Under the pieces are notes generated by a model that worked only from the letters and a program-made list of their open reading frames with translations, was not told the DNA's origin and did no database searches. 64,000 nucleotides of DNA from the NCBI GenBank assembly GCA_937928545.1, contig CALGJQ010000031.1, positions 1 to 64,000 of the forward strand. Direction: 5' to 3'. The translations under genes were made by a program, and so were the position numbers. This DNA comes from an uncultured Verrucomicrobiales bacterium (GTDB lineage: Bacteria; Verrucomicrobiota; Verrucomicrobiia; Verrucomicrobiales; Akkermansiaceae). Shown here in pieces: positions 1 to 64,000 of the stretch; the first letter of the stretch is position 1; every line of letters starts with the position of its first letter.

Positions 1-1
1 C

Positions 2-559
2 GAACCCACCCCTCCACCAAAACCAAAAATCGACCCCGCCATCCTTCGCAAAAAGCGCGAGGTCGAAGAAGCCCGCACTCGTGAACTCGCCCGGCAACGC
101 GAGCTCGCCAAAAAACGGGCCGAGGAAAAGCGCCAACAACAAATGGCCGCCCAAAGAGCCGCCGCCGCACGCAAGAAAGCTGCCGACGCCGCAGCCGCCA
201 AAGCCCGCGCGGCCGCCAAAGCAAAAGCAGCTGCCAAAGCCAAAGCTGCCGCTAAGGCCAAAGCCGCAGCAGCCGCCAAGCGCGTCGTCAGCAAACCCTC
301 CGCGATCAGTCGCCCCTCCCCAAAATATCCCAGCTCCGCCCGACGCGCCGGCCACCAGGGAACCGTCAACCTCAGCTTCACCGTCAGCAGCTCTGGTAAA
401 GTCACCTCAGCACGCGTTTCAAAATCCAGCGGCCATTCCTCTCTTGATAAAGCCGCCCTTTCCGCCATCCGAAAGTGGCGCTTCAAACCCGCCCGCAACG
501 GCCTCGGCCAAGCCGTCAGCTACAGCTACACTCTCCCCGTCCCCTTCCGGTTAGAATGA
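2..559 (+). CDS. tonB: Energy transducer TonB, C-terminal part (5' end outside window)
   Basis: The frame is open from base 2, so the N-terminus lies upstream of the window. The visible 185 residues start with a Pro/Lys segment, followed by a long Ala/Lys/Arg-rich stretch (AKAKAAAKAK-like, the periplasm-spanning linker), and end with a TonB C-terminal domain recognisable by YPSSARRAGHQGTVNLSFTV, SSGHSSLDKAAL and KWRFKPA. TonB carries energy from the inner-membrane ExbB/ExbD complex to outer-membrane receptors such as the one encoded at 6325-8370. The stop codon overlaps the next start (ATGA). The family call is secure; which TonB paralogue it is cannot be said. Confidence 0.9.
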   Translation, partial: EPTPPPKPKIDPAILRKKREVEEARTRELARQRELAKKRAEEKRQQQMAAQRAAAARKKAADAAAAKARAAAKAKAAAKAKAAAKAKAAAAAKRVVSKPSAISRPSPKYPSSARRAGHQGTVNLSFTVSSSGKVTSARVSKSSGHSSLDKAALSAIRKWRFKPARNGLGQAVSYSYTLPVPFRLE

Positions 560-864
560 GTCATAATCCTTACGAATCTACGATAAGCGTAGCGGGGCCG
601 CTTCAACCTCCACCTCGTTGGAAAAAAGTTCGCGACGTCAGCCTCATTATTTTCGTTCTCTCTCTCCTTGTAAATTTCGTCTTCGTTTGGGTCAGCAAGA
701 GACAACTCAATCCTGATCTACAGAACAACCCAGAGGAACTCGCTCGATCACTTCGCTCAACTCTAGGTTTCTTAATCGCAATGATCTCAGTGACCTTCCT
801 ATCTGGACTCACCTGCATCATCGCCACCATCCGAGTTTCGTTCCTACGAAAAAAAACGGACTGA
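556..864 (+). CDS. Small two-helix membrane protein, unknown function
   Basis: Predicted 102 residues beginning MSHNPYESTISV. The start ATG overlaps the tonB stop as ATGA, which decides the start and suggests translational coupling. Two hydrophobic helices are visible (about residues 29-49, LIIFVLSLLVNFVFVWV, and 70-93, LGFLIAMISVTFLSGLTCII), separated by a polar loop. A Pro-rich N-terminus and a basic RKK tail suggest both ends are cytoplasmic. I do not recognise the family. The DNA just after its stop resembles the last codons of tonB, which hints that this gene was inserted beside a duplicated tonB end. Confidence 0.6.
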   Translation: MSHNPYESTISVAGPLQPPPRWKKVRDVSLIIFVLSLLVNFVFVWVSKRQLNPDLQNNPEELARSLRSTLGFLIAMISVTFLSGLTCIIATIRVSFLRKKTD

Positions 865-865
865 C

Positions 866-895
866 TTGATCCCCGTCCCCTTCCGCTTGCAGTGA
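866..895 (+). repeat. Degenerate copy of the tonB 3' end
   Basis: The ten codons here would read LIPVPFRLQ-stop; the last ten codons of tonB (530-559) read TLPVPFRLE-stop, and the two DNA segments share a 14-base identical core (CCCGTCCCCTTCCG). This looks like the tail of a duplicated tonB C-terminus left behind the small membrane-protein gene. No open frame continues upstream of it in this phase through the intervening gene. Confidence 0.45.
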
Positions 896-966
896 GAACT
901 TTTTTGTAGCTCCAAGCAAACGCAGTAACCTAATAACCTAGTAACTAACTCACCCAATCACCCGCT

Positions 967-1584
967 TTACATCCTCCCGTTCCGAAGAAGCCCCACGAGC
1001 ACCCCTTGAACGACGAGTTCACGCGCCGGAATCAGATCAGGAAAATTCTCATTCTCAGCCTGAAGATAAGGACGTCCCTTCTCCATGATGAAGCGCTTTA
1101 AAGTCGTCTCATCATCAATCAAAGCCGCGACGATATCCATGTGACGTGGCTCTCGAAATTCCATAATCACGGTGTCCCCGTCACAAATGTGAGCATCGAT
1201 CATCGACTCACCACGCACCTTCAGCGCGAAGGTCCGTGCATTGCGAGGAATTCCCAGCGAAGCGATATCAATCGAAAGACAACCTTCCTTCTCCTCCTCC
1301 ACCGTTTCCGCCATACCCGCTGCGATGCTTCCGTAAATTGGAATATCGATCATCTCCTCCCGCTCCAAATCTTCCGGGAAAACCACCGCCCGCGCCTTAC
1401 CCGCAAGACGGACAATCACCCCCTTGCGCTCCAGCGCTCGCAAATGACTCATCGCCGCCGTCTGACTCGCAAAGCCAAAGTGCGCCTGAATCTCCCGAGT
1501 CGAGGGCATTAGTCCCTCCTGACTCTGAGTCAGCTTTAAAAAATCAAGGAGCTCCTGTTGACGTTTCGTAAGTTTTTCAGCCAT
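967..1584 (-). CDS. lexA: LexA repressor, SOS regulator and self-cleaving serine protease
   Basis: The 205 residues have the usual LexA length and layout. The N-terminal winged helix (about 1-70) contains the helix-turn-helix PSTREIQAHFGFASQTAAMSHL. The C-terminal S24 peptidase domain has the Ala89-Gly90 cleavage site (SIAAGMAE), the nucleophile Ser127 in GESMID, and the general-base Lys163 in TTLKRF. In the family, RecA-DNA filaments trigger self-cleavage and derepress DNA-repair genes. The gene is monocistronic, facing away from the next gene, with a candidate operator just upstream of the start that would allow autoregulation. Confidence 0.95.
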   Translation of the reverse strand: MAEKLTKRQQELLDFLKLTQSQEGLMPSTREIQAHFGFASQTAAMSHLRALERKGVIVRLAGKARAVVFPEDLEREEMIDIPIYGSIAAGMAETVEEEKEGCLSIDIASLGIPRNARTFALKVRGESMIDAHICDGDTVIMEFREPRHMDIVAALIDDETTLKRFIMEKGRPYLQAENENFPDLIPARELVVQGVLVGLLRNGRM

Positions 1585-1594
1585 AAATAAAATG

Positions 1595-1608
1595 TGGTTT
1601 CATGAACA
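1595..1608 (-). promoter_or_regulatory. Candidate LexA operator upstream of lexA
   Basis: On the plus strand the 14 bases read TGGTT-TCAT-GAACA. As I recall, the LexA site described for Verrucomicrobia is TGTTC-N4-GAACA; one half-site here is exact and the other matches 3 of 5. It includes the 8-bp palindrome TTCATGAA and lies 11-24 bases upstream of the lexA start codon, a position suited to autorepression. Only a single degenerate site is seen. Confidence 0.4.
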
Positions 1609-1718
1609 CTATTCAAGAGAGCAAGTTCAGTCGAGCACAAAAATCATTAGAACACCACACACAAGGAGCCACAACGCTTCCCCCAACAATACCAAATGAA
1701 TGCACTTTCCGGTAATAT

Positions 1719-1826
1719 GGAGAGTGGACATTCCTGTCCGCTTCTTTTCCTAGCGAACAAATGTGAGCCTACATTTTACCAGAGATTTAATCTGCTTGGT
1801 ATCAGGAGAGCGGCGCTTCCAGCCCG
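1719..1826 (+). repeat. Pair of short palindromic dispersed elements
   Basis: The stretch 1585-1944 between lexA and the next gene has no convincing gene. It contains two short hairpin-forming modules: GGACA-TTCC-TGTCC (1726-1739) inside GGAGAGTGGACATTCCTGTC, and the related GGAGAGCGGCGCTTCCAGCC at 1805-1824. A similar GGAGCGCGGGCGTCCCGCCC occurs at 9697. The shared plan (GGAGnGnGG, purine-rich arm, C-rich return arm) suggests non-coding dispersed repeats of the REP type. A 65-codon open frame spanning them is almost certainly not a gene. Confidence 0.5.
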
Positions 1827-1944
1827 TTTAACATCCTCGGTCCCTGCGCTCCACCCCTTCAATCTTGAAAAGAAACCAGCTCATATTCAGTAAGTTAAAA
1901 TGAAAACCCCAACTCATATCATCAAAAGAAATCCTCACGAACTC

Positions 1945-2406
1945 ATGAAAATTCTCACCATTCTCCTCCTAAACGCGCTTCTCATCACTCCCCTACTCGC
2001 AGGGGCAGACGGCACGGCAATCATCAAAGGGAAAAGTAGCTCAGGGCGCACTCTTCTAGAACTCCACACCAGCGACATTGATCGGGGAGTCAAATATCTC
2101 AAATTTACGATCGACGGAAAATCCTACGAGTTTGACGTCCGAAAAGATTCTGAAACCTACGGCTATGTCGTTCATGACCGGAAAAACAAAGTGTTTACCG
2201 TGGTCATCGATAACAAGAAAATCGACTTCAAGTTCTGGATGGTTCCTGCCAAACAGAAAATCACGGAACAAAAGGGGCATTCCGAAAAATGGACATTCGA
2301 CGCTTATGTCGAAGCCACCGACCCAAGGGAGTTCAACGATCAAACCCGCAACGATCCGATCGCTCCAAAGATCTACCTCAACTGCACTTTAGATTATAGT
2401 CTCTAG
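1945..2406 (+). CDS. Small exported protein, unknown function
   Basis: The chosen start gives 153 residues with a clear signal peptide, MKILTILLLNALLITPLLAGA, and cleavage around residue 20; an in-frame ATG at 1900 would add 15 polar residues before it and is less likely. The mature part is rich in beta-strand-type alternation and charged residues (for example KYLKFTIDGKSYEFDVRKD). No cysteine pair or catalytic motif stands out, and I do not recognise a family. It stands alone, flanked by about 350 bp of repeat-bearing DNA upstream and about 280 bp of featureless DNA downstream. Confidence 0.6.
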   Translation: MKILTILLLNALLITPLLAGADGTAIIKGKSSSGRTLLELHTSDIDRGVKYLKFTIDGKSYEFDVRKDSETYGYVVHDRKNKVFTVVIDNKKIDFKFWMVPAKQKITEQKGHSEKWTFDAYVEATDPREFNDQTRNDPIAPKIYLNCTLDYSL

Positions 2407-2690
2407 CCAGCGCAGTTTCAGCAAAGCGACTTTGAAGAGATTTTCTGGCTCCGTTCATGAAGCCCCATACCCTTGGAATCGGAAGTAAGGCTCTCGACCC
2501 CAGCTTCACAAACTGAGTGATATCACCGCTCTTCAAAATGCCCCTTCGTTGCCACCAAGCCACTCTTGATATCACACCCCCATCCTTGGATTTACCTTGA
2601 TTTTAAAAGGAAAATGGCTATCCGTTAAATGAAAGCCTGCAGGGTAATATCACGCACAAGCAAGCTACTAAAAAATACTGAGCTACTGAA

Positions 2691-3161
2691 ATGAGATATC
2701 TATTCTCTATAGCAATTTTGATCGGCTTTGCACCTTTACTTCATGCAGTTGGAAGTATTGAGGTCGAAAATATCGAAACTTTGACGGATCAGGGATTTTC
2801 CTTCGAAGTGGTTACGGGCGATACCGATGGAAAGACAGTAAGCATCAGTTTTAAGATTCCCGAAAAATTTCACTTTAAAGGAGCGATGGGAACGAAGCCG
2901 TTTCAGGGTGTGTCGTTGTACGAGTCGGCTGAGAACGTTACTAGTGAAGAAAGATTTATAGGCATTACAGGGACGAGATTTGATCTTGCAGTTAAGAAAA
3001 AGAAAGAGAAGTTTTCTGGAAGCTTCTCGTTGATAGCAAACGTCGCAAAGAATAAGTATCTACTTTTCCATTTTAACCAAGGGCCTGGATATCCGCCGAT
3101 GATTATTCATGTTCCGTTGCCTCTCTTGATAGCCCAGCTAGAGAAACCAATAGACGAGTAG
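2691..3161 (+). CDS. Small exported protein, unknown function
   Basis: A 156-residue protein starting MRYLFSIAILIGFAPLLHAV, a standard signal peptide with cleavage near residue 18-19. The mature chain alternates hydrophobic and polar residues like a beta-sandwich, has no cysteine, and carries a short Lys-rich loop (VKKKKEKFSG). I recognise no family. It lies 26 bp before another small exported or membrane protein gene on the same strand, so the two may be cotranscribed. The preceding 284 bp (2407-2690) hold nothing I can identify. Confidence 0.6.
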   Translation: MRYLFSIAILIGFAPLLHAVGSIEVENIETLTDQGFSFEVVTGDTDGKTVSISFKIPEKFHFKGAMGTKPFQGVSLYESAENVTSEERFIGITGTRFDLAVKKKKEKFSGSFSLIANVAKNKYLLFHFNQGPGYPPMIIHVPLPLLIAQLEKPIDE

Positions 3162-3187
3162 AACAAGACAGAGAAGCCGACACCACG

Positions 3188-3514
3188 ATGCGAGGAAGAA
3201 TGCCATTTCCCATTCCGTTTCTGCCGATGATGATCGTCGCGCTACTGATCGCTTCGATTTTCCCTGCCATCCTGAAGATGTGCAGGCATCACGAGAAGGC
3301 TGAGGATAGTTACCCCTCATCTCTTCCGCCGCAGACAATGAATCACGAATCGTCGAGCGTGGATCCGTTTTCCGAAATCCCGAATGGGATCGTTCCGCCA
3401 ACGAGAGCTGACCAAGTCGCCATTAAGGTCAAGTTTATCGAGTGCGGTTCCAGGACAGACGAACTCTCTTTTGATTGGATCTTTCCATTTAAACACTCGG
3501 CGCCCAAGGAATGA
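3188..3514 (+). CDS. Small membrane-anchored protein with a secretin-like segment
   Basis: A 108-residue protein with one N-terminal membrane helix (about residues 10-27, FLPMMIVALLIASIFPAI), a polar Ser/Pro linker, and a C-terminal segment VAIKVKFIECGSRTDELSFD followed by WIF. That segment resembles the stretch in type II/III secretins of Verrucomicrobia where VE-KFIEV is followed by ELGFDW, usually just before the secretin pore domain; here the pore domain is absent. The next gene (3759) resembles the N-terminal part of the same protein type. Start ATG 3188 was taken; ATG 3200 is possible. The function is unknown. Confidence 0.5.
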   Translation: MRGRMPFPIPFLPMMIVALLIASIFPAILKMCRHHEKAEDSYPSSLPPQTMNHESSSVDPFSEIPNGIVPPTRADQVAIKVKFIECGSRTDELSFDWIFPFKHSAPKE

Positions 3515-3758
3515 AATACCAGCAGATCAAGATGCTGAGGTGAAAAAATAACGCAGGAGTGGCAGGTTTCTCAGGTTCACTTCAAGGCTCTAACAGGCTG
3601 CCAACGGGTTCTCGTTCGCAAGAGTAAGCGGCCCTCTTATAGGCAAAGCCATCTCTAAAACAGAGAGATCTTGACGTCCCCTTTTCTCTTCCCTAATCTG
3701 CTAGGCGTAGATCTAAATTTTTGGATCCACAAAACACCAACCTACATCCCAAGAAACA

Positions 3759-4298
3759 ATGAAAAAACTGAAAGCCATTATGGTCGTCGGCTTGTCGCTG
3801 ACGTCTACCGCCCTCGCAGATGAATTCAAAGAGAAGGCGAAGAAGATCCAATCTCTTTACCGGACTGGCGTGCTCGCCATGAATGCCGGCAAAGGAGATG
3901 AAGCAAAAACCGCCTTCGAAGCGGTCCTTAAACTCAGCCCAAACCACGGGCATGCCCGCCACCAGCTGAAGCAAATCCCAACCGTCAACGCGCGGGTCGC
4001 CTTGCAGAAACGGAAGGCCCTTTTCAAGGCAACTAAGATTGAAAAAATCCACTTCGCCGACGCCACTTTGGCGGAGGCCTTGGAGGCTCTTAATGAGCTC
4101 ACCTTAGAGGCCAGCGAGAAGAAATTCGCGCCCAACTTCGTCATTCAGGATCCCACCGAAAAGCTCAAGGAGCGTAAGGTCACCCTGAAGATGAACAACG
4201 TCCCCGTCTCGGCCGCCTTGAACTACATCCTCGATGGAGTCGGCGCGACCGCTCGCGTGGATCTCCACGCCACCTTGATCCGACCAAGCGCGAAGTAG
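3759..4298 (+). CDS. Exported protein with TPR-like helices and a secretin N-domain-like region
   Basis: A 179-residue protein. Residues 1-20 are a signal peptide ending STALA. Residues 22-75 look like a TPR hairpin pair (YRTGVLAMNAGKGDEAKTAF, then KLSPNHGHARHQLK). Residues 95-179 resemble an STN/secretin N-terminal domain: KIHFADATLAEALEALNELT, then KVTLKMNNVPVSAALNYIL followed by a short strand and stop. In secretins this fold helps assemble the outer-membrane ring, but no pore domain follows. With the gene at 3188 it may represent separated pieces of a secretin-type protein. The region 3515-3758 between them shows no gene. Confidence 0.55.
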   Translation: MKKLKAIMVVGLSLTSTALADEFKEKAKKIQSLYRTGVLAMNAGKGDEAKTAFEAVLKLSPNHGHARHQLKQIPTVNARVALQKRKALFKATKIEKIHFADATLAEALEALNELTLEASEKKFAPNFVIQDPTEKLKERKVTLKMNNVPVSAALNYILDGVGATARVDLHATLIRPSAK

Positions 4299-4358
4299 TT
4301 CGCTAGTTCCATCCGTCCATCCGAATTTTTTTACGCGCCAAACTAGGCATTTCGTCCT

Positions 4359-5045
4359 ATGACTTGGCGCGTGAAAAAGTGGACTTTCGAAGATCGCATC
4401 ATTGCCCCCTCTCTCCTCGCTGCAGACTTTGGCCGCGTGGCTGAAGAAACCTCGCGCGCCATCAATGCCGGAGCAGACTGGATGCATCTTGACGTCATGG
4501 ACGGGAACTTCGTCGATAACATCTCCTTCGGCCCCGCTCTCATCCAAGCGGTTCATGAAACGAACGACGTCTTCCTCGACGTCCACCTCATGATCGCGCG
4601 ACCCGATCACTACCTCCCCCGCTTTGTCGCGGCCGGAGCAGACATGATCACGGTCCACGTGGAGCCCGAAGCGCAGCACGACGTCGCCACCACTCTAAAG
4701 GCGATCCGCGACGCTGGCTGCAAAGCCGGACTGGCCCTCAATCCCGCCACTCCTTTCGAGGCAGTCGAGCCCTTCTTAGCCGACATTGATATGCTCCTCG
4801 TCATGACCGTCGTCCCCGGCTTCGGCGGACAATCCTTCATGGAAGAGATGATGGCCAAGGTAGAAGCTGGCGTGAAACACCGCCGCGAAAACAATCTCGC
4901 TTACCACATCCAAGTCGATGGAGGAATCGGAGCTGGAACCGCCGCCATCGCAGGCAAGGCCGGAGCCAATGTCCTCGTCGCCGGTTCATCAACTTTCGGC
5001 GCACAAGATATGGCCGAGGCCGTTCGTGAAATCCGTAATGCGTAG
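4359..5045 (+). CDS. rpe: Ribulose-phosphate 3-epimerase
   Basis: Interconverts D-ribulose 5-phosphate and D-xylulose 5-phosphate in the pentose phosphate pathway; cytoplasmic TIM barrel. The 228 residues match family length and carry every hallmark: APSLLAADF at 16-24, HLDVMDGNFV with metal ligands His43 and Asp45, His76 in VHLM, VVPGFGGQSF at 151-160, Asp187 in VDGGI, and the phosphate-binding AGSSTF near the C-terminus. The extra 11 N-terminal residues before RIIAPS are slightly long; a GTG a few codons downstream could be the true start. Transcribed alone. Confidence 0.95.
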   Translation: MTWRVKKWTFEDRIIAPSLLAADFGRVAEETSRAINAGADWMHLDVMDGNFVDNISFGPALIQAVHETNDVFLDVHLMIARPDHYLPRFVAAGADMITVHVEPEAQHDVATTLKAIRDAGCKAGLALNPATPFEAVEPFLADIDMLLVMTVVPGFGGQSFMEEMMAKVEAGVKHRRENNLAYHIQVDGGIGAGTAAIAGKAGANVLVAGSSTFGAQDMAEAVREIRNA

Positions 5046-5072
5046 AGATCACTCAACCCAAGCTCCAAAACG

Positions 5073-5417
5073 ATGATGTCGAGCCCCAGCGCCCATTCTC
5101 GGTCGCGGCTCTTCGGTGAGTGGCTCGTCTTAATAATTACCGGCACCATCATCTTCACTATGATTGGGCTCGCGATCTACCTTGGGCGCCATCCAGAGGA
5201 CTCGACCCCCTTTCTGAAGACGCTCCAAGACCTACTCCTGCTTTCCCCCATCGCCTGGATTGCCATGGGGCTCCTTGGTCCCCTTTGGATTGTCCTTGCT
5301 GGACTCTTTTGCACTCTCAAAACAAGAAGTCGAAAAGCACACCTGATTACGATCGCAGGAACCGGATTTTTTGGCCTCATGTGGCCCTCCACCTGCGTGA
5401 TGTGGATGGGAGTCTAG
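5073..5417 (+). CDS. Small polytopic membrane protein, unknown function
   Basis: A 114-residue protein with about three hydrophobic helices: residues 16-37 (WLVLIITGTIIFTMIGLAIY), 55-81 (LLLLSPIAWIAMGLLGPLWI onward) and 89-112 (HLITIAGTGFFGLMWPSTCV). It begins 27 bp after rpe and could share its transcript, though nothing in the sequence links it to sugar metabolism. No known motif is seen. It converges on smpB, whose stop lies 20 bp away. Confidence 0.55.
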   Translation: MMSSPSAHSRSRLFGEWLVLIITGTIIFTMIGLAIYLGRHPEDSTPFLKTLQDLLLLSPIAWIAMGLLGPLWIVLAGLFCTLKTRSRKAHLITIAGTGFFGLMWPSTCVMWMGV

Positions 5418-5436
5418 CAGATCCAAACCTGGACCT

Positions 5437-5916
5437 CTAAAGCCGCCCCTTGTGGAAGCGCGCCACCTCTCGCTGCGCCTCACGGAGCTCCGTCTTTTTC
5501 TTCAAGTCCTGACGCTGGTCAGAGTGGCCTTTTCCTTTTCCGAGGCCCAACTGCACCTTCACGCGGCGTCCTTTAAAATAGAGCTTGAGACAAATCAAAG
5601 TGAAGCCCTTCTGCAAGGTCGACTGCGACAACTTCAGGATCTCGTTCTTATGGAGCAGCAGCTTTCGAGGCCGCTTCGCTTCGTGCTGGAAGTATGTCCC
5701 CGCCGTTTGCCAGGGCTGAATGTCACAGCCGTAAAGCCAGCACTCGTTGTTCTCGACCCTTGCGAAGCATTCGCCGATACTCACCTTCCCTTCACGGATC
5801 GACTTCACCTCAGTCCCACGCAGGACGAGACCAGCTTCATAGGTATCGGTGATATGATAGTCACGCCGCGCACGCTTGTTCGTGGCGACCTCCTTCTTCC
5901 CAGGTTCATCAGACAT
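5437..5916 (-). CDS. smpB: SsrA-binding protein SmpB
   Basis: SmpB binds tmRNA and brings it to stalled ribosomes for trans-translation. The 159-residue protein shows the conserved oligonucleotide-binding barrel: NKRARRDYHITDTYEAGLVL followed by RGTEVKSIREGKVSI, then HEAKRPRKLLLHKNEI, and a C-terminal basic tail GLGKGKGHSDQRQDLKKK that enters the decoding channel in the family. The ATG at 5916 (MSDEPGKKEV) was preferred over a TTG three codons upstream. It is followed upstream on the same strand by rpoZ. tmRNA itself is not in this window. Confidence 0.95.
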   Translation of the reverse strand: MSDEPGKKEVATNKRARRDYHITDTYEAGLVLRGTEVKSIREGKVSIGECFARVENNECWLYGCDIQPWQTAGTYFQHEAKRPRKLLLHKNEILKLSQSTLQKGFTLICLKLYFKGRRVKVQLGLGKGKGHSDQRQDLKKKTELREAQREVARFHKGRL

Positions 5917-5959
5917 GACACACAATAGTAGCGCCTGCCCTCAAAGAAGCAGACTTGGA

Positions 5960-6229
5960 TTAAGCCTTAGGCTGCTCGATCAACTTGATCTTACCCTCAA
6001 TGATTTCAGTCAGGGCAATATCAGCAAATCCCATGCTTGGGAGAGCATCGATCAAAGGGGCGCGCCCTTGGTTAAGTTGAGCAACACGCTTTGACACGAG
6101 GTTAACCAACACCAATGGGTCGGGAACAATTTCAGCAGCCTTTTCAACAAGATCGTTTTTCATAGGGATCGCACTAGAACGAGGAGGAGGTTTGGGTGCT
6201 TCAAAAGGAACAATATTATCTGCATCCAT
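5960..6229 (-). CDS. rpoZ: RNA polymerase omega subunit
   Basis: An 89-residue protein starting MDADNIVPFEAPKPPPRSS. The core LVNLVSKRVAQLNQG followed by RAPLI and FADIALTEIIEGKI matches omega subunits, which wrap the beta-prime C-terminus and aid polymerase assembly; the pattern VSKRVAQL...G....I......ALTEI is diagnostic. The start at 6229 omits a 20-residue upstream extension unlike the family. It lies about 44 bp upstream of smpB on the same strand, a plausible two-gene unit. Confidence 0.85.
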   Translation of the reverse strand: MDADNIVPFEAPKPPPRSSAIPMKNDLVEKAAEIVPDPLVLVNLVSKRVAQLNQGRAPLIDALPSMGFADIALTEIIEGKIKLIEQPKA

Positions 6230-6324
6230 AACTCCGAAAATTTGTGAACGATAACTCGTCCGCGGGAGGAGGGGAAACCACAAATCCACCCCGCTGACAA
6301 GCCCAATCTCGCTTGGTTCTTCTT

Positions 6325-8370
6325 TTAGAATTCTAAACCAAGGCGAACTCCGACCACCTGTGGATCACCTGGAGCACCAGCGGCAATCTGATTATTCATG
6401 AAGCTGTAGTATTCTTCATCAAAGACATTCCGCGCAAAAATCGCGGCATTCCAGTTCTCAGCCTGGTATCCAATCTGCGCATCCCAGACCTCGTAGGCCT
6501 TCTGCTTAAAGTTACTATTGTTACTTCCATCGAAGTAAGTCGAACCTACCGCCCGAACTCCCGTTTGCGCATAAAAGCCACATTCGAAGTCATATCGAGC
6601 GGTCAATCCAGCGGTAAACTGAGGGATGAAAGGCACATTGTTTCCCGAGAAATCATTGCCCGAGAGATCGGTATAATCGTTAAATTCCACCTGATTCCAT
6701 CCCGCTGCCACTTGCACCGTGAGAGCATCGCTCGGTCTCCATACCAACTCTCCTTCGACACCATAAGAATCGACCCGACCGGCATTCAAAATAATAAAAT
6801 CTGTCGGCTGAACACTGCTGTTGAGCTGATAATCGTCAATTCGCTTGTAGTAACCTCGCAGCTCAAACCCGAGCGTCTGCGCTGAATTTTCATAGCGCAA
6901 ACCAACTTCAGTCTCCCAAGCCAATTCCTCATCATAACTTGTCGTAGCCGGATTATCACTAAAAGCGGTAAAGCCCTCTGGCTTGAATGACGTAGAAGTC
7001 CTCGCAAAGAGGCTCGTCTCATCATCAAGCTCGAAATTAATTCCCAAGGTGGGCGAGAAATACCACCCATCGGCCTCACTGAGAATAGGCTGGTAGCTTT
7101 GAAAACCGAAGGCCCCGGCATTACCGGATTCCACCTTGGATCTCTCAAGACTACTTTCCACATATTCCAAACGGCCGCCCACTTCAAAAGTCACCCGGTC
7201 AGAGGCATCCCATTGGACATTTCCAAAGAGAGCCACGCTTTGCTCCTCCGAGGCAAAGATCGTTGATTGATCGGAAAAGAAAGTCCCCGCCGGGATTCCA
7301 AACATCGGATTACCAGGGAGAAAAAAGAAACGATCAGCAACGCCATCCGTATCTTTCCGAAGATAAGCAAGACCAGCAGTCCAACGAAGACTCTCAGAAT
7401 CATCTGACTCCAGACGGAACTCCTGACTCCAAAGCTTTTGCTCCTGATCAATGTCAGAATCGGCCCCTGAGAATGGCGAAAGATCCAAATCAACAATGCT
7501 TGGGCCAAGTTGCCAGTTCTGATAGGACGAGATTGACTTGAAATTTGCCCATCCCAGATCCTGATCGACGTGAAGCGAAAGTTGGAAGCGATCCACCTCA
7601 GTCTCTCCCGGCAAATCACTCTGAACCTCAAAAGGATCCGGAGAATTTAGGGACGTCAATCGCTGACTTCCATCGCGGGTTGCCTCATACATCGCGCGGA
7701 AGCGAACTTCCAAATCGGCACTCGGGTTGTAGTAGAGACTTCCCAAAGCACCCATCTGCTCACGGTCGTCATTGTTGCCACCCACCGCTGGGTTGGTATT
7801 TTCGATGTAGCCATCGCGCTTCTTGTAGTAGCTCTGGAAAGTGTAAGACCAGCGATCATTAATCGGTCCACTTGCTCGGAAACGCAGGTTCAGAGACTCA
7901 TAGCTCCCATACTCCGCACTGAAGCCATACTCAGCCGTATCAGTGGTCCCTAAAGTCGTCATTTCGATCAAGCCCCCTGCTCCATTGCGAGCAAAGCGAC
8001 TTCCTTGAGGTCCGCGATGCAGCGTGAAGGACTCAAGGTCAAAAAACTCCGTCGAGTAAGTGTAAACGTCACCGTAGGGAACATCGTCCACCACCATCGC
8101 CACGCCTGCTCCACCAAAAAAGAGGGTATTAGCCGTTCCACGAACCGCCAGAGTATCGCCAAAGCCCGCCGAATCAGAAGCCACCGCCGCAAAGCCCGGC
8201 AAATAACCGAGCAGTTCACCTACTCGCTCTGCATCGATTTCTTCAAGGTCAACATTCCCGTCTGACTCCACCTCCCGCTGCCCAGTCACCACCAAAGGCT
8301 GCAATACATCTTGCGCATTGACCACAGATCCCAACAACAAAGCACTCAGGCAAAATCCAATTTGTCTCAT
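6325..8370 (-). CDS. TonB-dependent outer-membrane receptor
   Basis: A 681-residue protein with signal peptide MRQIGFCLSALLLGSVVNAQ, a TonB-box-like LQPLVVTGQRE (about 23-33), a plug domain (about 35-150: GELLGYLPGFAAV, VDDVPYGDVYTY, LHRGPQGSRFARNGAGGLIE) and a 22-strand-type barrel ending in the outer-membrane signature VVGVRLGLEF with terminal Phe. The barrel half contains the usual family stretches, for example TSTSFKPEGFTAFS and the near-terminal ARNVFDEEYYSF. Such receptors import siderophores, B12, nickel or oligosaccharides; nothing nearby fixes the substrate. Energised by TonB such as that at 2-559. Confidence 0.93.
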   Translation of the reverse strand: MRQIGFCLSALLLGSVVNAQDVLQPLVVTGQREVESDGNVDLEEIDAERVGELLGYLPGFAAVASDSAGFGDTLAVRGTANTLFFGGAGVAMVVDDVPYGDVYTYSTEFFDLESFTLHRGPQGSRFARNGAGGLIEMTTLGTTDTAEYGFSAEYGSYESLNLRFRASGPINDRWSYTFQSYYKKRDGYIENTNPAVGGNNDDREQMGALGSLYYNPSADLEVRFRAMYEATRDGSQRLTSLNSPDPFEVQSDLPGETEVDRFQLSLHVDQDLGWANFKSISSYQNWQLGPSIVDLDLSPFSGADSDIDQEQKLWSQEFRLESDDSESLRWTAGLAYLRKDTDGVADRFFFLPGNPMFGIPAGTFFSDQSTIFASEEQSVALFGNVQWDASDRVTFEVGGRLEYVESSLERSKVESGNAGAFGFQSYQPILSEADGWYFSPTLGINFELDDETSLFARTSTSFKPEGFTAFSDNPATTSYDEELAWETEVGLRYENSAQTLGFELRGYYKRIDDYQLNSSVQPTDFIILNAGRVDSYGVEGELVWRPSDALTVQVAAGWNQVEFNDYTDLSGNDFSGNNVPFIPQFTAGLTARYDFECGFYAQTGVRAVGSTYFDGSNNSNFKQKAYEVWDAQIGYQAENWNAAIFARNVFDEEYYSFMNNQIAAGAPGDPQVVGVRLGLEF

Positions 8371-8469
8371 AAAGAATTAAAATCTGACTCCACAATCCAA
8401 TCCGTCAATCAAGAAGACCTTGATAGATTTCCCTCTTCCGATAAGTAGCCACAGCTCCATTTCAACTTC

Positions 8470-9681
8470 ATGATTTCCTTGCGACCTCTTCCCGCCCTCA
8501 CGCTTTCTCTCTGCGCTCTGCTCAACTCCTGTTGCGATCAAAAGCCCTACCCCTTTCTCGAAAAAGAAGAGGTCCAGCTCCCAGCTGAAGAAGCCGCCCC
8601 ACTCTCCACCGGCTCGCTCAACATCATCCCCGGAGACCTCCCCGACAAAGCCGCCACCTTCCTCCCCGTTACCGAAAAAATCTTCGCCCTCCTCAAAGAT
8701 CCCCCAGAAGGCGAGCTCAAACCCTACACCGAAACCATTCCCAAATCCGGTGATGCTCAGATCGAAATGCTCCCCATCCCCGGTGGAGAATTCACCCTCG
8801 GCTCACCCGCCAGTGAAGCCGACCGCTCTGATGACGAAGGTCCCCAGCGCAAAATCAAAATCGAGCCCTTCTGGATGGCCTCCACCGAGATCACTTGGAA
8901 GGCCTACCAAGCCTTCATGGAAAACGGCAAAAACCGCAACAAGGATGGCACCCTCGACCTCGATGGCAACAAGCTCAACCCTGAGCCTCCATTCCAAAGT
9001 AACCCCGAACTCCTCGACGCCATCTCTCAACCTACCCCGCCCTACATGCCCATGCACAATGGCATGGCTGACCAAGCAGGCTACGCCGAGCAATACCCCG
9101 CCGTCGCCATGACCCAACACGCCGCCTCCAAATTCTGCGAATGGCTCAGCGCCCAAACCGGTCACTACTACCGCCTCCCCACCGAAGCCGAGTGGGAATA
9201 CGCCTGCCGCGCCGGCACCACCACCGCTTACTCCTTCGGCGATGACCCCTCACAGCTCGACGACTACGCGTGGCATTACGAAAACTCCGATGGCTCCTAC
9301 CAAGCCGTCGGCACCAAAAAGCCCAACCCCTGGGGCCTCTTCGACATGCACGGCAATGCCCGCGAATGGACCATCGACGCCTACGTCGCATCCTACGAAA
9401 AACACCCCGATGGCAGCACCAACCCCTTCGCCCTCTCCCCCAAGCGCTACCCTCGCGTCACCCGCGGCGGCGATTGGGATGATGACCCCCAAGACCTCCG
9501 CTCCGCTGCTCGTGGACCCTCATCTCAAAGCTGGAAAAACACCGACCCCCAAGACCCCAAATCCATCTGGTATCACACCGACAAATGGGGCCTCGGCTTC
9601 CGCATCATCCGCCCTGCCAAAAACCCCACCCTCGATGAAATGCACCTCCTCTGGAACACCGGCCCCGGCGAACGATTCTAA
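8470..9681 (+). CDS. Lipoprotein-like formylglycine-generating-enzyme (SUMF1) domain protein
   Basis: A 403-residue protein. The N-terminus has a signal peptide ending LLNSCC, a probable lipobox. The domain from about residue 95 to the end is FGE-sulfatase type: MLPIPGGEFTLGSPASEADR, ending DDEGPQ; YRLPTEAEWEYACRAGTTTA; NPWGLFDMHGNAREW; TRGGDWDDDPQDLRSAARG; GLGFRIIRP. True sulfatase-activating enzymes bind copper through two cysteines near RGGS...C....C; here that segment has no Cys, so oxidase activity is unlikely and a binding or structural role is more probable. No sulfatase gene is nearby. Confidence 0.85.
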   Translation: MISLRPLPALTLSLCALLNSCCDQKPYPFLEKEEVQLPAEEAAPLSTGSLNIIPGDLPDKAATFLPVTEKIFALLKDPPEGELKPYTETIPKSGDAQIEMLPIPGGEFTLGSPASEADRSDDEGPQRKIKIEPFWMASTEITWKAYQAFMENGKNRNKDGTLDLDGNKLNPEPPFQSNPELLDAISQPTPPYMPMHNGMADQAGYAEQYPAVAMTQHAASKFCEWLSAQTGHYYRLPTEAEWEYACRAGTTTAYSFGDDPSQLDDYAWHYENSDGSYQAVGTKKPNPWGLFDMHGNAREWTIDAYVASYEKHPDGSTNPFALSPKRYPRVTRGGDWDDDPQDLRSAARGPSSQSWKNTDPQDPKSIWYHTDKWGLGFRIIRPAKNPTLDEMHLLWNTGPGERF

Positions 9682-9696
9682 CAAACCTCCCCTCAA

Positions 9697-9717
9697 GGAG
9701 CGCGGGCGTCCCGCCCG
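9697..9717 (+). repeat. Short palindromic dispersed element
   Basis: GGAGCGCGGGCGTCCCGCCC folds as CGGGCG-TCC-CGCCCG (9703-9717). It lies in the 100-bp gap between two genes and resembles the pair of elements at 1719-1826 in its GGAGnGCGG start and C-rich return arm. It is probably a non-coding dispersed repeat; a terminator is unlikely because no T-run follows. Confidence 0.45.
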
Positions 9718-9781
9718 TTTCACAACCAAAGCGAGAAAAGAACGATTTATCTAAAACCTTCCCTCTCAAAGTCACAGATCA

Positions 9782-12673
9782 ATGTCGCGCAAGAATCTCA
9801 TCACTCTCTGCTTGGCACTTTTAGCTCTCCTAATTCTCTTTTTTCTCCCCAAATCTGATTCAGGAACCACCGAATCAGAGGTTTCCACATCCACCAAAAA
9901 CTCTCGTTCTCCCTCAAAACCCACCCGCCAAGAGGAACCTAGACTCTCGGAGTTTCTCGCTCCCGTCGCCGAAGGAATTCGCCCCCACCCCCTCCTCCTC
10001 CAAGACGCCCTCGACAATGGTCTTCGGTATCAAATTCTAACCCAACCGAATCCCGAGCAGCAGATTTCGCTCAGGCTCGTTCTCGATGTTGGCTCTTTCA
10101 TGGAAGACGATCACGAACGCGGGATTGCGCACTTTCTCGAACACCTCGTCTTCAACGGCACTGCTCACTTCCCTCAAGGAAGATCCATGGAAGAATTCCA
10201 ACGCCTTGGCCTCAAGACAGGTCAACACGCCAACGCAAGAACCGGCTTCGAGCATACCGTTTACCAACTCGACCTCCCCGATGACTCTCCGGATTCATTC
10301 AACTCGGCCCTCCAATTTTTTCGAGATACCTTCGATGGGCTTCTCCTCCTGGAAAAAGAAATCGAAGCAGAACGAGGCGTCGTCCTCGAAGAACTCAATC
10401 TTCGAGCCAAAAAATCTGACCGGTTTTTTGATCAAATGAAGCTTCTCGTTCCAAGCACCCTCCTGGCCACGCGAAGCCCGATTGGAATCCCTGAAACGAT
10501 CTCTCGTTTCTCCCGCGCAGACTTCACCCGCTTCCATCAAAAATGGTATACCCCCAACCGTGGCACTCTCATTATTACCGGAGATCTTGATCCAGCCAAA
10601 ACCGAGGATCTCATCCATCAACACTTCGGCTCCCTGCCATGGCGCGAGCGAGGTCCTGATCCCAGATTCGACACGCTTCCACTGAGCGACAGCATCATTG
10701 GCGATGTTCAGCTCAGGGCTACAACAGGTCGCATCTCACTCCGAGCCACCGCCCCTCTTCCTGAATATAAAACAACACCCGCTGGATTTCGCAGGGCTCT
10801 CCTCGAAGAACTCATCGATGAAATGACCTCAATTCGTTGGCAAAACATCATTCAATCAGGGGCCCAATTTAGCTCTCAATTGCACACAGGCAGCTACAAC
10901 ATTAATCATTTCGCTCAAATCAACTCCTGTGATCTCAGCTTTGATCAAGACAACTACGACCTCGATTTCTTTCTCTCAGAGTGGAACCGTCTCCTCCAAA
11001 ACGGCTTCCTTCAATCCGAACTGGATCAGGCCAGCAAAAACCTCACTTTCACCTACCTCAAGAGGGTCGAAGAACTCGAAACACACTCAGCTGCCACTCT
11101 CGCCGATCGCTTAGTCACCGCTCACCGCGAACGTGCCACCTTCACTTCTCCTCTCGATGATCTCGTCCGCGTCCAACTCTCGCTTCGTTCCATTCAGCTC
11201 GCAGAATGCCACGACCTCTTCGAATCAAAATGGAAAAATCAGCCCATTCTAATTCAGCAAAATCTCTCCAGCCAAAACAGCAACGTAGATCAAACAATCA
11301 AAACTTTTCTCCTCAAGCAGTCCCTCGACTTTCCACCACGAAAGGAATCACCGTCAAAAAAATTCAATTACCAACCCACCGGAAAAAAAAGCCACCTCGT
11401 TTCACAAAAGGAATACCCCAAACTCAAACTCACCCAACTCACTCTCAGCAACGGAGTGTATGTGAACCTACGCCCCACTCAAAACGCCTCAAATTTAGTT
11501 CATCTCCGCCTCACCTTTGGACAGGGTGCCCACTCCATACCCATCCACCAACCGGCACTCAAGACTCTCGCTCGTTACAGCTATCAGGATTTGGGAATCA
11601 AGGGATTTGAGAAACTCGAATTGGAGAAATCCCTCCGAACCCACCTCGTTGATTGGAACTATCATCTCAACCTCGATCACCACCTCTTATCTGGAACCTG
11701 CTCGCAAGACTCACTCCTCACCCAATGCCAACTTCTCCACGCCTTTCTCATCGAGCCGGGTTGGCTCACCGATACACGGTCAGACTATTCCCGCAACTCC
11801 ACGGCACGTCTTGCAAAATATCTCCGCCTCAGGACAAACACCCTTTCCGGATACTGGAGAACGCATCGCTATGATTTCCTCACTAATTCAGATTCCCGCT
11901 TCCGCCAACCTACTGTCGATGAAATCATCTCAACCAAGAATCGCGACCTCCAGAACTGGCTCAAAGACGACCTCCTCAAACATCCCCTAGAACTCACTCT
12001 CACTGGCGATTTTGAAGTCGATGACGTCGTCGATACCATTCAAGAAACCTTCGGCCGCCTTCCCCCAAGGGACCTAAATTTCCCTCCATTGAAAAACCCA
12101 CTCGCCTTCTTTACCGCATCACCACAGGAGCTACCAAAAATCGGCCAAGAAGGGTCACGGGCCTTTGTCTCCTTCCTCTTTCATACTCCCGGAGTAAAAA
12201 ATTCTTCGATTCTGAAAGCACAACTCACCCTTCTAAAAGACGTCTTCAAAAACAGAGTGAGAACCCACATTCGAGAAAAACTCGGCTTGTCCTATGCTCC
12301 AAATGTCACCTTCACCAAGCATGATCATCTTGGCGACCTCAACCACTTCAGCGCCACCGTTCCCACCTCCGTCGAACAGGTTCCTCAAGTGAGAAAAGCA
12401 ATGATCGAAGTATTCGAGTCCTTTCTCACAGACCTCATCACCGCAGACGAACTGGAGCGCGCTAGGCTCCCGATCCTAAAATGGAAGCCCCTTCAATCAT
12501 CTTCACCTTCCTACTGGGCAGAAACACTTAAATGCGCCAGCCGACAAGAAAACCTGATTGAGGATTTAGGTAACGAAGAAGAAACCTACCTGAAAATCAC
12601 TCCCAAAGATCTCCAAAAGCTCTCGATCCAAATCATCCCTAATGGCGCGCGCGAATTCACCCTCACTCGATAA
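9782..12673 (+). CDS. Exported M16 family zinc metallopeptidase (pitrilysin/PqqL type)
   Basis: A 963-residue protein with an N-terminal membrane or signal segment (LITLCLALLALLILFFLP). The first M16 domain carries the inverted zinc motif HFLEH at 117-121, with the third ligand Glu197 in EAERGVVLEEL, the expected spacing. Further M16 features are HANARTGFEHTVYQLDLP, a second domain pair from about residue 200 (FHQKWYTPNRGTLIITGDLD), and an inactive C-terminal half without HxxEH (about 560-960, including KLTQLTLSNGVYVNLRPTQN and REKLGLSYAP). These proteases degrade peptides in the periplasm. It stands as a single gene. The precise substrate is unknown. Confidence 0.92.
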   Translation: MSRKNLITLCLALLALLILFFLPKSDSGTTESEVSTSTKNSRSPSKPTRQEEPRLSEFLAPVAEGIRPHPLLLQDALDNGLRYQILTQPNPEQQISLRLVLDVGSFMEDDHERGIAHFLEHLVFNGTAHFPQGRSMEEFQRLGLKTGQHANARTGFEHTVYQLDLPDDSPDSFNSALQFFRDTFDGLLLLEKEIEAERGVVLEELNLRAKKSDRFFDQMKLLVPSTLLATRSPIGIPETISRFSRADFTRFHQKWYTPNRGTLIITGDLDPAKTEDLIHQHFGSLPWRERGPDPRFDTLPLSDSIIGDVQLRATTGRISLRATAPLPEYKTTPAGFRRALLEELIDEMTSIRWQNIIQSGAQFSSQLHTGSYNINHFAQINSCDLSFDQDNYDLDFFLSEWNRLLQNGFLQSELDQASKNLTFTYLKRVEELETHSAATLADRLVTAHRERATFTSPLDDLVRVQLSLRSIQLAECHDLFESKWKNQPILIQQNLSSQNSNVDQTIKTFLLKQSLDFPPRKESPSKKFNYQPTGKKSHLVSQKEYPKLKLTQLTLSNGVYVNLRPTQNASNLVHLRLTFGQGAHSIPIHQPALKTLARYSYQDLGIKGFEKLELEKSLRTHLVDWNYHLNLDHHLLSGTCSQDSLLTQCQLLHAFLIEPGWLTDTRSDYSRNSTARLAKYLRLRTNTLSGYWRTHRYDFLTNSDSRFRQPTVDEIISTKNRDLQNWLKDDLLKHPLELTLTGDFEVDDVVDTIQETFGRLPPRDLNFPPLKNPLAFFTASPQELPKIGQEGSRAFVSFLFHTPGVKNSSILKAQLTLLKDVFKNRVRTHIREKLGLSYAPNVTFTKHDHLGDLNHFSATVPTSVEQVPQVRKAMIEVFESFLTDLITADELERARLPILKWKPLQSSSPSYWAETLKCASRQENLIEDLGNEEETYLKITPKDLQKLSIQIIPNGAREFTLTR

Positions 12674-12871
12674 TTCTGCAAATGAATTTCATCCGTCATC
12701 TGATGGATGAGGACAAATTCACAAGCCCTCGAAAGGAAGCAAATCAACAAGATCTCCGCCCCAAGCCACAAAACAATCACACATTTCTTTATCTTAAACC
12801 TCTCGATTTTAGAAGCGAGATTTGCTCCCAACTTCTGGACATCGTCCGATTAAGTGGTAAATAAAACCTGC

Positions 12872-14263
12872 ATGAAAAAATTCATCCTCACCCTTACATC
12901 CACCGCCCTTCTGGCATCCTCCGGGTTCGCCGCTGAGGCCCAACATCCCAATCACGGGGCCAAAGAAAAAACTGAGCAAGCGGTCCCTGAGCAACTCAAA
13001 AAACGAATCGAAGCAGCCGTAAAACGTGGCGACATCACTCGTGACCAAGCGAACCAAAAATACGCTGAAATTAAAAAGCGTGGCGGTAGAAACGCTCGGA
13101 AGCAGCCCGCAGATAGAGCGACCCAAAAAAAACGGAGAGACTCCCTCAAGCCCATCCTCGACGAACTCGTCTCAACCAAAAAGATCACCGGTAAAGAAGC
13201 CGCCCGCATCATGCGAGCAGCCTTGAGCCACCAGACTGCCCCTCATCCTAAAGAAGAGGCCAACGAGCCTGCTGCTGATAAAAAAGCGCAGCCAAAAAAA
13301 GAGGACAAGAATGCCCACACGGAGAAAGAGCAGCCCAAAAAGGACCAAGCCCCTGCCAAAGAGGTGGCCCCCCGTGCCGTCAAGGATCCCGCGAAGCCCC
13401 AGCCTTTGATGGCCACCAAGCTTTCAGAGTCAGCAGACAAAAATGCTAAGCCCGCAAAAGCTGACAAGCCCGCAAAAGCTGACAAACCTGCAAAAGCTGA
13501 AAAGCCAGCCAAAGCCGACAAGCCCGCAAAAGCAGACAAGCCCGCAAAAGCAGACAAGCCCGCAAAAGCAGACAAGCCCGCAAAAGCAGACAAGCCAGCC
13601 AAAGCAGACAAGCCTGCAAAAGCAGACAAGCCTGCAAAAGCCGACAAGAAGCCTGCTCCTGCCGATAAGAAATGCGACAAGCCATGCGAGGGAGACAAAA
13701 ATGCTGCTAAGGATAACGAAAAGTGCGACGCCTGCGGAAATGATTGCAAGTGTCAGAATATCGAAAAAATGGTCGATGAGCTCGAACATGTCATCGACGA
13801 GGCCAAGAAAGAGCTGAAATCTCTCCAAGAAGCGAAAGCTCACCTCTTAAAAGAGCACCAGGCTCAGCAAAAGAATCACGAAGCCCATCAAGTCGCTCTC
13901 AAAAAGGCCCAAGCCGTACACCGCGAAAAGATGGAAAAAGAAAAAGCGGAACTCCTGAAAATGGTTCAGAAAGAAAGAGACGAAGCCAAGGCTGCTCAAT
14001 TAAAGAAAGCCAAAGAGGCTGCTGAAAAAGAAGCCGCAAAAATGAAGGCCGAAGCCAAAAAGCGTCACGAAGAAGCCAAAGCCAAGCAAGAGGCACACCG
14101 CAAGCACGCGATGGAAGAAAGCAAGAAGCTCGAAGAACTTCGCAAGAAAGCCGAAGAAAAAGCTCAAGAGCTCATGAAGAAGCACGAAGAAACTGAAAAA
14201 CTCAAAAAGGAACTCGAGAAAAAGAAGCAAGAGATCGAGAAAAAGGAGAAGGCTACTAAATAG
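12872..14263 (+). CDS. Exported Lys/Ala/Pro-repeat protein with Cys cluster and coiled coil
   Basis: A 463-residue protein starting MKKFILTLTSTALLASSGFA (signal peptide); a GTG 18 bases upstream would add six residues and is less likely. Order: helical segment with ERIEAAVKRGDITRDQANQK-like helix pairs to about residue 120; acidic/basic linker; eleven tandem six-residue repeats KPAKAD; a Cys-rich patch with six cysteines (KKCDKPCEG, then KCDACGNDCKCQN); then about 150 residues of strongly predicted coiled coil made of Lys/Glu/Ala. No enzyme motif is present. It may bridge periplasmic structures or bind polyanions; the function is unknown. A strong terminator follows. Confidence 0.7.
   Translation: MKKFILTLTSTALLASSGFAAEAQHPNHGAKEKTEQAVPEQLKKRIEAAVKRGDITRDQANQKYAEIKKRGGRNARKQPADRATQKKRRDSLKPILDELVSTKKITGKEAARIMRAALSHQTAPHPKEEANEPAADKKAQPKKEDKNAHTEKEQPKKDQAPAKEVAPRAVKDPAKPQPLMATKLSESADKNAKPAKADKPAKADKPAKAEKPAKADKPAKADKPAKADKPAKADKPAKADKPAKADKPAKADKPAKADKKPAPADKKCDKPCEGDKNAAKDNEKCDACGNDCKCQNIEKMVDELEHVIDEAKKELKSLQEAKAHLLKEHQAQQKNHEAHQVALKKAQAVHREKMEKEKAELLKMVQKERDEAKAAQLKKAKEAAEKEAAKMKAEAKKRHEEAKAKQEAHRKHAMEESKKLEELRKKAEEKAQELMKKHEETEKLKKELEKKKQEIEKKEKATK
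13448..13645 (+). repeat. Eleven tandem 18-bp repeats coding KPAKAD
   Basis: Eleven consecutive 18-base units of the form AAGCCCGCAAAAGCAGAC, several identical and others differing at wobble positions, within the gene 12872-14263. Four units in a row (5-8) are identical, which suggests recent expansion by slippage or unequal recombination. The frame is preserved because the unit is a multiple of three. Confidence 0.9.
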
Positions 14264-14286
14264 CCCCTCCCCTATCTTAACCTTTC

Positions 14287-14326
14287 AAAAAGCCATCTCC
14301 GCAGCAAACGCGGGGGTGGCTTTTTT
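14287..14326. terminator. Bidirectional rho-independent terminator
   Basis: A hairpin with arms AAAAAGCCA and TGGCTTTTTT, plus the inner pairing CCGC/GCGG around an AGCAAAC loop. A T-run follows on the plus strand (end of the repeat-protein gene) and, because the left arm starts with an A-run, also on the minus strand. It overlaps the stop codon of the convergent OlsB-like gene. Confidence 0.8.
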
Positions 14327-15248
14327 AGTCCCTCATCTCCGCCGCAAAGCGAGCCTGCCCCTCTTTCCCCATGTACTTTTTAAGCAACATTTGCGGTGCC
14401 TCCCTCAGATCAACCAAAACGATCGCATCTAAGCAATCCCCAAACTTCGGGTCATAGGCAAAGTCTAACAAACTCGCATTGAGCTTAAAATACTGCCGAA
14501 GCAGCACCGGAACCCCTTTCCCATCCGACTCATGGCTTGCCACTTCAGCCGAAACTTCCTCAATACTTGTAAGCCCACGACTACGATCCTCCGCATGATT
14601 CTTAAAGGGCAACAAGGCACGCATCGCTGCACTCCATTTCCCGTCCGTTTTCGTCCGACGCAGAAAGCGCACAATCATATCCTGCGAGATCGAAGTGTAA
14701 TCGTCACTGATCGTCACCGCCCCGAAGAGCTTATGATAGCGAGGATAACGAGCCACGAAATGTCCTATCCCCTTCCACAAGCCCAGCAAAGGATGAAGAG
14801 ACCGTTGGTAGTCTGGACGCACCCACGAGCGACCTAACTCCAATGCTGGATTCAAATAATCAAGCAAGGGCTGATCGCACTCACACAGCGATCCGGTATA
14901 AAGCCCCTTGAAACCATGCTCCGCAAAAACAAGGTCCGTCCGGGCAATCCGGTATCCCCCAGCAACACGATGCTTCTCTCGATCCCATAGAAAAAGGTGC
15001 GAGTAATATTCGTCGTAGTGATCCAGATCTCGCGCTTTTCCAACCCCCACTCCGACCGCCCGAAAGGTCACCTCACGGAGGCGACCAATCTCAAGGAGCA
15101 CATTGGGAATTGCCCCCGCCGGTGCCAAATAGACATCAAAGGGCCCTTGCTGCGCCAGCGGACCTGAGTCCAGTCCGGCAATATCCTCGAGGAGTTCCGC
15201 AGCTGAAATCTCTTCAGCAATTTCTTCTAGTGAATTCTCAATCATCAT
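14325..15248 (-). CDS. OlsB-like N-acyltransferase (GNAT fold), putative ornithine-lipid synthesis
   Basis: A 307-residue protein of the OlsB/hemolysin acetyltransferase type. Features: LREVTFRAVGVGVGK and DLDHYDEYYSHLFLWDREKH (about 56-92), VAGGYRI, LELGRSWVRPDYQR, and the C-terminal half GVPVLLRQYFKLNASLLDFA followed by DPKFGDCLDAIVLVDL. OlsB transfers a 3-hydroxyacyl group from acyl-ACP to the ornithine amine, giving lyso-ornithine lipid. An OlsA-like acyltransferase sits two genes upstream on the same strand, which strengthens the reading. It could instead act on another amine. Confidence 0.8.
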   Translation of the reverse strand: MMIENSLEEIAEEISAAELLEDIAGLDSGPLAQQGPFDVYLAPAGAIPNVLLEIGRLREVTFRAVGVGVGKARDLDHYDEYYSHLFLWDREKHRVAGGYRIARTDLVFAEHGFKGLYTGSLCECDQPLLDYLNPALELGRSWVRPDYQRSLHPLLGLWKGIGHFVARYPRYHKLFGAVTISDDYTSISQDMIVRFLRRTKTDGKWSAAMRALLPFKNHAEDRSRGLTSIEEVSAEVASHESDGKGVPVLLRQYFKLNASLLDFAYDPKFGDCLDAIVLVDLREAPQMLLKKYMGKEGQARFAAEMRD

Positions 15249-15326
15249 TGTCTTGGTTATTTCACAAGCAAGGCTAGTCGCTTTGGTGAAGTTGAGTTCA
15301 TCGAAAGAAATAGTGCCAAAATTAAT

Positions 15327-15839
15327 CTAGTCGATACTCGCCAACTGACGGTGACGCAAGGTTGAAGGCGCGATTCCAAAGCCCTCTTCCATCGAAATCC
15401 CGCGCTCACGACACATCCCATTCATCATCGCAAAGTGATGCACCGTATGACTCACTAAAAACTGAAGCTCCCGCCCAAGGGTCGACTGATGCCACCCTTG
15501 GTCCGCTCCTCCACAGTCCATTTGAACCAACACTTCCGTCCTCGAATCAAGCTCGGCCGATTTTAACAAACCATCTCGAAGACGAGTCAGCTCGCTGAGC
15601 GCGCATTCCGTCGAGCATTCCAAATCAGGATCTCGTTCCCGATGATCGTAGTCGATCTTAAGCAAGGGCAGCCCCCGCAAATAAGAAGCATAATGATCCA
15701 GACAATGCCGGAGATGTTGCCCCAGAGAAGATTCGAAAACCTTCCCATCGGGATCAGCGTAATCATGATCTTCTAAGCCAGTGAGCAGGCGCCCAGCCTG
15801 ATCGAGGAAATGCAAGTTAGCGCGAATGAGACTCTCCAT
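15327..15839 (-). CDS. DinB-like four-helix protein
   Basis: A 170-residue helical protein with histidines placed as in the DinB/YfiT superfamily: HLRHCLDHYASYL in the second helix (about 42-54) and FLVSHTVHHFAMMNG in the third long helix (about 127-141), which would form a three-His metal site. Members include metal-dependent thiol-transferases and hydrolases, but most are uncharacterised. It lies between the OlsA-like and OlsB-like genes on the same strand, so it may be cotranscribed with them. The substrate is unknown. Confidence 0.7.
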   Translation of the reverse strand: MESLIRANLHFLDQAGRLLTGLEDHDYADPDGKVFESSLGQHLRHCLDHYASYLRGLPLLKIDYDHRERDPDLECSTECALSELTRLRDGLLKSAELDSRTEVLVQMDCGGADQGWHQSTLGRELQFLVSHTVHHFAMMNGMCRERGISMEEGFGIAPSTLRHRQLASID

Positions 15840-15878
15840 TTATCTGAAATTTTGTATTAGGAGGCGCAAAGGGTCGAA

Positions 15879-16682
15879 CTAATTCCCCAAATCTGAGAGC
15901 AATTCCAAACGCCTCCTCAACCAAGGCCCTGCCTCCTCTCCCATCGCCTTCAATTCCTCACTCTCAAAGGGATCACCGGCACGCCCAACAATTTCTTTCC
16001 CTTTCATTTTCGCCAATCCCGTCGGAATCAAGGCCATCCTCACAAAACCCGAAAGACGCGAAAGAAAAGTAATCGCAGGAGGTGGATTCCCAAAAAACCA
16101 CAGTGGAACCACCGTCGCATTCATCCGCTGTAGCAACTTTACCACCTGTTCACTCCATACCGGATCACGCATCCGATCTCCCTGCCACCATGCCACTCGC
16201 CCCGCTGGAAAGATCCCCAACGCCCCCCCCTTCCGCACATGCTTGAACATCGCTCGGAGACTCGCGACATTCTCCGCCGCCTGATCTGAGTCCAAAATCG
16301 AAACCGGAAAAACAAACGGATCCAGTCCTTCCAAAAGAGTTGTCTCCCGATTCGCCAAAGCTTTGAAAGCTGGCCGAATCTTCGTCATCGCCGCCATCAA
16401 AGCCAGCGCATCAGCCCCACCATGCGAATGATTACACACCACCACCACCGGCCCACTCTTAGGAACCTTTTCCTCCAAGCCAATCATGCGAATTTTCAAC
16501 TCCAAGCGTTTCGCCACCCCCACCATCGGATTGTCATCACCCACTGCCTCCGCAAAAGCCCTCCGAATCTTGGGATAGCCAAGCACCCTCTCCAAAAACA
16601 GCGCCACCCCTTCATGCTTCGCCAAAAACGGCACATACCTTCGCACGTCCGCAAATTGCTCCGCTGGCTCCTTAGAATTCAT
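15879..16682 (-). CDS. OlsA/PlsC-like lysophospholipid acyltransferase
   Basis: A 267-residue protein starting MNSKEPAEQF. This start overlaps the upstream gene's stop by 11 bases and was preferred to a TTG 45 bases upstream. The acyltransferase box is NHSHGGADAL (His85, Asp91; the HX5D form common in OlsA/hemolysin-type enzymes) and the second block is GIFPAGRVAWW (about 157-167), like FPxGxxS/A blocks in the family. OlsA acylates lyso-ornithine lipid, while PlsC acylates lysophosphatidate. The OlsB-like gene downstream favours the first. It is membrane-associated, and the C-terminal part is hydrophobic (PLWFFGNPPPAITFLS). Confidence 0.8.
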   Translation of the reverse strand: MNSKEPAEQFADVRRYVPFLAKHEGVALFLERVLGYPKIRRAFAEAVGDDNPMVGVAKRLELKIRMIGLEEKVPKSGPVVVVCNHSHGGADALALMAAMTKIRPAFKALANRETTLLEGLDPFVFPVSILDSDQAAENVASLRAMFKHVRKGGALGIFPAGRVAWWQGDRMRDPVWSEQVVKLLQRMNATVVPLWFFGNPPPAITFLSRLSGFVRMALIPTGLAKMKGKEIVGRAGDPFESEELKAMGEEAGPWLRRRLELLSDLGN

Positions 16683-17748
16683 CAACTTCAAGGTAGTCCT
16701 TTTCGCAATGTTTCCGGATGAGATCAAGCAAGTCTCCCGCCTCGGGTGCTTTCACCCCCTTCGCTCGCCAGGCCGCCCCAATCTCCGCCGCCTTCTTAAA
16801 ATGCCTACCGAGATCTCGCATCCCCTTCCACCAAGGATATCCCGGCTGATAAATATGCGCCGGCTCACCCATCACTCCATTGAGCTCTAGCACCACAAGA
16901 TTACGCCCCGCCTGCAAATCCTCGACCGATGGCACCTTCACATCATAGCGCCCAAAGTTGAAACCCGGAAACCTCGCCCCCAACTCATCAAAGACCTCTC
17001 TCAGCTCCTCAGTCACCAAGCTCCGCTCATCCGTAAAAACCGCACCCCGCGAATGCGTCCCAATCGGCGCGAGCACAAACTCCTCACCATCCTCTAAAAT
17101 CCTCGCCAACGAATCGGCATATTTCTTCAGATAGTATCTCGCCATCAAAACCGCCCGCTCGTCCTCTAAGATAAGTCGCTCCAACGACCTCTCACCATCT
17201 CCCCTCACCGACTGCGGATGCTTCCCACAGATCGACGCGATCTCCCCGTGTTCCTCATCAGGAAACTTCGCCCAGTGAATCCCAAACTCAATTCCCCCAA
17301 TCACCTCCTGCACCAAAAACCCCTCCTCACAATTCCCAATCCAGCGCCGCGCCGCCGCCTCGTTCCTCACAATTTCCACCCCTTGTCCCCGCTGGCCAAA
17401 GTCCGGCTTCAAAACCACCGGATAATCCAAACTCTCAGCCTCAAGAAAACCCTTCACCTCCTCAAAAGCCCCCTCCGCCCCATCTTCAACTCGCAGATAC
17501 TTCGCAATCCTCACTCGGCCCTCTTCCCCTTCAAAGGAATCCAAAATATCACCCTTCGCCTCCATCGCCATCCCGCTCGCCTCCATCGCAGGATTACAAT
17601 TCGTCCACAAGGTCAGCCCTCGCAGCCGAATCCCATGCCACAACCACGACACCAGCACCGGAGGATACACCGCCCACACCGGCCAGAATTCCCAACGGCG
17701 CAAACGCTGCCATCGCGAATATAAAAGACATCGTGTTCGATAAGTCAT
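16672..17748 (-). CDS. ATP-grasp domain protein
   Basis: A 358-residue protein whose start ATG overlaps the stop of the upstream NRDE gene (ATGA). The ATP-grasp core is visible: YPVVLKPDFGQRGQGVEIV (about 131-149, nucleotide-binding Lys and Gly-rich loop), GFLVQEVIGGIEFGIHWAKF (about 166-185) and the Mg-binding end VVLELNGVMGEPAHIYQPGY (about 285-304). ATP-grasp enzymes ligate a carboxylate to an amine or thiol through an acyl-phosphate. The N-terminus has Trp-rich hydrophobic segments suggesting membrane contact. Its place between NRDE and acyltransferase genes gives no clear substrate. Confidence 0.8.
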   Translation of the reverse strand: MTYRTRCLLYSRWQRLRRWEFWPVWAVYPPVLVSWLWHGIRLRGLTLWTNCNPAMEASGMAMEAKGDILDSFEGEEGRVRIAKYLRVEDGAEGAFEEVKGFLEAESLDYPVVLKPDFGQRGQGVEIVRNEAAARRWIGNCEEGFLVQEVIGGIEFGIHWAKFPDEEHGEIASICGKHPQSVRGDGERSLERLILEDERAVLMARYYLKKYADSLARILEDGEEFVLAPIGTHSRGAVFTDERSLVTEELREVFDELGARFPGFNFGRYDVKVPSVEDLQAGRNLVVLELNGVMGEPAHIYQPGYPWWKGMRDLGRHFKKAAEIGAAWRAKGVKAPEAGDLLDLIRKHCEKDYLEVDEF

Positions 17749-18428
17749 CGCAAGGGCAATTCGCTCACAAAAACCTCCGCGTCTCCACACAAATCCGGCT
17801 GCTCCGCCAAATACTCCCACCTAATCTTTTCCCCCACTCGCAGCCTCGAACGGCTCCACGTCTGCGCATCCGGCCGATTCATCCTCACCGTATATGCCGA
17901 TGACTCCTCTCCCAAGGAGCCATGCAATTCCTCCCCCACTTTCCCTCTCAAAAAGCACCCTTCCCGCGCCTTCCTAACCTCCTTGAATTGATAAGACGAC
18001 GAAGTCAAAAAATCGGGAACTTCTTTGCTCCCCAAAGTCTTCCCATCCCACTCCCAACAGCGGTCACCTCGCGAAGAAAAGGCCACCAAAGTAAACGCCT
18101 GATAACTTGCCAATTCCCCCAAGCTCTCCTCCACCTCATCCACCGAACTCAGCTTCGCCAAACTCCACACCAATCGCCCACGACTCCTTGGATTCTCAAT
18201 CTCCCTCCCCTCCAACTCCCACTTATTGAGCAAACAAAGCACCATCCCTCGATCATTCGCCAACATCCACGTCCCCGACCCCTTCGGATCACGAGGACTT
18301 AAAAACGCAAAATCCCCCATCTCAAAACGAGAAGGAGGATCAGCAACCGGACGCGTCTTTAGCTCGTCCCGATTAAAATAAACTTCCAGTCCAATCGACG
18401 GATCGCGCCTCCAAGTCAGAGTGCACAT
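17745..18428 (-). CDS. NRDE (TANGO2-like) family protein
   Basis: A 227-residue protein beginning MCTLTWRRDPS, with the family-defining FNRDEL (about 18-23) and a Cys at position 2, as in Ntn-hydrolase-like members. Further family blocks: FAFLSPRDPKGSGTWMLAND (about 39-58), GMVLCLLNKWE, RSRGRLVWSL. TANGO2 relatives are linked to heme and lipid handling, but the bacterial role is unclear. It is the first gene of a tight leftward cluster and starts 14 bp after the end of the short selenoprotein gene at 18443-18643, so the two probably share a transcript. Confidence 0.85.
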   Translation of the reverse strand: MCTLTWRRDPSIGLEVYFNRDELKTRPVADPPSRFEMGDFAFLSPRDPKGSGTWMLANDRGMVLCLLNKWELEGREIENPRSRGRLVWSLAKLSSVDEVEESLGELASYQAFTLVAFSSRGDRCWEWDGKTLGSKEVPDFLTSSSYQFKEVRKAREGCFLRGKVGEELHGSLGEESSAYTVRMNRPDAQTWSRSRLRVGEKIRWEYLAEQPDLCGDAEVFVSELPLR

Positions 18429-18442
18429 GGACCTTCCTTCGA

Positions 18443-18643
18443 TTAAGGGTTCTCTTCCTTTTCCTGATCTTTCTCAGCCTTTTCATCACTTCCGACCGGA
18501 AGTGTCGTGCTCGTCTTTGGTCATCCTCCACCTGAGGACATTGATTTGCTCGCTCAGGTCTGAATGCCCATCATAGGCAAGATCCACATTTGCAAGGCCA
18601 CATAGGCTCCCACAACTCCGACTCCGATTAGTATTCCTTTCAT
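18443..18643 (-). CDS. Putative 66-residue double-selenocysteine membrane protein (two in-frame TGA)
   Basis: Read with TGA as selenocysteine (U), the frame runs 66 codons from ATG at 18643 to a TAA at 18443. It has one N-terminal membrane helix (MKGILIGVGVVGAYVALQMW), then ILPMMGIQT-U30-ASKSMSSGGG-U41-PKTSTTLP, then an acidic/basic tail ending EKEENP. Each TGA (18554-18556 and 18521-18523) is followed by a SECIS-type hairpin 20 and 23 nt later. I believe related short proteins with Cys in place of U exist, but that is recollection. With ordinary decoding only 29 residues would be made. The gene sits 82 bp after the stop of the 18726 gene and directly before the NRDE gene. A redox or metal role is guesswork. 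Confidence 0.7.
18487..18504 (-). promoter_or_regulatory. SECIS-type hairpin for Sec41
   Basis: On the minus strand: CACTTCC-GGTC-GGAAGTG, a perfect 7-bp stem (8 if the loop is closed further) with a GGUC loop, like the GGUC apical loop of E. coli formate dehydrogenase SECIS elements. The loop starts 23 nt after the second in-frame TGA. There is no T-run, so it is not a terminator. Confidence 0.7.
18524..18538 (-). promoter_or_regulatory. SECIS-type hairpin for Sec30
   Basis: On the minus strand: TCCTC-AGGTG-GAGGA, a 5-bp stem extendable by a G-U and a U-G pair, with a five-base loop whose second base is G. The loop starts 20 nt after the first in-frame TGA, within the distance used by bacterial SelB/SECIS systems. 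Confidence 0.6.
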
Positions 18644-18725
18644 AGTGATTTCGAGAGGTGAGAACCTCCTGCAGACGGATTATTCCCGAAGAATCGAGAA
18701 AGGCAACTGCTTGGTGTGGCCAAAA

Positions 18726-21700
18726 CTACTTCTCCGCCAGTTGTAAGCGGACAAATCCTCGCTCCACGCTTTGGGCGAACTTCACCCGAGCGATGACCGT
18801 TTCAGTCCCATCACCGTTCGAGGTCGGCGCGAATGGAAACCTTAGATCAAGCCCCGTGGAATCCCAGGCAATGAGGTCGCCACTCGCTTGCACTTCGTAA
18901 TCAACTCCACTCGTCGCCGCGATTTTCCACCGACGAAAAGTCAGGTCGACAAACTGCCCCTGATCACTGGGGTCAATCTCAGTCGTCACGCTTGGGCCAC
19001 CCGAAGCGGCGAAAGGATCGGTGTTATAGGCGTATTCTTCAAGTAGGGTAAGGCCGTCCCCATCGTCATCGGACAAGAGGATCGGCGGCGTATCCCCGTA
19101 GTAGAACTGCAACCAAGACCCAAGCGGCAAGGTGTCACCGCCCGCTGGTTGAAAAATATTAATCTCATCAATCGACCACCAATTTCCAATTCCCGGATTC
19201 GAGGTCTGCTCGATCTCGACATAGCGGTAGGTCACCGGCTCAGCGAAAGTGATTTCCGTAGTCTCATTGTCGCCGACCCCAGAGATGATATCAGTAAAAT
19301 TGACCCCATCGTCCGATCCTCTCACGGTATAAGCTCTCGGGTAGTCACTCGCATTTCCCGGAGTCTCGAGCACGATCCTTTTGAAAATCTCCCGCTGACC
19401 GAAGTCGATGCCGAACTTTTGCCCCGCCTCCTGAACTTGATTTCTCGTCGCCCAGCGCGAGGTCAAATCTCCGTCGATCGCGTTCCCCAACTCCACCTCG
19501 TTGATCGATGATGAAAGCACCCAGCTCGTGCGATCCAGCGCTTGCTCGAGGTCCGCACCATCGATCACGGCCAAGCCAAGAACAACCTCGGTGGTCGCTC
19601 CGAGATCATCCGTAACGGTCGCAGTGAGCGCACGATTCCCCGGCAGCATTCCCGGCACCTGAAATTCATAAGGCGCCGTGGTGTCAGTCGCGATCAAAGT
19701 CCCATCAACCGTCAGAGCCACCGAAGCAACCGCCCCGTCAGGATCTTTCGCGACCACCTCCGTCGCGAAACTCGTCCCCTCAAGCACCGTCGTCCCCGGG
19801 AGGAGATTCGGAAAATGCCCACGCGGCGCGAAGTTCGTCGTCACCGTCGAATTCCCCGCGAGCCAGTTAAAGAGGTTACGAGTGTAAACCTCGTTATCCT
19901 TGCGGTTGATATTCGTGCCCGCTCCATTCTCGTTGAAGAAGGTATTCCGATCAAAGTGACCCGCAACCCGACCCATCCCGAAGCTCGCCACCACGAGCGT
20001 CCCATCAGTGGCTCCCGCAGGCTCCTCCGGACCTTTCGCCGCTCCCGTATTTCGACCCACATTAAAGCGCGCGCCCGTGATCAAGGTGCTCGTAACCCCG
20101 GCTGGCGGCGTGCCCCGGGTGATTGGCGAGACACCTTCACCATCGAATTCATCCACCCCATTCAGAATAGGGTGATTTGGAACAACAAACTCATCAGTAC
20201 GACGAACCCCGTAGGTTCCGTTATCCTGATTCATCGTCATGCCGAACCGACTTAAAAACTGCTGATCCGAACTCGGAGCATCACCCCAATCCTGTCCAAA
20301 GTTGGCATCAGAGACGAAGACCGCCGAGCCCCCATCTTCAATATAATCCATGAAGGCATCGATCTGAGCCGTTGTGTATTCAGCATTGTTAGAACCAAAG
20401 ACGATCACCGAGTAAAGATCGAGATTGAGGGTATCCAAAGGAACCGGAGTAGGAACCAGCCCCACCACAGGATTTTCCGCAAGCTGCTCAACCTCGAACC
20501 CCTCCGCAACCAGCACCGAGTTCAACTCACCCCAACTGTGATTGCCATTCTCAGTCCGATAGTCAAAAGCATCGGCCCCTTGCTCATCTGAGCCACCTTC
20601 CACAAAACCGACCGTCCCTACCCCACCACGGATGAAGAGAACCTTCGGTGGAGCCCCAACCGGCGCTGCCCCATCCGCTCCACCAAGGATCATCCAAGCA
20701 TCCCCCTCAACTTGTTGGCTGAAGTTAGAAAACCTCACCGGGCGACCACCCACCATCGGATTCGCAACACGCAGCGCAACCTGCGCTCCCGCTGGCGCGG
20801 CAACGGCAGGGGTAAAGGTCCCGCTAAAAGTCCGCTCATCACCGGGAAGCAAGCCATCGATTTGCCACGCCACAGGCCATTCCTGAATCATCGCACCAGC
20901 CGCATCGAGCAAAGCAACCGTTATCGGCCAGTTGTAATAGAAAGGAGCAACTCCTCGATTCTCAAGCACCGCAGTCACCGCAAGATCACTCCCAGCAGGC
21001 GTGATGGTCGCCTCATCGAAATGCAGATCATAAGCCATTCTACGAACCGCCGCCTCGGCACGCGTGCGACGCTGCTCAGAAAGCCCGCTTTGAAAAACCC
21101 CTTCCAAACGCATGTAAGAGGCATGAGTCGTCTCAACCGTCTCGATAAAATCAGTGGCGATCTTTCCGTCATGAGCACAAACATCCTCAAAAACGCAGCC
21201 ATTCAGCTCAGGAAAAAGCTCCCCTCCAACCGCCTGCGTCTTCCATTTCTCTTGCGCCCCCGCCGCCACCACTCTTGGCCAGAAGTGCCAATTGATCGGC
21301 CCCAAAGTCGTATAAGTATACGAGTCATCGTGGTAGCCAAAAGGCAGATTGAAGTTAGCCGCCGCCCCATCGCCCGCCCCACGCGGATACCTCGTCAGAA
21401 GCTTGGTGTCCGAAAAAGCAGTCTGGTAGGCTTGAAGTAATTCACCCCGCACCGTCGCACTGGCATCGTAAGCATCATTTCCAAAGTTGTGCCACTCACC
21501 CCAAACCCCAAGCAGACCTAGCTCAAGAAAGGCAACCCTCTCATCGCCATCATACTCCGCTCCAAGATCTGCGATCGTGGCTTGGAATGCCGCACGCAGA
21601 GACGCGTTCTCGTAATCTGGAGTGAAGGCATTTTTGTCTCCATAAGCTAACTCTGTGACCGTGACACCTCCATCGACCAAGAACTGAGGAATCGAAATCC

Positions 21701-22037
21701 CCTGTCCCGGATACTCAGAAAAGATCCGAAACACACTCTGATTCCCACGCGCCTTTGCCGCTTCGAGGCCCGCCTCAACCGCCGACCAATCGAAAACATA
21801 ATCACCACCGGGAAGCTGCCCGGTGAGCACTTCATTTAGACCGATGTAGAAAAATTCCAAACTATGCGGGAAGCGATTATCAGACACGCTGTTCGGATAC
21901 GGCACCAAGCCCTTCATCGGATTATCCACTGGGGGAGCCTTGTAATCCAAGTGAGCCGCATTCGCGATCGAGGAGGGAAGACAGAAGCCCAGCAGGAAAC
22001 AGAAGATCAAATAGCTCAAGGTGGATTGCTGATTCAT
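18726..22037 (-). CDS. Large secreted multidomain protein: DUF4832, ThuA-like, Ig-like, F5/8C
   Basis: A 1103-residue protein with signal peptide to about residue 27. Order: DUF4832/DUF4874-type region (30-450; NPMKGLVPYPNS, FLELGLLGVWGEWHNFGND, beta-sandwich from about 345); a GATase1/ThuA-like domain (463-728; KVLFIRGGVGTV, YSVIVFGSNNAEYT, MGRVAGHFDRNTFF); an Ig-like domain (about 735-825); an F5/8 type C (discoidin) carbohydrate-binding domain (836-965; NAIDGDLTSRWATRNQ, FGIDFGQREIFKRIVLETPG); then DDDGDGLTLLEEYAYNTDP, a calcium-loop motif common at the C-termini of verrucomicrobial secreted proteins. Probably acts on or binds polysaccharide. A promoter block shared with the sigma gene at 24054 lies upstream. 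Confidence 0.85.
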   Translation of the reverse strand: MNQQSTLSYLIFCFLLGFCLPSSIANAAHLDYKAPPVDNPMKGLVPYPNSVSDNRFPHSLEFFYIGLNEVLTGQLPGGDYVFDWSAVEAGLEAAKARGNQSVFRIFSEYPGQGISIPQFLVDGGVTVTELAYGDKNAFTPDYENASLRAAFQATIADLGAEYDGDERVAFLELGLLGVWGEWHNFGNDAYDASATVRGELLQAYQTAFSDTKLLTRYPRGAGDGAAANFNLPFGYHDDSYTYTTLGPINWHFWPRVVAAGAQEKWKTQAVGGELFPELNGCVFEDVCAHDGKIATDFIETVETTHASYMRLEGVFQSGLSEQRRTRAEAAVRRMAYDLHFDEATITPAGSDLAVTAVLENRGVAPFYYNWPITVALLDAAGAMIQEWPVAWQIDGLLPGDERTFSGTFTPAVAAPAGAQVALRVANPMVGGRPVRFSNFSQQVEGDAWMILGGADGAAPVGAPPKVLFIRGGVGTVGFVEGGSDEQGADAFDYRTENGNHSWGELNSVLVAEGFEVEQLAENPVVGLVPTPVPLDTLNLDLYSVIVFGSNNAEYTTAQIDAFMDYIEDGGSAVFVSDANFGQDWGDAPSSDQQFLSRFGMTMNQDNGTYGVRRTDEFVVPNHPILNGVDEFDGEGVSPITRGTPPAGVTSTLITGARFNVGRNTGAAKGPEEPAGATDGTLVVASFGMGRVAGHFDRNTFFNENGAGTNINRKDNEVYTRNLFNWLAGNSTVTTNFAPRGHFPNLLPGTTVLEGTSFATEVVAKDPDGAVASVALTVDGTLIATDTTAPYEFQVPGMLPGNRALTATVTDDLGATTEVVLGLAVIDGADLEQALDRTSWVLSSSINEVELGNAIDGDLTSRWATRNQVQEAGQKFGIDFGQREIFKRIVLETPGNASDYPRAYTVRGSDDGVNFTDIISGVGDNETTEITFAEPVTYRYVEIEQTSNPGIGNWWSIDEINIFQPAGGDTLPLGSWLQFYYGDTPPILLSDDDGDGLTLLEEYAYNTDPFAASGGPSVTTEIDPSDQGQFVDLTFRRWKIAATSGVDYEVQASGDLIAWDSTGLDLRFPFAPTSNGDGTETVIARVKFAQSVERGFVRLQLAEK

Positions 22038-22085
22038 TTTTACTTAGGTTGAGATGACGACCCTTAAAAAAGGCCGCTTACATGG

Positions 22086-22124
22086 GGATACTTCGCCCCC
22101 CGCAAAAATTGCCCGCCTAAGTTT
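22086..22124 (-). promoter_or_regulatory. Putative ECF-sigma promoter before the secreted multidomain gene
   Basis: On the minus strand the block begins AAACTTAGGCGGGCAA and ends GAAGTATCC, 49 nt before the start codon of the 1103-residue protein. It matches the block at 24628-24666 in 30 of 39 positions without gaps. The invariant TTAGGCGGGCAA would serve as the -35 element and AGTnTCC as the -10 element. Confidence 0.6.
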
Positions 22125-22140
22125 CAGAAAAATGAAACGC

Positions 22141-24057
22141 CTACTCCGCAACGCTATCAATCCCGCTCTCCGTCAAGAAATCGATCCGATCTTCAAAGCC
22201 CCCCTCCACCGGAACAATCGAGACATCGAACTTATAGGCACGCTCCATCTCTGGAGTCGCTGCATCGATCGGAACCTCAACCACCACCGTATCCGTCCCA
22301 GCAGGCACTAGGACTTCGGCCGAGCCAAAACTGGTCCAAGGCGGCATATCGAGTGTGAAACTCAGCGCGATCTTACGTTCTTTCGTCGCCCGATAACTCA
22401 CCGAAACCGACGCCGATTTCCCGGGCGTCACCTGAGTCGGAGTCTCAATCTTCGTGATGCTTTCGCTCGGTCGAGGAGCAGTCGAATCAAGTTTCGACCC
22501 GGTGTAGAAACTAGAAATCTCGGCAGGCCCGAGGACGTCATTAAACACCAAAATTTCATCAATCCGCCCATTGAGATTTCGGATCTCGCGGGCTTGCTTC
22601 GCGGGCGGAGTCCAATTGCCAATCTCGGCTGGCCCGATTTCCAAAGGAACCTCAAAGTCGATCTCAGTTTCGCCAATCATGACCCCACTTTGATAATGAG
22701 TCACCACTCCCCGGTCCGCATCATAAGTCACCGCAAACTGCATCCAGCGCCCTAGGTCTGATGCTTCATGCACAAACGGCGCGCGTGATTGAAAATCCGG
22801 AGAATCCCCCTCCCCGTGATACACCGAAAGCTCGATGCTCTTATTTCGGAGAATCTGCCAATGCAGCGCCCCCTTCCGGTTCCAGCCATCGCTCAGTAAA
22901 ATCGAATTATAAAAGTTATCCAACCCATCAATCCGCAGGGACGCAATCATCGTCAGCGACTTGGTCTTGCTCGGAACATTCACCCGCACCCGATCACTCG
23001 GACGCTTGAAGTCCAAAGCCATCTTCCTCGGCCAACGCCCCTCACTCCACCCCGCGCCGATGATCACTCCTTCCAACTTTTCAGGAGCCATCAGCATCGA
23101 TTCCGCACTCAGCTCCCGCCGCGACCCGCGCGTCATTTCAAAATCATATCGCCCCATCAAGCGAGGATCTCGATCCCACTGCGCGGCGAGCTGCCTCCAT
23201 TTCTGATACTCCTTCCACGACTTCTCATCGAGTTGGATCGCTCCTTCAAAAAGAGAAGGGTCCACTTGAAGCGCCGACTCCTCCCCCGAACTCCTGACAA
23301 CTCGCCCCTGCCCCGCCGTCAACAAATCGCCCTTCCCAATCGTCGGCTGAGCCCCTTTCCCAAACAACTCCACCTCACCATCAAAAACATGGATTTCAGT
23401 CTCCGCATCATCCGTCACATTCATCCCAAAGGACGTCCCCAGATCCACCAACTCCACCGCCGCCGTCTTGATCGAAAATCCATAAGCATGCGGAGGAACA
23501 TCCGCCCGCAATCTCCCCCGGTGCAGAATCCCCCCATTCTCCGAGAGGATCTCCAACTCCGCCGGCGCCTGCAAGGTCACCGAGGCCCCGCTATAAAATT
23601 GAATCTCCACCGTCCCCGAAACCAGATCCCACTTTCCCGGAGGCATCGAGTCACCCACCTGCGAGGTCTCATTTGCCCAGCGCACATTATCCTCCCGCGC
23701 CAAAACCGCCACTCCCAGATCCACCCGCACCTCTTCCTCTTCTCTATCTGTAATCTCCACCTCCTTCTTCTCGGGCCAAACCGCCTTCGTCACCAAAAGC
23801 AAAAGAGCAATCGTCGCCGCAATCGCCCAGACCTCCGCCCGCAGGCCGAGGAAAGCCTTCGTGACATTCGCGGGCCGCGCTGCTTCCTGATCCAGAGTGA
23901 GCGCAAACTGCCTCAACTCCGACTCCAACATGCGCGACTCCAAAAGATCTCGTCGCAACTCAGGATCACGCCGCAAAGCCTCTTCCAACTGCGCAAATTC
24001 CTCATCGGAAAGCGACCCGGAACAATACCCATCCACTAAATCAGCATGCTCTTTCAT
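22141..24057 (-). CDS. FecR-type anti-sigma factor fused to a LamG domain
   Basis: A 638-residue membrane protein. Residues 1-70 form a cytoplasmic helical anti-sigma region (SDEEFAQLEEALRRDPELRR). A membrane helix lies at about 74-91 (VWAIAATIALLLLVTKAV). A FecR domain (about 110-260) includes WDLVSGTVEIQFYSGASVTL, AVELVDLGTSFGMNVTDD and EIHVFDGEVEL. A LamG/concanavalin-like domain (about 320-520) follows, ending NLNGRIDEILVFNDVLGPAE. A C-terminal beta domain completes it. The start overlaps the sigma stop (ATGA), so sigma and anti-sigma are coupled. The LamG part probably senses carbohydrate outside the inner membrane. The next gene downstream carries its own copy of the sigma promoter. Confidence 0.9.
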   Translation of the reverse strand: MKEHADLVDGYCSGSLSDEEFAQLEEALRRDPELRRDLLESRMLESELRQFALTLDQEAARPANVTKAFLGLRAEVWAIAATIALLLLVTKAVWPEKKEVEITDREEEEVRVDLGVAVLAREDNVRWANETSQVGDSMPPGKWDLVSGTVEIQFYSGASVTLQAPAELEILSENGGILHRGRLRADVPPHAYGFSIKTAAVELVDLGTSFGMNVTDDAETEIHVFDGEVELFGKGAQPTIGKGDLLTAGQGRVVRSSGEESALQVDPSLFEGAIQLDEKSWKEYQKWRQLAAQWDRDPRLMGRYDFEMTRGSRRELSAESMLMAPEKLEGVIIGAGWSEGRWPRKMALDFKRPSDRVRVNVPSKTKSLTMIASLRIDGLDNFYNSILLSDGWNRKGALHWQILRNKSIELSVYHGEGDSPDFQSRAPFVHEASDLGRWMQFAVTYDADRGVVTHYQSGVMIGETEIDFEVPLEIGPAEIGNWTPPAKQAREIRNLNGRIDEILVFNDVLGPAEISSFYTGSKLDSTAPRPSESITKIETPTQVTPGKSASVSVSYRATKERKIALSFTLDMPPWTSFGSAEVLVPAGTDTVVVEVPIDAATPEMERAYKFDVSIVPVEGGFEDRIDFLTESGIDSVAE

Positions 24058-24608
24058 ACGCTTCCTTTCGCCTTGGATTCAGAAATATTGAGATCGATGC
24101 ATCGGCGTAAATTCCGACGAATCCGCGCCAACGCTTTGTAAAGCCCCGTCGGAGTTCTCCCCACCGTCTTCGCAGCCTCCTTAATCGAAACCCCATCCGC
24201 ATAAGCGGTCCTGATTAAATCCCGCTGCCCTGAGTCCAACTTCGCGGTGCACGCCTGCAGCGCCTTCATCCGCTGCTCCGAATGTGTTTCCGCCGCCATC
24301 TCCTCCGCCTCCGAAGCCAGCAATTCATAAACGTCATCACTAAAGACCAGCCGATCGACCGCCTTCCGCCTCCGGTATCGCAGCACTTCATAGCGAGCGA
24401 TCATGAAAGCCCAATCAAGGAACTTCGAACCCGGCAGATCCGGATCAAATTGATCAAACTTCCGCCACATCACCAGACTCGCCTCCTGCATCACCTCATC
24501 CACCCCCTCCCAATTCGGAAGCAACGAGGTCACAAAGGCGCGCACATTCATCTCGTAACGCGAATACACGCGCACGAAATCTTCATTCTGATCGTTGGAG
24601 GGAGGCAA
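24054..24608 (-). CDS. ECF RNA polymerase sigma factor, Rhodopirellula/Verrucomicrobium type
   Basis: A 184-residue protein. Region 2 (about 15-80) reads YEMNVRAFVTSLLPNWEGVD, then VMQEASLVMWRKF and FLDWAFMIARYEVLRYRRRK. Region 4 (about 125-170) reads LDSGQRDLIRTAYADGVSIK followed by EAAKTVGRTPTGLYKALARI, a helix-turn-helix. The sequence fits the sigma family found in Planctomycetes and Verrucomicrobia next to FecR-LamG proteins. The 39-bp promoter block 20 nt upstream of its start suggests autoregulation, and the same block precedes the secreted multidomain gene, its likely target. Confidence 0.9.
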   Translation of the reverse strand: MPPSNDQNEDFVRVYSRYEMNVRAFVTSLLPNWEGVDEVMQEASLVMWRKFDQFDPDLPGSKFLDWAFMIARYEVLRYRRRKAVDRLVFSDDVYELLASEAEEMAAETHSEQRMKALQACTAKLDSGQRDLIRTAYADGVSIKEAAKTVGRTPTGLYKALARIRRNLRRCIDLNISESKAKGSV

Positions 24609-24627
24609 AACTTGGAAGGACTTTTCA

Positions 24628-24666
24628 GGAGACTACACCCCGGTAAAAATTTGCCCGCCTAAATTT
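24628..24666 (-). promoter_or_regulatory. Putative autoregulatory ECF-sigma promoter before the sigma gene
   Basis: On the minus strand the block begins AAATTTAGGCGGGCAA and ends GTAGTCTCC. It shares 30 of 39 positions with the block at 22086-22124. The conserved ends (TTAGGCGGGCAA and AGTnTCC) are separated by the same distance in both copies. The block ends 20 nt before the ATG of the sigma gene. Confidence 0.6.
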
Positions 24667-24684
24667 TATTTTTCGCCCTCTCCC

Positions 24685-25512
24685 CTACGCACGCCTCGAC
24701 CGCTTTCGGCGCAAGAATGTCGTCGAAGCAAGAGCCACGAAGAATGAAGTTGTTGGCTCTGGAACTAAATAGAAGGTTGTTGATTCATCGCTAAACCGGT
24801 CTCCAAAAGTAGCGCCCATACCTGACCTCACCCCAAAAGTGCTCACATCAATAGCAATTCCATCAACGACATCATCAACAAGAACGAGATCGTTTGATCG
24901 GAAACTGTCAGGAAACATCGTCGAAATACTGCCACTGAGTTCAATTTCTTCGGGAAAATTTGTAGGCTCCAGCAAGCCGTCACTGATCGCCTGCCAAGAT
25001 CCGACCATGTGGCTGAAGGTCCCAGTCACTGTTTCCGTCGGCCCCGTCAGGGTATATGAACCAGAAAAACTCAAAATACTAATATCCCCCAGAATTGCCG
25101 GTGGGTTAGAGCGCTCCCATTCCAATCCGCCTGTTGAGTTGGCGCTCAAGGAAAGCGCCTGAGTCGTCATGATACTGAATGTCGTTGGGTCAGTTACGAT
25201 CTCAAGCCCGACATTCACTGATTGAAGGGTGCTCGGATTAACAAACACCCCAGAGCCACTCCACGTCGCTGAGTTTAAAGTCGCCTGGACTGTATTAATC
25301 ACAAGGCATCCAGGACTCAAAACAGCCATAACCTCAGCGCTCCCTTGCATTGACCTTCCATTGAGCCCGATATCACCTCGTAAATCAAAGGCCGCAAATG
25401 CTTCTGTAAGCCCACGATACATCCCCCCATCAACAATCGTCGCCCCATGGACGAATGATCCAGTCGCCATTACCATCGATAACTTTAAGGGAAAAATATT
25501 ATCTACCTTCAT
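24685..25512 (-). CDS. PEP-CTERM sorting-domain exported protein
   Basis: A 275-residue protein with an N-terminal signal peptide (to about VHGA, residue 24) and a C-terminal PEP-CTERM tail: VPEPTTSFFVALASTTFLRR followed by KRSRRA, meaning PEP motif, hydrophobic helix and Arg-rich end. Proteins with this tail are handled by exosortase and displayed outside the cell, often in exopolysaccharide-forming bacteria. The body is a Thr/Ser-rich beta-strand domain without recognised motifs. The exosortase gene is not in the window. It is transcribed alone, upstream of the sigma promoter and separate from it. Confidence 0.8.
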   Translation of the reverse strand: MKVDNIFPLKLSMVMATGSFVHGATIVDGGMYRGLTEAFAAFDLRGDIGLNGRSMQGSAEVMAVLSPGCLVINTVQATLNSATWSGSGVFVNPSTLQSVNVGLEIVTDPTTFSIMTTQALSLSANSTGGLEWERSNPPAILGDISILSFSGSYTLTGPTETVTGTFSHMVGSWQAISDGLLEPTNFPEEIELSGSISTMFPDSFRSNDLVLVDDVVDGIAIDVSTFGVRSGMGATFGDRFSDESTTFYLVPEPTTSFFVALASTTFLRRKRSRRA

Positions 25513-25728
25513 GAAAAACTTAAATATCGATCAAGTGACACCCTGTCAATTTGAAATCATTTTTCATGAGCATCACAGAACGATTAGTGGGTGAATGACG
25601 CAGACCCACTCCTAAAATCACTCTGAGCCCTCAATATTTCTCTCCTTAAATCCCCCAAAAGCCTTTCCCCTCGCGCTTTTCTCCTGTTTCCTCGCGGCCC
25701 GCGAGGGTAATCACTCGCCCCTAGAACC

Positions 25729-27132
25729 ATGGCCAACAAAGACCAGACCGATACCGCCCGCATGGAGAAGATCGTCTCCCTGTGCAAACGCAAAGGATTC
25801 ATTTTTCAATCTGCCGAAATCTACGGCGGCTTGAACGGTTGCTGGGACTACGGCCCCCTCGGAACCGAGGTGAAAAGAAACCTCAAAGAACTCTGGTGGC
25901 GTAAAAACGTCCAAGAACGCGACGACATCCTCGGCCTCGATGGATCGATCCTTACTCACCAGGCCGTCCTCACCGCCTCTGGCCACATCGGCGGATTCTC
26001 CGACCCCATGGTCGATTGTAAAACCTGCAAGGGCCGCTTTCGCGCCGACTCCCTCGACACCTTAGAGTGCAAACAAAAACCCTCCTGCACTCCCGGAGCG
26101 ACCGACGCATGTGAACTCACCGAGCCCCGCGATTTCGAACTCATGTTCAAAACCCAAATGGGTGCCTCCGCTGACGAAAACGATCCAAATGCCACCGCCT
26201 ACCTCCGTCCGGAAACCGCGCAGTCCATCTTCGTCCAATACAAAAACGTCATCGACTCAAACCGCATCAAACTCCCCTTTGGCATCGCCCAAATTGGTAA
26301 ATCCTTCCGCAACGAGATCAACCCACGGAACTTCACCTTCCGCTCCCGCGAATTCGAGCAGATGGAAGTCGAGTATTTCTGCCATCCCGATGACGGCCTC
26401 CGCCTCACCGACGAATGGCTCGCCAACCGCCTCGCCTTCTACGACGAAATCGGTCTCGATAAGGAGAAACTCCACGTCCTCGACATCCCCGATGGTGAGC
26501 GCGCTCATTACTCTAAGAAGACCTACGACATCGAGTATGACTTCCCCTTCGGCCAGCAAGAACTCGAGGGCGTCGCCTACCGTGGCGACTACGACCTCGG
26601 AAAACATCACGAACACTCCGGCAAGCCTCTCGAATACTTCGACGAGCAAACCAAAGAAAAGTTCATCCCGCACGTCGTCGAGCCATCGGCTGGTTGCGAC
26701 CGCACCATCCTTGCCCTCATCTGCGAGGCTTACGACGAAGAAGACCTCACCAAAGAAGGTGGCAAGCCCGACGTTCGCACCGTGATGCGCTTCAAGCCAT
26801 CCATCGCCCCCATCAAAGCAGCCATTCTCCCGCTTCTTAAAAACAAGCCCGAGCTCGTCGAGAAAGCCCAAGAGGTCAAAACCCTCCTCCAGCCCTTCAT
26901 GAATGTCTTCTACGATGAAACTGCAGCCATCGGCCGCCGCTACCGTCGCCAAGACGAAGTCGGCACCCCCTTCTGCATCGCGATCGACTTCGACACCATC
27001 GGCCAAGGCGGCGAAAACAATGATGACGACTCCCAAAAGGACACCGTCACGATCCGCCACCGCGACTCCATGGAACAAGAGCGCGTCGCCATCAGCAACC
27101 TTCTCCCATGGCTCCTCGAGCGACTCCGCTAG
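25729..27132 (+). CDS. glyQS: Glycyl-tRNA synthetase, homodimeric class II type
   Basis: A 467-residue class II enzyme that charges tRNA-Gly. Evidence: KRKGFIFQSAEIYGGLNGCW followed by DYGPLGTEVKRN (about 24-53), a Cys-containing insertion (CKTCKGRF, KPSCTPGATDACE), motif 2 FRNEINPRNFTFRSREFEQM followed by EVEYF (about 188-212), YRGDYDLGKHHEHSGK, and motif 3 VEPSAGCDRTILALICEAYD (about 314-333). The C-terminal anticodon-binding domain includes GRRYRRQDEVGTPFCIAIDF. Length fits the alpha2 family. A hairpin CCTCGC-GGCCC-GCGAGG lies 23 bp before the start, with no clear role. Confidence 0.96.
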   Translation: MANKDQTDTARMEKIVSLCKRKGFIFQSAEIYGGLNGCWDYGPLGTEVKRNLKELWWRKNVQERDDILGLDGSILTHQAVLTASGHIGGFSDPMVDCKTCKGRFRADSLDTLECKQKPSCTPGATDACELTEPRDFELMFKTQMGASADENDPNATAYLRPETAQSIFVQYKNVIDSNRIKLPFGIAQIGKSFRNEINPRNFTFRSREFEQMEVEYFCHPDDGLRLTDEWLANRLAFYDEIGLDKEKLHVLDIPDGERAHYSKKTYDIEYDFPFGQQELEGVAYRGDYDLGKHHEHSGKPLEYFDEQTKEKFIPHVVEPSAGCDRTILALICEAYDEEDLTKEGGKPDVRTVMRFKPSIAPIKAAILPLLKNKPELVEKAQEVKTLLQPFMNVFYDETAAIGRRYRRQDEVGTPFCIAIDFDTIGQGGENNDDDSQKDTVTIRHRDSMEQERVAISNLLPWLLERLR

Positions 27133-27196
27133 AGGCCATTCATAAAAAGGACCGATTCATTTAGGCAACAAAGCCCATCTGAATCGCTTCCTTACT

Positions 27197-27925
27197 ATGG
27201 CCACCGAGTTCCGGAACTACCAAAACATCATCATTGGACTCATCGTCGCCGCTGGCATTGCCATCGGCGGCTTTTTTATCTCCAAAACTCTCTACAACGC
27301 GAAAGTCGCGCTCAATACCGCTGAAGCAAAGGGTCTCGCCGAAAGACGCGTCCAAGCGGACCGGGCGAATTGGACCATCGGATTTGCCGTCGCTGGAAAA
27401 AGCCGTGATGAGGTGCCCCGACTCTATCAAGAAGCCGAAGCGATCCAATTACGCCTCATCAAACTCCTCAAAGAAAACGCCTTCACCGATGAAGAAATCA
27501 CCCCCGGCATCATCGAATACGGCACCCGCCAGTATCGCAACGAGGAACAGGTTCTCATTGACCAAGATCACTTCTTAAACGGCTCTCTCAGCATCGAAAC
27601 ACAGAACGTCCACGCCATCGCGCCCGCCCGTGGCGTGATCAACAAGCTCATTTCCGAAGGCATCAGTATCACCAACCGGACCCCCACCTACAGCTTCACG
27701 GGCTTAAACGAAATCAAACCAGACATGCTCCGTGAGGCCGCCAAAAATGCCCGCATCGCCGCAAACGAATTTGCCTCAAATGCCCAAGTCGAAGTCGGAG
27801 GCATCCGCGCCGCTCGCCAAGGAGGCTTCATCATCCGCGATGCCGGAAACGAAAGCACCGACTCCTACAAAATCGAAAAAGACGTCCGTGTCGTCACCAC
27901 GATCACCTTCTTCCTCACCGACTAA
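27197..27925 (+). CDS. SIMPL-domain (DUF541) membrane-anchored protein
   Basis: A 242-residue protein with a short cytoplasmic N-terminus, one membrane helix (about 10-30, NIIIGLIVAAGIAIGGFFIS) and a SIMPL domain. The domain shows the family pattern: RRVQADRANWTIGFAVAGKS, then LIKLLKENAFTDEEITPGII, then the closing segment LREAAKNARIAANEFASNAQ and DVRVVTTITFFL. SIMPL proteins are periplasmic and poorly understood. It lies 64 bp after glyQS and may share its transcript. Its stop overlaps the stop of the convergent cupredoxin gene by four bases (CTAA). Confidence 0.85.
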   Translation: MATEFRNYQNIIIGLIVAAGIAIGGFFISKTLYNAKVALNTAEAKGLAERRVQADRANWTIGFAVAGKSRDEVPRLYQEAEAIQLRLIKLLKENAFTDEEITPGIIEYGTRQYRNEEQVLIDQDHFLNGSLSIETQNVHAIAPARGVINKLISEGISITNRTPTYSFTGLNEIKPDMLREAAKNARIAANEFASNAQVEVGGIRAARQGGFIIRDAGNESTDSYKIEKDVRVVTTITFFLTD

Positions 27926-28482
27926 CTCCGGCGCGAACGTCGCAGCAAAAGAGCGGAGAAAATCCCCACACAAGAAAGCAAAGTTGAGCTTGGCTCTGGG
28001 ATCACCTGAATCGAACCAGTCATGCCCGTGTGACCGGTCACGCGGCAGGTATAAAAGTAGTTTCCGGCACCGGTCGCCCACACGATCTGATCGGTCGTTG
28101 GAGCTGGGTCAGCGGTAAAATCAGCAATCGGAGCGAGCGTCGAGTTATCAATCACCGCACCATCTGTCGTCGTCCGTGAAAATGAACCGTCAGATCCACT
28201 CACAGGGAGCGTGTCATCCGTGATGACAAAGGGGTGAGCACTGGTTGTTCTCAGAAAATTGTAGGTTTCCCCCGCGGTCAGGATGAAGGTCGCATCCGCG
28301 ATATTCGTGAAATTAGTTCCTCCATCCGCCCAACTAAAAAGATAGTCCGATGCGCCCGAATTAGAAATGTTGAACGTCACTCCAGCGTCAACTTGATAAA
28401 CGTTTGCGCTGATCATCGTCGTTGCCGCAGACGCTAAACCGGAAAAATTGACGAGGGCTAAAAATACAAAGGAGTTTTTCAT
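27922..28482 (-). CDS. PEP-CTERM-anchored cupredoxin-like protein
   Basis: A 186-residue protein with signal peptide MKNSFVFLALVNFSGLASA, then a plastocyanin/halocyanin-like domain and a PEP-CTERM tail (IPEPSSTLLSCVGIFSALLL, then RRSRRS). Type 1 copper ligands appear present: His83 in TSAHPFVI, and Cys146, His151 and Met154 in YTCRVTGHTGMTG. Such proteins carry electrons, so this would be a copper protein displayed at the cell surface by exosortase. The start at 28482 was chosen because it begins the signal peptide; an 11-residue upstream extension is unlikely. No partner oxidoreductase is visible nearby. Confidence 0.75.
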   Translation of the reverse strand: MKNSFVFLALVNFSGLASAATTMISANVYQVDAGVTFNISNSGASDYLFSWADGGTNFTNIADATFILTAGETYNFLRTTSAHPFVITDDTLPVSGSDGSFSRTTTDGAVIDNSTLAPIADFTADPAPTTDQIVWATGAGNYFYTCRVTGHTGMTGSIQVIPEPSSTLLSCVGIFSALLLRRSRRS

Positions 28483-28613
28483 GGTCTTGAAGTAAATGAA
28501 TATCACGCAATCCACTCATCACAAGCTTATAACAAGCCACCTCTCCCCCCTTCACTCTTCATCGGTCAAAAACAGGTGATTGGACTCCTCCCCGAGAATG
28601 TTAAGCTGAGTCC

Positions 28614-29831
28614 GTGAGATTTCTCTGGCTCATCTTTCCCTTCCTCGTCACCTCATGCGCCGTCCGCGTCGAGGAAGCTGCCACCAAGCATAGCCTCGTC
28701 CCTAAAAGAAAGATCGACTGGCCACAGTGGCTTCCCTCGGATTTCACAAACGAGATCAAAGACAAAAGCCACTTTGACCCACAGTTCATCAAAGTCCCCC
28801 ACGGCGAAGTCGTCACCTATGGCCCTCGCCCCGACGGCCGAGAGCATTTCGCGATCATTAGCAAACGTGAGGAAAACAAGAAGCCCGGCATCTTCCAACT
28901 CCGCCTCTGCTTCCTCCCCACCTCCATCTTCGCTGGAGACAGCCCGCTCGAACCTAGCCAAAACAACCTCCATGCCGAAGACCGGAAATGGTTCTACTCA
29001 GCCTACAAATTCCGCTCAACTTTCTTCGACCTCTACCCTGCGAAAACTGAATCCCCGAAAGGCCTCCTCCTCTACCACACCTCCATCATGCTCCTTTCGA
29101 TGGCCGAAGAGAAAGTCATCGAAAACTTCCGCAAACTCGGCTGGAACGTCATGGTGGGACTCCCGCCCGATAGCCTCTACCGCAATAAACTCCCCGCCAT
29201 CATGTCGGAGGAAGGCACCCTCGAAAGCGCCGCCGAACTCATCGCCGAAGACATGGATCGCCACTATGCCGAGCAAGCCTTCACCACCCGCGTCGCGCTC
29301 GACTACCTCGCTCAAACCCGTCCCTCTTGGCTCCGCGGAAAACGCGTCCTCATGGGCACCAGCGCCGGCACCTTTGGCCTTCCCGCCGAAGCGCTCATGA
29401 ACCCTGGCTGGGATGCCCTCATCTTTGTCAGCGGAGGGACGAACCTCATCTCGCTCTACGAATCAGGTTCGGCAGGCGTCTTCCAAAACTCCCTCTCCTG
29501 GGTCGCCGACGCTCGCAAAGACCCCCCAAAAGAAGTCACCCGCATCTTCAGCGATGAAGAATATCACGAAATCTTCCGTCGCGCCGCCAAGATGACCCGA
29601 CTCCATTCCGGGCGCCTCGCTCCGCAACTCCGCGATCAACGCATCCTCACCATCGCCGGCACCATCGACCATATCATGCCCGATGAACAGGCCCTCGGCC
29701 TCCACCGCGCCCTCGGCTCTCCGGAACGTTGGACCGCCCCGCTCGGCCACCACCTCATCGCCCTCCAACTCATCCTCGAAGTCGACCGCATCGACAACTG
29801 GATCATGAATCCCCCCGGAAGAACACTTTAG
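28614..29831 (+). CDS. Lipoprotein alpha/beta-hydrolase-fold protein
   Basis: A 405-residue protein starting with GTG. The N-terminus MRFLWLIFPFLVTSCAV is a lipoprotein signal with lipobox VTSC (Cys15). The catalytic domain shows the nucleophile elbow MGTSAGTFGLPAEA (about residue 246), an acid candidate in IAGTIDHIMPDEQ (about 345) and a histidine in APLGHHLIALQ near the C-terminus, in the correct order for an alpha/beta hydrolase. Likely an esterase or lipase-like enzyme anchored to a membrane; the substrate is unknown. It is a single gene with no obvious partner. Confidence 0.7.
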   Translation: MRFLWLIFPFLVTSCAVRVEEAATKHSLVPKRKIDWPQWLPSDFTNEIKDKSHFDPQFIKVPHGEVVTYGPRPDGREHFAIISKREENKKPGIFQLRLCFLPTSIFAGDSPLEPSQNNLHAEDRKWFYSAYKFRSTFFDLYPAKTESPKGLLLYHTSIMLLSMAEEKVIENFRKLGWNVMVGLPPDSLYRNKLPAIMSEEGTLESAAELIAEDMDRHYAEQAFTTRVALDYLAQTRPSWLRGKRVLMGTSAGTFGLPAEALMNPGWDALIFVSGGTNLISLYESGSAGVFQNSLSWVADARKDPPKEVTRIFSDEEYHEIFRRAAKMTRLHSGRLAPQLRDQRILTIAGTIDHIMPDEQALGLHRALGSPERWTAPLGHHLIALQLILEVDRIDNWIMNPPGRTL

Positions 29832-29933
29832 AAAGTGTCCTCCCCACCCACCCCCAACCGAGTCTCCCAAAAAACCCTCAACTTTTTCCAAGCTTGCCAA
29901 ATCACACATCCCGCCTTCTTTTATAAGAGAACT

Positions 29934-30359
29934 TTGATCCGCAAACTGTCAGCCTCCGGATTCATCGCCATCATGGCCTTGATCCTTGCCTTCCAGCATC
30001 CCGTGCTGGGCTACTGCAGCAGCTCGCATGACTTCTACATCGCAGATTGTAAATGCTCCGCTCCTGCCAATGACGAAGCCTCCTGCTGTCAGGAAATTTG
30101 CGAAAGTTGCCTGAGCACCGATCCGGAAGAAGCACCCTATCAAGACTGCTGCAAAAAAATCTCCTACGACCCCGGCGACATTCTCTGGACGCCATCATCC
30201 GAGCCTGAGCCTTTTGTCGGAGCCGAACTCGCTCCGCTTCCTCAGCTGAAAATCCCCTCTCTCGTTCAAGCTTCCCTCGCATCCTCCTTCATCCCGCCTC
30301 CGCTTCCCCCGCCTTACTCCTGCCCGCTTTTCTTGCGCCTTGGAGTCATGCTTCTTTGA
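29934..30359 (+). CDS. Cys-rich exported protein upstream of the selenoprotein beta-barrel
   Basis: With a TTG start at 29934 the protein has 141 residues: MIRKLSASGFIAIMALILAF then QHPVLG as signal peptide, then a 55-residue segment with ten cysteines (YCSSSHDFYIADCKCSAPAN, EASCCQEICESCL, YQDCCKKI) and a Pro-rich hydrophobic C-terminus (FIPPPLPPPYSCPLFLRLGV). The same frame is open from an ATG at 29835, which would add 33 residues before the signal peptide and seems wrong. The Cys spacing suggests metal binding or disulfide pairs. The gene lies 112 bp before the Sec-containing outer-membrane protein, and a joint role in metal or metalloid handling is plausible but unproven. Confidence 0.55.
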   Translation: MIRKLSASGFIAIMALILAFQHPVLGYCSSSHDFYIADCKCSAPANDEASCCQEICESCLSTDPEEAPYQDCCKKISYDPGDILWTPSSEPEPFVGAELAPLPQLKIPSLVQASLASSFIPPPLPPPYSCPLFLRLGVMLL

Positions 30360-30471
30360 TACCGCTCGACCGGATTCCTCGGTCTTGAGCTCTCTTTTTC
30401 TTTTCGCATCTCCTCATCAGGAGAGGCCCCTGTTCGCTCCCATTGTGACCAAACCAAACTCTAAAAATATC

Positions 30472-31362
30472 ATGAAATTTCAAATCACCACCGCCCTCTT
30501 TTCCGCCCTGCTTCTTAATCAAGCCTTTGGATGAGACGCCTGAAAACTCACCACTCCGTCAGTTGGCGGAATGATCAATGACAACAACTCCCGCTTCAGC
30601 TTCTCGGCCGACTACACCCTCCGTGTCAGCAATGACGTCTACGAGGGCGACAAAAAGGTCTCTAACCCTTTCAATGTTGAGACCGTCTTCCAGCGATACA
30701 GCCTAAGCGGAGCCTACCGGATTTCGGACCAGTTTGTGGTGCAAGCTACCCTGCCATTTCTCGATGCCACCTTCGAGTATGCGGGCGTGGACATCGCAGA
30801 GATCTCCGGCCTTGCAGACATCTCCCTCTCAGGAACATGGCGTCCCGCAGGAGTTCCAGGCCTCAATTTGAATCTCGGATTCATCGCCCCCACTGGCGAG
30901 GAAAGAGATCAACCCGTGATCAACGGAGGAGGCATCCCGTCTGTCTTCCAGCTTGGCACCGGTGCTTGGCAAGTTCTCCTCGGAGCTGGCTACACCCGCC
31001 AAGTCAACGACTGGACTCTTTACACCCAAGTCAATATTAACCTCCCACTCGAAACCAGCACGCAAGGATTCAGACCTGCCGAAAGCTACTTCCTCACAGT
31101 AGGAGCGAGCCGCGCACTCACTGAGTCCCTCAGCGCAGGCTTCGCAGTCCAAGGAAGCTATACCACCAAGGATGAATACCTAGGAATCGATCTCGCCAAC
31201 ACTGGCGCCAAGACTCTTAGCCTGCGTCCTTCCCTCGTCTGGCAGATCAATGATCGCTTCGCGATGTCCGGATCAGTCGAGGTTCCAGTCTACCGCGATG
31301 TCAACTCCACCGCGATCGCCACCGGTCCCACTTGGCGGATTGGCTTCAGCACCAGCTTCTAA
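30472..31362 (+). CDS. Putative selenoprotein: outer-membrane beta-barrel with N-terminal U-D-A-U motif
   Basis: ATG at 30472 opens a signal peptide MKFQITTALFSALLLNQAFG, immediately followed by TGA, GAC-GCC, TGA and then 272 further sense codons to TAA, 296 residues in all. Read as selenocysteine the mature protein would begin U21-D-A-U24-KLTTPSVGGM, the Sec counterpart of a CDAC motif. The rest is a beta-barrel of the PF13557/phenol-MetA type (YRISDQFVVQATLPFL, GLADISLSGTWRP, LNLNLGFIAPTGEERDQ) ending in IGFSTSF with terminal Phe. One SECIS-type hairpin lies 17 nt after the second TGA and 26 nt after the first. Without Sec decoding only a 20-residue peptide is made. A frameshift or single mutation cannot explain two TGA codons three codons apart. 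Confidence 0.75.
30555..30570 (+). promoter_or_regulatory. SECIS-type hairpin serving Sec21 and Sec24
   Basis: TCCGTC-AGTT-GGCGGA: a 6-bp stem (one U-G pair) with a four-base loop whose second base is G. The loop starts 17 nt after the TGA at 30541-30543 and 26 nt after the TGA at 30532-30534, both within the window accepted for bacterial SECIS elements. Confidence 0.6.
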
Positions 31363-31371
31363 AAAAGCCAC

Positions 31372-32421
31372 CTACCCGAGGGGGTGTAGGAGACGATATT
31401 GAATCGCCTCCACTCCCAGGGCCGCCGCTGTCCCGAGAATCATCTCCTCCGTCGCCGTTCGGGGCACCTGACCCGCTGGCCGGGTCAGCCCACGAATGAT
31501 GCGACCGTAACTCTCGGCCCCGCCGATATGACGGAGGAGCTTCATCGAAATGTGCGCGGCATCGAGAGAAGGGAAAACCAAAACATCCGCACGAGGCTTC
31601 GCCGCCACATCCGGCAACTTCACCTTCGCTGACGCTGGATTCAAGGCCACGTCTGCCTGAATTTCACCATCGATGTCGCAATCATCGACCGAAACTTTTT
31701 CACGCGCCGAAGCCATCGCCGCCTTCATCTTTAAAGCCCCCTCGGTTGGCGAACTCCCGTGGTTCGAATGACTCAAAAGCGCTACCCGCGACCGACGGCC
31801 CAGATGGTGATGCGCCAACATTCCGGCCTCCGCCGCGATGCTTGCGAGATCCTCTACGCTAGGATCTGGAATGAGACCGGTATCAGCAAGAAAGAGCACC
31901 CCATCCTCACCAAAGTTTGGCAGAGTCTCTGAAGTCATAATCGTCACCGCAAAAACGCGCGGCACATTCGGGTCAGGCTTAATGAGATGCAAAAGCGGGC
32001 GGAAAACCCCCGCTGCCGCCATCTGATTTCCCCCGAGACAGGCATCCGCCTGACCATACTGCACCATCATCGCCGCAAAGTAATGCGGCTTGGCAATCAC
32101 CTCTTCCACATCAACTCCGGTCAGACCTCGGTAACGCTCGATGCGGTCCAGACGATCACAAAAGAGCTTAAAATCAGAAGACTTGGTCGGGTCGATCACC
32201 CGCACAAACTCCATCGAGATCCCCAGCTCCACCGCCATCGCGAAAATCTTCTCCCGGTTCCCCAAAAGAATCGGCACTCCCAGCTCCAGCTCCACGAACT
32301 TCGCCGCGACTCGGAGAATTCGCTCATCTTCACCCTCCGGAAAGACAATCCGTTTCGGGTGACGTTTCAGTTGATCAAAAAGTGGCTGAGTGAAGGAATT
32401 CGGCTCGGAAAATTGAGACAT
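31372..32421 (-). CDS. pta: Phosphate acetyltransferase (phosphotransacetylase)
   Basis: A 349-residue protein of the short Pta type, converting acetyl-CoA and phosphate to acetyl phosphate and CoA. Family blocks: KRIVFPEGEDERILRVAAKF (about 23-42), YFAAMMVQYGQADACLGG, GVLFLADTGLIPDPSVEDLA (about 181-200), RSRVALLSHSNHGS and the C-terminal DVLVFPSLDAAHISMKLLRH followed by GGAESYGRIIRGL. Phosphate butyryltransferase is the nearest alternative, but the DIDGEIQADVALNP segment fits Pta. No acetate kinase gene is adjacent. It converges on the beta-barrel gene, 9 bp away. Confidence 0.9.
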   Translation of the reverse strand: MSQFSEPNSFTQPLFDQLKRHPKRIVFPEGEDERILRVAAKFVELELGVPILLGNREKIFAMAVELGISMEFVRVIDPTKSSDFKLFCDRLDRIERYRGLTGVDVEEVIAKPHYFAAMMVQYGQADACLGGNQMAAAGVFRPLLHLIKPDPNVPRVFAVTIMTSETLPNFGEDGVLFLADTGLIPDPSVEDLASIAAEAGMLAHHHLGRRSRVALLSHSNHGSSPTEGALKMKAAMASAREKVSVDDCDIDGEIQADVALNPASAKVKLPDVAAKPRADVLVFPSLDAAHISMKLLRHIGGAESYGRIIRGLTRPAGQVPRTATEEMILGTAAALGVEAIQYRLLHPLG

Positions 32422-32491
32422 GACAGGTCAGGCTTTGCGCCTGTCGAAGAATCTAGTAAGAGAATCGTCAGGCGACAACGCCAAAGCCACC

Positions 32492-33301
32492 ATGCTTGCA
32501 GATTATCACACCCATACCCCGCTTTGCCATCATGCCCAAGGTGAACCGGAAGCCTACATCGACCAAGCAATCGCCTCCGGACTCGCTGAATACGGCATTT
32601 CCGACCACGCCCCCCAATCGCCCGAACCCTTTGACGACTGGCGCATGCTCGAAGCAGACCTCCCCGAATACTTCGCCTGGATCGAGCGAGCCCGCTCACA
32701 CGCCGGGCCAAACCTCCCCATCCGCGCCGGACTCGAGTGCGATTGGCTCCCCGACTGCCAAAGTTGGATCAACCACCTCTCCGCCGCCTACGACTGGGAC
32801 TACCTCATCGGCTCCATCCACTACCTCGGCGACAAGTGGGACTTCGATAACCCAAAATGGCTCGGCCGCTGGGCTGAAACCGACGTCGACGAAATCTGGA
32901 CCGTCTACTGGAAAGAATACACCGCCATGGCCCAATCCGGCCTCTTTGACTTCCTCGGCCACCCCGACCTCATCAAAAAATTCGCCTACACTCCGAAAGG
33001 CGACCTGAGAAGATTCTACGATCCCGTCATCGAAGCGATTGCCGAGAGCAAAGTCGCCATCGAGCTCAACACCGCCGGTTTCCACAAACCCTGCGCCGAG
33101 CAATACCCCTCTGCCGAGTTCCTAAAACTCGCCGCCGAAGCCCAGATCCCCATCACCCTCTCCTCCGACGCCCACGCCCCCGGTGAAGTCGCCCGCGACT
33201 TCGACAAAGGCCTCCAACTCATCAAAGAAGCCGGCTTCACAAAGCTCAGCCGCTTCGAAAAAAGAACGCGCAGCGAGATACCAATCAAGCAGAGCCTCTG
33301 A
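32492..33301 (+). CDS. hisJ: Histidinol-phosphatase, PHP family
   Basis: A 269-residue PHP-domain phosphoesterase of the HisJ/HisK type, which removes phosphate from histidinol phosphate in histidine synthesis. It starts MLADYHTHTPLCHHAQGEPE (metal-binding HxH at residues 6-8), then YGISDHAPQS, IRAGLECDWLPD (about 96-107), IGSIHYLGDKWDF, FDFLGHPDLIKKF and ITLSSDAHAPGEVARDF (metal ligands D and H near residue 230). The ATG at 32492 was preferred to one 72 bases upstream because it starts the domain. Other his genes are not nearby. Confidence 0.9.
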   Translation: MLADYHTHTPLCHHAQGEPEAYIDQAIASGLAEYGISDHAPQSPEPFDDWRMLEADLPEYFAWIERARSHAGPNLPIRAGLECDWLPDCQSWINHLSAAYDWDYLIGSIHYLGDKWDFDNPKWLGRWAETDVDEIWTVYWKEYTAMAQSGLFDFLGHPDLIKKFAYTPKGDLRRFYDPVIEAIAESKVAIELNTAGFHKPCAEQYPSAEFLKLAAEAQIPITLSSDAHAPGEVARDFDKGLQLIKEAGFTKLSRFEKRTRSEIPIKQSL

Positions 33302-33332
33302 TTCCCGCTATATTAGGAATTTCACCTATCGC

Positions 33333-33668
33333 TTACTCTTCTTGAGCACGCTCACGATTGGTGCAAAGAAAAGAATCTCGATAATTCTCCGGATCGAGCT
33401 GGCTCCCCCTCATCAGTGACCAAACTTCCGCGCCACTCTCTTGGTCTTTCCCAAACAAATGAAAAGAATCTGTCGCTTCGATAAATTCAGCCCCAGACTC
33501 CCTAGCATATTTTAAAGCTTCTTCTTTCGCCAAGCGATACGCTTCATCCCAAGTCTCACTTTTCCATAGAGTGATTCTTTCTTCGTAAAGATTTCCATCA
33601 TCTGGATCAGCTTGCGATGAATGTGAAAACAAACACCTCACAGAAAACCACGGTTCAGCCTCGCTCAT
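33333..33668 (-). CDS. DUF4288-family protein
   Basis: A 111-residue protein with the pattern of DUF4288: WFSVRCLFSHSS, then YEERITLWKSETWDEAYRLA followed by KEEALKYARESGAEFIEATD, then a Ser-Phe-His strand and an acidic end. The fold is likely a small alpha/beta immunity-like domain; the function is unknown in the family. Its start overlaps the stop of the upstream small membrane protein (ATGA), so the two are translated together. Confidence 0.7.
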   Translation of the reverse strand: MSEAEPWFSVRCLFSHSSQADPDDGNLYEERITLWKSETWDEAYRLAKEEALKYARESGAEFIEATDSFHLFGKDQESGAEVWSLMRGSQLDPENYRDSFLCTNRERAQEE

Positions 33669-34000
33669 ATTTTGACAGAATCTGTCACTCCAATCGAATC
33701 ATCAACTTTCGATTTTTGATCATCCGACATCACGCGTTCCGGCACATAACGGCGACTACAGCCAACGGCAAAGATCACAGCTACAATCAGCGAAACAACC
33801 CCTCCACCGTCGACAATGGCTTCCTTCTGGAAAGTTGAACAAAGATAGAAGCCCACCCCTAACCATCGACAAGCCACCCAAAACGGCTCCGTCCGAATTT
33901 CCATCGGACGTCCGAAAATTGAACGCTTACCAGCAGCCCAATTCATCAAAGCAACCAGCGCAATAATCAGGGCCAAGAAAGACATGAAGGATTCTGTCAT
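33665..34000 (-). CDS. Small membrane protein coupled to the DUF4288 gene
   Basis: A 111-residue protein with hydrophobic helices at about residues 5-20 (FMSFLALIIALVALMNW), 39-55 (PFWVACRWLGVGFYLC) and 64-80 (GGGVVSLIVAVIFAVGC), and a polar C-terminal tail. No known motif. The stop overlaps the start of the DUF4288 gene. It may form a two-gene unit with it; nothing indicates a role. Confidence 0.6.
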   Translation of the reverse strand: MTESFMSFLALIIALVALMNWAAGKRSIFGRPMEIRTEPFWVACRWLGVGFYLCSTFQKEAIVDGGGVVSLIVAVIFAVGCSRRYVPERVMSDDQKSKVDDSIGVTDSVKI

Positions 34001-34052
34001 TTGTAGTGTCCTAGTTTACAGAATCTAGACCACTTGAAGAAGAACAAAGCCC

Positions 34053-34472
34053 TCAAGCCGCCACTGGTGGCGAGTGAGGAGGCTCATCGTCCTCTTCCGA
34101 ATGGCTTTCATCTTCCACCAAAAGCTCAAGGCGGGTGGGCTGCACATCTTCAAAGACTTCTAAGCCCATGAAGAAATGTTGCCGCAAGCTACTTCCAGAT
34201 TCTTCACCAAAACCACGGCTCACGAAGTGTCGGAAAGAAGCCATTTGAAGGCGTCCTAAAATGATCCCTTCAGGATGTTCCCCCTTTCGAAGAGCAGCAC
34301 GCATCAGATTTCTCACCTGCAGTGGGTCGAAAGAAGGATGAATCTTCTCCTCCTCCATCAACTCGCTGAGTTGAGATTTCGAACGCTTAAGATCCTTACT
34401 CAAGTGTTCCAAAGCCTTGCGGTCCCAAATCATATTCTCGGGAAGAGCGTCTTCGATATTCGAATCTTTCAT
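34053..34472 (-). CDS. Small acidic cytoplasmic protein, unknown function
   Basis: A 139-residue protein, no signal peptide, mostly helical, with a C-terminal acidic tail (EDESHSEEDDEPPHSPPVAA). A central motif SFDPLQVRNLMRAALRKGEH could be a short helix-turn-helix, but I do not recognise a family. It is transcribed leftward, 52 bp upstream of the small membrane-protein gene. Codon use resembles its neighbours. Confidence 0.55.
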   Translation of the reverse strand: MKDSNIEDALPENMIWDRKALEHLSKDLKRSKSQLSELMEEEKIHPSFDPLQVRNLMRAALRKGEHPEGIILGRLQMASFRHFVSRGFGEESGSSLRQHFFMGLEVFEDVQPTRLELLVEDESHSEEDDEPPHSPPVAA

Positions 34473-34638
34473 GGTGAATTTCTAAGCCGCCTAAAATGAA
34501 GCATCCCTCAGGCCAATCACAGCCATGAGATGGGTGACAATTTCGCCACAAACAATGATCTCGATTCATTCTAGGGGAAGCAGCGCGCCTCAGACACTCC
34601 CTCACTTGCCTTTCTCACATCCCGTTCCAAACTCGCTC

Positions 34639-36123
34639 ATGCCGCGCGAGCTTGCCCTAATCTTCCCCCATCAGCTTTTCAAAAAGCACCCCGCCCTAAA
34701 AAAAGGACGCCCTGCCATCCTCTTGGCTGATCCTCTTTTCTTCGGCACTGACCAAGAGCAGCCTTTCGCCTTTCATAGTAAAAAACTCATTCTCCACCGA
34801 GCTTCCATGATCCGCTGGGCGGGTGAAAATGAGCTGAGCTTCATCGACCTTCCCGACAAGGCCACCCGCACCGATCTCCTCCTCGCCAATCATGTCCCTC
34901 AAGATTGTGAAGAGCTGATTTGTGTCGATCCCGTCGATTACCTTTTAGCACGTCGACTTCGCCGCTTTGCCAAGAAGAGAAATCTTACCCTCACCCTCCT
35001 CCCCTCGCCCATGTTCCTGACTCCCGATCCTTGGATGGAGGAAGTGATGAGAAAAATGAAGAAACCCTTCATGAAGACCTTTTACGAGGCTCAGCGAAAG
35101 CGCATGAAACTCTTACTCGAACCCGATGGCTCCCCCGTCGGCGGCAAGTGGTCCTTCGATGCCGAGAATCGAAAAAAACTCCCAAAGAAACAACCTGTTC
35201 CTGAGCCTTTCTCCCCCGCCACCAATCCTGAGGTCGCTTCTGCTAAAAAGTGGGTGGCAGACCGCTTCCCCGACGCTCCCGGATCACGAGAGAACTTCAA
35301 CTACCCAACGAGTCGCGAAGAAGCGCTGGACGCGATGCACCTCTTCTTTGAAGAACGCTTCGAGCTCTTCGGCATTTACGAAGACGCGATCTCTACTCGG
35401 GTTCGCGTCATGTTCCATTCCGTTCTCACGCCCGCTCTCAACATCGGACTTCTCACCCCGGATGAGGTCGTGGAAGCCGCTCTCGATGCTGCAGAAAAGA
35501 ACCCCGCCATCCCGCTCAATTCTTTGGAAGGCTTCATTCGTCAAATCATTGGCTGGCGCGAATTCATGCGCATCATCTACCTCCGCCACGGCACGATGGA
35601 GCGGAAGGAGAACTTTTGGGGCTTTACCCGCGAGATGCCTGCGGCCTTTTACGATGGCAGCACGGGGATCGACCCCATCGACCATTGCATCCATGCCCTT
35701 TTGGAAGACGGCTACACCCACCACATCGAACGCCTCATGATTCTTGGCAACTTCATGCTCCTTTGCCGTATTCATCCAGATGCCGTTTACCGCTGGTTCA
35801 TGGAGCTCTTCATCGATGCCTACGACTGGGTCATGGTGCCCAATGTTTACGGCATGTCCCAGTTCGCGGATGGCGGGGTCTTTTCAACCAAGCCCTACAT
35901 CTCAGGATCCAATTACGTACGAAAAATGTCCGACTTCCCGAAGGGAGATTGGTGCGAGGTCTGGGACGGACTCTACTGGAGCTTCATCGAGGACCATCGC
36001 GACTTCTTTGCAAAGCAATATCGCCTTAGCATGATGGTCCGGCTTCTCGATAAAATGCCGGATGAAAAACGAGAGAATCATCGGAAGAAGGCCGAGGACT
36101 TTTTGGCAAAATTGGATTCCTAA
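34639..36123 (+). CDS. Cryptochrome/photolyase-related protein (DPRP family)
   Basis: A 494-residue flavoprotein of the PhrB/DPRP type, with an N-terminal DPRP domain (MPRELALIFPHQLFKKHPAL) and a C-terminal FAD-binding domain (GFIRQIIGWREFMRIIYLRH, FDGSTG-like GSTGIDPIDHC, YISGSNYVRKMSDF). Bacterial relatives repair (6-4) photoproducts and hold a 4Fe-4S cluster through four cysteines. Here the usual CxxC and following Cys are missing, and the stretch reads MSDFPKGDWCEVWDGLYW, so the cluster is probably absent. The start at 34639 was chosen because MPREL begins the domain; an upstream ATG would add 38 unlike residues. Confidence 0.85.
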   Translation: MPRELALIFPHQLFKKHPALKKGRPAILLADPLFFGTDQEQPFAFHSKKLILHRASMIRWAGENELSFIDLPDKATRTDLLLANHVPQDCEELICVDPVDYLLARRLRRFAKKRNLTLTLLPSPMFLTPDPWMEEVMRKMKKPFMKTFYEAQRKRMKLLLEPDGSPVGGKWSFDAENRKKLPKKQPVPEPFSPATNPEVASAKKWVADRFPDAPGSRENFNYPTSREEALDAMHLFFEERFELFGIYEDAISTRVRVMFHSVLTPALNIGLLTPDEVVEAALDAAEKNPAIPLNSLEGFIRQIIGWREFMRIIYLRHGTMERKENFWGFTREMPAAFYDGSTGIDPIDHCIHALLEDGYTHHIERLMILGNFMLLCRIHPDAVYRWFMELFIDAYDWVMVPNVYGMSQFADGGVFSTKPYISGSNYVRKMSDFPKGDWCEVWDGLYWSFIEDHRDFFAKQYRLSMMVRLLDKMPDEKRENHRKKAEDFLAKLDS

Positions 36124-36128
36124 GGCAT

Positions 36129-36162
36129 AAAAAAAAGCCGCCCGGAAAAACTCCGAGCGGCT
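36129..36162 (-). terminator. Rho-independent terminator of the DUF481 gene
   Basis: A 10-bp stem AGCCGCCCGG / CCGAGCGGCT with one mismatch and an AAAAACT loop. Reading leftward it is followed by a run of eight T, so it terminates the minus-strand gene ending at 36183. On the plus strand no T-run follows. Confidence 0.8.
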
Positions 36163-36182
36163 GAGAAAAAGAGATGTGACTC

Positions 36183-37649
36183 TTAGAACTTTACGGTAAT
36201 ACCAGTCGTAAGAGTGGTGTCTTCCTTACCTTGCCCAAGAGCAGGTTGGTTATCGTAAGTCCATCCAGCAGCCACGCGCCATGCGAGGTTGTTAGTGATG
36301 TCAGTGTCGAGGAAGACGTCACCTACGAGAGTGTAGTTGTCACTGTCCGCAGGATCGAAGACTGCGCTGAGACTCTGCTTCAGAGTCATACGGTCGCTAA
36401 GCTCCCAAGTGAACTTCTCAGCTGCAACGATAGAGAAGTAATCGTCTTCAAGTCCGCCCACTTCTTCAAAAGTGTAACCAGGACCGGCTTCAACGCTGAG
36501 GGTCATCTCGTCATTCTTGATGAGATAGTAACCGACAGTCACTGCAGGGGTCACGCGGTAAGCGATATCTGCAACGTCATCACGGAGGAATCCGATTCCA
36601 GTTCCAACGTAAACGCGATCATTGAGAAGGCGGTTGAACTGAACCGAAGCACGAAGAGCGTCAGCACTGGTGTTCCCAGAGTCTTCCGCGTAGGTGTAAG
36701 CACCGGCGAGGAAGAGCTCGCGATTTTCTTCGCGGTAAGCACTGTCTGCAGCAAGTGAAATGGTGAGGCTATCAGCATTTCCTTTTGCAAGAGCAAGACC
36801 AAGAGCGGCTGAAGTGCTCCATCCCATTTGAATCGCTTCAGGACCCTCATCAGCAGGATGAAGAGTCTGACGACCTTCTTCCTCAGGATCAGGGAAGCCA
36901 CCGAGCGCGTAGGAAAGTCCCATCAAAAGAGTGGTGTCATCCGACTGCTGTCCATTTGCAGGAGTGCTATCGTACTGGTAACGAACGGAAGTCCGGAGAG
37001 CCCACTGCTCGCTAAGAAGAGTATCGATTCCGACCTCAGCAGTGAGGAGGTAGTCACTAAAGTTATCCGCTTCTGGAGAGAAGACGGCAGACTGCCAGAG
37101 CTTCGAGCGGTTGCTGAGCTGGTGCTCAAAACGCTCCGCAAAGCGAACGGTCAAGAAATCACGGCTAATGCCACCTTGATCTTCCCAAGCGTAACCAGGA
37201 CCAGCTTCGAAAGTAAGAGAAGTCGACTCGCTCTTAATGAGGTAGTAACCCAATCCGAGACCAACATCGATACGGTAGTCGAGGGCAGCCACGTTATCGG
37301 TGAGGTAAGAGGCATTGATCGTTGAGTAGAAGCGATCCGTGTGAAGACGGTTGTATTGACCGAAAAGACGGAAGGAGTTCGTAGAAGCGATTCCGTTGCT
37401 CTCCGAGTAAAGGAGATCCGCTCCGATCACACCCTCGTTATCCCCATTTGCATAGGTTCCGAGAAGTTGTAATGAATAAGCGAGGCTATCAGAGTTTCCT
37501 TCGGAAAATCCGACGCTTGCTGCTCCAGTCACTTCCCAAGGAGATCCTGGAGAAGTCGAAAGAGAGAGAGAGTTCAAGTAATCTCCAGCTGAAGAAGCAG
37601 CAAGAGTATGAGCCGTTAGTCCGGCAAATAAACAGAGGTGTTTTTTCAT
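36183..37649 (-). CDS. Outer-membrane protein with two tandem DUF481 beta-barrel domains
   Basis: A 488-residue protein with signal peptide MKKHLCLFAGLTAHTLAASS. Two copies of a DUF481-type domain follow: about 35-250 (WEVTGAASVGFSEGNSDSLA, SLTFEAGPGYAWEDQGG, FAERFEHQLSNRSKLWQSAV) and about 270-488 (GWSTSAALGLALAKGNADSL, TLSVEAGPGYTFEEVGG, AEKFTWELSDRMTLKQSLSA), ending GITVKF. Each copy resembles a whole DUF481 protein of about 220 residues, so the gene arose by internal duplication. DUF481 proteins are outer-membrane barrels of unknown role, often tied to salt or stress response. The start at 37649 begins the signal peptide. Confidence 0.8.
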   Translation of the reverse strand: MKKHLCLFAGLTAHTLAASSAGDYLNSLSLSTSPGSPWEVTGAASVGFSEGNSDSLAYSLQLLGTYANGDNEGVIGADLLYSESNGIASTNSFRLFGQYNRLHTDRFYSTINASYLTDNVAALDYRIDVGLGLGYYLIKSESTSLTFEAGPGYAWEDQGGISRDFLTVRFAERFEHQLSNRSKLWQSAVFSPEADNFSDYLLTAEVGIDTLLSEQWALRTSVRYQYDSTPANGQQSDDTTLLMGLSYALGGFPDPEEEGRQTLHPADEGPEAIQMGWSTSAALGLALAKGNADSLTISLAADSAYREENRELFLAGAYTYAEDSGNTSADALRASVQFNRLLNDRVYVGTGIGFLRDDVADIAYRVTPAVTVGYYLIKNDEMTLSVEAGPGYTFEEVGGLEDDYFSIVAAEKFTWELSDRMTLKQSLSAVFDPADSDNYTLVGDVFLDTDITNNLAWRVAAGWTYDNQPALGQGKEDTTLTTGITVKF

Positions 37650-37830
37650 AATTTTGGGGGTGCGCGAGGCAACCGGAGGATATTTTAGTTTGATAAATGA
37701 GCAATGACAATCATTCCCATGAAGAAAATTCATTCACTTTCACCTTGGCAATCAGCACTTAAATCACTCTTAGAATCAGGACCTAAGGGGTAGGATTGAC
37801 CTTAAGCCACGATTACCCTTAGCTGCGCAC

Positions 37831-39705
37831 GTGCGTTTGATCTGGCTCAACCTCCCCCTCTTTTTCCTATGGGCGTGCAAAGACAACTCTTCGAGTTCCT
37901 CCACCAAGCAAAAGGAACCAGAACCCAAGGTCTCCTACTCCAAGGATATCCGTCCACTGCTCATCGAAAACTGTCTTTCCTGTCACGCTGATCTCCCCCT
38001 CCACAACTTAGAAGGGTGGAATCTCCTCCATCAACATGAAGAAGAAGTGGAAATCCCCGCTCTCTTGCAAAAATGGGTGATGGAAGGCAGCGAGATCGAC
38101 CCTCATTGGGCTGGGCTTCCTCTCCGAAATGTTGCGGGGAATTCGGTCGATGACTTCGTGGAAACATCCCCCGAGTTGGAAACAGCCCGCGAGGTCCCGA
38201 AGGCCATGTTCACCGCTTCCATTCCTGATCTCCTCGCAGGTGATTTGATGGAGGATCAAGCCCGCTCGATCTCCACGGGGTATCTACGGCGTGGCGAGGA
38301 CTCCCCAGAATGGCGAGCCGAGATGGTGGCCCAAGAATTCCTAGGGATGAATATTGCCTGCGCCCGCTGCCACGATCATCCCACGGAACACTGGACGACC
38401 GAGCGCTATGCGAAACTCGCTGAGCTTTTCACGACCCCTTACGATCACCTCCCCAAGGCCCTCCCACCTCTCTTTGTAAAAGTCAGCGACGAGGCCTCGC
38501 AAAAGATCGCCTCCTTAGAAGAAGAATTGAAAGCAGCATCGGAAGCAACTCCCGTAGCAGATCAAGATTACCTCGACTGGCTCGCCTTGGATGAAGAAGC
38601 CCCCACCCTTCCCGGACTCGTTGCCGCCTTTTCTTTCGAAGGACAAGGGCTCGCTAACTTGGCATTCCAAAGTGTGGTCAAAGCCGACGGAAACAATCTC
38701 ATCTCCGAGGCCAGCGCTCATGGGGAAGGCCTCCTCTTTGAAGAAAACAGCGAGCTCGTCTTATCCGATCTTCCCATCGAAAGTGAGCTAGATCGCTTCA
38801 CCATTTCCGCATGGATTAAGATGGGAGCCGATTCCTTGAGCGACACTCCAATCGTCACCATCGGAACTCGCGAACGTGGTTTTGAATTCCGCGTCACCGA
38901 CGCGAAGCTCCAAGCCCGCTGGACACGATTTTGGCCTCAAGTGGCCGCCTCGGTGACTTCTAAATTTCCCGCCATCGCTCCTGACCGCTGGTCCCATGTC
39001 GCCATCACATACGATGGCACGCGCCAGGCTTCTGGGTTTCAAATCTACCTCAACGGCCTTCCCATCGAGATCATCGAAGCTCCCAGCAAGCTCATGAAAT
39101 CGGTCCTCGCGCAAAAGCTGCCCCTCATTTTCGCGGGCAAAGGGCTCTCGCTCGATGAAGTCCAAATTTACAACGACGCGCTCACTCCAATTGGCATCAG
39201 GCAGATCTTCGACGGACGTTCTCTGCTGAAAGCCTATCAGAATAGCGACGACCTTCGGGAATTTTACCAGCGACACCTCGACAAAAATGAAGCTTCACGC
39301 CGTCAGCAAGTTCGACTCCTAAATGAAGCGCTTCTGCAAAGCGAAAACGACCTCCCAGCCTATCTCGTCATGGCCGCTAATCCGAAACAAGAAATCACCG
39401 AAGGCTCGGACGAACCCGCAGATCGCTTAGAATTTTCCAAACGACTGAATCCGGACCTTCTCGCCCGCTCTCTCGCCAACGAAGTCTGGCGGAGACACTT
39501 CGGGGAGCCCCTCACTCCCTCCCTCGGCTTGAGTGCCCCCCTTCCCGCTCACGGTGACTTGCTCGAATGGCTCGCAGGAAAACTCAAAAAGAGCGACTTC
39601 AACGTGACCCTCCTCGGAGAACTCATCCGCGAATCAAAAGCGTGGGGCCAAGAGTGGACCGCTCCAGAATTCGAGCCCGCAAGCTGCCCTCGCCCCGAAG
39701 AGTAA
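37831..39705 (+). CDS. PSD1-type cytochrome c protein with LamG insertion, lipoprotein-like
   Basis: A 624-residue protein starting with GTG. The signal ends LFFLWACKD (lipobox WAC, Cys16). A heme c motif C48-LSC-H52 lies in a planctomycete-type cytochrome domain, a second CARCHD in the DUF1549-like segment (EFLGMNIACARCHDHPTEHW), a LamG/concanavalin region follows (about 265-470), then a short DUF1553-like end (SLANEVWRRHFGEPLTPSLG). Full-length relatives have a long DUF1553 region and a DUF1501 gene beside them; both are missing here, so it may be a reduced form. Likely periplasmic, role unknown. Confidence 0.75.
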   Translation: MRLIWLNLPLFFLWACKDNSSSSSTKQKEPEPKVSYSKDIRPLLIENCLSCHADLPLHNLEGWNLLHQHEEEVEIPALLQKWVMEGSEIDPHWAGLPLRNVAGNSVDDFVETSPELETAREVPKAMFTASIPDLLAGDLMEDQARSISTGYLRRGEDSPEWRAEMVAQEFLGMNIACARCHDHPTEHWTTERYAKLAELFTTPYDHLPKALPPLFVKVSDEASQKIASLEEELKAASEATPVADQDYLDWLALDEEAPTLPGLVAAFSFEGQGLANLAFQSVVKADGNNLISEASAHGEGLLFEENSELVLSDLPIESELDRFTISAWIKMGADSLSDTPIVTIGTRERGFEFRVTDAKLQARWTRFWPQVAASVTSKFPAIAPDRWSHVAITYDGTRQASGFQIYLNGLPIEIIEAPSKLMKSVLAQKLPLIFAGKGLSLDEVQIYNDALTPIGIRQIFDGRSLLKAYQNSDDLREFYQRHLDKNEASRRQQVRLLNEALLQSENDLPAYLVMAANPKQEITEGSDEPADRLEFSKRLNPDLLARSLANEVWRRHFGEPLTPSLGLSAPLPAHGDLLEWLAGKLKKSDFNVTLLGELIRESKAWGQEWTAPEFEPASCPRPEE

Positions 39706-39709
39706 ACCT

Positions 39710-42025
39710 CTACTCTCCATCTTTTTCCTCTTTCTCGTCTTCGACCACGACAATGTTTTCAGCCGTTTCTGCGGTGACGAGGTCGCGCAAGACCGCCAAG
39801 CCCTCGCGCTTCACTGAATCGATTCCGCTCGGCCATTTGAGCGTCTTTTCTAGATCAGCCACTTCATCAACTGCTTGGCGAATGTAGTCTTCCGAACGAT
39901 CATTGAGATCCAGAAGAGACAATTCATCCTTTTGGAGATCATCCAAGGTCAGGCGATAGATCTGAAAGGTTTTCTTATCCATTTCCTCAACTAAGGCAAA
40001 GCGCGCTCGACGTTCCGCATTACGAGAATGACGACGTCCCTCATCTTCCTCAAGTTGGCTGAGACGATCCTGACGGTTTAAGGACAATTCATTTTTTGCA
40101 ATCTCAGCCTTTGCCCGTTCGATGTCTTCACGGAGGTAATTGAAATATTGCTCATTGCCGATTCGCTCACGACTTTTTTCCATGAGCTGAGCGATGTGAA
40201 GATCGGCACGATCACTCGGATTGATCCCACGACTCGCACGAATGACATCATGAGGAAGCGCATACTTCTGAAAACCCTCACCCACTTCGTAGGCATCATT
40301 CAAATCAGGCAAAATGAGATCTGGAACCACTCCCTTAATCTGCACTGAACTTCCCGACACTCGGTAGTATTTTTGGAAAGTCAGCTTCAGCGAACCTGCT
40401 CTCGCCCGGTCGGAAAAAACGGGCATAAAATCAGCAATATCCATCACCTTCTGAACCGTCCCTTTTCCATAAGTTGTCGCAGAACCAACCAGCACCGCCC
40501 GATTATAATCCTGCAAGGCACCCGCCAAAATTTCCGTCGCCGAGGCACTCCCTCGATCTGTCAAAACGACAAGAGGGCCCGTATAAATCGGCTTGCGATG
40601 AAAAGAATTTAAGGAACGAACCTGTTGATTGATCGATTTCACCTGCACTACGGGACCACGAGGAATAAAAAAGCCCGTAAGCCGCTGCACCTCCGAAAGA
40701 GACCCCCCACCATTATCCCGAAGGTCGAGAGCCAGACCATCGATATTTTCCTTCTTCAACCGCCGAAGCAGGCGTTCCACATCCACTGAAACCCGGTTTC
40801 CCACATTATCGTAATCAAAATAGAAAGATGGAATTGTGATCACCCCGAGCCTGACAATTTCATCCTCACTCCCGTATTCGTAAATCTTCGCGGTCGCCAA
40901 GTCGTCTTTCATCACCACCACTCCGCGCGGGATCGCAATTTCCACAATCTCATCCTCTTCTTTGATCTCAACTTGGCCCTCAATTTGAAATCCCCCCTCG
41001 ACTTCGACCCCATTTTCAGGCTCTGGCTCAACTTTCACCTTACGTCTCACCCTCAAACCAACCGGCGCATCTTCCTTGCCTAAAATATGCTCAATCACAT
41101 TGTCGATCGGCTTAAACAAAATATCGACCCACTCCCCATTGTTATTGGGGGAAACCGCAATCACTCGGTCTCCTAACTTGAGCTCCCCGTGACGATCCGC
41201 AGGCCCGCCGTTCACGATCCCGTAAATCTCAGTCTCCCCTTCGTCATTCATCGAAAGGCGCGCTCCAATCCCGACGAGCTCGTTACTCACATCGATCTTA
41301 AACTTCTCCATTTCATTCGCACTATAGTATTCACTATGCGGATCATAAGCATTCGCAACCGCGCTCAGGAAATAGTTGGCGACATCCTCTCTCGTCGTTC
41401 CCTCCACCGTTTTCAAAAGACGATCAAACTTCAAAGCCACCGTCTTTTTCACCGAAGGCTCATCTCGGAAAGGATCTGGCTTTCCCTTCTCAATCGCGCG
41501 CGCACGAAGACGCTCCCGACGGATCGTTTCCGTCAAAATCATGTCCTCCAACATGTCCCGCCACACTTGCTGGATCGCCAAACCATTTGCGGGCCAATCC
41601 ACCTCGCTCCGATCACGGGGAACCTTACGATCTTTCGTGAAATCAAAGTGATCCAATTCCAGCAACTGGCGCACATAAGAAACTCTTCCCGTAACGCGGG
41701 TCCGATAAACCTCAAAGAGCCCCTCCGCAATCGGCATGAAAGTTCGCGTACTCAGACGATCGTGCAAACTACGCGAATATCGCCTCCTAAAGTCTTCCAC
41801 TTCCGAAGCCAAAAAATAAGTCTTATCACCATCCAACGTATCCAAATAGAGCTCCAAGAAGCGCTCGCTCAAATCCTCGTTAAACGGCAATCGCGCGTAA
41901 TGGACACTTTGCAAAAGCCGACTCATCTCTCGACCTACTAACTCAAATTCCGCAGCAGGGGCCGGTGATGACGCAAAAAGTCCCGCAGCAAGCAGGGCAG
42001 AAGAAAAAAATCGGGACGACTTCAT
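39710..42025 (-). CDS. prc: Carboxy-terminal processing protease (Prc/Tsp, S41 family)
   Basis: A 771-residue periplasmic protease with signal peptide (MKSSRFFSSALLAAGLFASS). It has an N-terminal helical region (30-240), a PDZ domain (about 250-330, GIGARLSMNDEGETEIYGIV followed by NGGPADRHGELKLGDRVIAV), and the S41 domain with Ser495 (TDRGSASATEILAGAL) and Lys521 (TTYGKGTVQK) as catalytic dyad, ALDLRDNGGGSLSE at about 432-445, and a C-terminal DUF3340-like region. Tsp cleaves proteins with nonpolar C-termini, including SsrA-tagged ones. Its 5' end faces the gene at 42442. Confidence 0.93.
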   Translation of the reverse strand: MKSSRFFSSALLAAGLFASSPAPAAEFELVGREMSRLLQSVHYARLPFNEDLSERFLELYLDTLDGDKTYFLASEVEDFRRRYSRSLHDRLSTRTFMPIAEGLFEVYRTRVTGRVSYVRQLLELDHFDFTKDRKVPRDRSEVDWPANGLAIQQVWRDMLEDMILTETIRRERLRARAIEKGKPDPFRDEPSVKKTVALKFDRLLKTVEGTTREDVANYFLSAVANAYDPHSEYYSANEMEKFKIDVSNELVGIGARLSMNDEGETEIYGIVNGGPADRHGELKLGDRVIAVSPNNNGEWVDILFKPIDNVIEHILGKEDAPVGLRVRRKVKVEPEPENGVEVEGGFQIEGQVEIKEEDEIVEIAIPRGVVVMKDDLATAKIYEYGSEDEIVRLGVITIPSFYFDYDNVGNRVSVDVERLLRRLKKENIDGLALDLRDNGGGSLSEVQRLTGFFIPRGPVVQVKSINQQVRSLNSFHRKPIYTGPLVVLTDRGSASATEILAGALQDYNRAVLVGSATTYGKGTVQKVMDIADFMPVFSDRARAGSLKLTFQKYYRVSGSSVQIKGVVPDLILPDLNDAYEVGEGFQKYALPHDVIRASRGINPSDRADLHIAQLMEKSRERIGNEQYFNYLREDIERAKAEIAKNELSLNRQDRLSQLEEDEGRRHSRNAERRARFALVEEMDKKTFQIYRLTLDDLQKDELSLLDLNDRSEDYIRQAVDEVADLEKTLKWPSGIDSVKREGLAVLRDLVTAETAENIVVVEDEKEEKDGE

Positions 42026-42441
42026 TGGATTGGGGGCTTTGCTAAAAGTCAGTTGAAAGGATTACGCTGAGGGACCTAGCTGTCGATCCCATTCGCGCCC
42101 ATGATCCCTTTGTTAGAAAACGAAACAAGCGGCACGATTTGTCACTTTGAGAAATGACAGCACCTATTTCTACGTGCATCCTCGTCCTCTTCTTCACAAA
42201 ATATGTTCGATCACCTCCCCTCAGCCCTTCGCCGCGAGGGCCGCCTCCCTCTCCACCATCCCCCTCTTAGGTCAAAACGCCGGCACTCCGGAAAAAATCA
42301 CCAGCTCTGGCGAATTCACCCCAAAAACCTACACCGCAGACTACAAAGTAATTAACGAAGTCAAAAAGCCCGGCGGCCTTACCACCTCCCGCGCGAAATT
42401 TGTAGTCGAAGCAGGCAAAGCTCTCATCCATCCGGCTTAAA
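42026..42441. other. Divergent intergenic region, with one doubtful open frame
   Basis: This 416-bp gap between the prc start (minus) and the next plus-strand gene holds no certain gene. A frame from a TTG at 42147 to a TAA at 42440 would encode 97 residues, ending KTYTADYKVINEVKKPGGLT and RAKFVVEAGKALIHPA; the last 45 residues look protein-like, the first 45 do not, and no ATG exists in it. It could be a gene remnant. Promoters for both neighbours must lie here, but I cannot place them with confidence. Confidence 0.3.
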
Positions 42442-43722
42442 ATGAAACCTAAACATAAAAACGGCCTCGCTTTAGCTCTCCTCATCGCACTCTTCGCCAT
42501 CCCATCCGCGAAGCTCGCTCAGGGAAATCGAGAGCTTGCTAGCAAGCTAGAAAAGCAAAAGGAGTCCACCCTCACCCAGAATCACGAAACCCAAATTTCG
42601 CAGCGAAAGCAACGAAGCCCGCGGAAGATCACATTGGGGCAACTCTTCCAAAATGGTGGAGGGATCTCAAATGCCAAGGATCTTTCCCGAAACTATTTCT
42701 CATCAATTCTGACCCACCATCACTTCGCAGCATGGAAGATTCAGTATGACCTAAGCCGGATGACGCTCAGCGACCTCCGCCTTCTACGAAGCGAGCTTAA
42801 GAAAACCCCCTCACTTTTATATCTTAAAGAACGTCTTGAGGAAATGATCTCTCAAGCCGAGATCGCGCTATCTCCCGATGACCCCGGTCTCTTTCTCGAC
42901 GAAGTCATCAAGACCTCTCGCTTCGATTCCCTTTTCCAGACAAAGCTTCAAAATTGGGCGCTTGATGATCCCGCCGCAGCCGTCGCGTGGTTCCAATCAA
43001 AGAAATCCCTCAACGACTTTCACGACGGAACAATTGCGGGAAGGAAGAACCGAGCCTTAGTTCTGTCGAGCCTCCTCCGAGGTTTAGCGATTAGAGACCT
43101 TAACCTCGCGGTGAAACTTTTCTCTGAAGAGACCCGACGCGAAGAACAAATCGCCGGCGGCAAAGTACTGGTTCCCCTCGCCATGAAGCTAGCAGTCGAT
43201 GAAGCAAACGAAGGCCCACTCCGCAGCGTGTTAGAAAAGGTGGAGAGCGATCAAAGCCCCTTCGGGATGGCTGTAGGCAATCCATGGTTCGACTACACCA
43301 AGGCCACCGGTGACATCATGAGAAGCGCAGCACTCCTGAAGTCCCTAGAAAACCAAGAGGACATCGGGCAGAAAATGGGTGCAATTATTTTGGCTCAAGA
43401 TGACATGACCTACTCCGAAAAAGTCCGATGGCTCCTGAAACAGCTTCCCAACAGAGAGGAACGATTGCAGGCCCTCTCATCTCCGCTCAGGTCTGAATTA
43501 TTCAACGGACCCGCTGAACGATACAACGACACCTTAGAGACAATTGTGGCATTGCCACCAGGAGAAGACCGGGACATCCAACTCTTCGCCACCGCGAAGG
43601 CCCTCAGGTCGTGGCGAAAAATTGAGGACGCCCGGCGCATTACAGCAGAAATTTCCGACCCGGAATTGAGAGCTCGTCTCGCCTATAATAAGAATGATCC
43701 GTTCATGTCGCCTGAAAATTAG
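42442..43722 (+). CDS. Exported helical-repeat protein, unknown function
   Basis: A 426-residue protein with signal peptide to about residue 27 (KNGLALALLIALFAIPSAKL). The mature protein is almost entirely helical with repeated units of the type NWALDDPAAAVAWFQ, as in many verrucomicrobial proteins whose repeats contain a W-A...DP-AA-W core. A related protein (43727) follows 4 bp after its stop, without overlap, so the two look cotranscribed. No enzymatic motif is present. Confidence 0.65.
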   Translation: MKPKHKNGLALALLIALFAIPSAKLAQGNRELASKLEKQKESTLTQNHETQISQRKQRSPRKITLGQLFQNGGGISNAKDLSRNYFSSILTHHHFAAWKIQYDLSRMTLSDLRLLRSELKKTPSLLYLKERLEEMISQAEIALSPDDPGLFLDEVIKTSRFDSLFQTKLQNWALDDPAAAVAWFQSKKSLNDFHDGTIAGRKNRALVLSSLLRGLAIRDLNLAVKLFSEETRREEQIAGGKVLVPLAMKLAVDEANEGPLRSVLEKVESDQSPFGMAVGNPWFDYTKATGDIMRSAALLKSLENQEDIGQKMGAIILAQDDMTYSEKVRWLLKQLPNREERLQALSSPLRSELFNGPAERYNDTLETIVALPPGEDRDIQLFATAKALRSWRKIEDARRITAEISDPELRARLAYNKNDPFMSPEN

Positions 43723-43726
43723 ATCG

Positions 43727-44896
43727 ATGAAATTGTTCCCACACATCCTCGTCGCGCTTGTCGGAGCAGTCATCCTCATTCTGCAATGGAGCCACCATCG
43801 AGATCTCCAAAAGCAACTGGCACAGAGCGGTGCAGAAAAGCCGACCACTTCCCTGCGAAGCCAGCATCGTGTCACCTCCCCTGTCGAGCTTCTCGCAAAA
43901 CGGGAAAAAATGATGACGGATCTGGAGCAGTACCTTGAATCTGGAACTGAGAAAGTGGCCCGTTCGCGGGCTCTGGATCTACTTGCTCTGATACCCGAAG
44001 CCACGGCGGAAGACTTGAGTACCCTCATCACGCGAATTGAGCAGAACGATCCCAGCTCCCCCGGCCTAGATGATACAATCCAATTTGATTCTCGGACCTC
44101 GCTCCTTTGGACACTCAAACTTTTGCAAAGCGAACTCAACCCGTCCTTAGTCTTAAGATCCGAAAATCGACCTGAAGCCTTCATGTCGCTCGCGCGAAAA
44201 TCATCTAACGAAGCCTTGGCGTGGTTAGAAGCCTCAAATCTTACGCCCGAAGAACGCAAAGGCTTCATGGGACTCTTTCGACAGGTAAGATTGAGCCAAG
44301 ACCCCGCGAAACATTTAGAAGCGTGGAAGGAAGAGAACCTTTTTCCCTTTTCAGACAATGTTGTCTTGCTGGAATCGGGCGGAATCCCCGATTTACTTGA
44401 GGTCGTCCATGAGCCAGAGAACTCAGAAATCAGGGATCAACTGATCTCTTCGATCATCTACTCATCCCTTCTTGAAGAAAAAGGCCTCGCGAGGACACGG
44501 GTAGAATCGCTCGATTTGGAAGCAAGTGAGATCGTGGCAATCCTTGAACCCTTGGAAGACCTCGGCTCAGAAGAAACACTCGAATGGGCCATCTCACTAG
44601 GCGGCGAGGAACCCGAGAAAACCCTCAATCTCCAAGAGTCGTTCATGGCCAAGTTTGCTCAGACCGATCTGGAAGGCGCAGCCAAATGGCTGAAGGAGTT
44701 CGATGGCTCTGCGCTAGTCCGAGACGAAATGACAAAAAGATACGCAATGGTTCTAAGCGCAGTGGATCCTGAAGCCGCCCTGCCTTGGATCGAACGTGTC
44801 GAAAACCCAATAACTCGTGAATGGGTGAAGGGGAACCTCCTGATCACTTGGGAGATCGACGACCCGGAAGGCTTCGCCAGATGGCAGAAACAGTGA
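43727..44896 (+). CDS. Membrane-anchored helical-repeat protein, related to its upstream neighbour
   Basis: A 389-residue protein starting MKLFPHILVALVGAVILILQ (single N-terminal membrane anchor), with helical repeats ending in EGAAKWLKEF and DPEAALPWIERV, and DPEGFARWQKQ at the very end, like those of the gene at 42442. The start ATG 43727 was chosen because it opens the membrane anchor; the same frame is open 33 bases earlier. The pair may form a complex in the periplasm. The function is unknown. Confidence 0.65.
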   Translation: MKLFPHILVALVGAVILILQWSHHRDLQKQLAQSGAEKPTTSLRSQHRVTSPVELLAKREKMMTDLEQYLESGTEKVARSRALDLLALIPEATAEDLSTLITRIEQNDPSSPGLDDTIQFDSRTSLLWTLKLLQSELNPSLVLRSENRPEAFMSLARKSSNEALAWLEASNLTPEERKGFMGLFRQVRLSQDPAKHLEAWKEENLFPFSDNVVLLESGGIPDLLEVVHEPENSEIRDQLISSIIYSSLLEEKGLARTRVESLDLEASEIVAILEPLEDLGSEETLEWAISLGGEEPEKTLNLQESFMAKFAQTDLEGAAKWLKEFDGSALVRDEMTKRYAMVLSAVDPEAALPWIERVENPITREWVKGNLLITWEIDDPEGFARWQKQ

Positions 44897-44978
44897 ATTT
44901 TGTCGGCGCAGTGCTTTAGACCTCCAAACCTTCAGCTTTTCCGTAGCATAATTGACCGAAAATCACCAAAATGCACGC

Positions 44979-45007
44979 TTGACGGCCCCCCGCCGTCCTC
45001 CTAGTTT
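44979..45007 (+). promoter_or_regulatory. Probable sigma-70 promoter of rpsU
   Basis: TTGACG at 44979-44984 and TAGTTT at 45002-45007 are separated by exactly 17 bp, 34 bp before the rpsU ATG. The -35 is near consensus; the -10 matches the consensus less well. A purine-rich AGGGGA sits before the ATG as ribosome-binding site. Confidence 0.55.
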
Positions 45008-45040
45008 CCCGCTCCCCGCTGGACCCAGGGGATTTTTATT

Positions 45041-45298
45041 ATGGAAAAACACACTCGTGGAGTAGAACTCAAAAATGGAGAAAGCGTCGACCGCGCCCTC
45101 AAGCGCTTGAAAACCAAGCTCGACACCGAGGGCATCCTCGAAGAAATGCGCCGCCGCCGCGCTCACGAAAGCACCATTACCCGCGCCATCCGTAAGGCTC
45201 GCACCGCGCCAAAGCGCAACAAAGTCCGTTGGAGATTCCAGAGCGAAGGCCAAGTCGCCACCGCTGAAGCAGCTGCTGCCGCTCGCAACGCTGAATAA
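45041..45298 (+). CDS. rpsU: 30S ribosomal protein S21
   Basis: An 85-residue protein whose first 60 residues match S21: GVELKNGESVDRALKRLKTK, then ILEEMRRRRAHES and a basic end TRAIRKARTAPKRNKVRWRF, with an Ala/Glu-rich extension (EAAAAARNAE) that the shorter E. coli protein lacks. S21 sits on the platform of the small subunit near the anti-Shine-Dalgarno region. It is a single gene with its own promoter and terminator, lying directly before the Sec-containing HMA protein. Confidence 0.92.
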   Translation: MEKHTRGVELKNGESVDRALKRLKTKLDTEGILEEMRRRRAHESTITRAIRKARTAPKRNKVRWRFQSEGQVATAEAAAAARNAE

Positions 45299-45336
45299 GG
45301 ACTGCCAAAACCTCAAACCGGGTCCAAACAAACTGT

Positions 45337-45372
45337 CGCCTCGCGGGATTTCCTCCTCCGAGGCGCTTTTTT
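45337..45372 (+). terminator. Rho-independent terminator after rpsU
   Basis: A 7-bp stem CGCCTCG / CGAGGCG with a 15-nt loop, followed by CTTTTTTG. It ends the rpsU transcript before the next gene's own promoter. Confidence 0.8.
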
Positions 45373-45407
45373 GCCCATTTTTGTCACACAATAGGCAAAA
45401 ACTCCCC

Positions 45408-45435
45408 TTGCGGCAGCGATTTCACACGCTATTCT
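45408..45435 (+). promoter_or_regulatory. Possible promoter of the double-Sec HMA-like gene
   Basis: TTGCGG at 45408 and TATTCT at 45430 are separated by 16 bp; transcription would start only a few bases before the ATG at 45445, giving a very short leader. Since a terminator separates it from rpsU, the gene needs a promoter here. Moderate match only. Confidence 0.35.
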
Positions 45436-45444
45436 CTTGGTGCT

Positions 45445-46008
45445 ATGAATGCAAAAATTAGATTAGGCATCTTGTGTGCCTTTGGAGCAATGACCCCGGT
45501 CGCCTTCTCGGCGCCAACCGCCACGGAAGAGGTCGCTGCATCAACTATCGTAGGATACAGCGTATCCTTCAGCGGTGGTGGGTGAGGCGCTGCGAACAAA
45601 GCCAGTTTGGCTTTGAAGAAAATGGAAGGCATCGACAAAGTGATGCTCTCTGGAATGACCGCCTTCGTCACCACGAAGAGCGACGACGTCAAGGTGACTC
45701 GCGGAACCATCCGCAAGGCATTTGATGGCTCAGGCCTCAAGGTCGAGCGCGTCGGTAAGAAAGACATTCCCGCTCCTAAGGAAGCTTACAACATCGCCAT
45801 CACTGGCGGCACATGAGCACAAACTAACGAGAGATTGCGTGCCGATCTCGAAAAGTTGGATGAAGTCAGTGCAGCCTTCGTAAACCGCGGACAAATTGTT
45901 CTTCTCATGGCAACCGCAGACTCCTTCGATAAGGAGAAGATTGCTAAAATGACCAAGAAGCGTAAGTCCGAAATCAAAACTGCTTCTAAAACCACTAGCC
46001 CGCTCTAG
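45445..46008 (+). CDS. Putative double selenoprotein: exported tandem HMA-like protein
   Basis: ATG 45445 to TAG 46008, 187 residues with in-frame TGA at codons 47 and 124. Signal peptide MNAKIRLGILCAFGAMTPVA then FSAP. Two ferredoxin-like (heavy-metal-associated) repeats follow: residues 35-103, YSVSFSGGG-U47-GAANKASL, and residues 112-180, YNIAITGGT-U124-AQTNERLR. Both have the pattern Y-x-[VI]-x-[FI]-[ST]-G-G-x-U that HMA domains show around GMTCxxC; Sec replaces the first Cys and the second Cys is Ala (U-G-A-A) or Thr (U-A-Q-T). Each TGA is followed by a SECIS-type hairpin at 18 and 21 nt. A role in binding soft metals such as mercury or copper, or a periplasmic redox role, is inferred. 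Conventional calling would give only short fragments. Confidence 0.8.
45597..45615 (+). promoter_or_regulatory. SECIS-type hairpin for Sec47
   Basis: CAAAGCC-AGTTT-GGCTTTG: a perfect 7-bp stem and five-base loop with G in position 2. The loop starts 18 nt after the TGA at 45583-45585. It has the same loop type (AGUU/AGUUU) as the hairpin in the beta-barrel gene at 30555. Confidence 0.75.
45831..45849 (+). promoter_or_regulatory. SECIS-type hairpin for Sec124
   Basis: GAGATTG-CGTGC-CGATCTC: a 7-bp stem with one U-G pair and a five-base loop whose second base is G. The loop starts 21 nt after the TGA at 45814-45816. Confidence 0.65.
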
Positions 46009-46038
46009 GGAAACTCTGGTTGAGATAATTTAACCGAG

Positions 46039-46073
46039 AAACCCGGCCCGTCGTTGACGGTGTCGGGTTTTTT
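46039..46073 (+). terminator. Rho-independent terminator after the double-Sec gene
   Basis: Nested stem: AAACCCG with CGGGTTT outside and CCGTC-GTT-GACGG inside, then TTTTTTAT. It lies 30 bp after the TAG that ends the read-through frame, not after either TGA, which supports the full-length reading. Confidence 0.85.
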
Positions 46074-46097
46074 ATTTCCCGCCCTTTTCTGCGTCCG

Positions 46098-46760
46098 CTA
46101 TCGTTCCGCCAAAAACAAAGTATGCGTGAACCTCTTCGCCTTCGGATAAGCCTTTGCCGGAATCGCTTCCACGCGCGAAAACACCTTCCTTAGCAACTTC
46201 ACAAAGCCCGGGTCCTCATGCGCTGACCAATACACCACCCTCCCCCGTGGCCGCAAGGCCGCCCGCGCAATCTCTAAGCCCCGCTTCTGATAGAGCCGCC
46301 CATTCCCTTTCTGCACCAACGGATCCGGACTATTATCAACATCCAGCAGAATCGCGTCGTATCGCTCACCACTCTGCATGATCCTAAGAACATCCTTCTT
46401 CAGCACCGTCACTCTCGGATCATCCAAAAGCGCCCCATTCACCTCCCGCAGATACTCTCCATTCCAATCAATAATCTCCTGCAGCAACTCCGCCACCTCC
46501 ACTTCCGAATCGTCCGAAACCAACTCCAGCACCTTCCGCAGCGTAAAACCAAATCCCAGCCCCCCAATCAAAACCCGCCTCGACCGCTCCTCCGACCTTT
46601 CACAAGCCAACTCCGCCATCAACTGCTCAGACGAAGCCGCCGTTGTGCTCATCAAGGGCACCCCCCCGATCTTCAAAAAATACTCCCCATCATGCTCCTG
46701 CAACAAAAGGATTTCTCCATCGGGCGAGGTGCTCGTCGCAAGATTCGTCGTCGGCTTCAC
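46098..46760 (-). CDS. Spermidine-synthase-like SAM-dependent methyltransferase-fold protein
   Basis: A 220-residue protein with the spermidine synthase fold: VLIGGLGFGFTLRKVLELV (about 63-81, a G-rich SAM/dcSAM loop), VEVAELLQEIIDWN, DPRVTVLKKDVLRI, YDAILLDVDNSPD (about 133-145) and RPRGRVVYWSAHEDPGF. It is shorter than true spermidine synthases, so it may be a methyltransferase or a spermidine-synthase relative with another substrate. It is transcribed alone and faces away from the DUF3311 gene. Confidence 0.75.
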   Translation of the reverse strand: MKPTTNLATSTSPDGEILLLQEHDGEYFLKIGGVPLMSTTAASSEQLMAELACERSEERSRRVLIGGLGFGFTLRKVLELVSDDSEVEVAELLQEIIDWNGEYLREVNGALLDDPRVTVLKKDVLRIMQSGERYDAILLDVDNSPDPLVQKGNGRLYQKRGLEIARAALRPRGRVVYWSAHEDPGFVKLLRKVFSRVEAIPAKAYPKAKRFTHTLFLAER

Positions 46761-46831
46761 AAAGCGAGCTTAGGATTTCATCGACACATTGAAAGGCTTT
46801 CGAGACACTGTCGGTAAGTCATTTCACACAC

Positions 46832-47074
46832 ATGAATAAGAAAGGGATCATCCTCATCGTCTTCCTAATCCTCGTCGTCCTCCATCAGGACTTCTGGAAT
46901 TGGGATAATGCCAACCTCGTCTTCGGCTTCATGCCCGTCGGACTTTTCTACCACGCTTGTTACTCCCTCGTCGCCGCTGGCTTCTGGGCCATCGTGATGA
47001 AAGTCGCCTGGCCTACCGAGCTCGAAGAATGGGCCGAAGGCGGAACCGATTCGTCGAAAGGAGGTGACCAATGA
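46832..47074 (+). CDS. DUF3311-type small membrane subunit beside a symporter
   Basis: An 80-residue protein with two membrane helices (about 5-19, GIILIVFLILVVLHQDFW; 31-57, FGFMPVGLFYHACYSLVAAG) separated by the short polar stretch NWDNANLV. DUF3311 proteins accompany sodium:solute symporters, as here: the stop overlaps the symporter start (ATGA). It probably stabilises or completes the transporter. Confidence 0.85.
   Translation: MNKKGIILIVFLILVVLHQDFWNWDNANLVFGFMPVGLFYHACYSLVAAGFWAIVMKVAWPTELEEWAEGGTDSSKGGDQ
47057..47067 (+). promoter_or_regulatory. Strong Shine-Dalgarno sequence of the symporter gene
   Basis: AAAGGAGGTGA, complementary to the 3' end of typical 16S rRNA, lies 3 bp before ATG 47071 and inside the end of the DUF3311 gene. 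It settles the start of the symporter and stands out because most genes here lack such a site. Confidence 0.85.
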
Positions 47075-48585
47075 TCTCCGTCGTCGTCATTGCCATCTAC
47101 CTCGGTCTCCTCCTGACCTTGGCGCTATTTTCAAAGACCCTCTTCCGAGGCACCTCGAAGGATTACTTCGTAGCAAGTCATTCCATTGGCCCCTTCATGC
47201 TCCTCATGTCGGTCTTCGGCACCACCATGACCGCCTTCGCCCTCGTCGGCTCCACCGGCAAGGCCTTTGGCGGTGGCATCGGAACCTACGGACTCATGGC
47301 CTCATCCTCCGGCCTCATCCACGCCGCCTGCTTCCTCCTCATCGGCATGAAACTTTGGGCCATCGGAAAGCGCTACGGCTACGTCACCCAGATCCAATAC
47401 TTCCGCGCCCGCTTTGAATCAAAAGCCTTCGGCTACCTTCTCTTCCCCATCCTCGTCCTCCTTGTCATCCCCTACCTCCTCATCGGAATCATCGGCGCGG
47501 CCAAAACAATCTACGGAGTCAGTGTCACCAAAGTCACCCCGAAGGGCGAAATCCCTGGTGCCTTTCCCGACTTTTTTGAAAACGGAGCCATCCCACCTTG
47601 GCTCACCGGCATCGTGATCTGCGGTGTCGTCCTCACCTATATCTTTGCCGGAGGATCACGCGCCGCCGCTTGGGCCAATACCTTCCAAACCATCGTCTTC
47701 ATGATCATGGGTATCCTCGCCTTCTACCTGATCTCCAATGAACTCGGCGGAGTCGCCGCAGCAATGGAAAAAGCAAGCGATGCTCACAAGGTTCGCACCG
47801 TAGATGGAGAGGTTGGTTTCAGCCAACTCACCTTCCTCACCTACATGTTCATCCCGCTCAGCGTCGGCATGTTCCCACACCTTTTCCAACACTGGCTCAC
47901 CGCCAAAAGCGCCAAAAGCTTCAAGCTCACCGTCGTCGCCCACCCCATTTGCATCGCCATCGTCTGGGTTCCCTGTGTTCTCATCGGCATCTGGGCCACC
48001 GGAGTTCCTCAACTCAATGGAGCCCCTGCTGGTGCCGTCCTCGCCAAAACGGTCGCCGTTCTGATCAAGAACCCCGTCATCGTCGGGCTCGTCACCGCCG
48101 GCATCCTCGCCGCGATCATGTCCTCGCTCGACTCCCAGTTCCTCTGCCTAGGCACCATGTTCACCAACGACATCGTCCTCCACAACAGCAAGAAGGAATA
48201 CAGCGACAAGCAGATCCTCTTCATGGCCCGCGCTTTCATCGTCGCCATCGTCGTCTTGACCTACATCCTCTCGCTCGTCCTCTATAAGAAAAATGTCTTC
48301 GACCTCGCCATCTGGAGCTTCTCCGGCTTCGCCGCCCTTACTCCTCTGGTCATCGCCTCCCTCTATTGGAAACGAGCCACCAAAACCGGGGCTTACGCCT
48401 GCGTCATCGGAGTCTTTATTAGCTGGGTCACCTTCTTCACCATGTCCGGATTCGGAGGCGAATACTTCCTCCTTGGTGGCATCGTCCCCGCCGCTGCCAT
48501 GTGGTTCATCGGGGCTGGAGGCATGGTCATCGGCTCCCTCCTCTCCCAACCACCGAGCAAAGAAACCGTCTCAAAGTTCTTCTAG
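47071..48585 (+). CDS. Sodium:solute symporter (SSS/SLC5 family)
   Basis: A 504-residue polytopic protein of about 13 helices. Family features: DYFVASHSIGPFMLLMSVFG (about 31-50), the G-rich FGTTMTAFALVGSTGKAFGG, YKAMIQ-like VTQIQYFRARF, IFAGGSRAAAWANTFQTIVF (about 191-210), the central SVGMFPHLFQHWLTAKSAKS, and AAIMSSLDSQFLCLGTMFTN (about 347-366). The small subunit upstream suggests a YhjB/PanF-like two-component symporter. The substrate is unknown; there is no adjacent catabolic operon. Confidence 0.92.
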   Translation: MISVVVIAIYLGLLLTLALFSKTLFRGTSKDYFVASHSIGPFMLLMSVFGTTMTAFALVGSTGKAFGGGIGTYGLMASSSGLIHAACFLLIGMKLWAIGKRYGYVTQIQYFRARFESKAFGYLLFPILVLLVIPYLLIGIIGAAKTIYGVSVTKVTPKGEIPGAFPDFFENGAIPPWLTGIVICGVVLTYIFAGGSRAAAWANTFQTIVFMIMGILAFYLISNELGGVAAAMEKASDAHKVRTVDGEVGFSQLTFLTYMFIPLSVGMFPHLFQHWLTAKSAKSFKLTVVAHPICIAIVWVPCVLIGIWATGVPQLNGAPAGAVLAKTVAVLIKNPVIVGLVTAGILAAIMSSLDSQFLCLGTMFTNDIVLHNSKKEYSDKQILFMARAFIVAIVVLTYILSLVLYKKNVFDLAIWSFSGFAALTPLVIASLYWKRATKTGAYACVIGVFISWVTFFTMSGFGGEYFLLGGIVPAAAMWFIGAGGMVIGSLLSQPPSKETVSKFF

Positions 48586-48639
48586 AAAAAAAGTTCACAA
48601 AACTTCGAACGAATTCCCAAGTGAGGAGTCTATTAATGC

Positions 48640-48715
48640 GAAACCAGCGGTTAAACGCCAGTTTTCATATAGGGTGAACAGCTAATTGCCTCGATTCCAC
48701 GAGTGTGGAGCCTCG
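48640..48715 (+). ncRNA. Possible structured RNA or leader before pheT
   Basis: The 323-bp gap between the symporter and pheT contains two consecutive hairpins: AAACCAGCG-GTTAAA-CGCCAGTTTT (48640-48664, with a CA/CA internal loop) and CGATTCCAC-GAGT-GTGGAGCCTCG (48691-48715, interrupted stem), followed by the terminator at 48733. I do not recognise the family. A 13-codon frame (48635-48676, MRNQRLNASFHIG) also exists here, but with one Phe codon it is not a typical pheST leader peptide. Confidence 0.3.
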
Positions 48716-48732
48716 ATCAGCAATGTTCTTTT

Positions 48733-48771
48733 AACCGCCGGAATTTTCTCACGAAAGTTCCGGCGGTTTTC
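48733..48771 (+). terminator. Strong rho-independent terminator before pheT
   Basis: Perfect 11-bp outer stem AACCGCCGGAA / TTCCGGCGGTT, continued by TTTTC-TCAC-GAAAG into one long hairpin, then TTTT. It may end the symporter transcript or act as an attenuator for pheT. Confidence 0.85.
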
Positions 48772-48810
48772 TGTACCCGCATCGCAAGTAAGCTCCCCCC
48801 TCAACGAAGT

Positions 48811-48847
48811 CATTTGTTCATTCCGCAATCGTTCATTTGTCCATTCC
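48811..48847 (+). repeat. Two 14-bp direct repeats upstream of pheT
   Basis: CATTTGTTCATTCC (48811-48824) and CATTTGTCCATTCC (48834-48847) differ at one base and are spaced 23 bp centre to centre. They lie 62-98 bp before the pheT start and could be a protein-binding or promoter-associated repeat. Confidence 0.4.
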
Positions 48848-48908
48848 ACGGTCTTTTCCTCGATTTACGATTGAAAATTCCCCCGCCACCCCTTCTCCTC
48901 CAGCCCTC

Positions 48909-51293
48909 ATGAACGTTTCGCTCAATTGGCTCAAAGAACGCCTCGATTTCGGCACCCGCACTCTCGATGAAGTTTGCGACCTCCTCACCTTTGCGGGGAT
49001 TGAGATCGAGGGCCTTCAAGAAGTGGGCGTGAAGAGCGAGCGAATCGTCGTCGCTGAGATTAAAGAAGCCACTCAGCACCCCGACGCCGACCGCCTCAAG
49101 GTCACCAAAGTCGATGCCGGAGAAGGCGAACTCCGCCAAATCGTTTGCGGGGCCACCAACTACAAGGTCGGCGACAAGGTCCCCTGCTGCCTCCCCGGTG
49201 CCGAACTCCCCGGCGGCTTCAAGATTGGCGAAACCAAGATGCGCGGAGTCGAATCCAAGGGCATGCTCGCCGCCGGATCGGAAATCGGCCTCACCGATAA
49301 AGAAGACGGCCTTCTCATCCTCGATCCAGATTTCAAAGCCGGCACTCCGGTGCGAGATCTCTTTGATTCCGATACCTTGATCGAAGTCGAAATCACCCCG
49401 AACCGCCCCGACCTCCTCTCCCATTCCGGACTCGCCCGTGAACTAGCCGCTCTCCTTCACACCGAGACCAAACCGGTCACCAAAACTCACGAAACGAGCA
49501 CCGGCGAAGACGCTTCCGTCGTCACTGTCGATTCCCCCACCTGCCCCTTTTACTCAGTCCTCTCAATCAAAGGCGTAAAAGTCGCCCCCAGCCCCGATTG
49601 GCTCGCCAAAAAGCTCAAAGCAATCGGCCTCCGCCCCATCAACAACGTCGTCGACATCACCAACTACGTCCTCCACGAACTCGGACAACCCCTCCACGCC
49701 TTCGATGCGGCCAAAGTCTCCTCTCCCCTCAGCATTCGCCAAGCAAGCGAGGGTGAAAAATTCAAAGCGCTCGACGAAGAAACTTACGATCTCAAAGACA
49801 TCGACTGCGTCATCTCTGACCAGTCCGGCACTCCCCTCGCTCTTGCGGGCGTGATGGGTGGCCTCGACAGTGGCGTCACCGACTCCACCACCGATATCCT
49901 CCTTGAGTCCGCCTACTTCACTACCTCCGAGATTCGTCGTACTTCCCGCCGACTCTTCCTCACTTCGGATTCCTCCTACCGCTTCGAGCGCGGAGTTGAC
50001 CCGAATCAAGTTCTCCCCGCCTCCGCTCTCGCCGCCGCTCTCATCCTCGAAATCGCGGGTGGCGAAGCCAGCGCCAAAACCATCACCGCCGGCCAACTTC
50101 CTACTGCCCTTCCAAATGTCGAACTCGATGTCGACCGCATGCTCCAGCTCATGGACCATAGTATCTCACTCGAAGATGCTGGAACCATCCTGAAGCGCCT
50201 CGGCCTCACCTCGTCCGATAACAAAACTTGGTCCATCCCCAGCTGGCGTGCCGACCTCGAACGCTCCGTCGACCTCGTCGAAGAAATCGCCCGCACCCAC
50301 GGGCTCGAAAACGTCCCCTCCCGCACCGGAGGCACCGCCGTGGACGAGAGCGCCATCGATCTCGACTACGATCGCCTCCTCGACTTCAAAAAACACCTCG
50401 TCGCCCTCGGCTTCTACGAGACCCAGACCATCAAACTCATCGCCGAGAACCAACTCCGCGACTGCCTCCCCCTCCGCCCGCTGCAAGACGGTGACCTCGT
50501 CAAAGTTGCCCGCCCCCTCAGCGAAGACCACGCCATCCTCCGCCCCGCTCTCACCCCCGGCCTCCTCGCGGTCGCCGAAAACAACCTCCGCCAAGGAGCT
50601 AAAACTCTCCGCTTCTTCGAAGCCGGCCGCCAATTCCGCAACGTCGGCGGAGGAAAAGCCACCGACCTCGAAGCCGATTCCGTCGCCCTCCTCCTCGGTG
50701 GAGAAGCCAGCCCCCTTTCCTGGACCCGCGGAGAAAACCGCACGCTCGATCTCTACGACCTTAAAGCCGCGATCCAAGCAGCCCTTGGAAATCGTAGCGT
50801 CCAATTCACGACTCGTGCTCGCGAAGGCTTCCTCCTTGCTGGTGACATTCAACTCGAAGGCAAGCCCATCGGCACCTTCGCTCAAGTTCTCCCTTCCCGC
50901 GCTCGCGAGCTGGGCTTCAAGTCGGCCCTCTACCTCGCCGAACTCGACCAAAAGAAGATCCTCGGCATCCGCCAAGACATGTTCCAAGTCGAACCCCTCC
51001 CACAATTCCCCGGCTCTAGCCGAGACATTGCCATGGAGCTTCCCATCAAAACCAGCAACGCCGAGATCGAAAAAGCCCTCGCCAAACACAAGGACCCCCT
51101 CCTTGTCTCGGCGGTTTGCTTTGACCAATTCCACGATCCCAGCGGCGAAAAAATGCCCGCCGATAAGCGCTCCGTCGCCTACTCCTTCACCTACCGTTCC
51201 GACAAAGGATCGCTCAAGCAAAAGGACTTCGACGAAGCACACGCCAAACTCCTGGCGCACCTCCAAAACGCGCTTCCCATGACTCAGCGCTAG
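48909..51293 (+). CDS. pheT: Phenylalanyl-tRNA synthetase beta subunit
   Basis: A 794-residue subunit. It starts MNVSLNWLKERLDFGTRTLD. The tRNA-binding EMAP-like domain follows (about 40-155; HPDADRLKVTKVDAGEGELR, QIVCGATNY, PGAELPGGFKIGETKMRGVE), then the B3/B4 editing domain (about 210-400; NRPDLLSHSGLAREL, RPINNVVDITNYVLHELGQP), the B5 domain, and the class II-like C-terminal domain ending in the ferredoxin-fold FDX-ACB (RDIAMELPIKTSNAEIEKAL). The alpha subunit gene pheS is not adjacent here. The start at 48909 was preferred over an ATG 72 bases upstream because it begins the family N-terminus. Confidence 0.96.
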   Translation: MNVSLNWLKERLDFGTRTLDEVCDLLTFAGIEIEGLQEVGVKSERIVVAEIKEATQHPDADRLKVTKVDAGEGELRQIVCGATNYKVGDKVPCCLPGAELPGGFKIGETKMRGVESKGMLAAGSEIGLTDKEDGLLILDPDFKAGTPVRDLFDSDTLIEVEITPNRPDLLSHSGLARELAALLHTETKPVTKTHETSTGEDASVVTVDSPTCPFYSVLSIKGVKVAPSPDWLAKKLKAIGLRPINNVVDITNYVLHELGQPLHAFDAAKVSSPLSIRQASEGEKFKALDEETYDLKDIDCVISDQSGTPLALAGVMGGLDSGVTDSTTDILLESAYFTTSEIRRTSRRLFLTSDSSYRFERGVDPNQVLPASALAAALILEIAGGEASAKTITAGQLPTALPNVELDVDRMLQLMDHSISLEDAGTILKRLGLTSSDNKTWSIPSWRADLERSVDLVEEIARTHGLENVPSRTGGTAVDESAIDLDYDRLLDFKKHLVALGFYETQTIKLIAENQLRDCLPLRPLQDGDLVKVARPLSEDHAILRPALTPGLLAVAENNLRQGAKTLRFFEAGRQFRNVGGGKATDLEADSVALLLGGEASPLSWTRGENRTLDLYDLKAAIQAALGNRSVQFTTRAREGFLLAGDIQLEGKPIGTFAQVLPSRARELGFKSALYLAELDQKKILGIRQDMFQVEPLPQFPGSSRDIAMELPIKTSNAEIEKALAKHKDPLLVSAVCFDQFHDPSGEKMPADKRSVAYSFTYRSDKGSLKQKDFDEAHAKLLAHLQNALPMTQR

Positions 51294-51377
51294 AAGGCTG
51301 CTCGAAAAAAACAGCCCAAGAAAATCTCTCTTCGCGTGTCTTGAGAAAAAGCATACTCTGCTCTCTCTCAAAACCCC

Positions 51378-51734
51378 ATGCGCCCCCTCTCCATCACCTT
51401 GGCCTTCATCCTCCTCATCATCGGGGCCATCCTTACTTTTCGAGAACTCCACCCAAACTCTCCGACTGCCGACCCTCAAGCCCCCAGCACTGCCATTCCA
51501 TCATCCCGCAGCGCACGCCCGGAAATCTCCCCAGAGTCTTCCCTTCAATTTTTCAAATCCCTCTCTACTCACAATCCCAACCAAGCCCCGACTTTCTCCC
51601 AAGTCGAGGACCGCGCTCGTCACCTCACCGACGACCAACTCTTAGAAGCCATTAATCTCACCGAGCTCACCGAAGACAAAAAACAAAGCCTTCACGACAA
51701 CCTCTCCAACAAATTTCAACCTGCCTCCCAATAA
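51378..51734 (+). CDS. Small membrane-anchored protein, unknown function
   Basis: A 118-residue protein with an N-terminal membrane anchor (MRPLSITLAFILLIIGAILT) followed by a Pro/Ser-rich linker and a helical C-terminal part (LTDDQLLEAINLTELTEDKK). Nothing identifies a function. It follows pheT by 84 bp and could share its transcript. Confidence 0.5.
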   Translation: MRPLSITLAFILLIIGAILTFRELHPNSPTADPQAPSTAIPSSRSARPEISPESSLQFFKSLSTHNPNQAPTFSQVEDRARHLTDDQLLEAINLTELTEDKKQSLHDNLSNKFQPASQ

Positions 51735-51760
51735 AAAAACCCCAGCTCAGAAAGCGGGGG
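51732..51760 (-). terminator. Terminator of the DUF1287 gene
   Basis: Hairpin arms CCCC-GCT and AGC-GGGG separated by CAGAA, with one bulged base; reading leftward it ends in a T-run of seven. It lies 28 bp after the stop of the minus-strand gene at 51788. Confidence 0.65.
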
Positions 51761-51787
51761 CGATAAAAATTTGAAAAAGGAGCTACT

Positions 51788-52510
51788 CTACTTCTTCTCG
51801 TAGCGGTAGTGACCATCGATTGGATAATCGAAAAGCTTATCCTCCCAAACCGGACCATTGCCGATGTTGTGAACGACCCAAGGCTCGGTCTTTTTTGCAC
51901 CCGGTCCTGGAACCACGATTCCGATGTGCTTGCCACCATCCAAAAGATTCCAAATCACAATATCACCGACTGAGTAATCCTCACTATCGAGAGTTTTGAC
52001 AAGCGCCTGTCCTTTCCGGTAAAAAAAGCGCTGCAAGTTCTTCACACGACGATGGTCGATGTTGGTATCCGGCCCCTTCGCGTGGTAAAGCTGAGGATAT
52101 GAGTAAAAATTGGCTTTGATGTCCTCGTGAAGATCAACTTGGAGGTCAATTCCCACTGTCCGGTATGCTCTCACGATCAAATCCTCTGCCTTTCCTCGAT
52201 CAGCAGCGATGTCACCATTTGGAAAATCAATCTTGAAATAAGAACCATCATACTTCACCTCATTTTGGGAACGCTCCAAGGCGGCCGCCCCTAAAAGTGA
52301 ATAAAAATCGCCGTCCGCATGAAGATCGCGGATCGCCTCTCGAACATTCGCATCAGATGTCAAATTTTGCTGCGCCTGAAGGTAAGGAATCAGCGGACGA
52401 ATGAAAACTCCTCCAATCACCAGAGCGAATGCAACCAAAAGCCAGCCCCCGAGGGAACTTCTACGCTTTTTTTTCATCGGAGCGGCTCCGACGTATTCGA
52501 TGGGCTTCAT
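51788..52510 (-). CDS. DUF1287-family protein lacking the usual cysteine
   Basis: A 240-residue protein with one N-terminal membrane helix (about 21-37, GGWLLVAFALVIGGVFI). The domain matches DUF1287 closely: YDGSYFKIDFPNGDIAADRG, DLIVRAYRTVGIDLQVDLHE, PDTNIDHRRVKNLQRFFYRK, VVHNIGNGPVWEDKLFDYPI, DGHYRY. In the family as I know it the segment reads GVCTDVVIRAYR, with a probable catalytic Cys; here it is GKAEDLIVRAYR, with Ala at that place. The histidine and other blocks are kept. It may be a binding protein derived from a cysteine peptidase. Confidence 0.8.
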   Translation of the reverse strand: MKPIEYVGAAPMKKKRRSSLGGWLLVAFALVIGGVFIRPLIPYLQAQQNLTSDANVREAIRDLHADGDFYSLLGAAALERSQNEVKYDGSYFKIDFPNGDIAADRGKAEDLIVRAYRTVGIDLQVDLHEDIKANFYSYPQLYHAKGPDTNIDHRRVKNLQRFFYRKGQALVKTLDSEDYSVGDIVIWNLLDGGKHIGIVVPGPGAKKTEPWVVHNIGNGPVWEDKLFDYPIDGHYRYEKK

Positions 52511-52615
52511 GGGGATTAGTTAACAAAGGGAAAGTTTCACATTTTCATACGATAAGCGAGAGAATTCCTATCGCGCAGCTTGCGAAAGTTCATTTTTTTT
52601 CATCTTTTTGACTTT

Positions 52616-53221
52616 ATGAACAGCATCCCAGTCGTTTTTGCCGAAAAACCCCCTGAATTCTCTGACCTCCAAACCCACGGAAGCCTTATTTCAAGGGCCT
52701 GGTCAGGCGAAAAGGTCCCCAATCCAGTTCGCTACCTCTTTTGGGTCGACCAATCACACTTTCACTTCCTCGCTAGCGACGAAAACAGCTCCGGCCTCTG
52801 CCACCCCAAAAGCCTGACCTCCAAGTATCAAGCCGAACTTTGGAAATATGACGTCGCCGAATTTTTCCTGAAATCTTCCGAGAGCTCCCGCTATCTCGAA
52901 TTTAACCTCGGCCCAAACGGCTCTTGGTGGACCTCAGCTTTCTCCAAAGCCCGCACCCCCGCCAAAGGTGAACCCACTCCCGTTCCGAACGTCGTAACCT
53001 CGGCCCAACAAAAAAAGGATTCCTGGCAAGCGATGGCCAGCATCCCCCTGCCATGGCTCGAAACTCACTACGGCTTCGGAAAAGAAACGACCCTTAATGC
53101 CACTTTCATTGTCAAATCACCGAAGCAAATCTTCCTCACCGCTGGTGATCTTGGCGAAGGAAAGCCCAACTTCCACCGCCCCGATCGCTTCCCCACGATA
53201 CGTGCCGTCTCTCTGACGTGA
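52616..53221 (+). CDS. Protein resembling a carbohydrate-binding (CBM9/DOMON-like) domain
   Basis: A 201-residue protein starting MNSIPVVFAEKPPEFSDLQT. The second half resembles CBM9-like domains of periplasmic sugar-associated proteins: VAEFFLKSSESSRYLEFNLG, PNGSWWTSAFSKAR, SWQAMASIPLPWLE, LNATFIVKSPKQIFLTAGDL, then FHRPDRFPTIRAVSL. There is no signal peptide. A TTG 36 bases upstream gives a 213-residue version. It lies 31 bp before the GT9 gene, on the same strand. Confidence 0.6.
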   Translation: MNSIPVVFAEKPPEFSDLQTHGSLISRAWSGEKVPNPVRYLFWVDQSHFHFLASDENSSGLCHPKSLTSKYQAELWKYDVAEFFLKSSESSRYLEFNLGPNGSWWTSAFSKARTPAKGEPTPVPNVVTSAQQKKDSWQAMASIPLPWLETHYGFGKETTLNATFIVKSPKQIFLTAGDLGEGKPNFHRPDRFPTIRAVSLT

Positions 53222-53252
53222 CTTTCACCCAATCCATGACTAGCCTCAGCGC

Positions 53253-54260
53253 ATGCCCGAGATGCCACAGGCCGCTCCCATTCCCGACCGACCACCTCTT
53301 CACTTGAAGGGTGGCTACCTCGCCATCGCCTCCCCCGTCTCCGTCTCGGAAGCTAGCTTCAGCATCCCCGCCGTCCGCGCAATCCGCACTGCTAGACCTC
53401 AAGGCACCCTCGTCATTCTCGCCAATCAAGACACCGCTCCGATGTGGCGAAAAGTTGCCGGTATCGACCAAGTCATCGAGCACAACGAAGGTGATTCGGT
53501 TCGCAAAATTGTCCGCCTCCTCAAAGAAGCCAATATCCCTTTCGACTCCGCCATCGCTTGGGAAGACAGCCCTTGCGCCCAAGCCTTCGCCAAGTACGGG
53601 ATTCATCAGAGATTAGGATACCCAGCCGAAAAGCTCGCAAAACACCTCACCGACCCCGTCGAAGTTGAACGCAAAATCGGGCCCATCGAGCACCAAGTAA
53701 ACCACTACCTCCTCTTCGTCGAGAAACTCGGCGCAAATCCCTTCCAAGCTTCCAATTTCAATACCCCTCCTCGACCCACCACTGCCGAAAAATTCCAAAT
53801 CGCCATCGCCCCTGGCTCCGATTTCGGACCCGCAGCCGAGTGGCCTCTTGAACGATTCACCGAACTCGCCAAGGACATTTCACAACACTGTGAAATCGCC
53901 ATCATCCCTTCGCCCGATAGACCCGGCCCGGCCAGCTCTCTTGCAAAAGCACTTGGTAAATCTGTCACCCAAGCCGAAGACGATGCCCTCCTCGACTTCC
54001 TCGCCACTTGCAATGGACTTGTCGCCAATGACGGCTCGATCGCTCACTATGCTTCCTTCGTCGGCACCCCTTCAGTCGTCCTATTCGGCCCCAATGAACC
54101 CGAATGGAAACGCCCCCTCGGCCGGATTCATCGCATCGTCCGCCGTCACGTCCCCTGCTCTGGCTGCCTTCTCAACAAGTGCCCCCTCGATCATCGTTGT
54201 ATGGATGAGATCACTGTCGCGGAAGTTGTCGAAGAACTTAGAACGCTCTTTGAGAGCTAA
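53253..54260 (+). CDS. Glycosyltransferase family 9, heptosyltransferase-like
   Basis: A 335-residue GT-B enzyme of the GT9 family, which transfers heptose to lipid A-core in LPS synthesis in known members. Features: SVSEASFSIPAVRAIRTARP (about 28-48), FQIAIAPGSDFGPAAEWPLE (about 181-200), CNGLVANDGSIAHYASFVGT followed by PSVVLFGPNEPEW (about 250-282), and HVPCSGCLLNKCPLDHRCMD. The Cys-rich end (C-x2-C-x4-C-x5-C) is seen in LPS heptosyltransferases. No other LPS-core genes are adjacent, so the exact acceptor is unknown. Confidence 0.85.
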   Translation: MPEMPQAAPIPDRPPLHLKGGYLAIASPVSVSEASFSIPAVRAIRTARPQGTLVILANQDTAPMWRKVAGIDQVIEHNEGDSVRKIVRLLKEANIPFDSAIAWEDSPCAQAFAKYGIHQRLGYPAEKLAKHLTDPVEVERKIGPIEHQVNHYLLFVEKLGANPFQASNFNTPPRPTTAEKFQIAIAPGSDFGPAAEWPLERFTELAKDISQHCEIAIIPSPDRPGPASSLAKALGKSVTQAEDDALLDFLATCNGLVANDGSIAHYASFVGTPSVVLFGPNEPEWKRPLGRIHRIVRRHVPCSGCLLNKCPLDHRCMDEITVAEVVEELRTLFES

Positions 54261-54266
54261 CCCACC

Positions 54267-54722
54267 TCAGTCATCCACCATGACATACTCCAAAAGGAGT
54301 GACTGCACGGTGCCGTAAAATTCATTTCGGAAGTAAGCCGAACGCATCTCTTCATCCTCAAAATCATCTGAATCACGAAATTCTCGCGGTCCAAAGCGAT
54401 ACTTCTCTTCCATCGCCAAGCGCGCCTGATTGAACGCGCCATACCAAATCTCTGCATCCTTGCGATCGATGATCAAGCCATCACTCTTTCTCTCGCGAGC
54501 TTCCATCACGTCCTTGAGAACCTTTTTCCGTTGAGTCGAAAACTCGCTCTCCAATTCTGGAACCACGATGTCTTCCCACATCGAGTCCTCATCCATGAGA
54601 CCTGCAAAATGTTGCGCAAGATCACCATCACCATCGTGCGCGATTTTCAAAAGCACCACCCAATCCTGATCCTCTTCAGGAATCAGCTTCAGCCCACCAG
54701 ATACTGTCGGAGCAATTGTCAT
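54267..54722 (-). CDS. DUF2017-family protein
   Basis: A 151-residue helical, acidic protein (ends SLLLEYVMVDD). DUF2017 genes often lie beside clpS, as here: its start overlaps the clpS stop (ATGA). The function is unknown, but linkage suggests a role in N-end-rule or Clp-dependent degradation. Its length and pattern (TQRKKVLKDVMEARERKSD, DAEIWYGAFNQARLAMEEKY) fit this small family. Confidence 0.7.
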   Translation of the reverse strand: MTIAPTVSGGLKLIPEEDQDWVVLLKIAHDGDGDLAQHFAGLMDEDSMWEDIVVPELESEFSTQRKKVLKDVMEARERKSDGLIIDRKDAEIWYGAFNQARLAMEEKYRFGPREFRDSDDFEDEEMRSAYFRNEFYGTVQSLLLEYVMVDD

Positions 54723-55009
54723 TCTGCTTTCTCAAGAGTCGCATTGAGCTGCGCACTATGAAGTTGGTTCACATACATCTCTCCTTTTTCCCGGTCCCCA
54801 TTCCAAACGATCGCGCGTCCTTGCTGGTGCACCGCGATCATTAAAGTGTGTGCTTTTTCTTTCGAAAATCCAAAGATCTGAATCAGGACCCGACTGACGT
54901 ATTCCATCAAATTCACCGGATCATCCAGCACCACCACTTGCCACGGCTTATCCGTCTTCTCGCGAGACTTCGTCTCACTTTTCTTCACCGGAGCTTCGAC
55001 CGCATTCAT
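54719..55009 (-). CDS. clpS: ATP-dependent Clp protease adaptor ClpS
   Basis: A 96-residue adaptor that binds ClpA and delivers N-degron substrates. Its core is PWQVVVLDDPVNLMEYVSRV followed by LIQIFGFSKEKAHTLMIAVH, with the substrate-pocket region at DDPVNLMEYV; the usual Asn-Asp-Asp is KPWQVVVLDDP here. The start at 55009 (MNAVEAP) was preferred over an ATG 48 bases upstream. Coupled to the DUF2017 gene. Confidence 0.88.
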   Translation of the reverse strand: MNAVEAPVKKSETKSREKTDKPWQVVVLDDPVNLMEYVSRVLIQIFGFSKEKAHTLMIAVHQQGRAIVWNGDREKGEMYVNQLHSAQLNATLEKAE

Positions 55010-55013
55010 CACT

Positions 55014-56786
55014 CTAAACTTCCGCCACCTTCTCCGGAGCTTCGATCCAACGACCATGCTCTTGAATCAAATCCTTAAGACGCTCCACCGCCTCACCTTC
55101 CGGAATGTTAAACTTCACCGCTTGCTTCCCGACATAGAGATTAATTTTCCCCGGAGCTCCCCCCACGTAACCGAAATCCGCGTCCGCCATCTCACCAGGC
55201 CCATTAACAATGCAACCCATCACCGCAATGCGAACTCCTTTAAGATGCCCCGTCGCTTCCCGAATCTTCTGCGTGGTCTCTTGTAAGTTAAACAAAGTCC
55301 GTCCGCAGCTCGGGCACGCCACATAGTCCGTCTTAAAAATCCGCGCACCCGCCGCTTGGAGAATATTGTAAGAAAGCCTGAGCGATTGCCCCGGTGCTTC
55401 TTCTCCCTGCACGATAATGGCATCTCCAATCCCATCACAAATCAGCGATCCCAAATTCATCGACGCCTGCAAAAGCGTCGGCAAGAAATCCGCCGCCGCA
55501 TCGGTCGAAGGGCTCAAGTCATCTTTCAATAGAATGGCATGTCGGCCATCCAGCTTCGCCGCCAACAAGCGGAAGGCCGCAATCATCGGCATCTCTATCC
55601 CATCGGCCACCGTCACCAGCTGAGGAGACTCAGCCTGATTCACCTCCGCAATCGCCTCATTGTCCTTCGGATCCAGAGCAATCACGCCCGAATCTTCCAT
55701 GACGATCTCCGGCTTAAAGTCACCCATCTGCTCGATTTTGTGAGCCACCGCATCCCACTTCTTGCGCGAGGTAAAGACACGCATCAACTCCGTGCCACCC
55801 AGCTTAAATCCTCCAACTTCCTGCACTTCCGACTTGCGCCGCTCATACTCGAAAGGATTCCAATTTGCACGCACGCCCGTTTCACAACCACCCGATGGAA
55901 TCGCCTCCACCAAAGCCTGTGCCACCGGCACTTCGTGAACCGCATCTTCCGTCAAACTCACTCGGATCGTATCACCGATGCCATCGGCCAAAAGACTGCC
56001 AATCCCGATCGCACTTTTAATTCGCCCGTCTTCACCATCACCCGCTTCCGTCACCCCAAGGTGAAGTGGATAATTCCAATCGGAACCCTCTTCCGCAAGA
56101 CGCGCCACCAGAAGCCGATAAGCTTCAATCATGACCTTCGGGTTCGAGGCCTTCATAGAGAAAACAAAGTTATGAAAATCATCCTCCCGCGCAATCCGCG
56201 CAAACTCCAAGGCACTTTCCACCATCCCCAGCGGAGTATCGCCATAGCGATTCATGATCCGGTCCGAAAGCGAACCATGATTCGTCCCGATCCGAATCGC
56301 TCGATTCAACTCCTTACAAAGTCTCACCAAGGGACCAAATTCCTCACGGATTCGCTCTAGCTCTTCCTCGTATTGCTCATCGGTGTATTCCCGAATTTCA
56401 AACTTCTTCTTATCCGCATAGTTGCCTGGGTTCACCCGCACCTTCTCGACCCACTTCGCCGCTTCGAAAGCCGCATCTGGCTTAAAATGAATATCGGCCA
56501 CCAAAGGAACCTCACAACCTGCAGCCCGCACCCCATCGCGGATGTTCTCAAGGTTCGCCGCATACTTTTTCGTCTGCGCGGTAATCCGCACCAACTGGCA
56601 ACCCGCCTCGGCCAACTGCAAGACTTCCGCCACACAAGCGTCCGTATCCCGAGTGTCAGAAGTGATCATCGACTGCACCACTACCGGATGCCCGCCCCCC
56701 ATTATTACATTCCCAACCGTAACCACCCGCGACTCGCGGCGGGAGTAATTGAAAAGATCTTCGCAGTAACGTAATTCAGCCGACAT
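55014..56786 (-). CDS. ispG: 4-hydroxy-3-methylbut-2-en-1-yl diphosphate synthase, long form
   Basis: A 590-residue IspG of the MEP isoprenoid pathway. The TIM barrel is in the N-terminal half (RVVTVGNVIMGGGHPVVVQS, VRITAQTKKYAANLENIRDG, NPGNYADKKKFEIREYTDEQ). The C-terminal reductase-like domain holds the 4Fe-4S ligands Cys491, Cys494 (CPSCGRT) and Cys525 with Glu532 (GCIVNGPGE). The extra ~200-residue middle domain is the long version found in chlamydiae, plants and related bacteria. The start at 56786 (MSAELRYCEDLF) begins the homologous part. Single gene; its start lies 94 bp from the divergently transcribed TraB-like gene, and the clpS start lies 5 bp after its stop. Confidence 0.95.
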   Translation of the reverse strand: MSAELRYCEDLFNYSRRESRVVTVGNVIMGGGHPVVVQSMITSDTRDTDACVAEVLQLAEAGCQLVRITAQTKKYAANLENIRDGVRAAGCEVPLVADIHFKPDAAFEAAKWVEKVRVNPGNYADKKKFEIREYTDEQYEEELERIREEFGPLVRLCKELNRAIRIGTNHGSLSDRIMNRYGDTPLGMVESALEFARIAREDDFHNFVFSMKASNPKVMIEAYRLLVARLAEEGSDWNYPLHLGVTEAGDGEDGRIKSAIGIGSLLADGIGDTIRVSLTEDAVHEVPVAQALVEAIPSGGCETGVRANWNPFEYERRKSEVQEVGGFKLGGTELMRVFTSRKKWDAVAHKIEQMGDFKPEIVMEDSGVIALDPKDNEAIAEVNQAESPQLVTVADGIEMPMIAAFRLLAAKLDGRHAILLKDDLSPSTDAAADFLPTLLQASMNLGSLICDGIGDAIIVQGEEAPGQSLRLSYNILQAAGARIFKTDYVACPSCGRTLFNLQETTQKIREATGHLKGVRIAVMGCIVNGPGEMADADFGYVGGAPGKINLYVGKQAVKFNIPEGEAVERLKDLIQEHGRWIEAPEKVAEV

Positions 56787-56880
56787 GTGTTTCGCCCAAA
56801 CTTCTAGAGCAAAAAACCCTCCCCCGCAACGCCCACATTCTCCGATTGCCTCATCTTCCAATCTGAAGGAAGCTCATTTC

Positions 56881-57714
56881 ATGAAAATCCCCCTCCTGAT
56901 CATCGCTGCTCTTACCCTCGTGCCAGCTGCCAAGGAGATCCCTGTTCCCGAAAAAAAAGCCACCGATTTCATCCGCGTCGACCGCACAAAAGAGAAAGTC
57001 CTCCTCCAACCCGCCGCCGTCACTTACCAAAAAAATGACATCAAAGTCACCCTCCTCGGTGCCGTCCACATCGCTGACAAGGCCTACTTCGCCGACCTCA
57101 ATCAGCGTTTCAAAAGCTACGACCGCCTCCTCTTTGAGATGATCGGGGGCGACCAAATCGCCAAAATCAAAAAACAAGAAGCCGAAGGCCTCAAACCCAA
57201 GAGTTCAGTCCTCGCGAGCACCTACAAACTCGTTTCGTCATTCCTAAAGCTCGCGGACCAAAAAAGCGAAATCGATTACCTCGCAAAAAACTTCGTCCAC
57301 GCCGATCTTACCATGGCCGAATATCAAAAGCTCCAAAAAGAACGCGACGAATCCCTCCTAAGCTTCGCTCTCGACGCTGCTCAAAACGCTGACCCCAAAA
57401 ACCAGCCCTCCACCCTCTCGCTCATGACCGCCCTCATGACGGGGAATTCCGACAAAGCCAAACTCCTCCTCATCGACGCCCTCGCTGGCGGAGACGAAGC
57501 GATGGCCGGCCTCGTCAATCCCTCCGTCATCATCACCGATCGTAACGCCAAAGCTCTCGAAGTCCTCAGCGCCGAAATCAAAAAGGGCCACAAAAATCTC
57601 GGCATCTTTTACGGAGCCGCCCACTTTCCCGACATGGAAAAATCACTCCTCGAACAAGGATACAAAAAGACCAAGCAGGAGTGGCTCACTGCTTGGTCTG
57701 TCGTAAACGAGTAG
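56881..57714 (+). CDS. TraB/GumN-type (TIKI superfamily) exported protein
   Basis: A 277-residue protein with signal peptide MKIPLLIIAALTLVPAAKEI. The TraB-like fold is visible: VTLLGAVHIADKAYFADLNQ with the paired histidine and YDRLLFEMIGGDQ (Glu), and near the C-terminus NLGIFYGAAHFPDMEKSLLE, which carries the second conserved His. Members are metal-dependent proteases or related proteins. The start at 56881 opens the signal peptide; the frame is open 96 bases upstream. Confidence 0.75.
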   Translation: MKIPLLIIAALTLVPAAKEIPVPEKKATDFIRVDRTKEKVLLQPAAVTYQKNDIKVTLLGAVHIADKAYFADLNQRFKSYDRLLFEMIGGDQIAKIKKQEAEGLKPKSSVLASTYKLVSSFLKLADQKSEIDYLAKNFVHADLTMAEYQKLQKERDESLLSFALDAAQNADPKNQPSTLSLMTALMTGNSDKAKLLLIDALAGGDEAMAGLVNPSVIITDRNAKALEVLSAEIKKGHKNLGIFYGAAHFPDMEKSLLEQGYKKTKQEWLTAWSVVNE

Positions 57715-57723
57715 CGGTTTACC

Positions 57724-58635
57724 TTACTCAAAAACCTCGGCCAACTCGTCGGGTTCCATCTTACTCAATAGGAGGTAAGTATGCTCGGCATCACCCCACT
57801 GAGTCACGGCCCAGCCGTCGTTCTTATCACAGCATTCGCAATGCCCCACAGCGTCCTTAATCGAGTTCACCTCGTCCACCGCTAAAGCCTCACGCTCCAT
57901 CATGACCAGATGGACCACTTTGTCTTCCAGCTTGTAACAGACGAGAGACGCCCGACTTTCTTTCTCCCCGACTTTGAGAAACTTGCAGCCAACTCCCTTC
58001 AAGCCCTTTAAGCCTTCTGGCAATTGCTCAGGGGCGGGAAGATTTTTTCCATCCAACCACTCGTAGAGAGCTGCTTGACGATCATTGCGCAAATCAAGAG
58101 AGAAGAATGGCGAATCCAGCATCTCAATCGCCGAATACTTCACCTCCGCAGGCGTCGTCCCAGCCAAGGCACCTCCACCAGCTCCCGCAAAAAAGACCGT
58201 CACCACCAGCATGATCGCAATCACCGCCACTGCCGAAGTCGTCCACATGAAGGTCTTCAAAAAGCCCCGCTTATGCTTCGTCGGCATTTCCGTCACCTTC
58301 TGCTCTACTTCCATCGCTCCCAAAATCTGGGCACGTAATCCCTTGGGAGGACGAAGCCCAGACAAGGCTCCGACAAACTCGGCATCAAACTCAGCAGGAT
58401 CATCAGCCGAGCCAACCAACACCTCAAAGATCGCGGTCCGAAGATCTTCAGGAATTTCCACATCAGAAAGCATCGCCGCAAAGGCCGCATCCTGTGCCCG
58501 CTCAGCAGCTAACCATTCACCCAACTCACGGTCCTTTGCCGCGAGACCCAAGGCTTCTGCAAACGCAGGCTCATCGGCATCCTCGCCGTCTGGGCGATAG
58601 CTCTGCAGAATAAATTTTGCACGTTCTTTATCCAT
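57724..58635 (-). CDS. Putative anti-sigma factor with a Cys-rich C-terminus
   Basis: A 303-residue protein starting MDKERAKFILQSYRPDGEDA, with an N-terminal cytoplasmic helical region, a membrane helix at about 128-150 (TSAVAVIAIMLVVTVFFAGA), and a C-terminal domain with several cysteines (GVGCKFLKV, SLVCYKLED, VGHCECCDKND). The start overlaps the sigma factor's stop by 8 bp, the usual arrangement for anti-sigma pairs. The cysteine and histidine cluster (GHCECC) may bind a metal or sense redox state. No zf-HC2 signature is present at the N-terminus, so sigma-binding is inferred from context. Confidence 0.65.
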   Translation of the reverse strand: MDKERAKFILQSYRPDGEDADEPAFAEALGLAAKDRELGEWLAAERAQDAAFAAMLSDVEIPEDLRTAIFEVLVGSADDPAEFDAEFVGALSGLRPPKGLRAQILGAMEVEQKVTEMPTKHKRGFLKTFMWTTSAVAVIAIMLVVTVFFAGAGGGALAGTTPAEVKYSAIEMLDSPFFSLDLRNDRQAALYEWLDGKNLPAPEQLPEGLKGLKGVGCKFLKVGEKESRASLVCYKLEDKVVHLVMMEREALAVDEVNSIKDAVGHCECCDKNDGWAVTQWGDAEHTYLLLSKMEPDELAEVFE

Positions 58636-59173
58636 TGTTCTTTTGAATGTTCTTGGTTTGAAAATCCACAATCTTAGTGGGAGCACTCGATGGCTCTTTA
58701 CTCATTTTTTTACGAAGTTGTTCCTTACCGCGAGAGATGCGCGACATCACCGTGCCCATCGGCACATCTAAAACCTCGGCGATCTCCTTATAAGAATGCT
58801 GTTGAAGATAAAAGAGAGTCAAAGGAGCTCGAAAAGTCTCATCCAACTCACCCAACAAGCTTACTGCTCGCTGCGCGTCCATTTGACGGCCGGACTCATC
58901 CTCATCGACCGGCAACTCATGTTCCACCTCGCTGATTTCGAGCTCAGGATGCCGCTGCGACTTCCGCGCATTCCCCAAATGCTCACGATACAAAGTCGTA
59001 AACAACCAGGTCTTCGCTTTTGACCGATCTTTCAACTGGTGCCCCTTCTGAGCCCAGATCACAAAAGTCTGCTGTACCAAGTCCGCTGCTCGATCTGGGT
59101 TCTTCGCAAGCGAAAAACCAAAGCGATAAAGCGCTTGGTAATATTGATCTACTAATCTTTCGAATTCGTCCAT
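58628..59173 (-). CDS. ECF RNA polymerase sigma factor, second copy
   Basis: A 181-residue protein starting MDEFERLVDQYYQALYRFGF. Region 2 reads FSLAKNPDRAADLVQQTFVI then WAQKGHQLKDRSKAKTWLFT, with TLYREHLGNARKSQRHPELE after it. Region 4 reads LGELDETFRAPLTLFYLQQH followed by SYKEIAEVLDVPMGTVMSRI, a clear helix-turn-helix. It is a RpoE-like sigma, distinct from the one at 24054. The ATG at 59173 was chosen over a GTG 15 bases upstream. No copy of the 39-bp promoter block was noticed here. Confidence 0.92.
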   Translation of the reverse strand: MDEFERLVDQYYQALYRFGFSLAKNPDRAADLVQQTFVIWAQKGHQLKDRSKAKTWLFTTLYREHLGNARKSQRHPELEISEVEHELPVDEDESGRQMDAQRAVSLLGELDETFRAPLTLFYLQQHSYKEIAEVLDVPMGTVMSRISRGKEQLRKKMSKEPSSAPTKIVDFQTKNIQKNNG

Positions 59174-59273
59174 CTGTCTTATTTTCACTCACTATGAGTT
59201 CCATGTCTCCCACTTATTCCTACAATTTCGCATCTTTCTTTCTAGCCAATTTCAAGCTACTCCTATCATAACG

Positions 59274-60185
59274 ATGAAAATCACCCTGATCCTCCTCATT
59301 TTTCTTTCTCAAAAGTCCTTCGCGGAAATCCGACAGGAAAAAACAGACACCTCTCTCAAGCTCTTCGACGGCCAGACCCTCATCACGGAATACCGCACCG
59401 ACAACCACCTTCCTTACCTTTACCCGCTCGTTGGTCCCTCCGGCACCAGTCTGACTCGTCACTTTCCCATGAAAGACGACGTCGCTGGCGAAGAAAAAGA
59501 CCACCCCCATCACCGCTCCTTCTGGTTCACCCATGGCGATGTTAATGGACACGACTTTTGGCACTCCAAAGATCACAAATCGAACATCGTTCACAAATCC
59601 TTCTCCGACACGAAAGGCGGCTCCTTCACCGCCCATCTCGAATGGCAACACGACAAAGAAACTCTCATCAAAGAATCCCGCACCTACCAATTCATAAAGA
59701 AAGACGCCAAAACGCTCATCATCACCGTCACCTCTTCTCTCACCGCTCTTACCGACATCACCTTCGGCGACACCAAGGAAGGCTCCTTCGCCCTCCGCGT
59801 CTCCCCCACCCTTCGACACGAAGGAAAAGTCGCTAAAGGACAGATCATCAACTCCGAGGGAAAAGAGAATAAGGCCGCTTGGGGCCAACGCGCCCGCTGG
59901 GTCACCTATCACGGCCCTGATTCCTCCGGAAAAGATGTCGTCATCACGATGATGGACCATCCCTCCAATCACAATCACCCCACCCACTGGCACGCCCGCT
60001 CATATGGCCTCCTCGCCGCAAATCCATGGGGCGAAAAAGGCTTCACCAGAAAAGGTGATGCCTCTCACACCCTAAAAAAGGGCCAAACCCTCACTCAAAA
60101 ATACGCCCTCATCCTCCAATCAGGAAAATTTGACTCCTCAGCAGTCGAGACCGCCTTCAAGGCCTTTTCCCAGCCCGATCCTTAA
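59274..60185 (+). CDS. PmoA-like (DUF6807) exported protein
   Basis: A 303-residue protein with a signal peptide (MKITLILLIFLSQKSFAEI). It matches DUF6807: HLPYLYPLVGPSGTSLTRHF, DHPHHRSFWFTHGDVNGHDF, then a C-terminal half with RARWVTYHGPDSSGKDVVIT and MDHPSNHNHPTHWHARSYGL. The His clusters recall metal binding. The family is common in Planctomycetes and Verrucomicrobia near sugar-metabolism genes; no substrate is known. It faces right, away from the second sigma gene, and the TamB-like gene follows 83 bp later. Confidence 0.85.
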   Translation: MKITLILLIFLSQKSFAEIRQEKTDTSLKLFDGQTLITEYRTDNHLPYLYPLVGPSGTSLTRHFPMKDDVAGEEKDHPHHRSFWFTHGDVNGHDFWHSKDHKSNIVHKSFSDTKGGSFTAHLEWQHDKETLIKESRTYQFIKKDAKTLIITVTSSLTALTDITFGDTKEGSFALRVSPTLRHEGKVAKGQIINSEGKENKAAWGQRARWVTYHGPDSSGKDVVITMMDHPSNHNHPTHWHARSYGLLAANPWGEKGFTRKGDASHTLKKGQTLTQKYALILQSGKFDSSAVETAFKAFSQPDP

Positions 60186-60268
60186 AAAGGGCGTATTTTC
60201 AACCACTTCTCATAAAAAACGCGATGACATTTGCAGAATTGACGTCTTAAAGGGACAATCCCTGCGCG

Positions 60269-63200
60269 ATGCCCCCGAAAAAAGCCGACCCGCCAGAAGA
60301 AAGCCCAAAACCGCGCCTCCGCTGGAAGCGCTGGATCTTTGGCTGTCTTCTTGTCGGCGCAGCCTTCCTCGTTTGGTTCAACGGGCCCGGGATTCGATGG
60401 TCCGCCAAAAAGCTGATTCTTCAGCAACTTGAGACGCAGAAGCTTTCCGGAACTTTCGAAGTCACCGGAACCGCCCTCAAAGGCCTAGCCATTCACAAGC
60501 TCTCCCTCACCGGCGAATCGAAGATTCAATCCGTCGAGTCTGATCTCCTAAAACTCGAATGGACCCCTTCCTCGCTCTTCAAAAAAAGAGTCAATTCCCT
60601 CTCTCTCGAAAAGCTCCACCTCGTCATCGACCCCGAAGCTCCAGCCCTTCCAAAAAAAGAAAACGATCCATCCAAAGACAAAGAAAAAAAGTCCCTCTCT
60701 GAATCCCTCAATCTCGTCCGCAATCTCATCCGCCCCTCAGACATTTCCCTCACCGACCTGCGCGTCGAGATCATCGACAAAACCACCGTCTCCCTCGATG
60801 CCCTCAAACACTCCCCAGATTCAGACATTTATACTTTCGAAGACCTTCGCACCAAAGACCACCTCGACCGCGCTATCCATAACCCTCTCAGCACCCTCAC
60901 TTGGACCGAACCCGGCTTCGCCCTCGACCAAGTCTCCGTCCTCCCGAAGCTCAGCCTTCAAAACCTCATCTTTCATCCCGACGAGAAAGCCTCAGGCGAA
61001 CTCCTCATTAACAACCAAGCAATCACTTTCTCCTCCGACTTCCAATCCCATCACCGCATCATCCTTGACTCTCCTCCCCTCGACATTTCCACCATCGTCG
61101 AGCTCATCAACCCCGACCTCGTAAAAGAAAAAGATCTAAACGGAAAGATCACCGCACTCGAAATCGACAGCTCCCAGGGCCTCGTCAACCTCCAAGCCAG
61201 CGACCTCGAATGGGATGGCCAAAAACTCGCCTCCGCAACGATCCAAGCCCGCACCCCAGACTTTCTTTCTCCCTTCGATCAAGAAATCGAAGTCCAAGCC
61301 AACTTGGACAATCGACTCATCATCGATGGCACCATCTCCCCTTCAAGCGAACTACTCGACTCCAGCGCTGACCTCACCTTCACCATTCGCGACCCCGCCA
61401 TCCCTGACATCACCGGCGACCTCACCTATCAAGCCCGCAAAGCTCATCTCGAAGCCTCAAGCCTCAAAGACCTCCGCTTTAAAGCCACCTACTTTGCTGA
61501 TTCATCCACTTACGAAGCAAATGCAGACTCACAGCTCCAAGACGCCAGCCAACTCGACCCCAAACTCACCGGCCCCCTCACCTTCACTCTCAGTGCAAAG
61601 GGTGACCTAAAAGAAAAGACCCACTCAGGCATCCTGAATCTAGATCGCATCCAGCTCGATCAACCCAAACTCGCCAACACCACCACCCAAGGAATCGTCA
61701 CCTACGACTGGCCCCGTAAAGTCGCCATCACCGACCTCACCATCACCTCGCCCGAAGGACAACTCCAAGGCGACCTCCAATGGCAAGACGACATCCTCAC
61801 CATCTCCAAGCTAGACCTCGTTGACGACAACGAAACACTCCTCAGCGCCACCGCCGAACTCCCCGCTCCTCTCAAAACCAAATCGCTGGACGACTTCCTC
61901 CAATCCACCGAACCCCTCTCTCTCCAGATTAAATCCCAGCCCCTTACTTTCGAAAAGCTCTCCTCCTTCCTCCCCATCCCACAAGACCTCTCCGGCGTCC
62001 TCCTCGCCGACCTCAACCTATCAGGATCACTCGCCGAACCAGCCCTCAATGGCTTCGCCACTCTAGATGACTTCCGCATCGCCAGCCAACCCGACCTCCC
62101 CCCCGTCGATCTCGAACTCAACTTCGAAACCATCGACCAAAAACTCCTCTTCACCACCATCAGCAGCGAACCAAACGGCCCTCTCCTAAACGTCGATGGC
62201 AGTCTTCCCTTCACCCCACGCGTTTGGATCGAGAACAAGACCAACCCAGACAAACACACCCCCATCGATCTTCACATCTATTCTCCCAAACTCGACCTTC
62301 AACGCCTAAACACTGTCCCCAACCTTCCCGACCAACTCACCGGGATTCTTGAAACAGACATCACTCTTTCCGGTTCGCTCGCCGAACCCACTCTCGACGG
62401 ATTCCTCAATCTCGACTCCTTCCGCCTCGCTAGCCAACCTGAGCTCCCACCCCTCAATCTCGATCTCAATTTCAAAACTGTTGATCAAAAGTTTCTCCTC
62501 ACCGCAAAAGCCACTGAACCAAACAGCCCCCTCCTCAACCTCGATGCCAATTTCGCCTTCCTCCCTCAAATCTGGCTCAAAGATAAAAGACATCCCGAAG
62601 ATAGCCCCATCGATCTCCGCCTCTCTTCCCCCAATCTAGACCTCGAACTCTTTAACCAAATCCCCGGCTTTCCAAAGGAGCTCAGCGGCATTTTCAAAAC
62701 CGACCTCACCCTCACCGGATCACTTGCCAAACCAAAGCTCGATGGCTTTCTGAACCTCGCCTCCTTCCGCAGCAACCAGCAAGACAGCCTCCCTCCCATC
62801 GATCTGGACCTCAGGTTCGCCACTGAAGAACAAAACCTCCTCCTCGCCGCCAAGGCCAGCGAACCAAATGGCCCCCTTCTCATCTTCGATAGCACTCTCG
62901 CCTTCGTCCCAGATTTTTGGATCAAAAACAAAAAGCACCCCGAAGACAGCCCCATCGACCTTCGTCTCACCTCCCCCAATCTTCAGCTCGAACTCTTTCA
63001 TCAAATCCCCGGCTTCCCCCAGGAACTCGATGGCATTTTTAGAACCGATCTCACCCTCACCGGATCGCTCGCCAAACCCAGCCTCGATGGCTTCCTCAAG
63101 CTCGACTCCTTTCGCAGCACCAGCCAACCCAGCCTCCCATCCATTGCTCTCGATCTTAACTTCAAAACCGTCGATCAAGAACTACTCCTCAGCGCGAAAG

Positions 63201-64000
63201 CCAACGAACCAAACGGCCCTCTTTTTAGCCTCGATGGCAAGCTCCCTTTCCTCCCCGAGGTCTGGCTCAAAAACAAAAAACACCCTGAGGACAGCCCCAT
63301 CAATCTCCGCCTCACCTCCCCCAATCTCAACCTGAAACTCTTCAACCAAATCCCCGGCCTTCCCGAGGAACTTGACGGCATCCTCCAAACCGACCTCACC
63401 CTCACCGGATCACTCGCTCAACCCAGCCTCGACGGCTTCCTCAAGCTCGATTCCTTCCGCCTCCAAAACCAACCCGACCTCTCGCCCGTCGACTTTAATC
63501 TCAATCTCAGAACCGAAAACCAACAACTCCTTCTCACCGCAGATTCCTCCGATCCCAACGGCCCCCTCTTCAACGTCACCGGAAATATCCCCTTCCTCCC
63601 AAAAGCTTGGATCGAACGCAAAGTAAACCCAAACGATAGCCCCCTTAACATCCGCGCCACCTCACCGGACCTAGACCTCCGGCGCATCCAGCCCTTTGCT
63701 CCAACCATCAAGCAAATCAACGGACAAGCCCAGCTCGACCTCCTCATCACCGGCACCATCTCCGCTCCAAAGTTTTCCGGCTCCGCCAAAGCCAACATTG
63801 CCAACATGCGACTTTCAAAGTCCCCCATGTCCACCTTCCGAAACACCAATCTTAACGCCACTTTTCAAGACGACACCGTCACCATCCAACCCTCCAACAT
63901 CAGCGCATCCGGTGGCACCGCCACCGTCTCAGGCTCCATCAATCTTGCCGGAACAAGCCCCATCTTCGACATCGACCTTGTTGGCAAACACGTCCTCTTG
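60269..64000 (+). CDS. TamB/AsmA-like giant inner-membrane-anchored protein (3' end beyond window)
   Basis: The frame from ATG 60269 stays open to the last base, 1244 codons, and continues beyond the window. A short basic N-terminus (MPPKKADPPEESPKPRLRWK) is followed by one membrane helix (about residues 22-38, WIFGCLLVGAAFLVWF). The remainder is beta-rich repeats of the AsmA/TamB/DUF490 kind, with five near-identical 115-residue units (62024-63751) and a TamB-like end of the visible part (TVSGSINLAGTSPIFDIDLV). Such proteins bridge inner and outer membranes and move lipids or assist outer-membrane biogenesis. The total length cannot be told. Confidence 0.8.
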   Translation, partial: MPPKKADPPEESPKPRLRWKRWIFGCLLVGAAFLVWFNGPGIRWSAKKLILQQLETQKLSGTFEVTGTALKGLAIHKLSLTGESKIQSVESDLLKLEWTPSSLFKKRVNSLSLEKLHLVIDPEAPALPKKENDPSKDKEKKSLSESLNLVRNLIRPSDISLTDLRVEIIDKTTVSLDALKHSPDSDIYTFEDLRTKDHLDRAIHNPLSTLTWTEPGFALDQVSVLPKLSLQNLIFHPDEKASGELLINNQAITFSSDFQSHHRIILDSPPLDISTIVELINPDLVKEKDLNGKITALEIDSSQGLVNLQASDLEWDGQKLASATIQARTPDFLSPFDQEIEVQANLDNRLIIDGTISPSSELLDSSADLTFTIRDPAIPDITGDLTYQARKAHLEASSLKDLRFKATYFADSSTYEANADSQLQDASQLDPKLTGPLTFTLSAKGDLKEKTHSGILNLDRIQLDQPKLANTTTQGIVTYDWPRKVAITDLTITSPEGQLQGDLQWQDDILTISKLDLVDDNETLLSATAELPAPLKTKSLDDFLQSTEPLSLQIKSQPLTFEKLSSFLPIPQDLSGVLLADLNLSGSLAEPALNGFATLDDFRIASQPDLPPVDLELNFETIDQKLLFTTISSEPNGPLLNVDGSLPFTPRVWIENKTNPDKHTPIDLHIYSPKLDLQRLNTVPNLPDQLTGILETDITLSGSLAEPTLDGFLNLDSFRLASQPELPPLNLDLNFKTVDQKFLLTAKATEPNSPLLNLDANFAFLPQIWLKDKRHPEDSPIDLRLSSPNLDLELFNQIPGFPKELSGIFKTDLTLTGSLAKPKLDGFLNLASFRSNQQDSLPPIDLDLRFATEEQNLLLAAKASEPNGPLLIFDSTLAFVPDFWIKNKKHPEDSPIDLRLTSPNLQLELFHQIPGFPQELDGIFRTDLTLTGSLAKPSLDGFLKLDSFRSTSQPSLPSIALDLNFKTVDQELLLSAKANEPNGPLFSLDGKLPFLPEVWLKNKKHPEDSPINLRLTSPNLNLKLFNQIPGLPEELDGILQTDLTLTGSLAQPSLDGFLKLDSFRLQNQPDLSPVDFNLNLRTENQQLLLTADSSDPNGPLFNVTGNIPFLPKAWIERKVNPNDSPLNIRATSPDLDLRRIQPFAPTIKQINGQAQLDLLITGTISAPKFSGSAKANIANMRLSKSPMSTFRNTNLNATFQDDTVTIQPSNISASGGTATVSGSINLAGTSPIFDIDLVGKHVLL
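62024..63751 (+). repeat. Five tandem ~345-bp coding repeats in the TamB-like gene
   Basis: Units start at 62024, 62372, 62717, 63062 and 63407 at intervals of 348, 345, 345 and 345 bp. Each begins with GSLAxPxLxGF, then LDSFRxxSQPxLPPxxLDLN, EPNGPLL and, in several, HPEDSPIxLRLxSPNL. DNA identity is high in units 3-5 (for example CCCCGAAGACAGCCCCATCG recurs with few changes), so the array probably expanded recently. Each unit would form one sheet-forming repeat of the lipid-transfer bridge. Confidence 0.85.

Follow-up and report, generated by a model that had tools for sequence, protein, structure and literature searches.

A tandem HMA-like protein family with two conserved selenocysteine codons in marine relatives of Akkermansia

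Described HMA selenoproteins and the tandem gene

Selenocysteine (Sec) has been recorded in HMA-type metal-binding proteins before, and the initial annotation of the locus studied here stated correctly that Sec-containing mercury-transport proteins had been reported. The UxxU metal-binding protein is a predicted selenoprotein family with two Sec (PMC13188914), modeled in NCBIfam as NF041115 (UxxU_metal_bind, 74 aa); a Sec-containing MerP was reported from the Global Ocean Sampling survey (PMC2398784); and NF045683 describes a MerT/CopZ fusion-like heavy metal transport selenoprotein. Two consecutive HMA folds occur in CopA of B. subtilis (PDB 1p6t, 2rml) and in human ATP7B (2rop), and an exported HMA domain that binds soft metal is known from MerP (TIGR02052).

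The gene described here lies at positions 45445 to 46008 on the forward strand of the window, i.e., the whole 64,000-nucleotide stretch of Akkermansiaceae DNA that was analyzed, and encodes a 187-residue tandem HMA-like selenoprotein that has Sec at positions 47 and 124 and is predicted to be exported. It resembles NF041115 in having HMA-type domains and two Sec, but NF041115 is a single domain whose UxxU holds both Sec, whereas the window protein carries one Sec per domain with no second chalcogen, lacks the UxxU motif and reaches 14.7 bits, the cut-off being 95. With NF045683 and Sec-MerP it shares Sec in an HMA-like mercury/copper domain; yet the former is a transporter fusion and the latter a single MerP domain, and NF045683 is not matched by the tandem protein among the matches listed. 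The CopA domains are a cytosolic part of a pump and have a CxxC each, unlike the window protein, which is free, predicted to be exported and Sec-containing, with no second Cys. MerP, finally, is a single CxxC domain encoded in a mer operon; the window protein, also predicted to be exported, scores 21.5 bits against the MerP cut-off of 92.55 and has no mer neighbors, the only conserved ones being shared within the genus, such as that for ribosomal protein S21. A search for MerT across the genus gave no match, but neither did its controls, so that this is no evidence of absence.

A 2026 inventory of 119 prokaryotic selenoprotein families contains no tandem HMA protein and no mention of Verrucomicrobia. 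Measured against the open-access literature, the tandem protein is thus a new, Sec-only family within the already known HMA-type selenoproteins, and an unusual one, with apparently obligate Sec at two sites and no Cys.

Two in-frame TGA codons, their hairpins and the selenocysteine machinery

The reading frame begins with ATG at 45445 and ends with TAG at 46006-46008. As the initial annotation had it, TGA at codon 47 (45583-45585) and at codon 124 (45814-45816) are the only further stops in frame, and the coordinates and frame it gave are correct. The upstream neighbor on the same strand encodes ribosomal protein S21 (45041-45298), an arrangement found at 16 loci of the genus and not conserved outside it. 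Downstream, a spermidine-synthase-like methyltransferase gene on the opposite strand is followed by a DUF3311 and sodium-symporter gene pair. Apart from close relatives in one other genus, no conserved gene neighbors were found outside the genus. At the terminator proposed after the TAG, a terminator-like hairpin followed by a T run (46049-46062, forward strand) is only a weak match to the consensus.

Two in-frame stops under the standard code would be expected of a pseudogene with two nonsense mutations. All 54 full-length homologues, however, from three families of one verrucomicrobial order, carry two in-frame TGAs at the same aligned sites, at identities of 24-91% among those aligned. Within the genus a homologue is present in 24 of 27 genomes, and each of the 23 full-length copies (41-91% identity) has exactly two in-frame TGAs; across the family the gene occurs in 51 of 260 genomes from five genera, with exactly two TGAs in all 50 full-length copies; and the other families of the order contribute four further homologues, each again with two. 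No homologue ends at either TGA, and the protein is conserved downstream of both. The pN/pS ratio is 0.35 before the first TGA, 0.36 between the two and 0.29 after the second, i.e., purifying selection acts on all three segments. The double TGA is thus real and far beyond chance, and a pseudogene, refuted by this conservation, retains a negligible probability.

Only eight columns are invariant over 40 aligned members (G44, G46, U47, S69, G70, G121, U124 and R132), and both Sec are among them. A Cys homologue at the Sec position is a common, though not a defining, feature of nearly all selenoprotein families. No tandem relative with Cys at either Sec site was found in searches of the family, order, class or phylum; the CxxC HMA proteins that did match in the searched genomes are all single or otherwise different, not tandem forms. 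A scan of named genomes with Cys-based patterns, which are strict, gave 41 stretches and no relative, in agreement with the lack of Cys forms. Pipelines built on Cys/Sec pairs need a Cys homologue, so this family would be missed by them. Across its known spread in these marine bacteria, both Sec have been held with no reversion to Cys.

The carriers of the tandem protein are marine relatives of Akkermansia. A pattern for the second site located the gene, among named genomes, only in Verrucomicrobiota, mostly Akkermansiaceae, with one record titled just "Bacterium"; cultured carriers are Roseibacillus persicicus KCTC 12988 and Rubritalea profundi SAORIC-165. These matches point to Akkermansiaceae as the family of the window itself. 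Pattern matches in two Gastranaerophilales contigs and two viral contigs encode no relative and were discarded. Two tandem homologues (L082 in G231 and L140 in G611) apparently end in TGA themselves, which would make TGA both Sec codon and stop within one gene.

A stem-loop follows each TGA, and the distances of 18 and 21 nt proposed earlier were confirmed. The first hairpin (AAAGCC-AGTTT-GGCTTT, 45598-45614, forward strand) and the second (AGATTG-CGTGC-CGATCT, 45832-45848, forward strand) both have a 6-bp stem and a 5-nt loop of the form NGUNN, with GU at loop positions 2-3; the loops lie 18 and 21 nt after their TGAs, and the folding energies are -10.0 and -8.8 kcal/mol, respectively. For the first loop, the alignment gives AGUUU, and folding of the single sequence gives a 3-nt GUU. 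The published bacterial SECIS model allows a loop of 3-9 nt with G in its first two positions, an upper stem of 4-16 bp, a distance of 16-37 nt from the UGA and an MFE of at most -7.5 kcal/mol (PMC13188914), and both hairpins fall within these limits. No Rfam SECIS family matches the locus.

The hairpins are maintained by selection on the RNA. Over 48 sequences, the stem positions are paired in 95.3% of cells at site 1 and 98.0% at site 2, with 30 and 72 two-sided changes, respectively, numbers reached in none of 500 shuffles. The complete, exact 6-bp hairpin is present in 75% of sequences at site 1 and 90% at site 2, and shuffling of synonymous codons yields a full stem in only 2.7% and 3.4%. 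Within the genus, synonymous identity is 1.0 at most codons of both hairpins, compared with a mean of 0.56. Taken singly, the hairpins do not reach significance against dinucleotide shuffles (z of -0.8 and -1.1), and the significance of the elements thus comes from the covariation and codon-shuffle tests. In 49 of 50 sequences the codon seven positions after the first Sec, which forms the first loop, is NGT, even as its residue varies among Arg (CGT), Ser (always AGT) and Gly (GGT); AGT accounts for 13% of the Ser codons elsewhere in these genes. That NGT is kept despite these switches reflects selection on the RNA. The invariance of Arg132 is probably explained in the same way: its codon forms the loop of the second hairpin, and Arg132 is probably not a functional residue. 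Some of the apparent invariance of the protein, at Arg132 and Arg/Ser54, thus stems from the SECIS loops and not from protein function.

The source genome also encodes the complete machinery, comprising SelA (480 bits), SelB (319 bits), SelD (381 bits) and a tRNA-Sec (SelC) with anticodon TCA. Its selD itself has one in-frame TGA and would encode a Sec-SelD (G000:C13:27449-28378, minus strand; L108), and fragments resembling the C-terminus of SelA adjoin the full selA (G000:C5:11411-11764, minus strand, L106; and L107), perhaps as a decayed duplicate. Among the 260 family genomes, SelB is present in 69; gene and SelB co-occur in 45, the gene alone is found in 6, SelB alone in 24 and neither in 185 (P = 3e-26, Fisher's exact test, not corrected for kinship). 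The six genomes with the gene and no SelB, five of them <90% complete, all have SelA, and thus every gene-bearing genome of the family has some Sec machinery, SelB or SelA.

Taken alone, two in-frame TGAs could also be stops read through by an ordinary tRNA, or sense codons of a changed code, with no selenium involved. The neighboring DUF3311 gene is terminated by TGA (47072-47074), so TGA is an ordinary stop in the source genome; together with the covarying hairpins at both TGAs and the presence of the gene only alongside Sec machinery, this makes readthrough or a changed code highly improbable. None of the outcomes that the initial annotation named as refuting it was observed. We regard it as close to certain that the gene encodes a double selenoprotein. 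For each UGA, a separate SECIS hairpin within the coding sequence would direct decoding as Sec by SelB and tRNA-Sec.

HMA fold and possible roles of the two Sec

The AlphaFold2 model of the protein has two beta-alpha-beta-beta-alpha-beta ferredoxin-like domains, with pLDDT of about 95 in both, and places the Sec of each domain where the first helix begins. Domain 1 spans residues of about 32-109 (45538-45771, forward strand) and is also recognized in profile comparisons with CopZ, CopA and MerP; domain 2, of about 112-187 (45778-46005, forward strand), repeats the fold, and the two repeats are homologous to each other (hhalign, 98.5%). In a profile search of solved structures the tandem HMA of B. 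subtilis CopA was the top match (E = 2.4e-8), and Foldseek matched the CopA and ATP7B pairs, with a TM-score of 0.81 to CopZ on one domain. The superposition on tandem HMA structures over the whole length is poor (rmsd 14), and the domains thus probably pack differently from the CopA and ATP7B pairs.

In the alignment, each Sec takes the place of the first Cys of CxxC, as had been proposed for both; the canonical spacing holds exactly in domain 2, whereas domain 1 lacks one residue immediately behind its Sec. The second Cys is lacking in both domains, as anticipated, its place being taken by Ala50 in domain 1 and by Thr127 in domain 2, where Thr and other residues occur among relatives. In place of the two-Cys CxxC of the HMA domain model (PF00403), the first Cys is Sec. 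The window protein scores 19.5 bits against the PF00403 cut-off of 24.8 and falls below every Pfam and NCBIfam cut-off; 18 of 40 family members match PF00403 at E <= 0.01, the best at 1.2e-7. Weak Pfam matches to HydF_tetramer and others were attributed to chance or to similarity of fold and discarded. The profile search, the fold search and the alignment of both Sec with the CxxC site together support kinship with HMA domains, of which we are highly confident.

The N-terminus (45445-45513, forward strand) reads by inspection as a signal peptide, MNAKIRLGILCAFGAMTPVAFSA, probably cleaved after AFSA. Most relatives have an N-terminus of classic signal-peptide shape, and in several members of one genus the usual end is replaced by a lipobox-like one (ASC). 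These N-termini suggest a secreted protein that resides in the periplasm or, in some relatives, probably carries a lipid anchor.

Cys is entirely absent from the mature domains of 47 of 50 sequences. Each domain would offer one selenolate at the first metal-binding Cys site of the HMA fold, with no second chalcogen, and the two Sec would be the only soft ligands of the mature protein apart from Met. Since Cys is absent and each domain has a single Sec, the sole chalcogen partner of either Sec within the molecule is the other. Paired HMA domains jointly hold copper when passing it on, as in Atx1-type chaperones. The two Sec, likewise, most likely act jointly, within one molecule or between two, in an Se-M-Se site that would capture a soft metal outside the cytoplasm, e.g., Hg(II), Cu(I) or Ag(I). 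Against a metal, the reduction of the CxxC pair to one chalcogen per domain weakens the case for a simple HMA-type site, and the gene has no conserved metal-transport neighbor. We consider metal capture, taken by itself, evenly balanced.

The main alternative is an extracytoplasmic redox enzyme, in which each Sec would act as a nucleophile, peroxidatic or for thiol exchange, and the HMA scaffold carrying it would have lost its metal binding. The loss of the second metal ligand in both domains suits such an enzyme, and strict Sec without a Cys form is typical of catalysis; the invariant Ser69-Gly70 of domain 1 is expected on that face of the HMA fold which carries Sec47. Redox enzymes make up most known selenoproteins, and the UxxT of domain 2 resembles a motif listed for GPX-like and OsmC-like selenoproteins (PMC13188914). 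Thr127, however, is not invariant among the 40 aligned members, the 47 Cys-free mature proteins have no resolving Cys, and the gene has no conserved thioredoxin-like or reductase neighbor. Moreover, we know of no oxidoreductase with an HMA fold. A redox role of this kind is possible, if doubtful. A Sec-only selenoenzyme outside the cytoplasm, with one catalytic Sec per domain of the HMA fold, neither metal nor Cys, and the capacity to form a diselenide between the two Sec during turnover, seems to us rather unlikely.

The two Sec could also be cargo and not active sites, as in a selenium store or carrier akin to a minimal selenoprotein P. The predicted export, the two Sec, the lack of Cys and the restriction to genomes with Sec machinery would agree with such a function; but the Sec number only two, both sit at conserved structural sites in a fold whose ligand position is known, and a store would not need their invariant surroundings (G44, G46, S69, G70 and G121). 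We regard a store as quite improbable. As a whole, we lean toward a secreted protein of two HMA domains, with both UGAs decoded as Sec and a two-selenolate site for soft metal, as the best explanation. This raises the question of whether one selenolate per HMA domain is sufficient for holding a soft metal; and the small, soluble protein makes the question of why Sec is used and not Cys directly testable.

Single-domain HMA proteins with in-frame TGA codons

The source genome encodes a second HMA protein with an in-frame TGA, a single-domain exported paralog (G000:C17:253-576, minus strand; L083) whose single TGA falls in a UxxxC motif (SGLVUAGGCSKKV) and which has a hairpin resembling a SECIS, AAGTGCAGGCTGCACTT. 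This paralog is common to many gene-bearing genomes (also L084-L091, L093 and L094). It is nearest to NF041115, below the cut-off of that model, and reaches 26 bits against the NF045683 cut-off of 375, nearer than the tandem protein. Single-domain HMA proteins with TGA also occur in another family of the order (L127, L130 and L132), in UAGC (UxxC) and UKVGC forms. CxxC single-domain forms are found beside the TGA forms (e.g., L135 and L138), and single-domain HMA proteins thus do show exchange between Sec and Cys.
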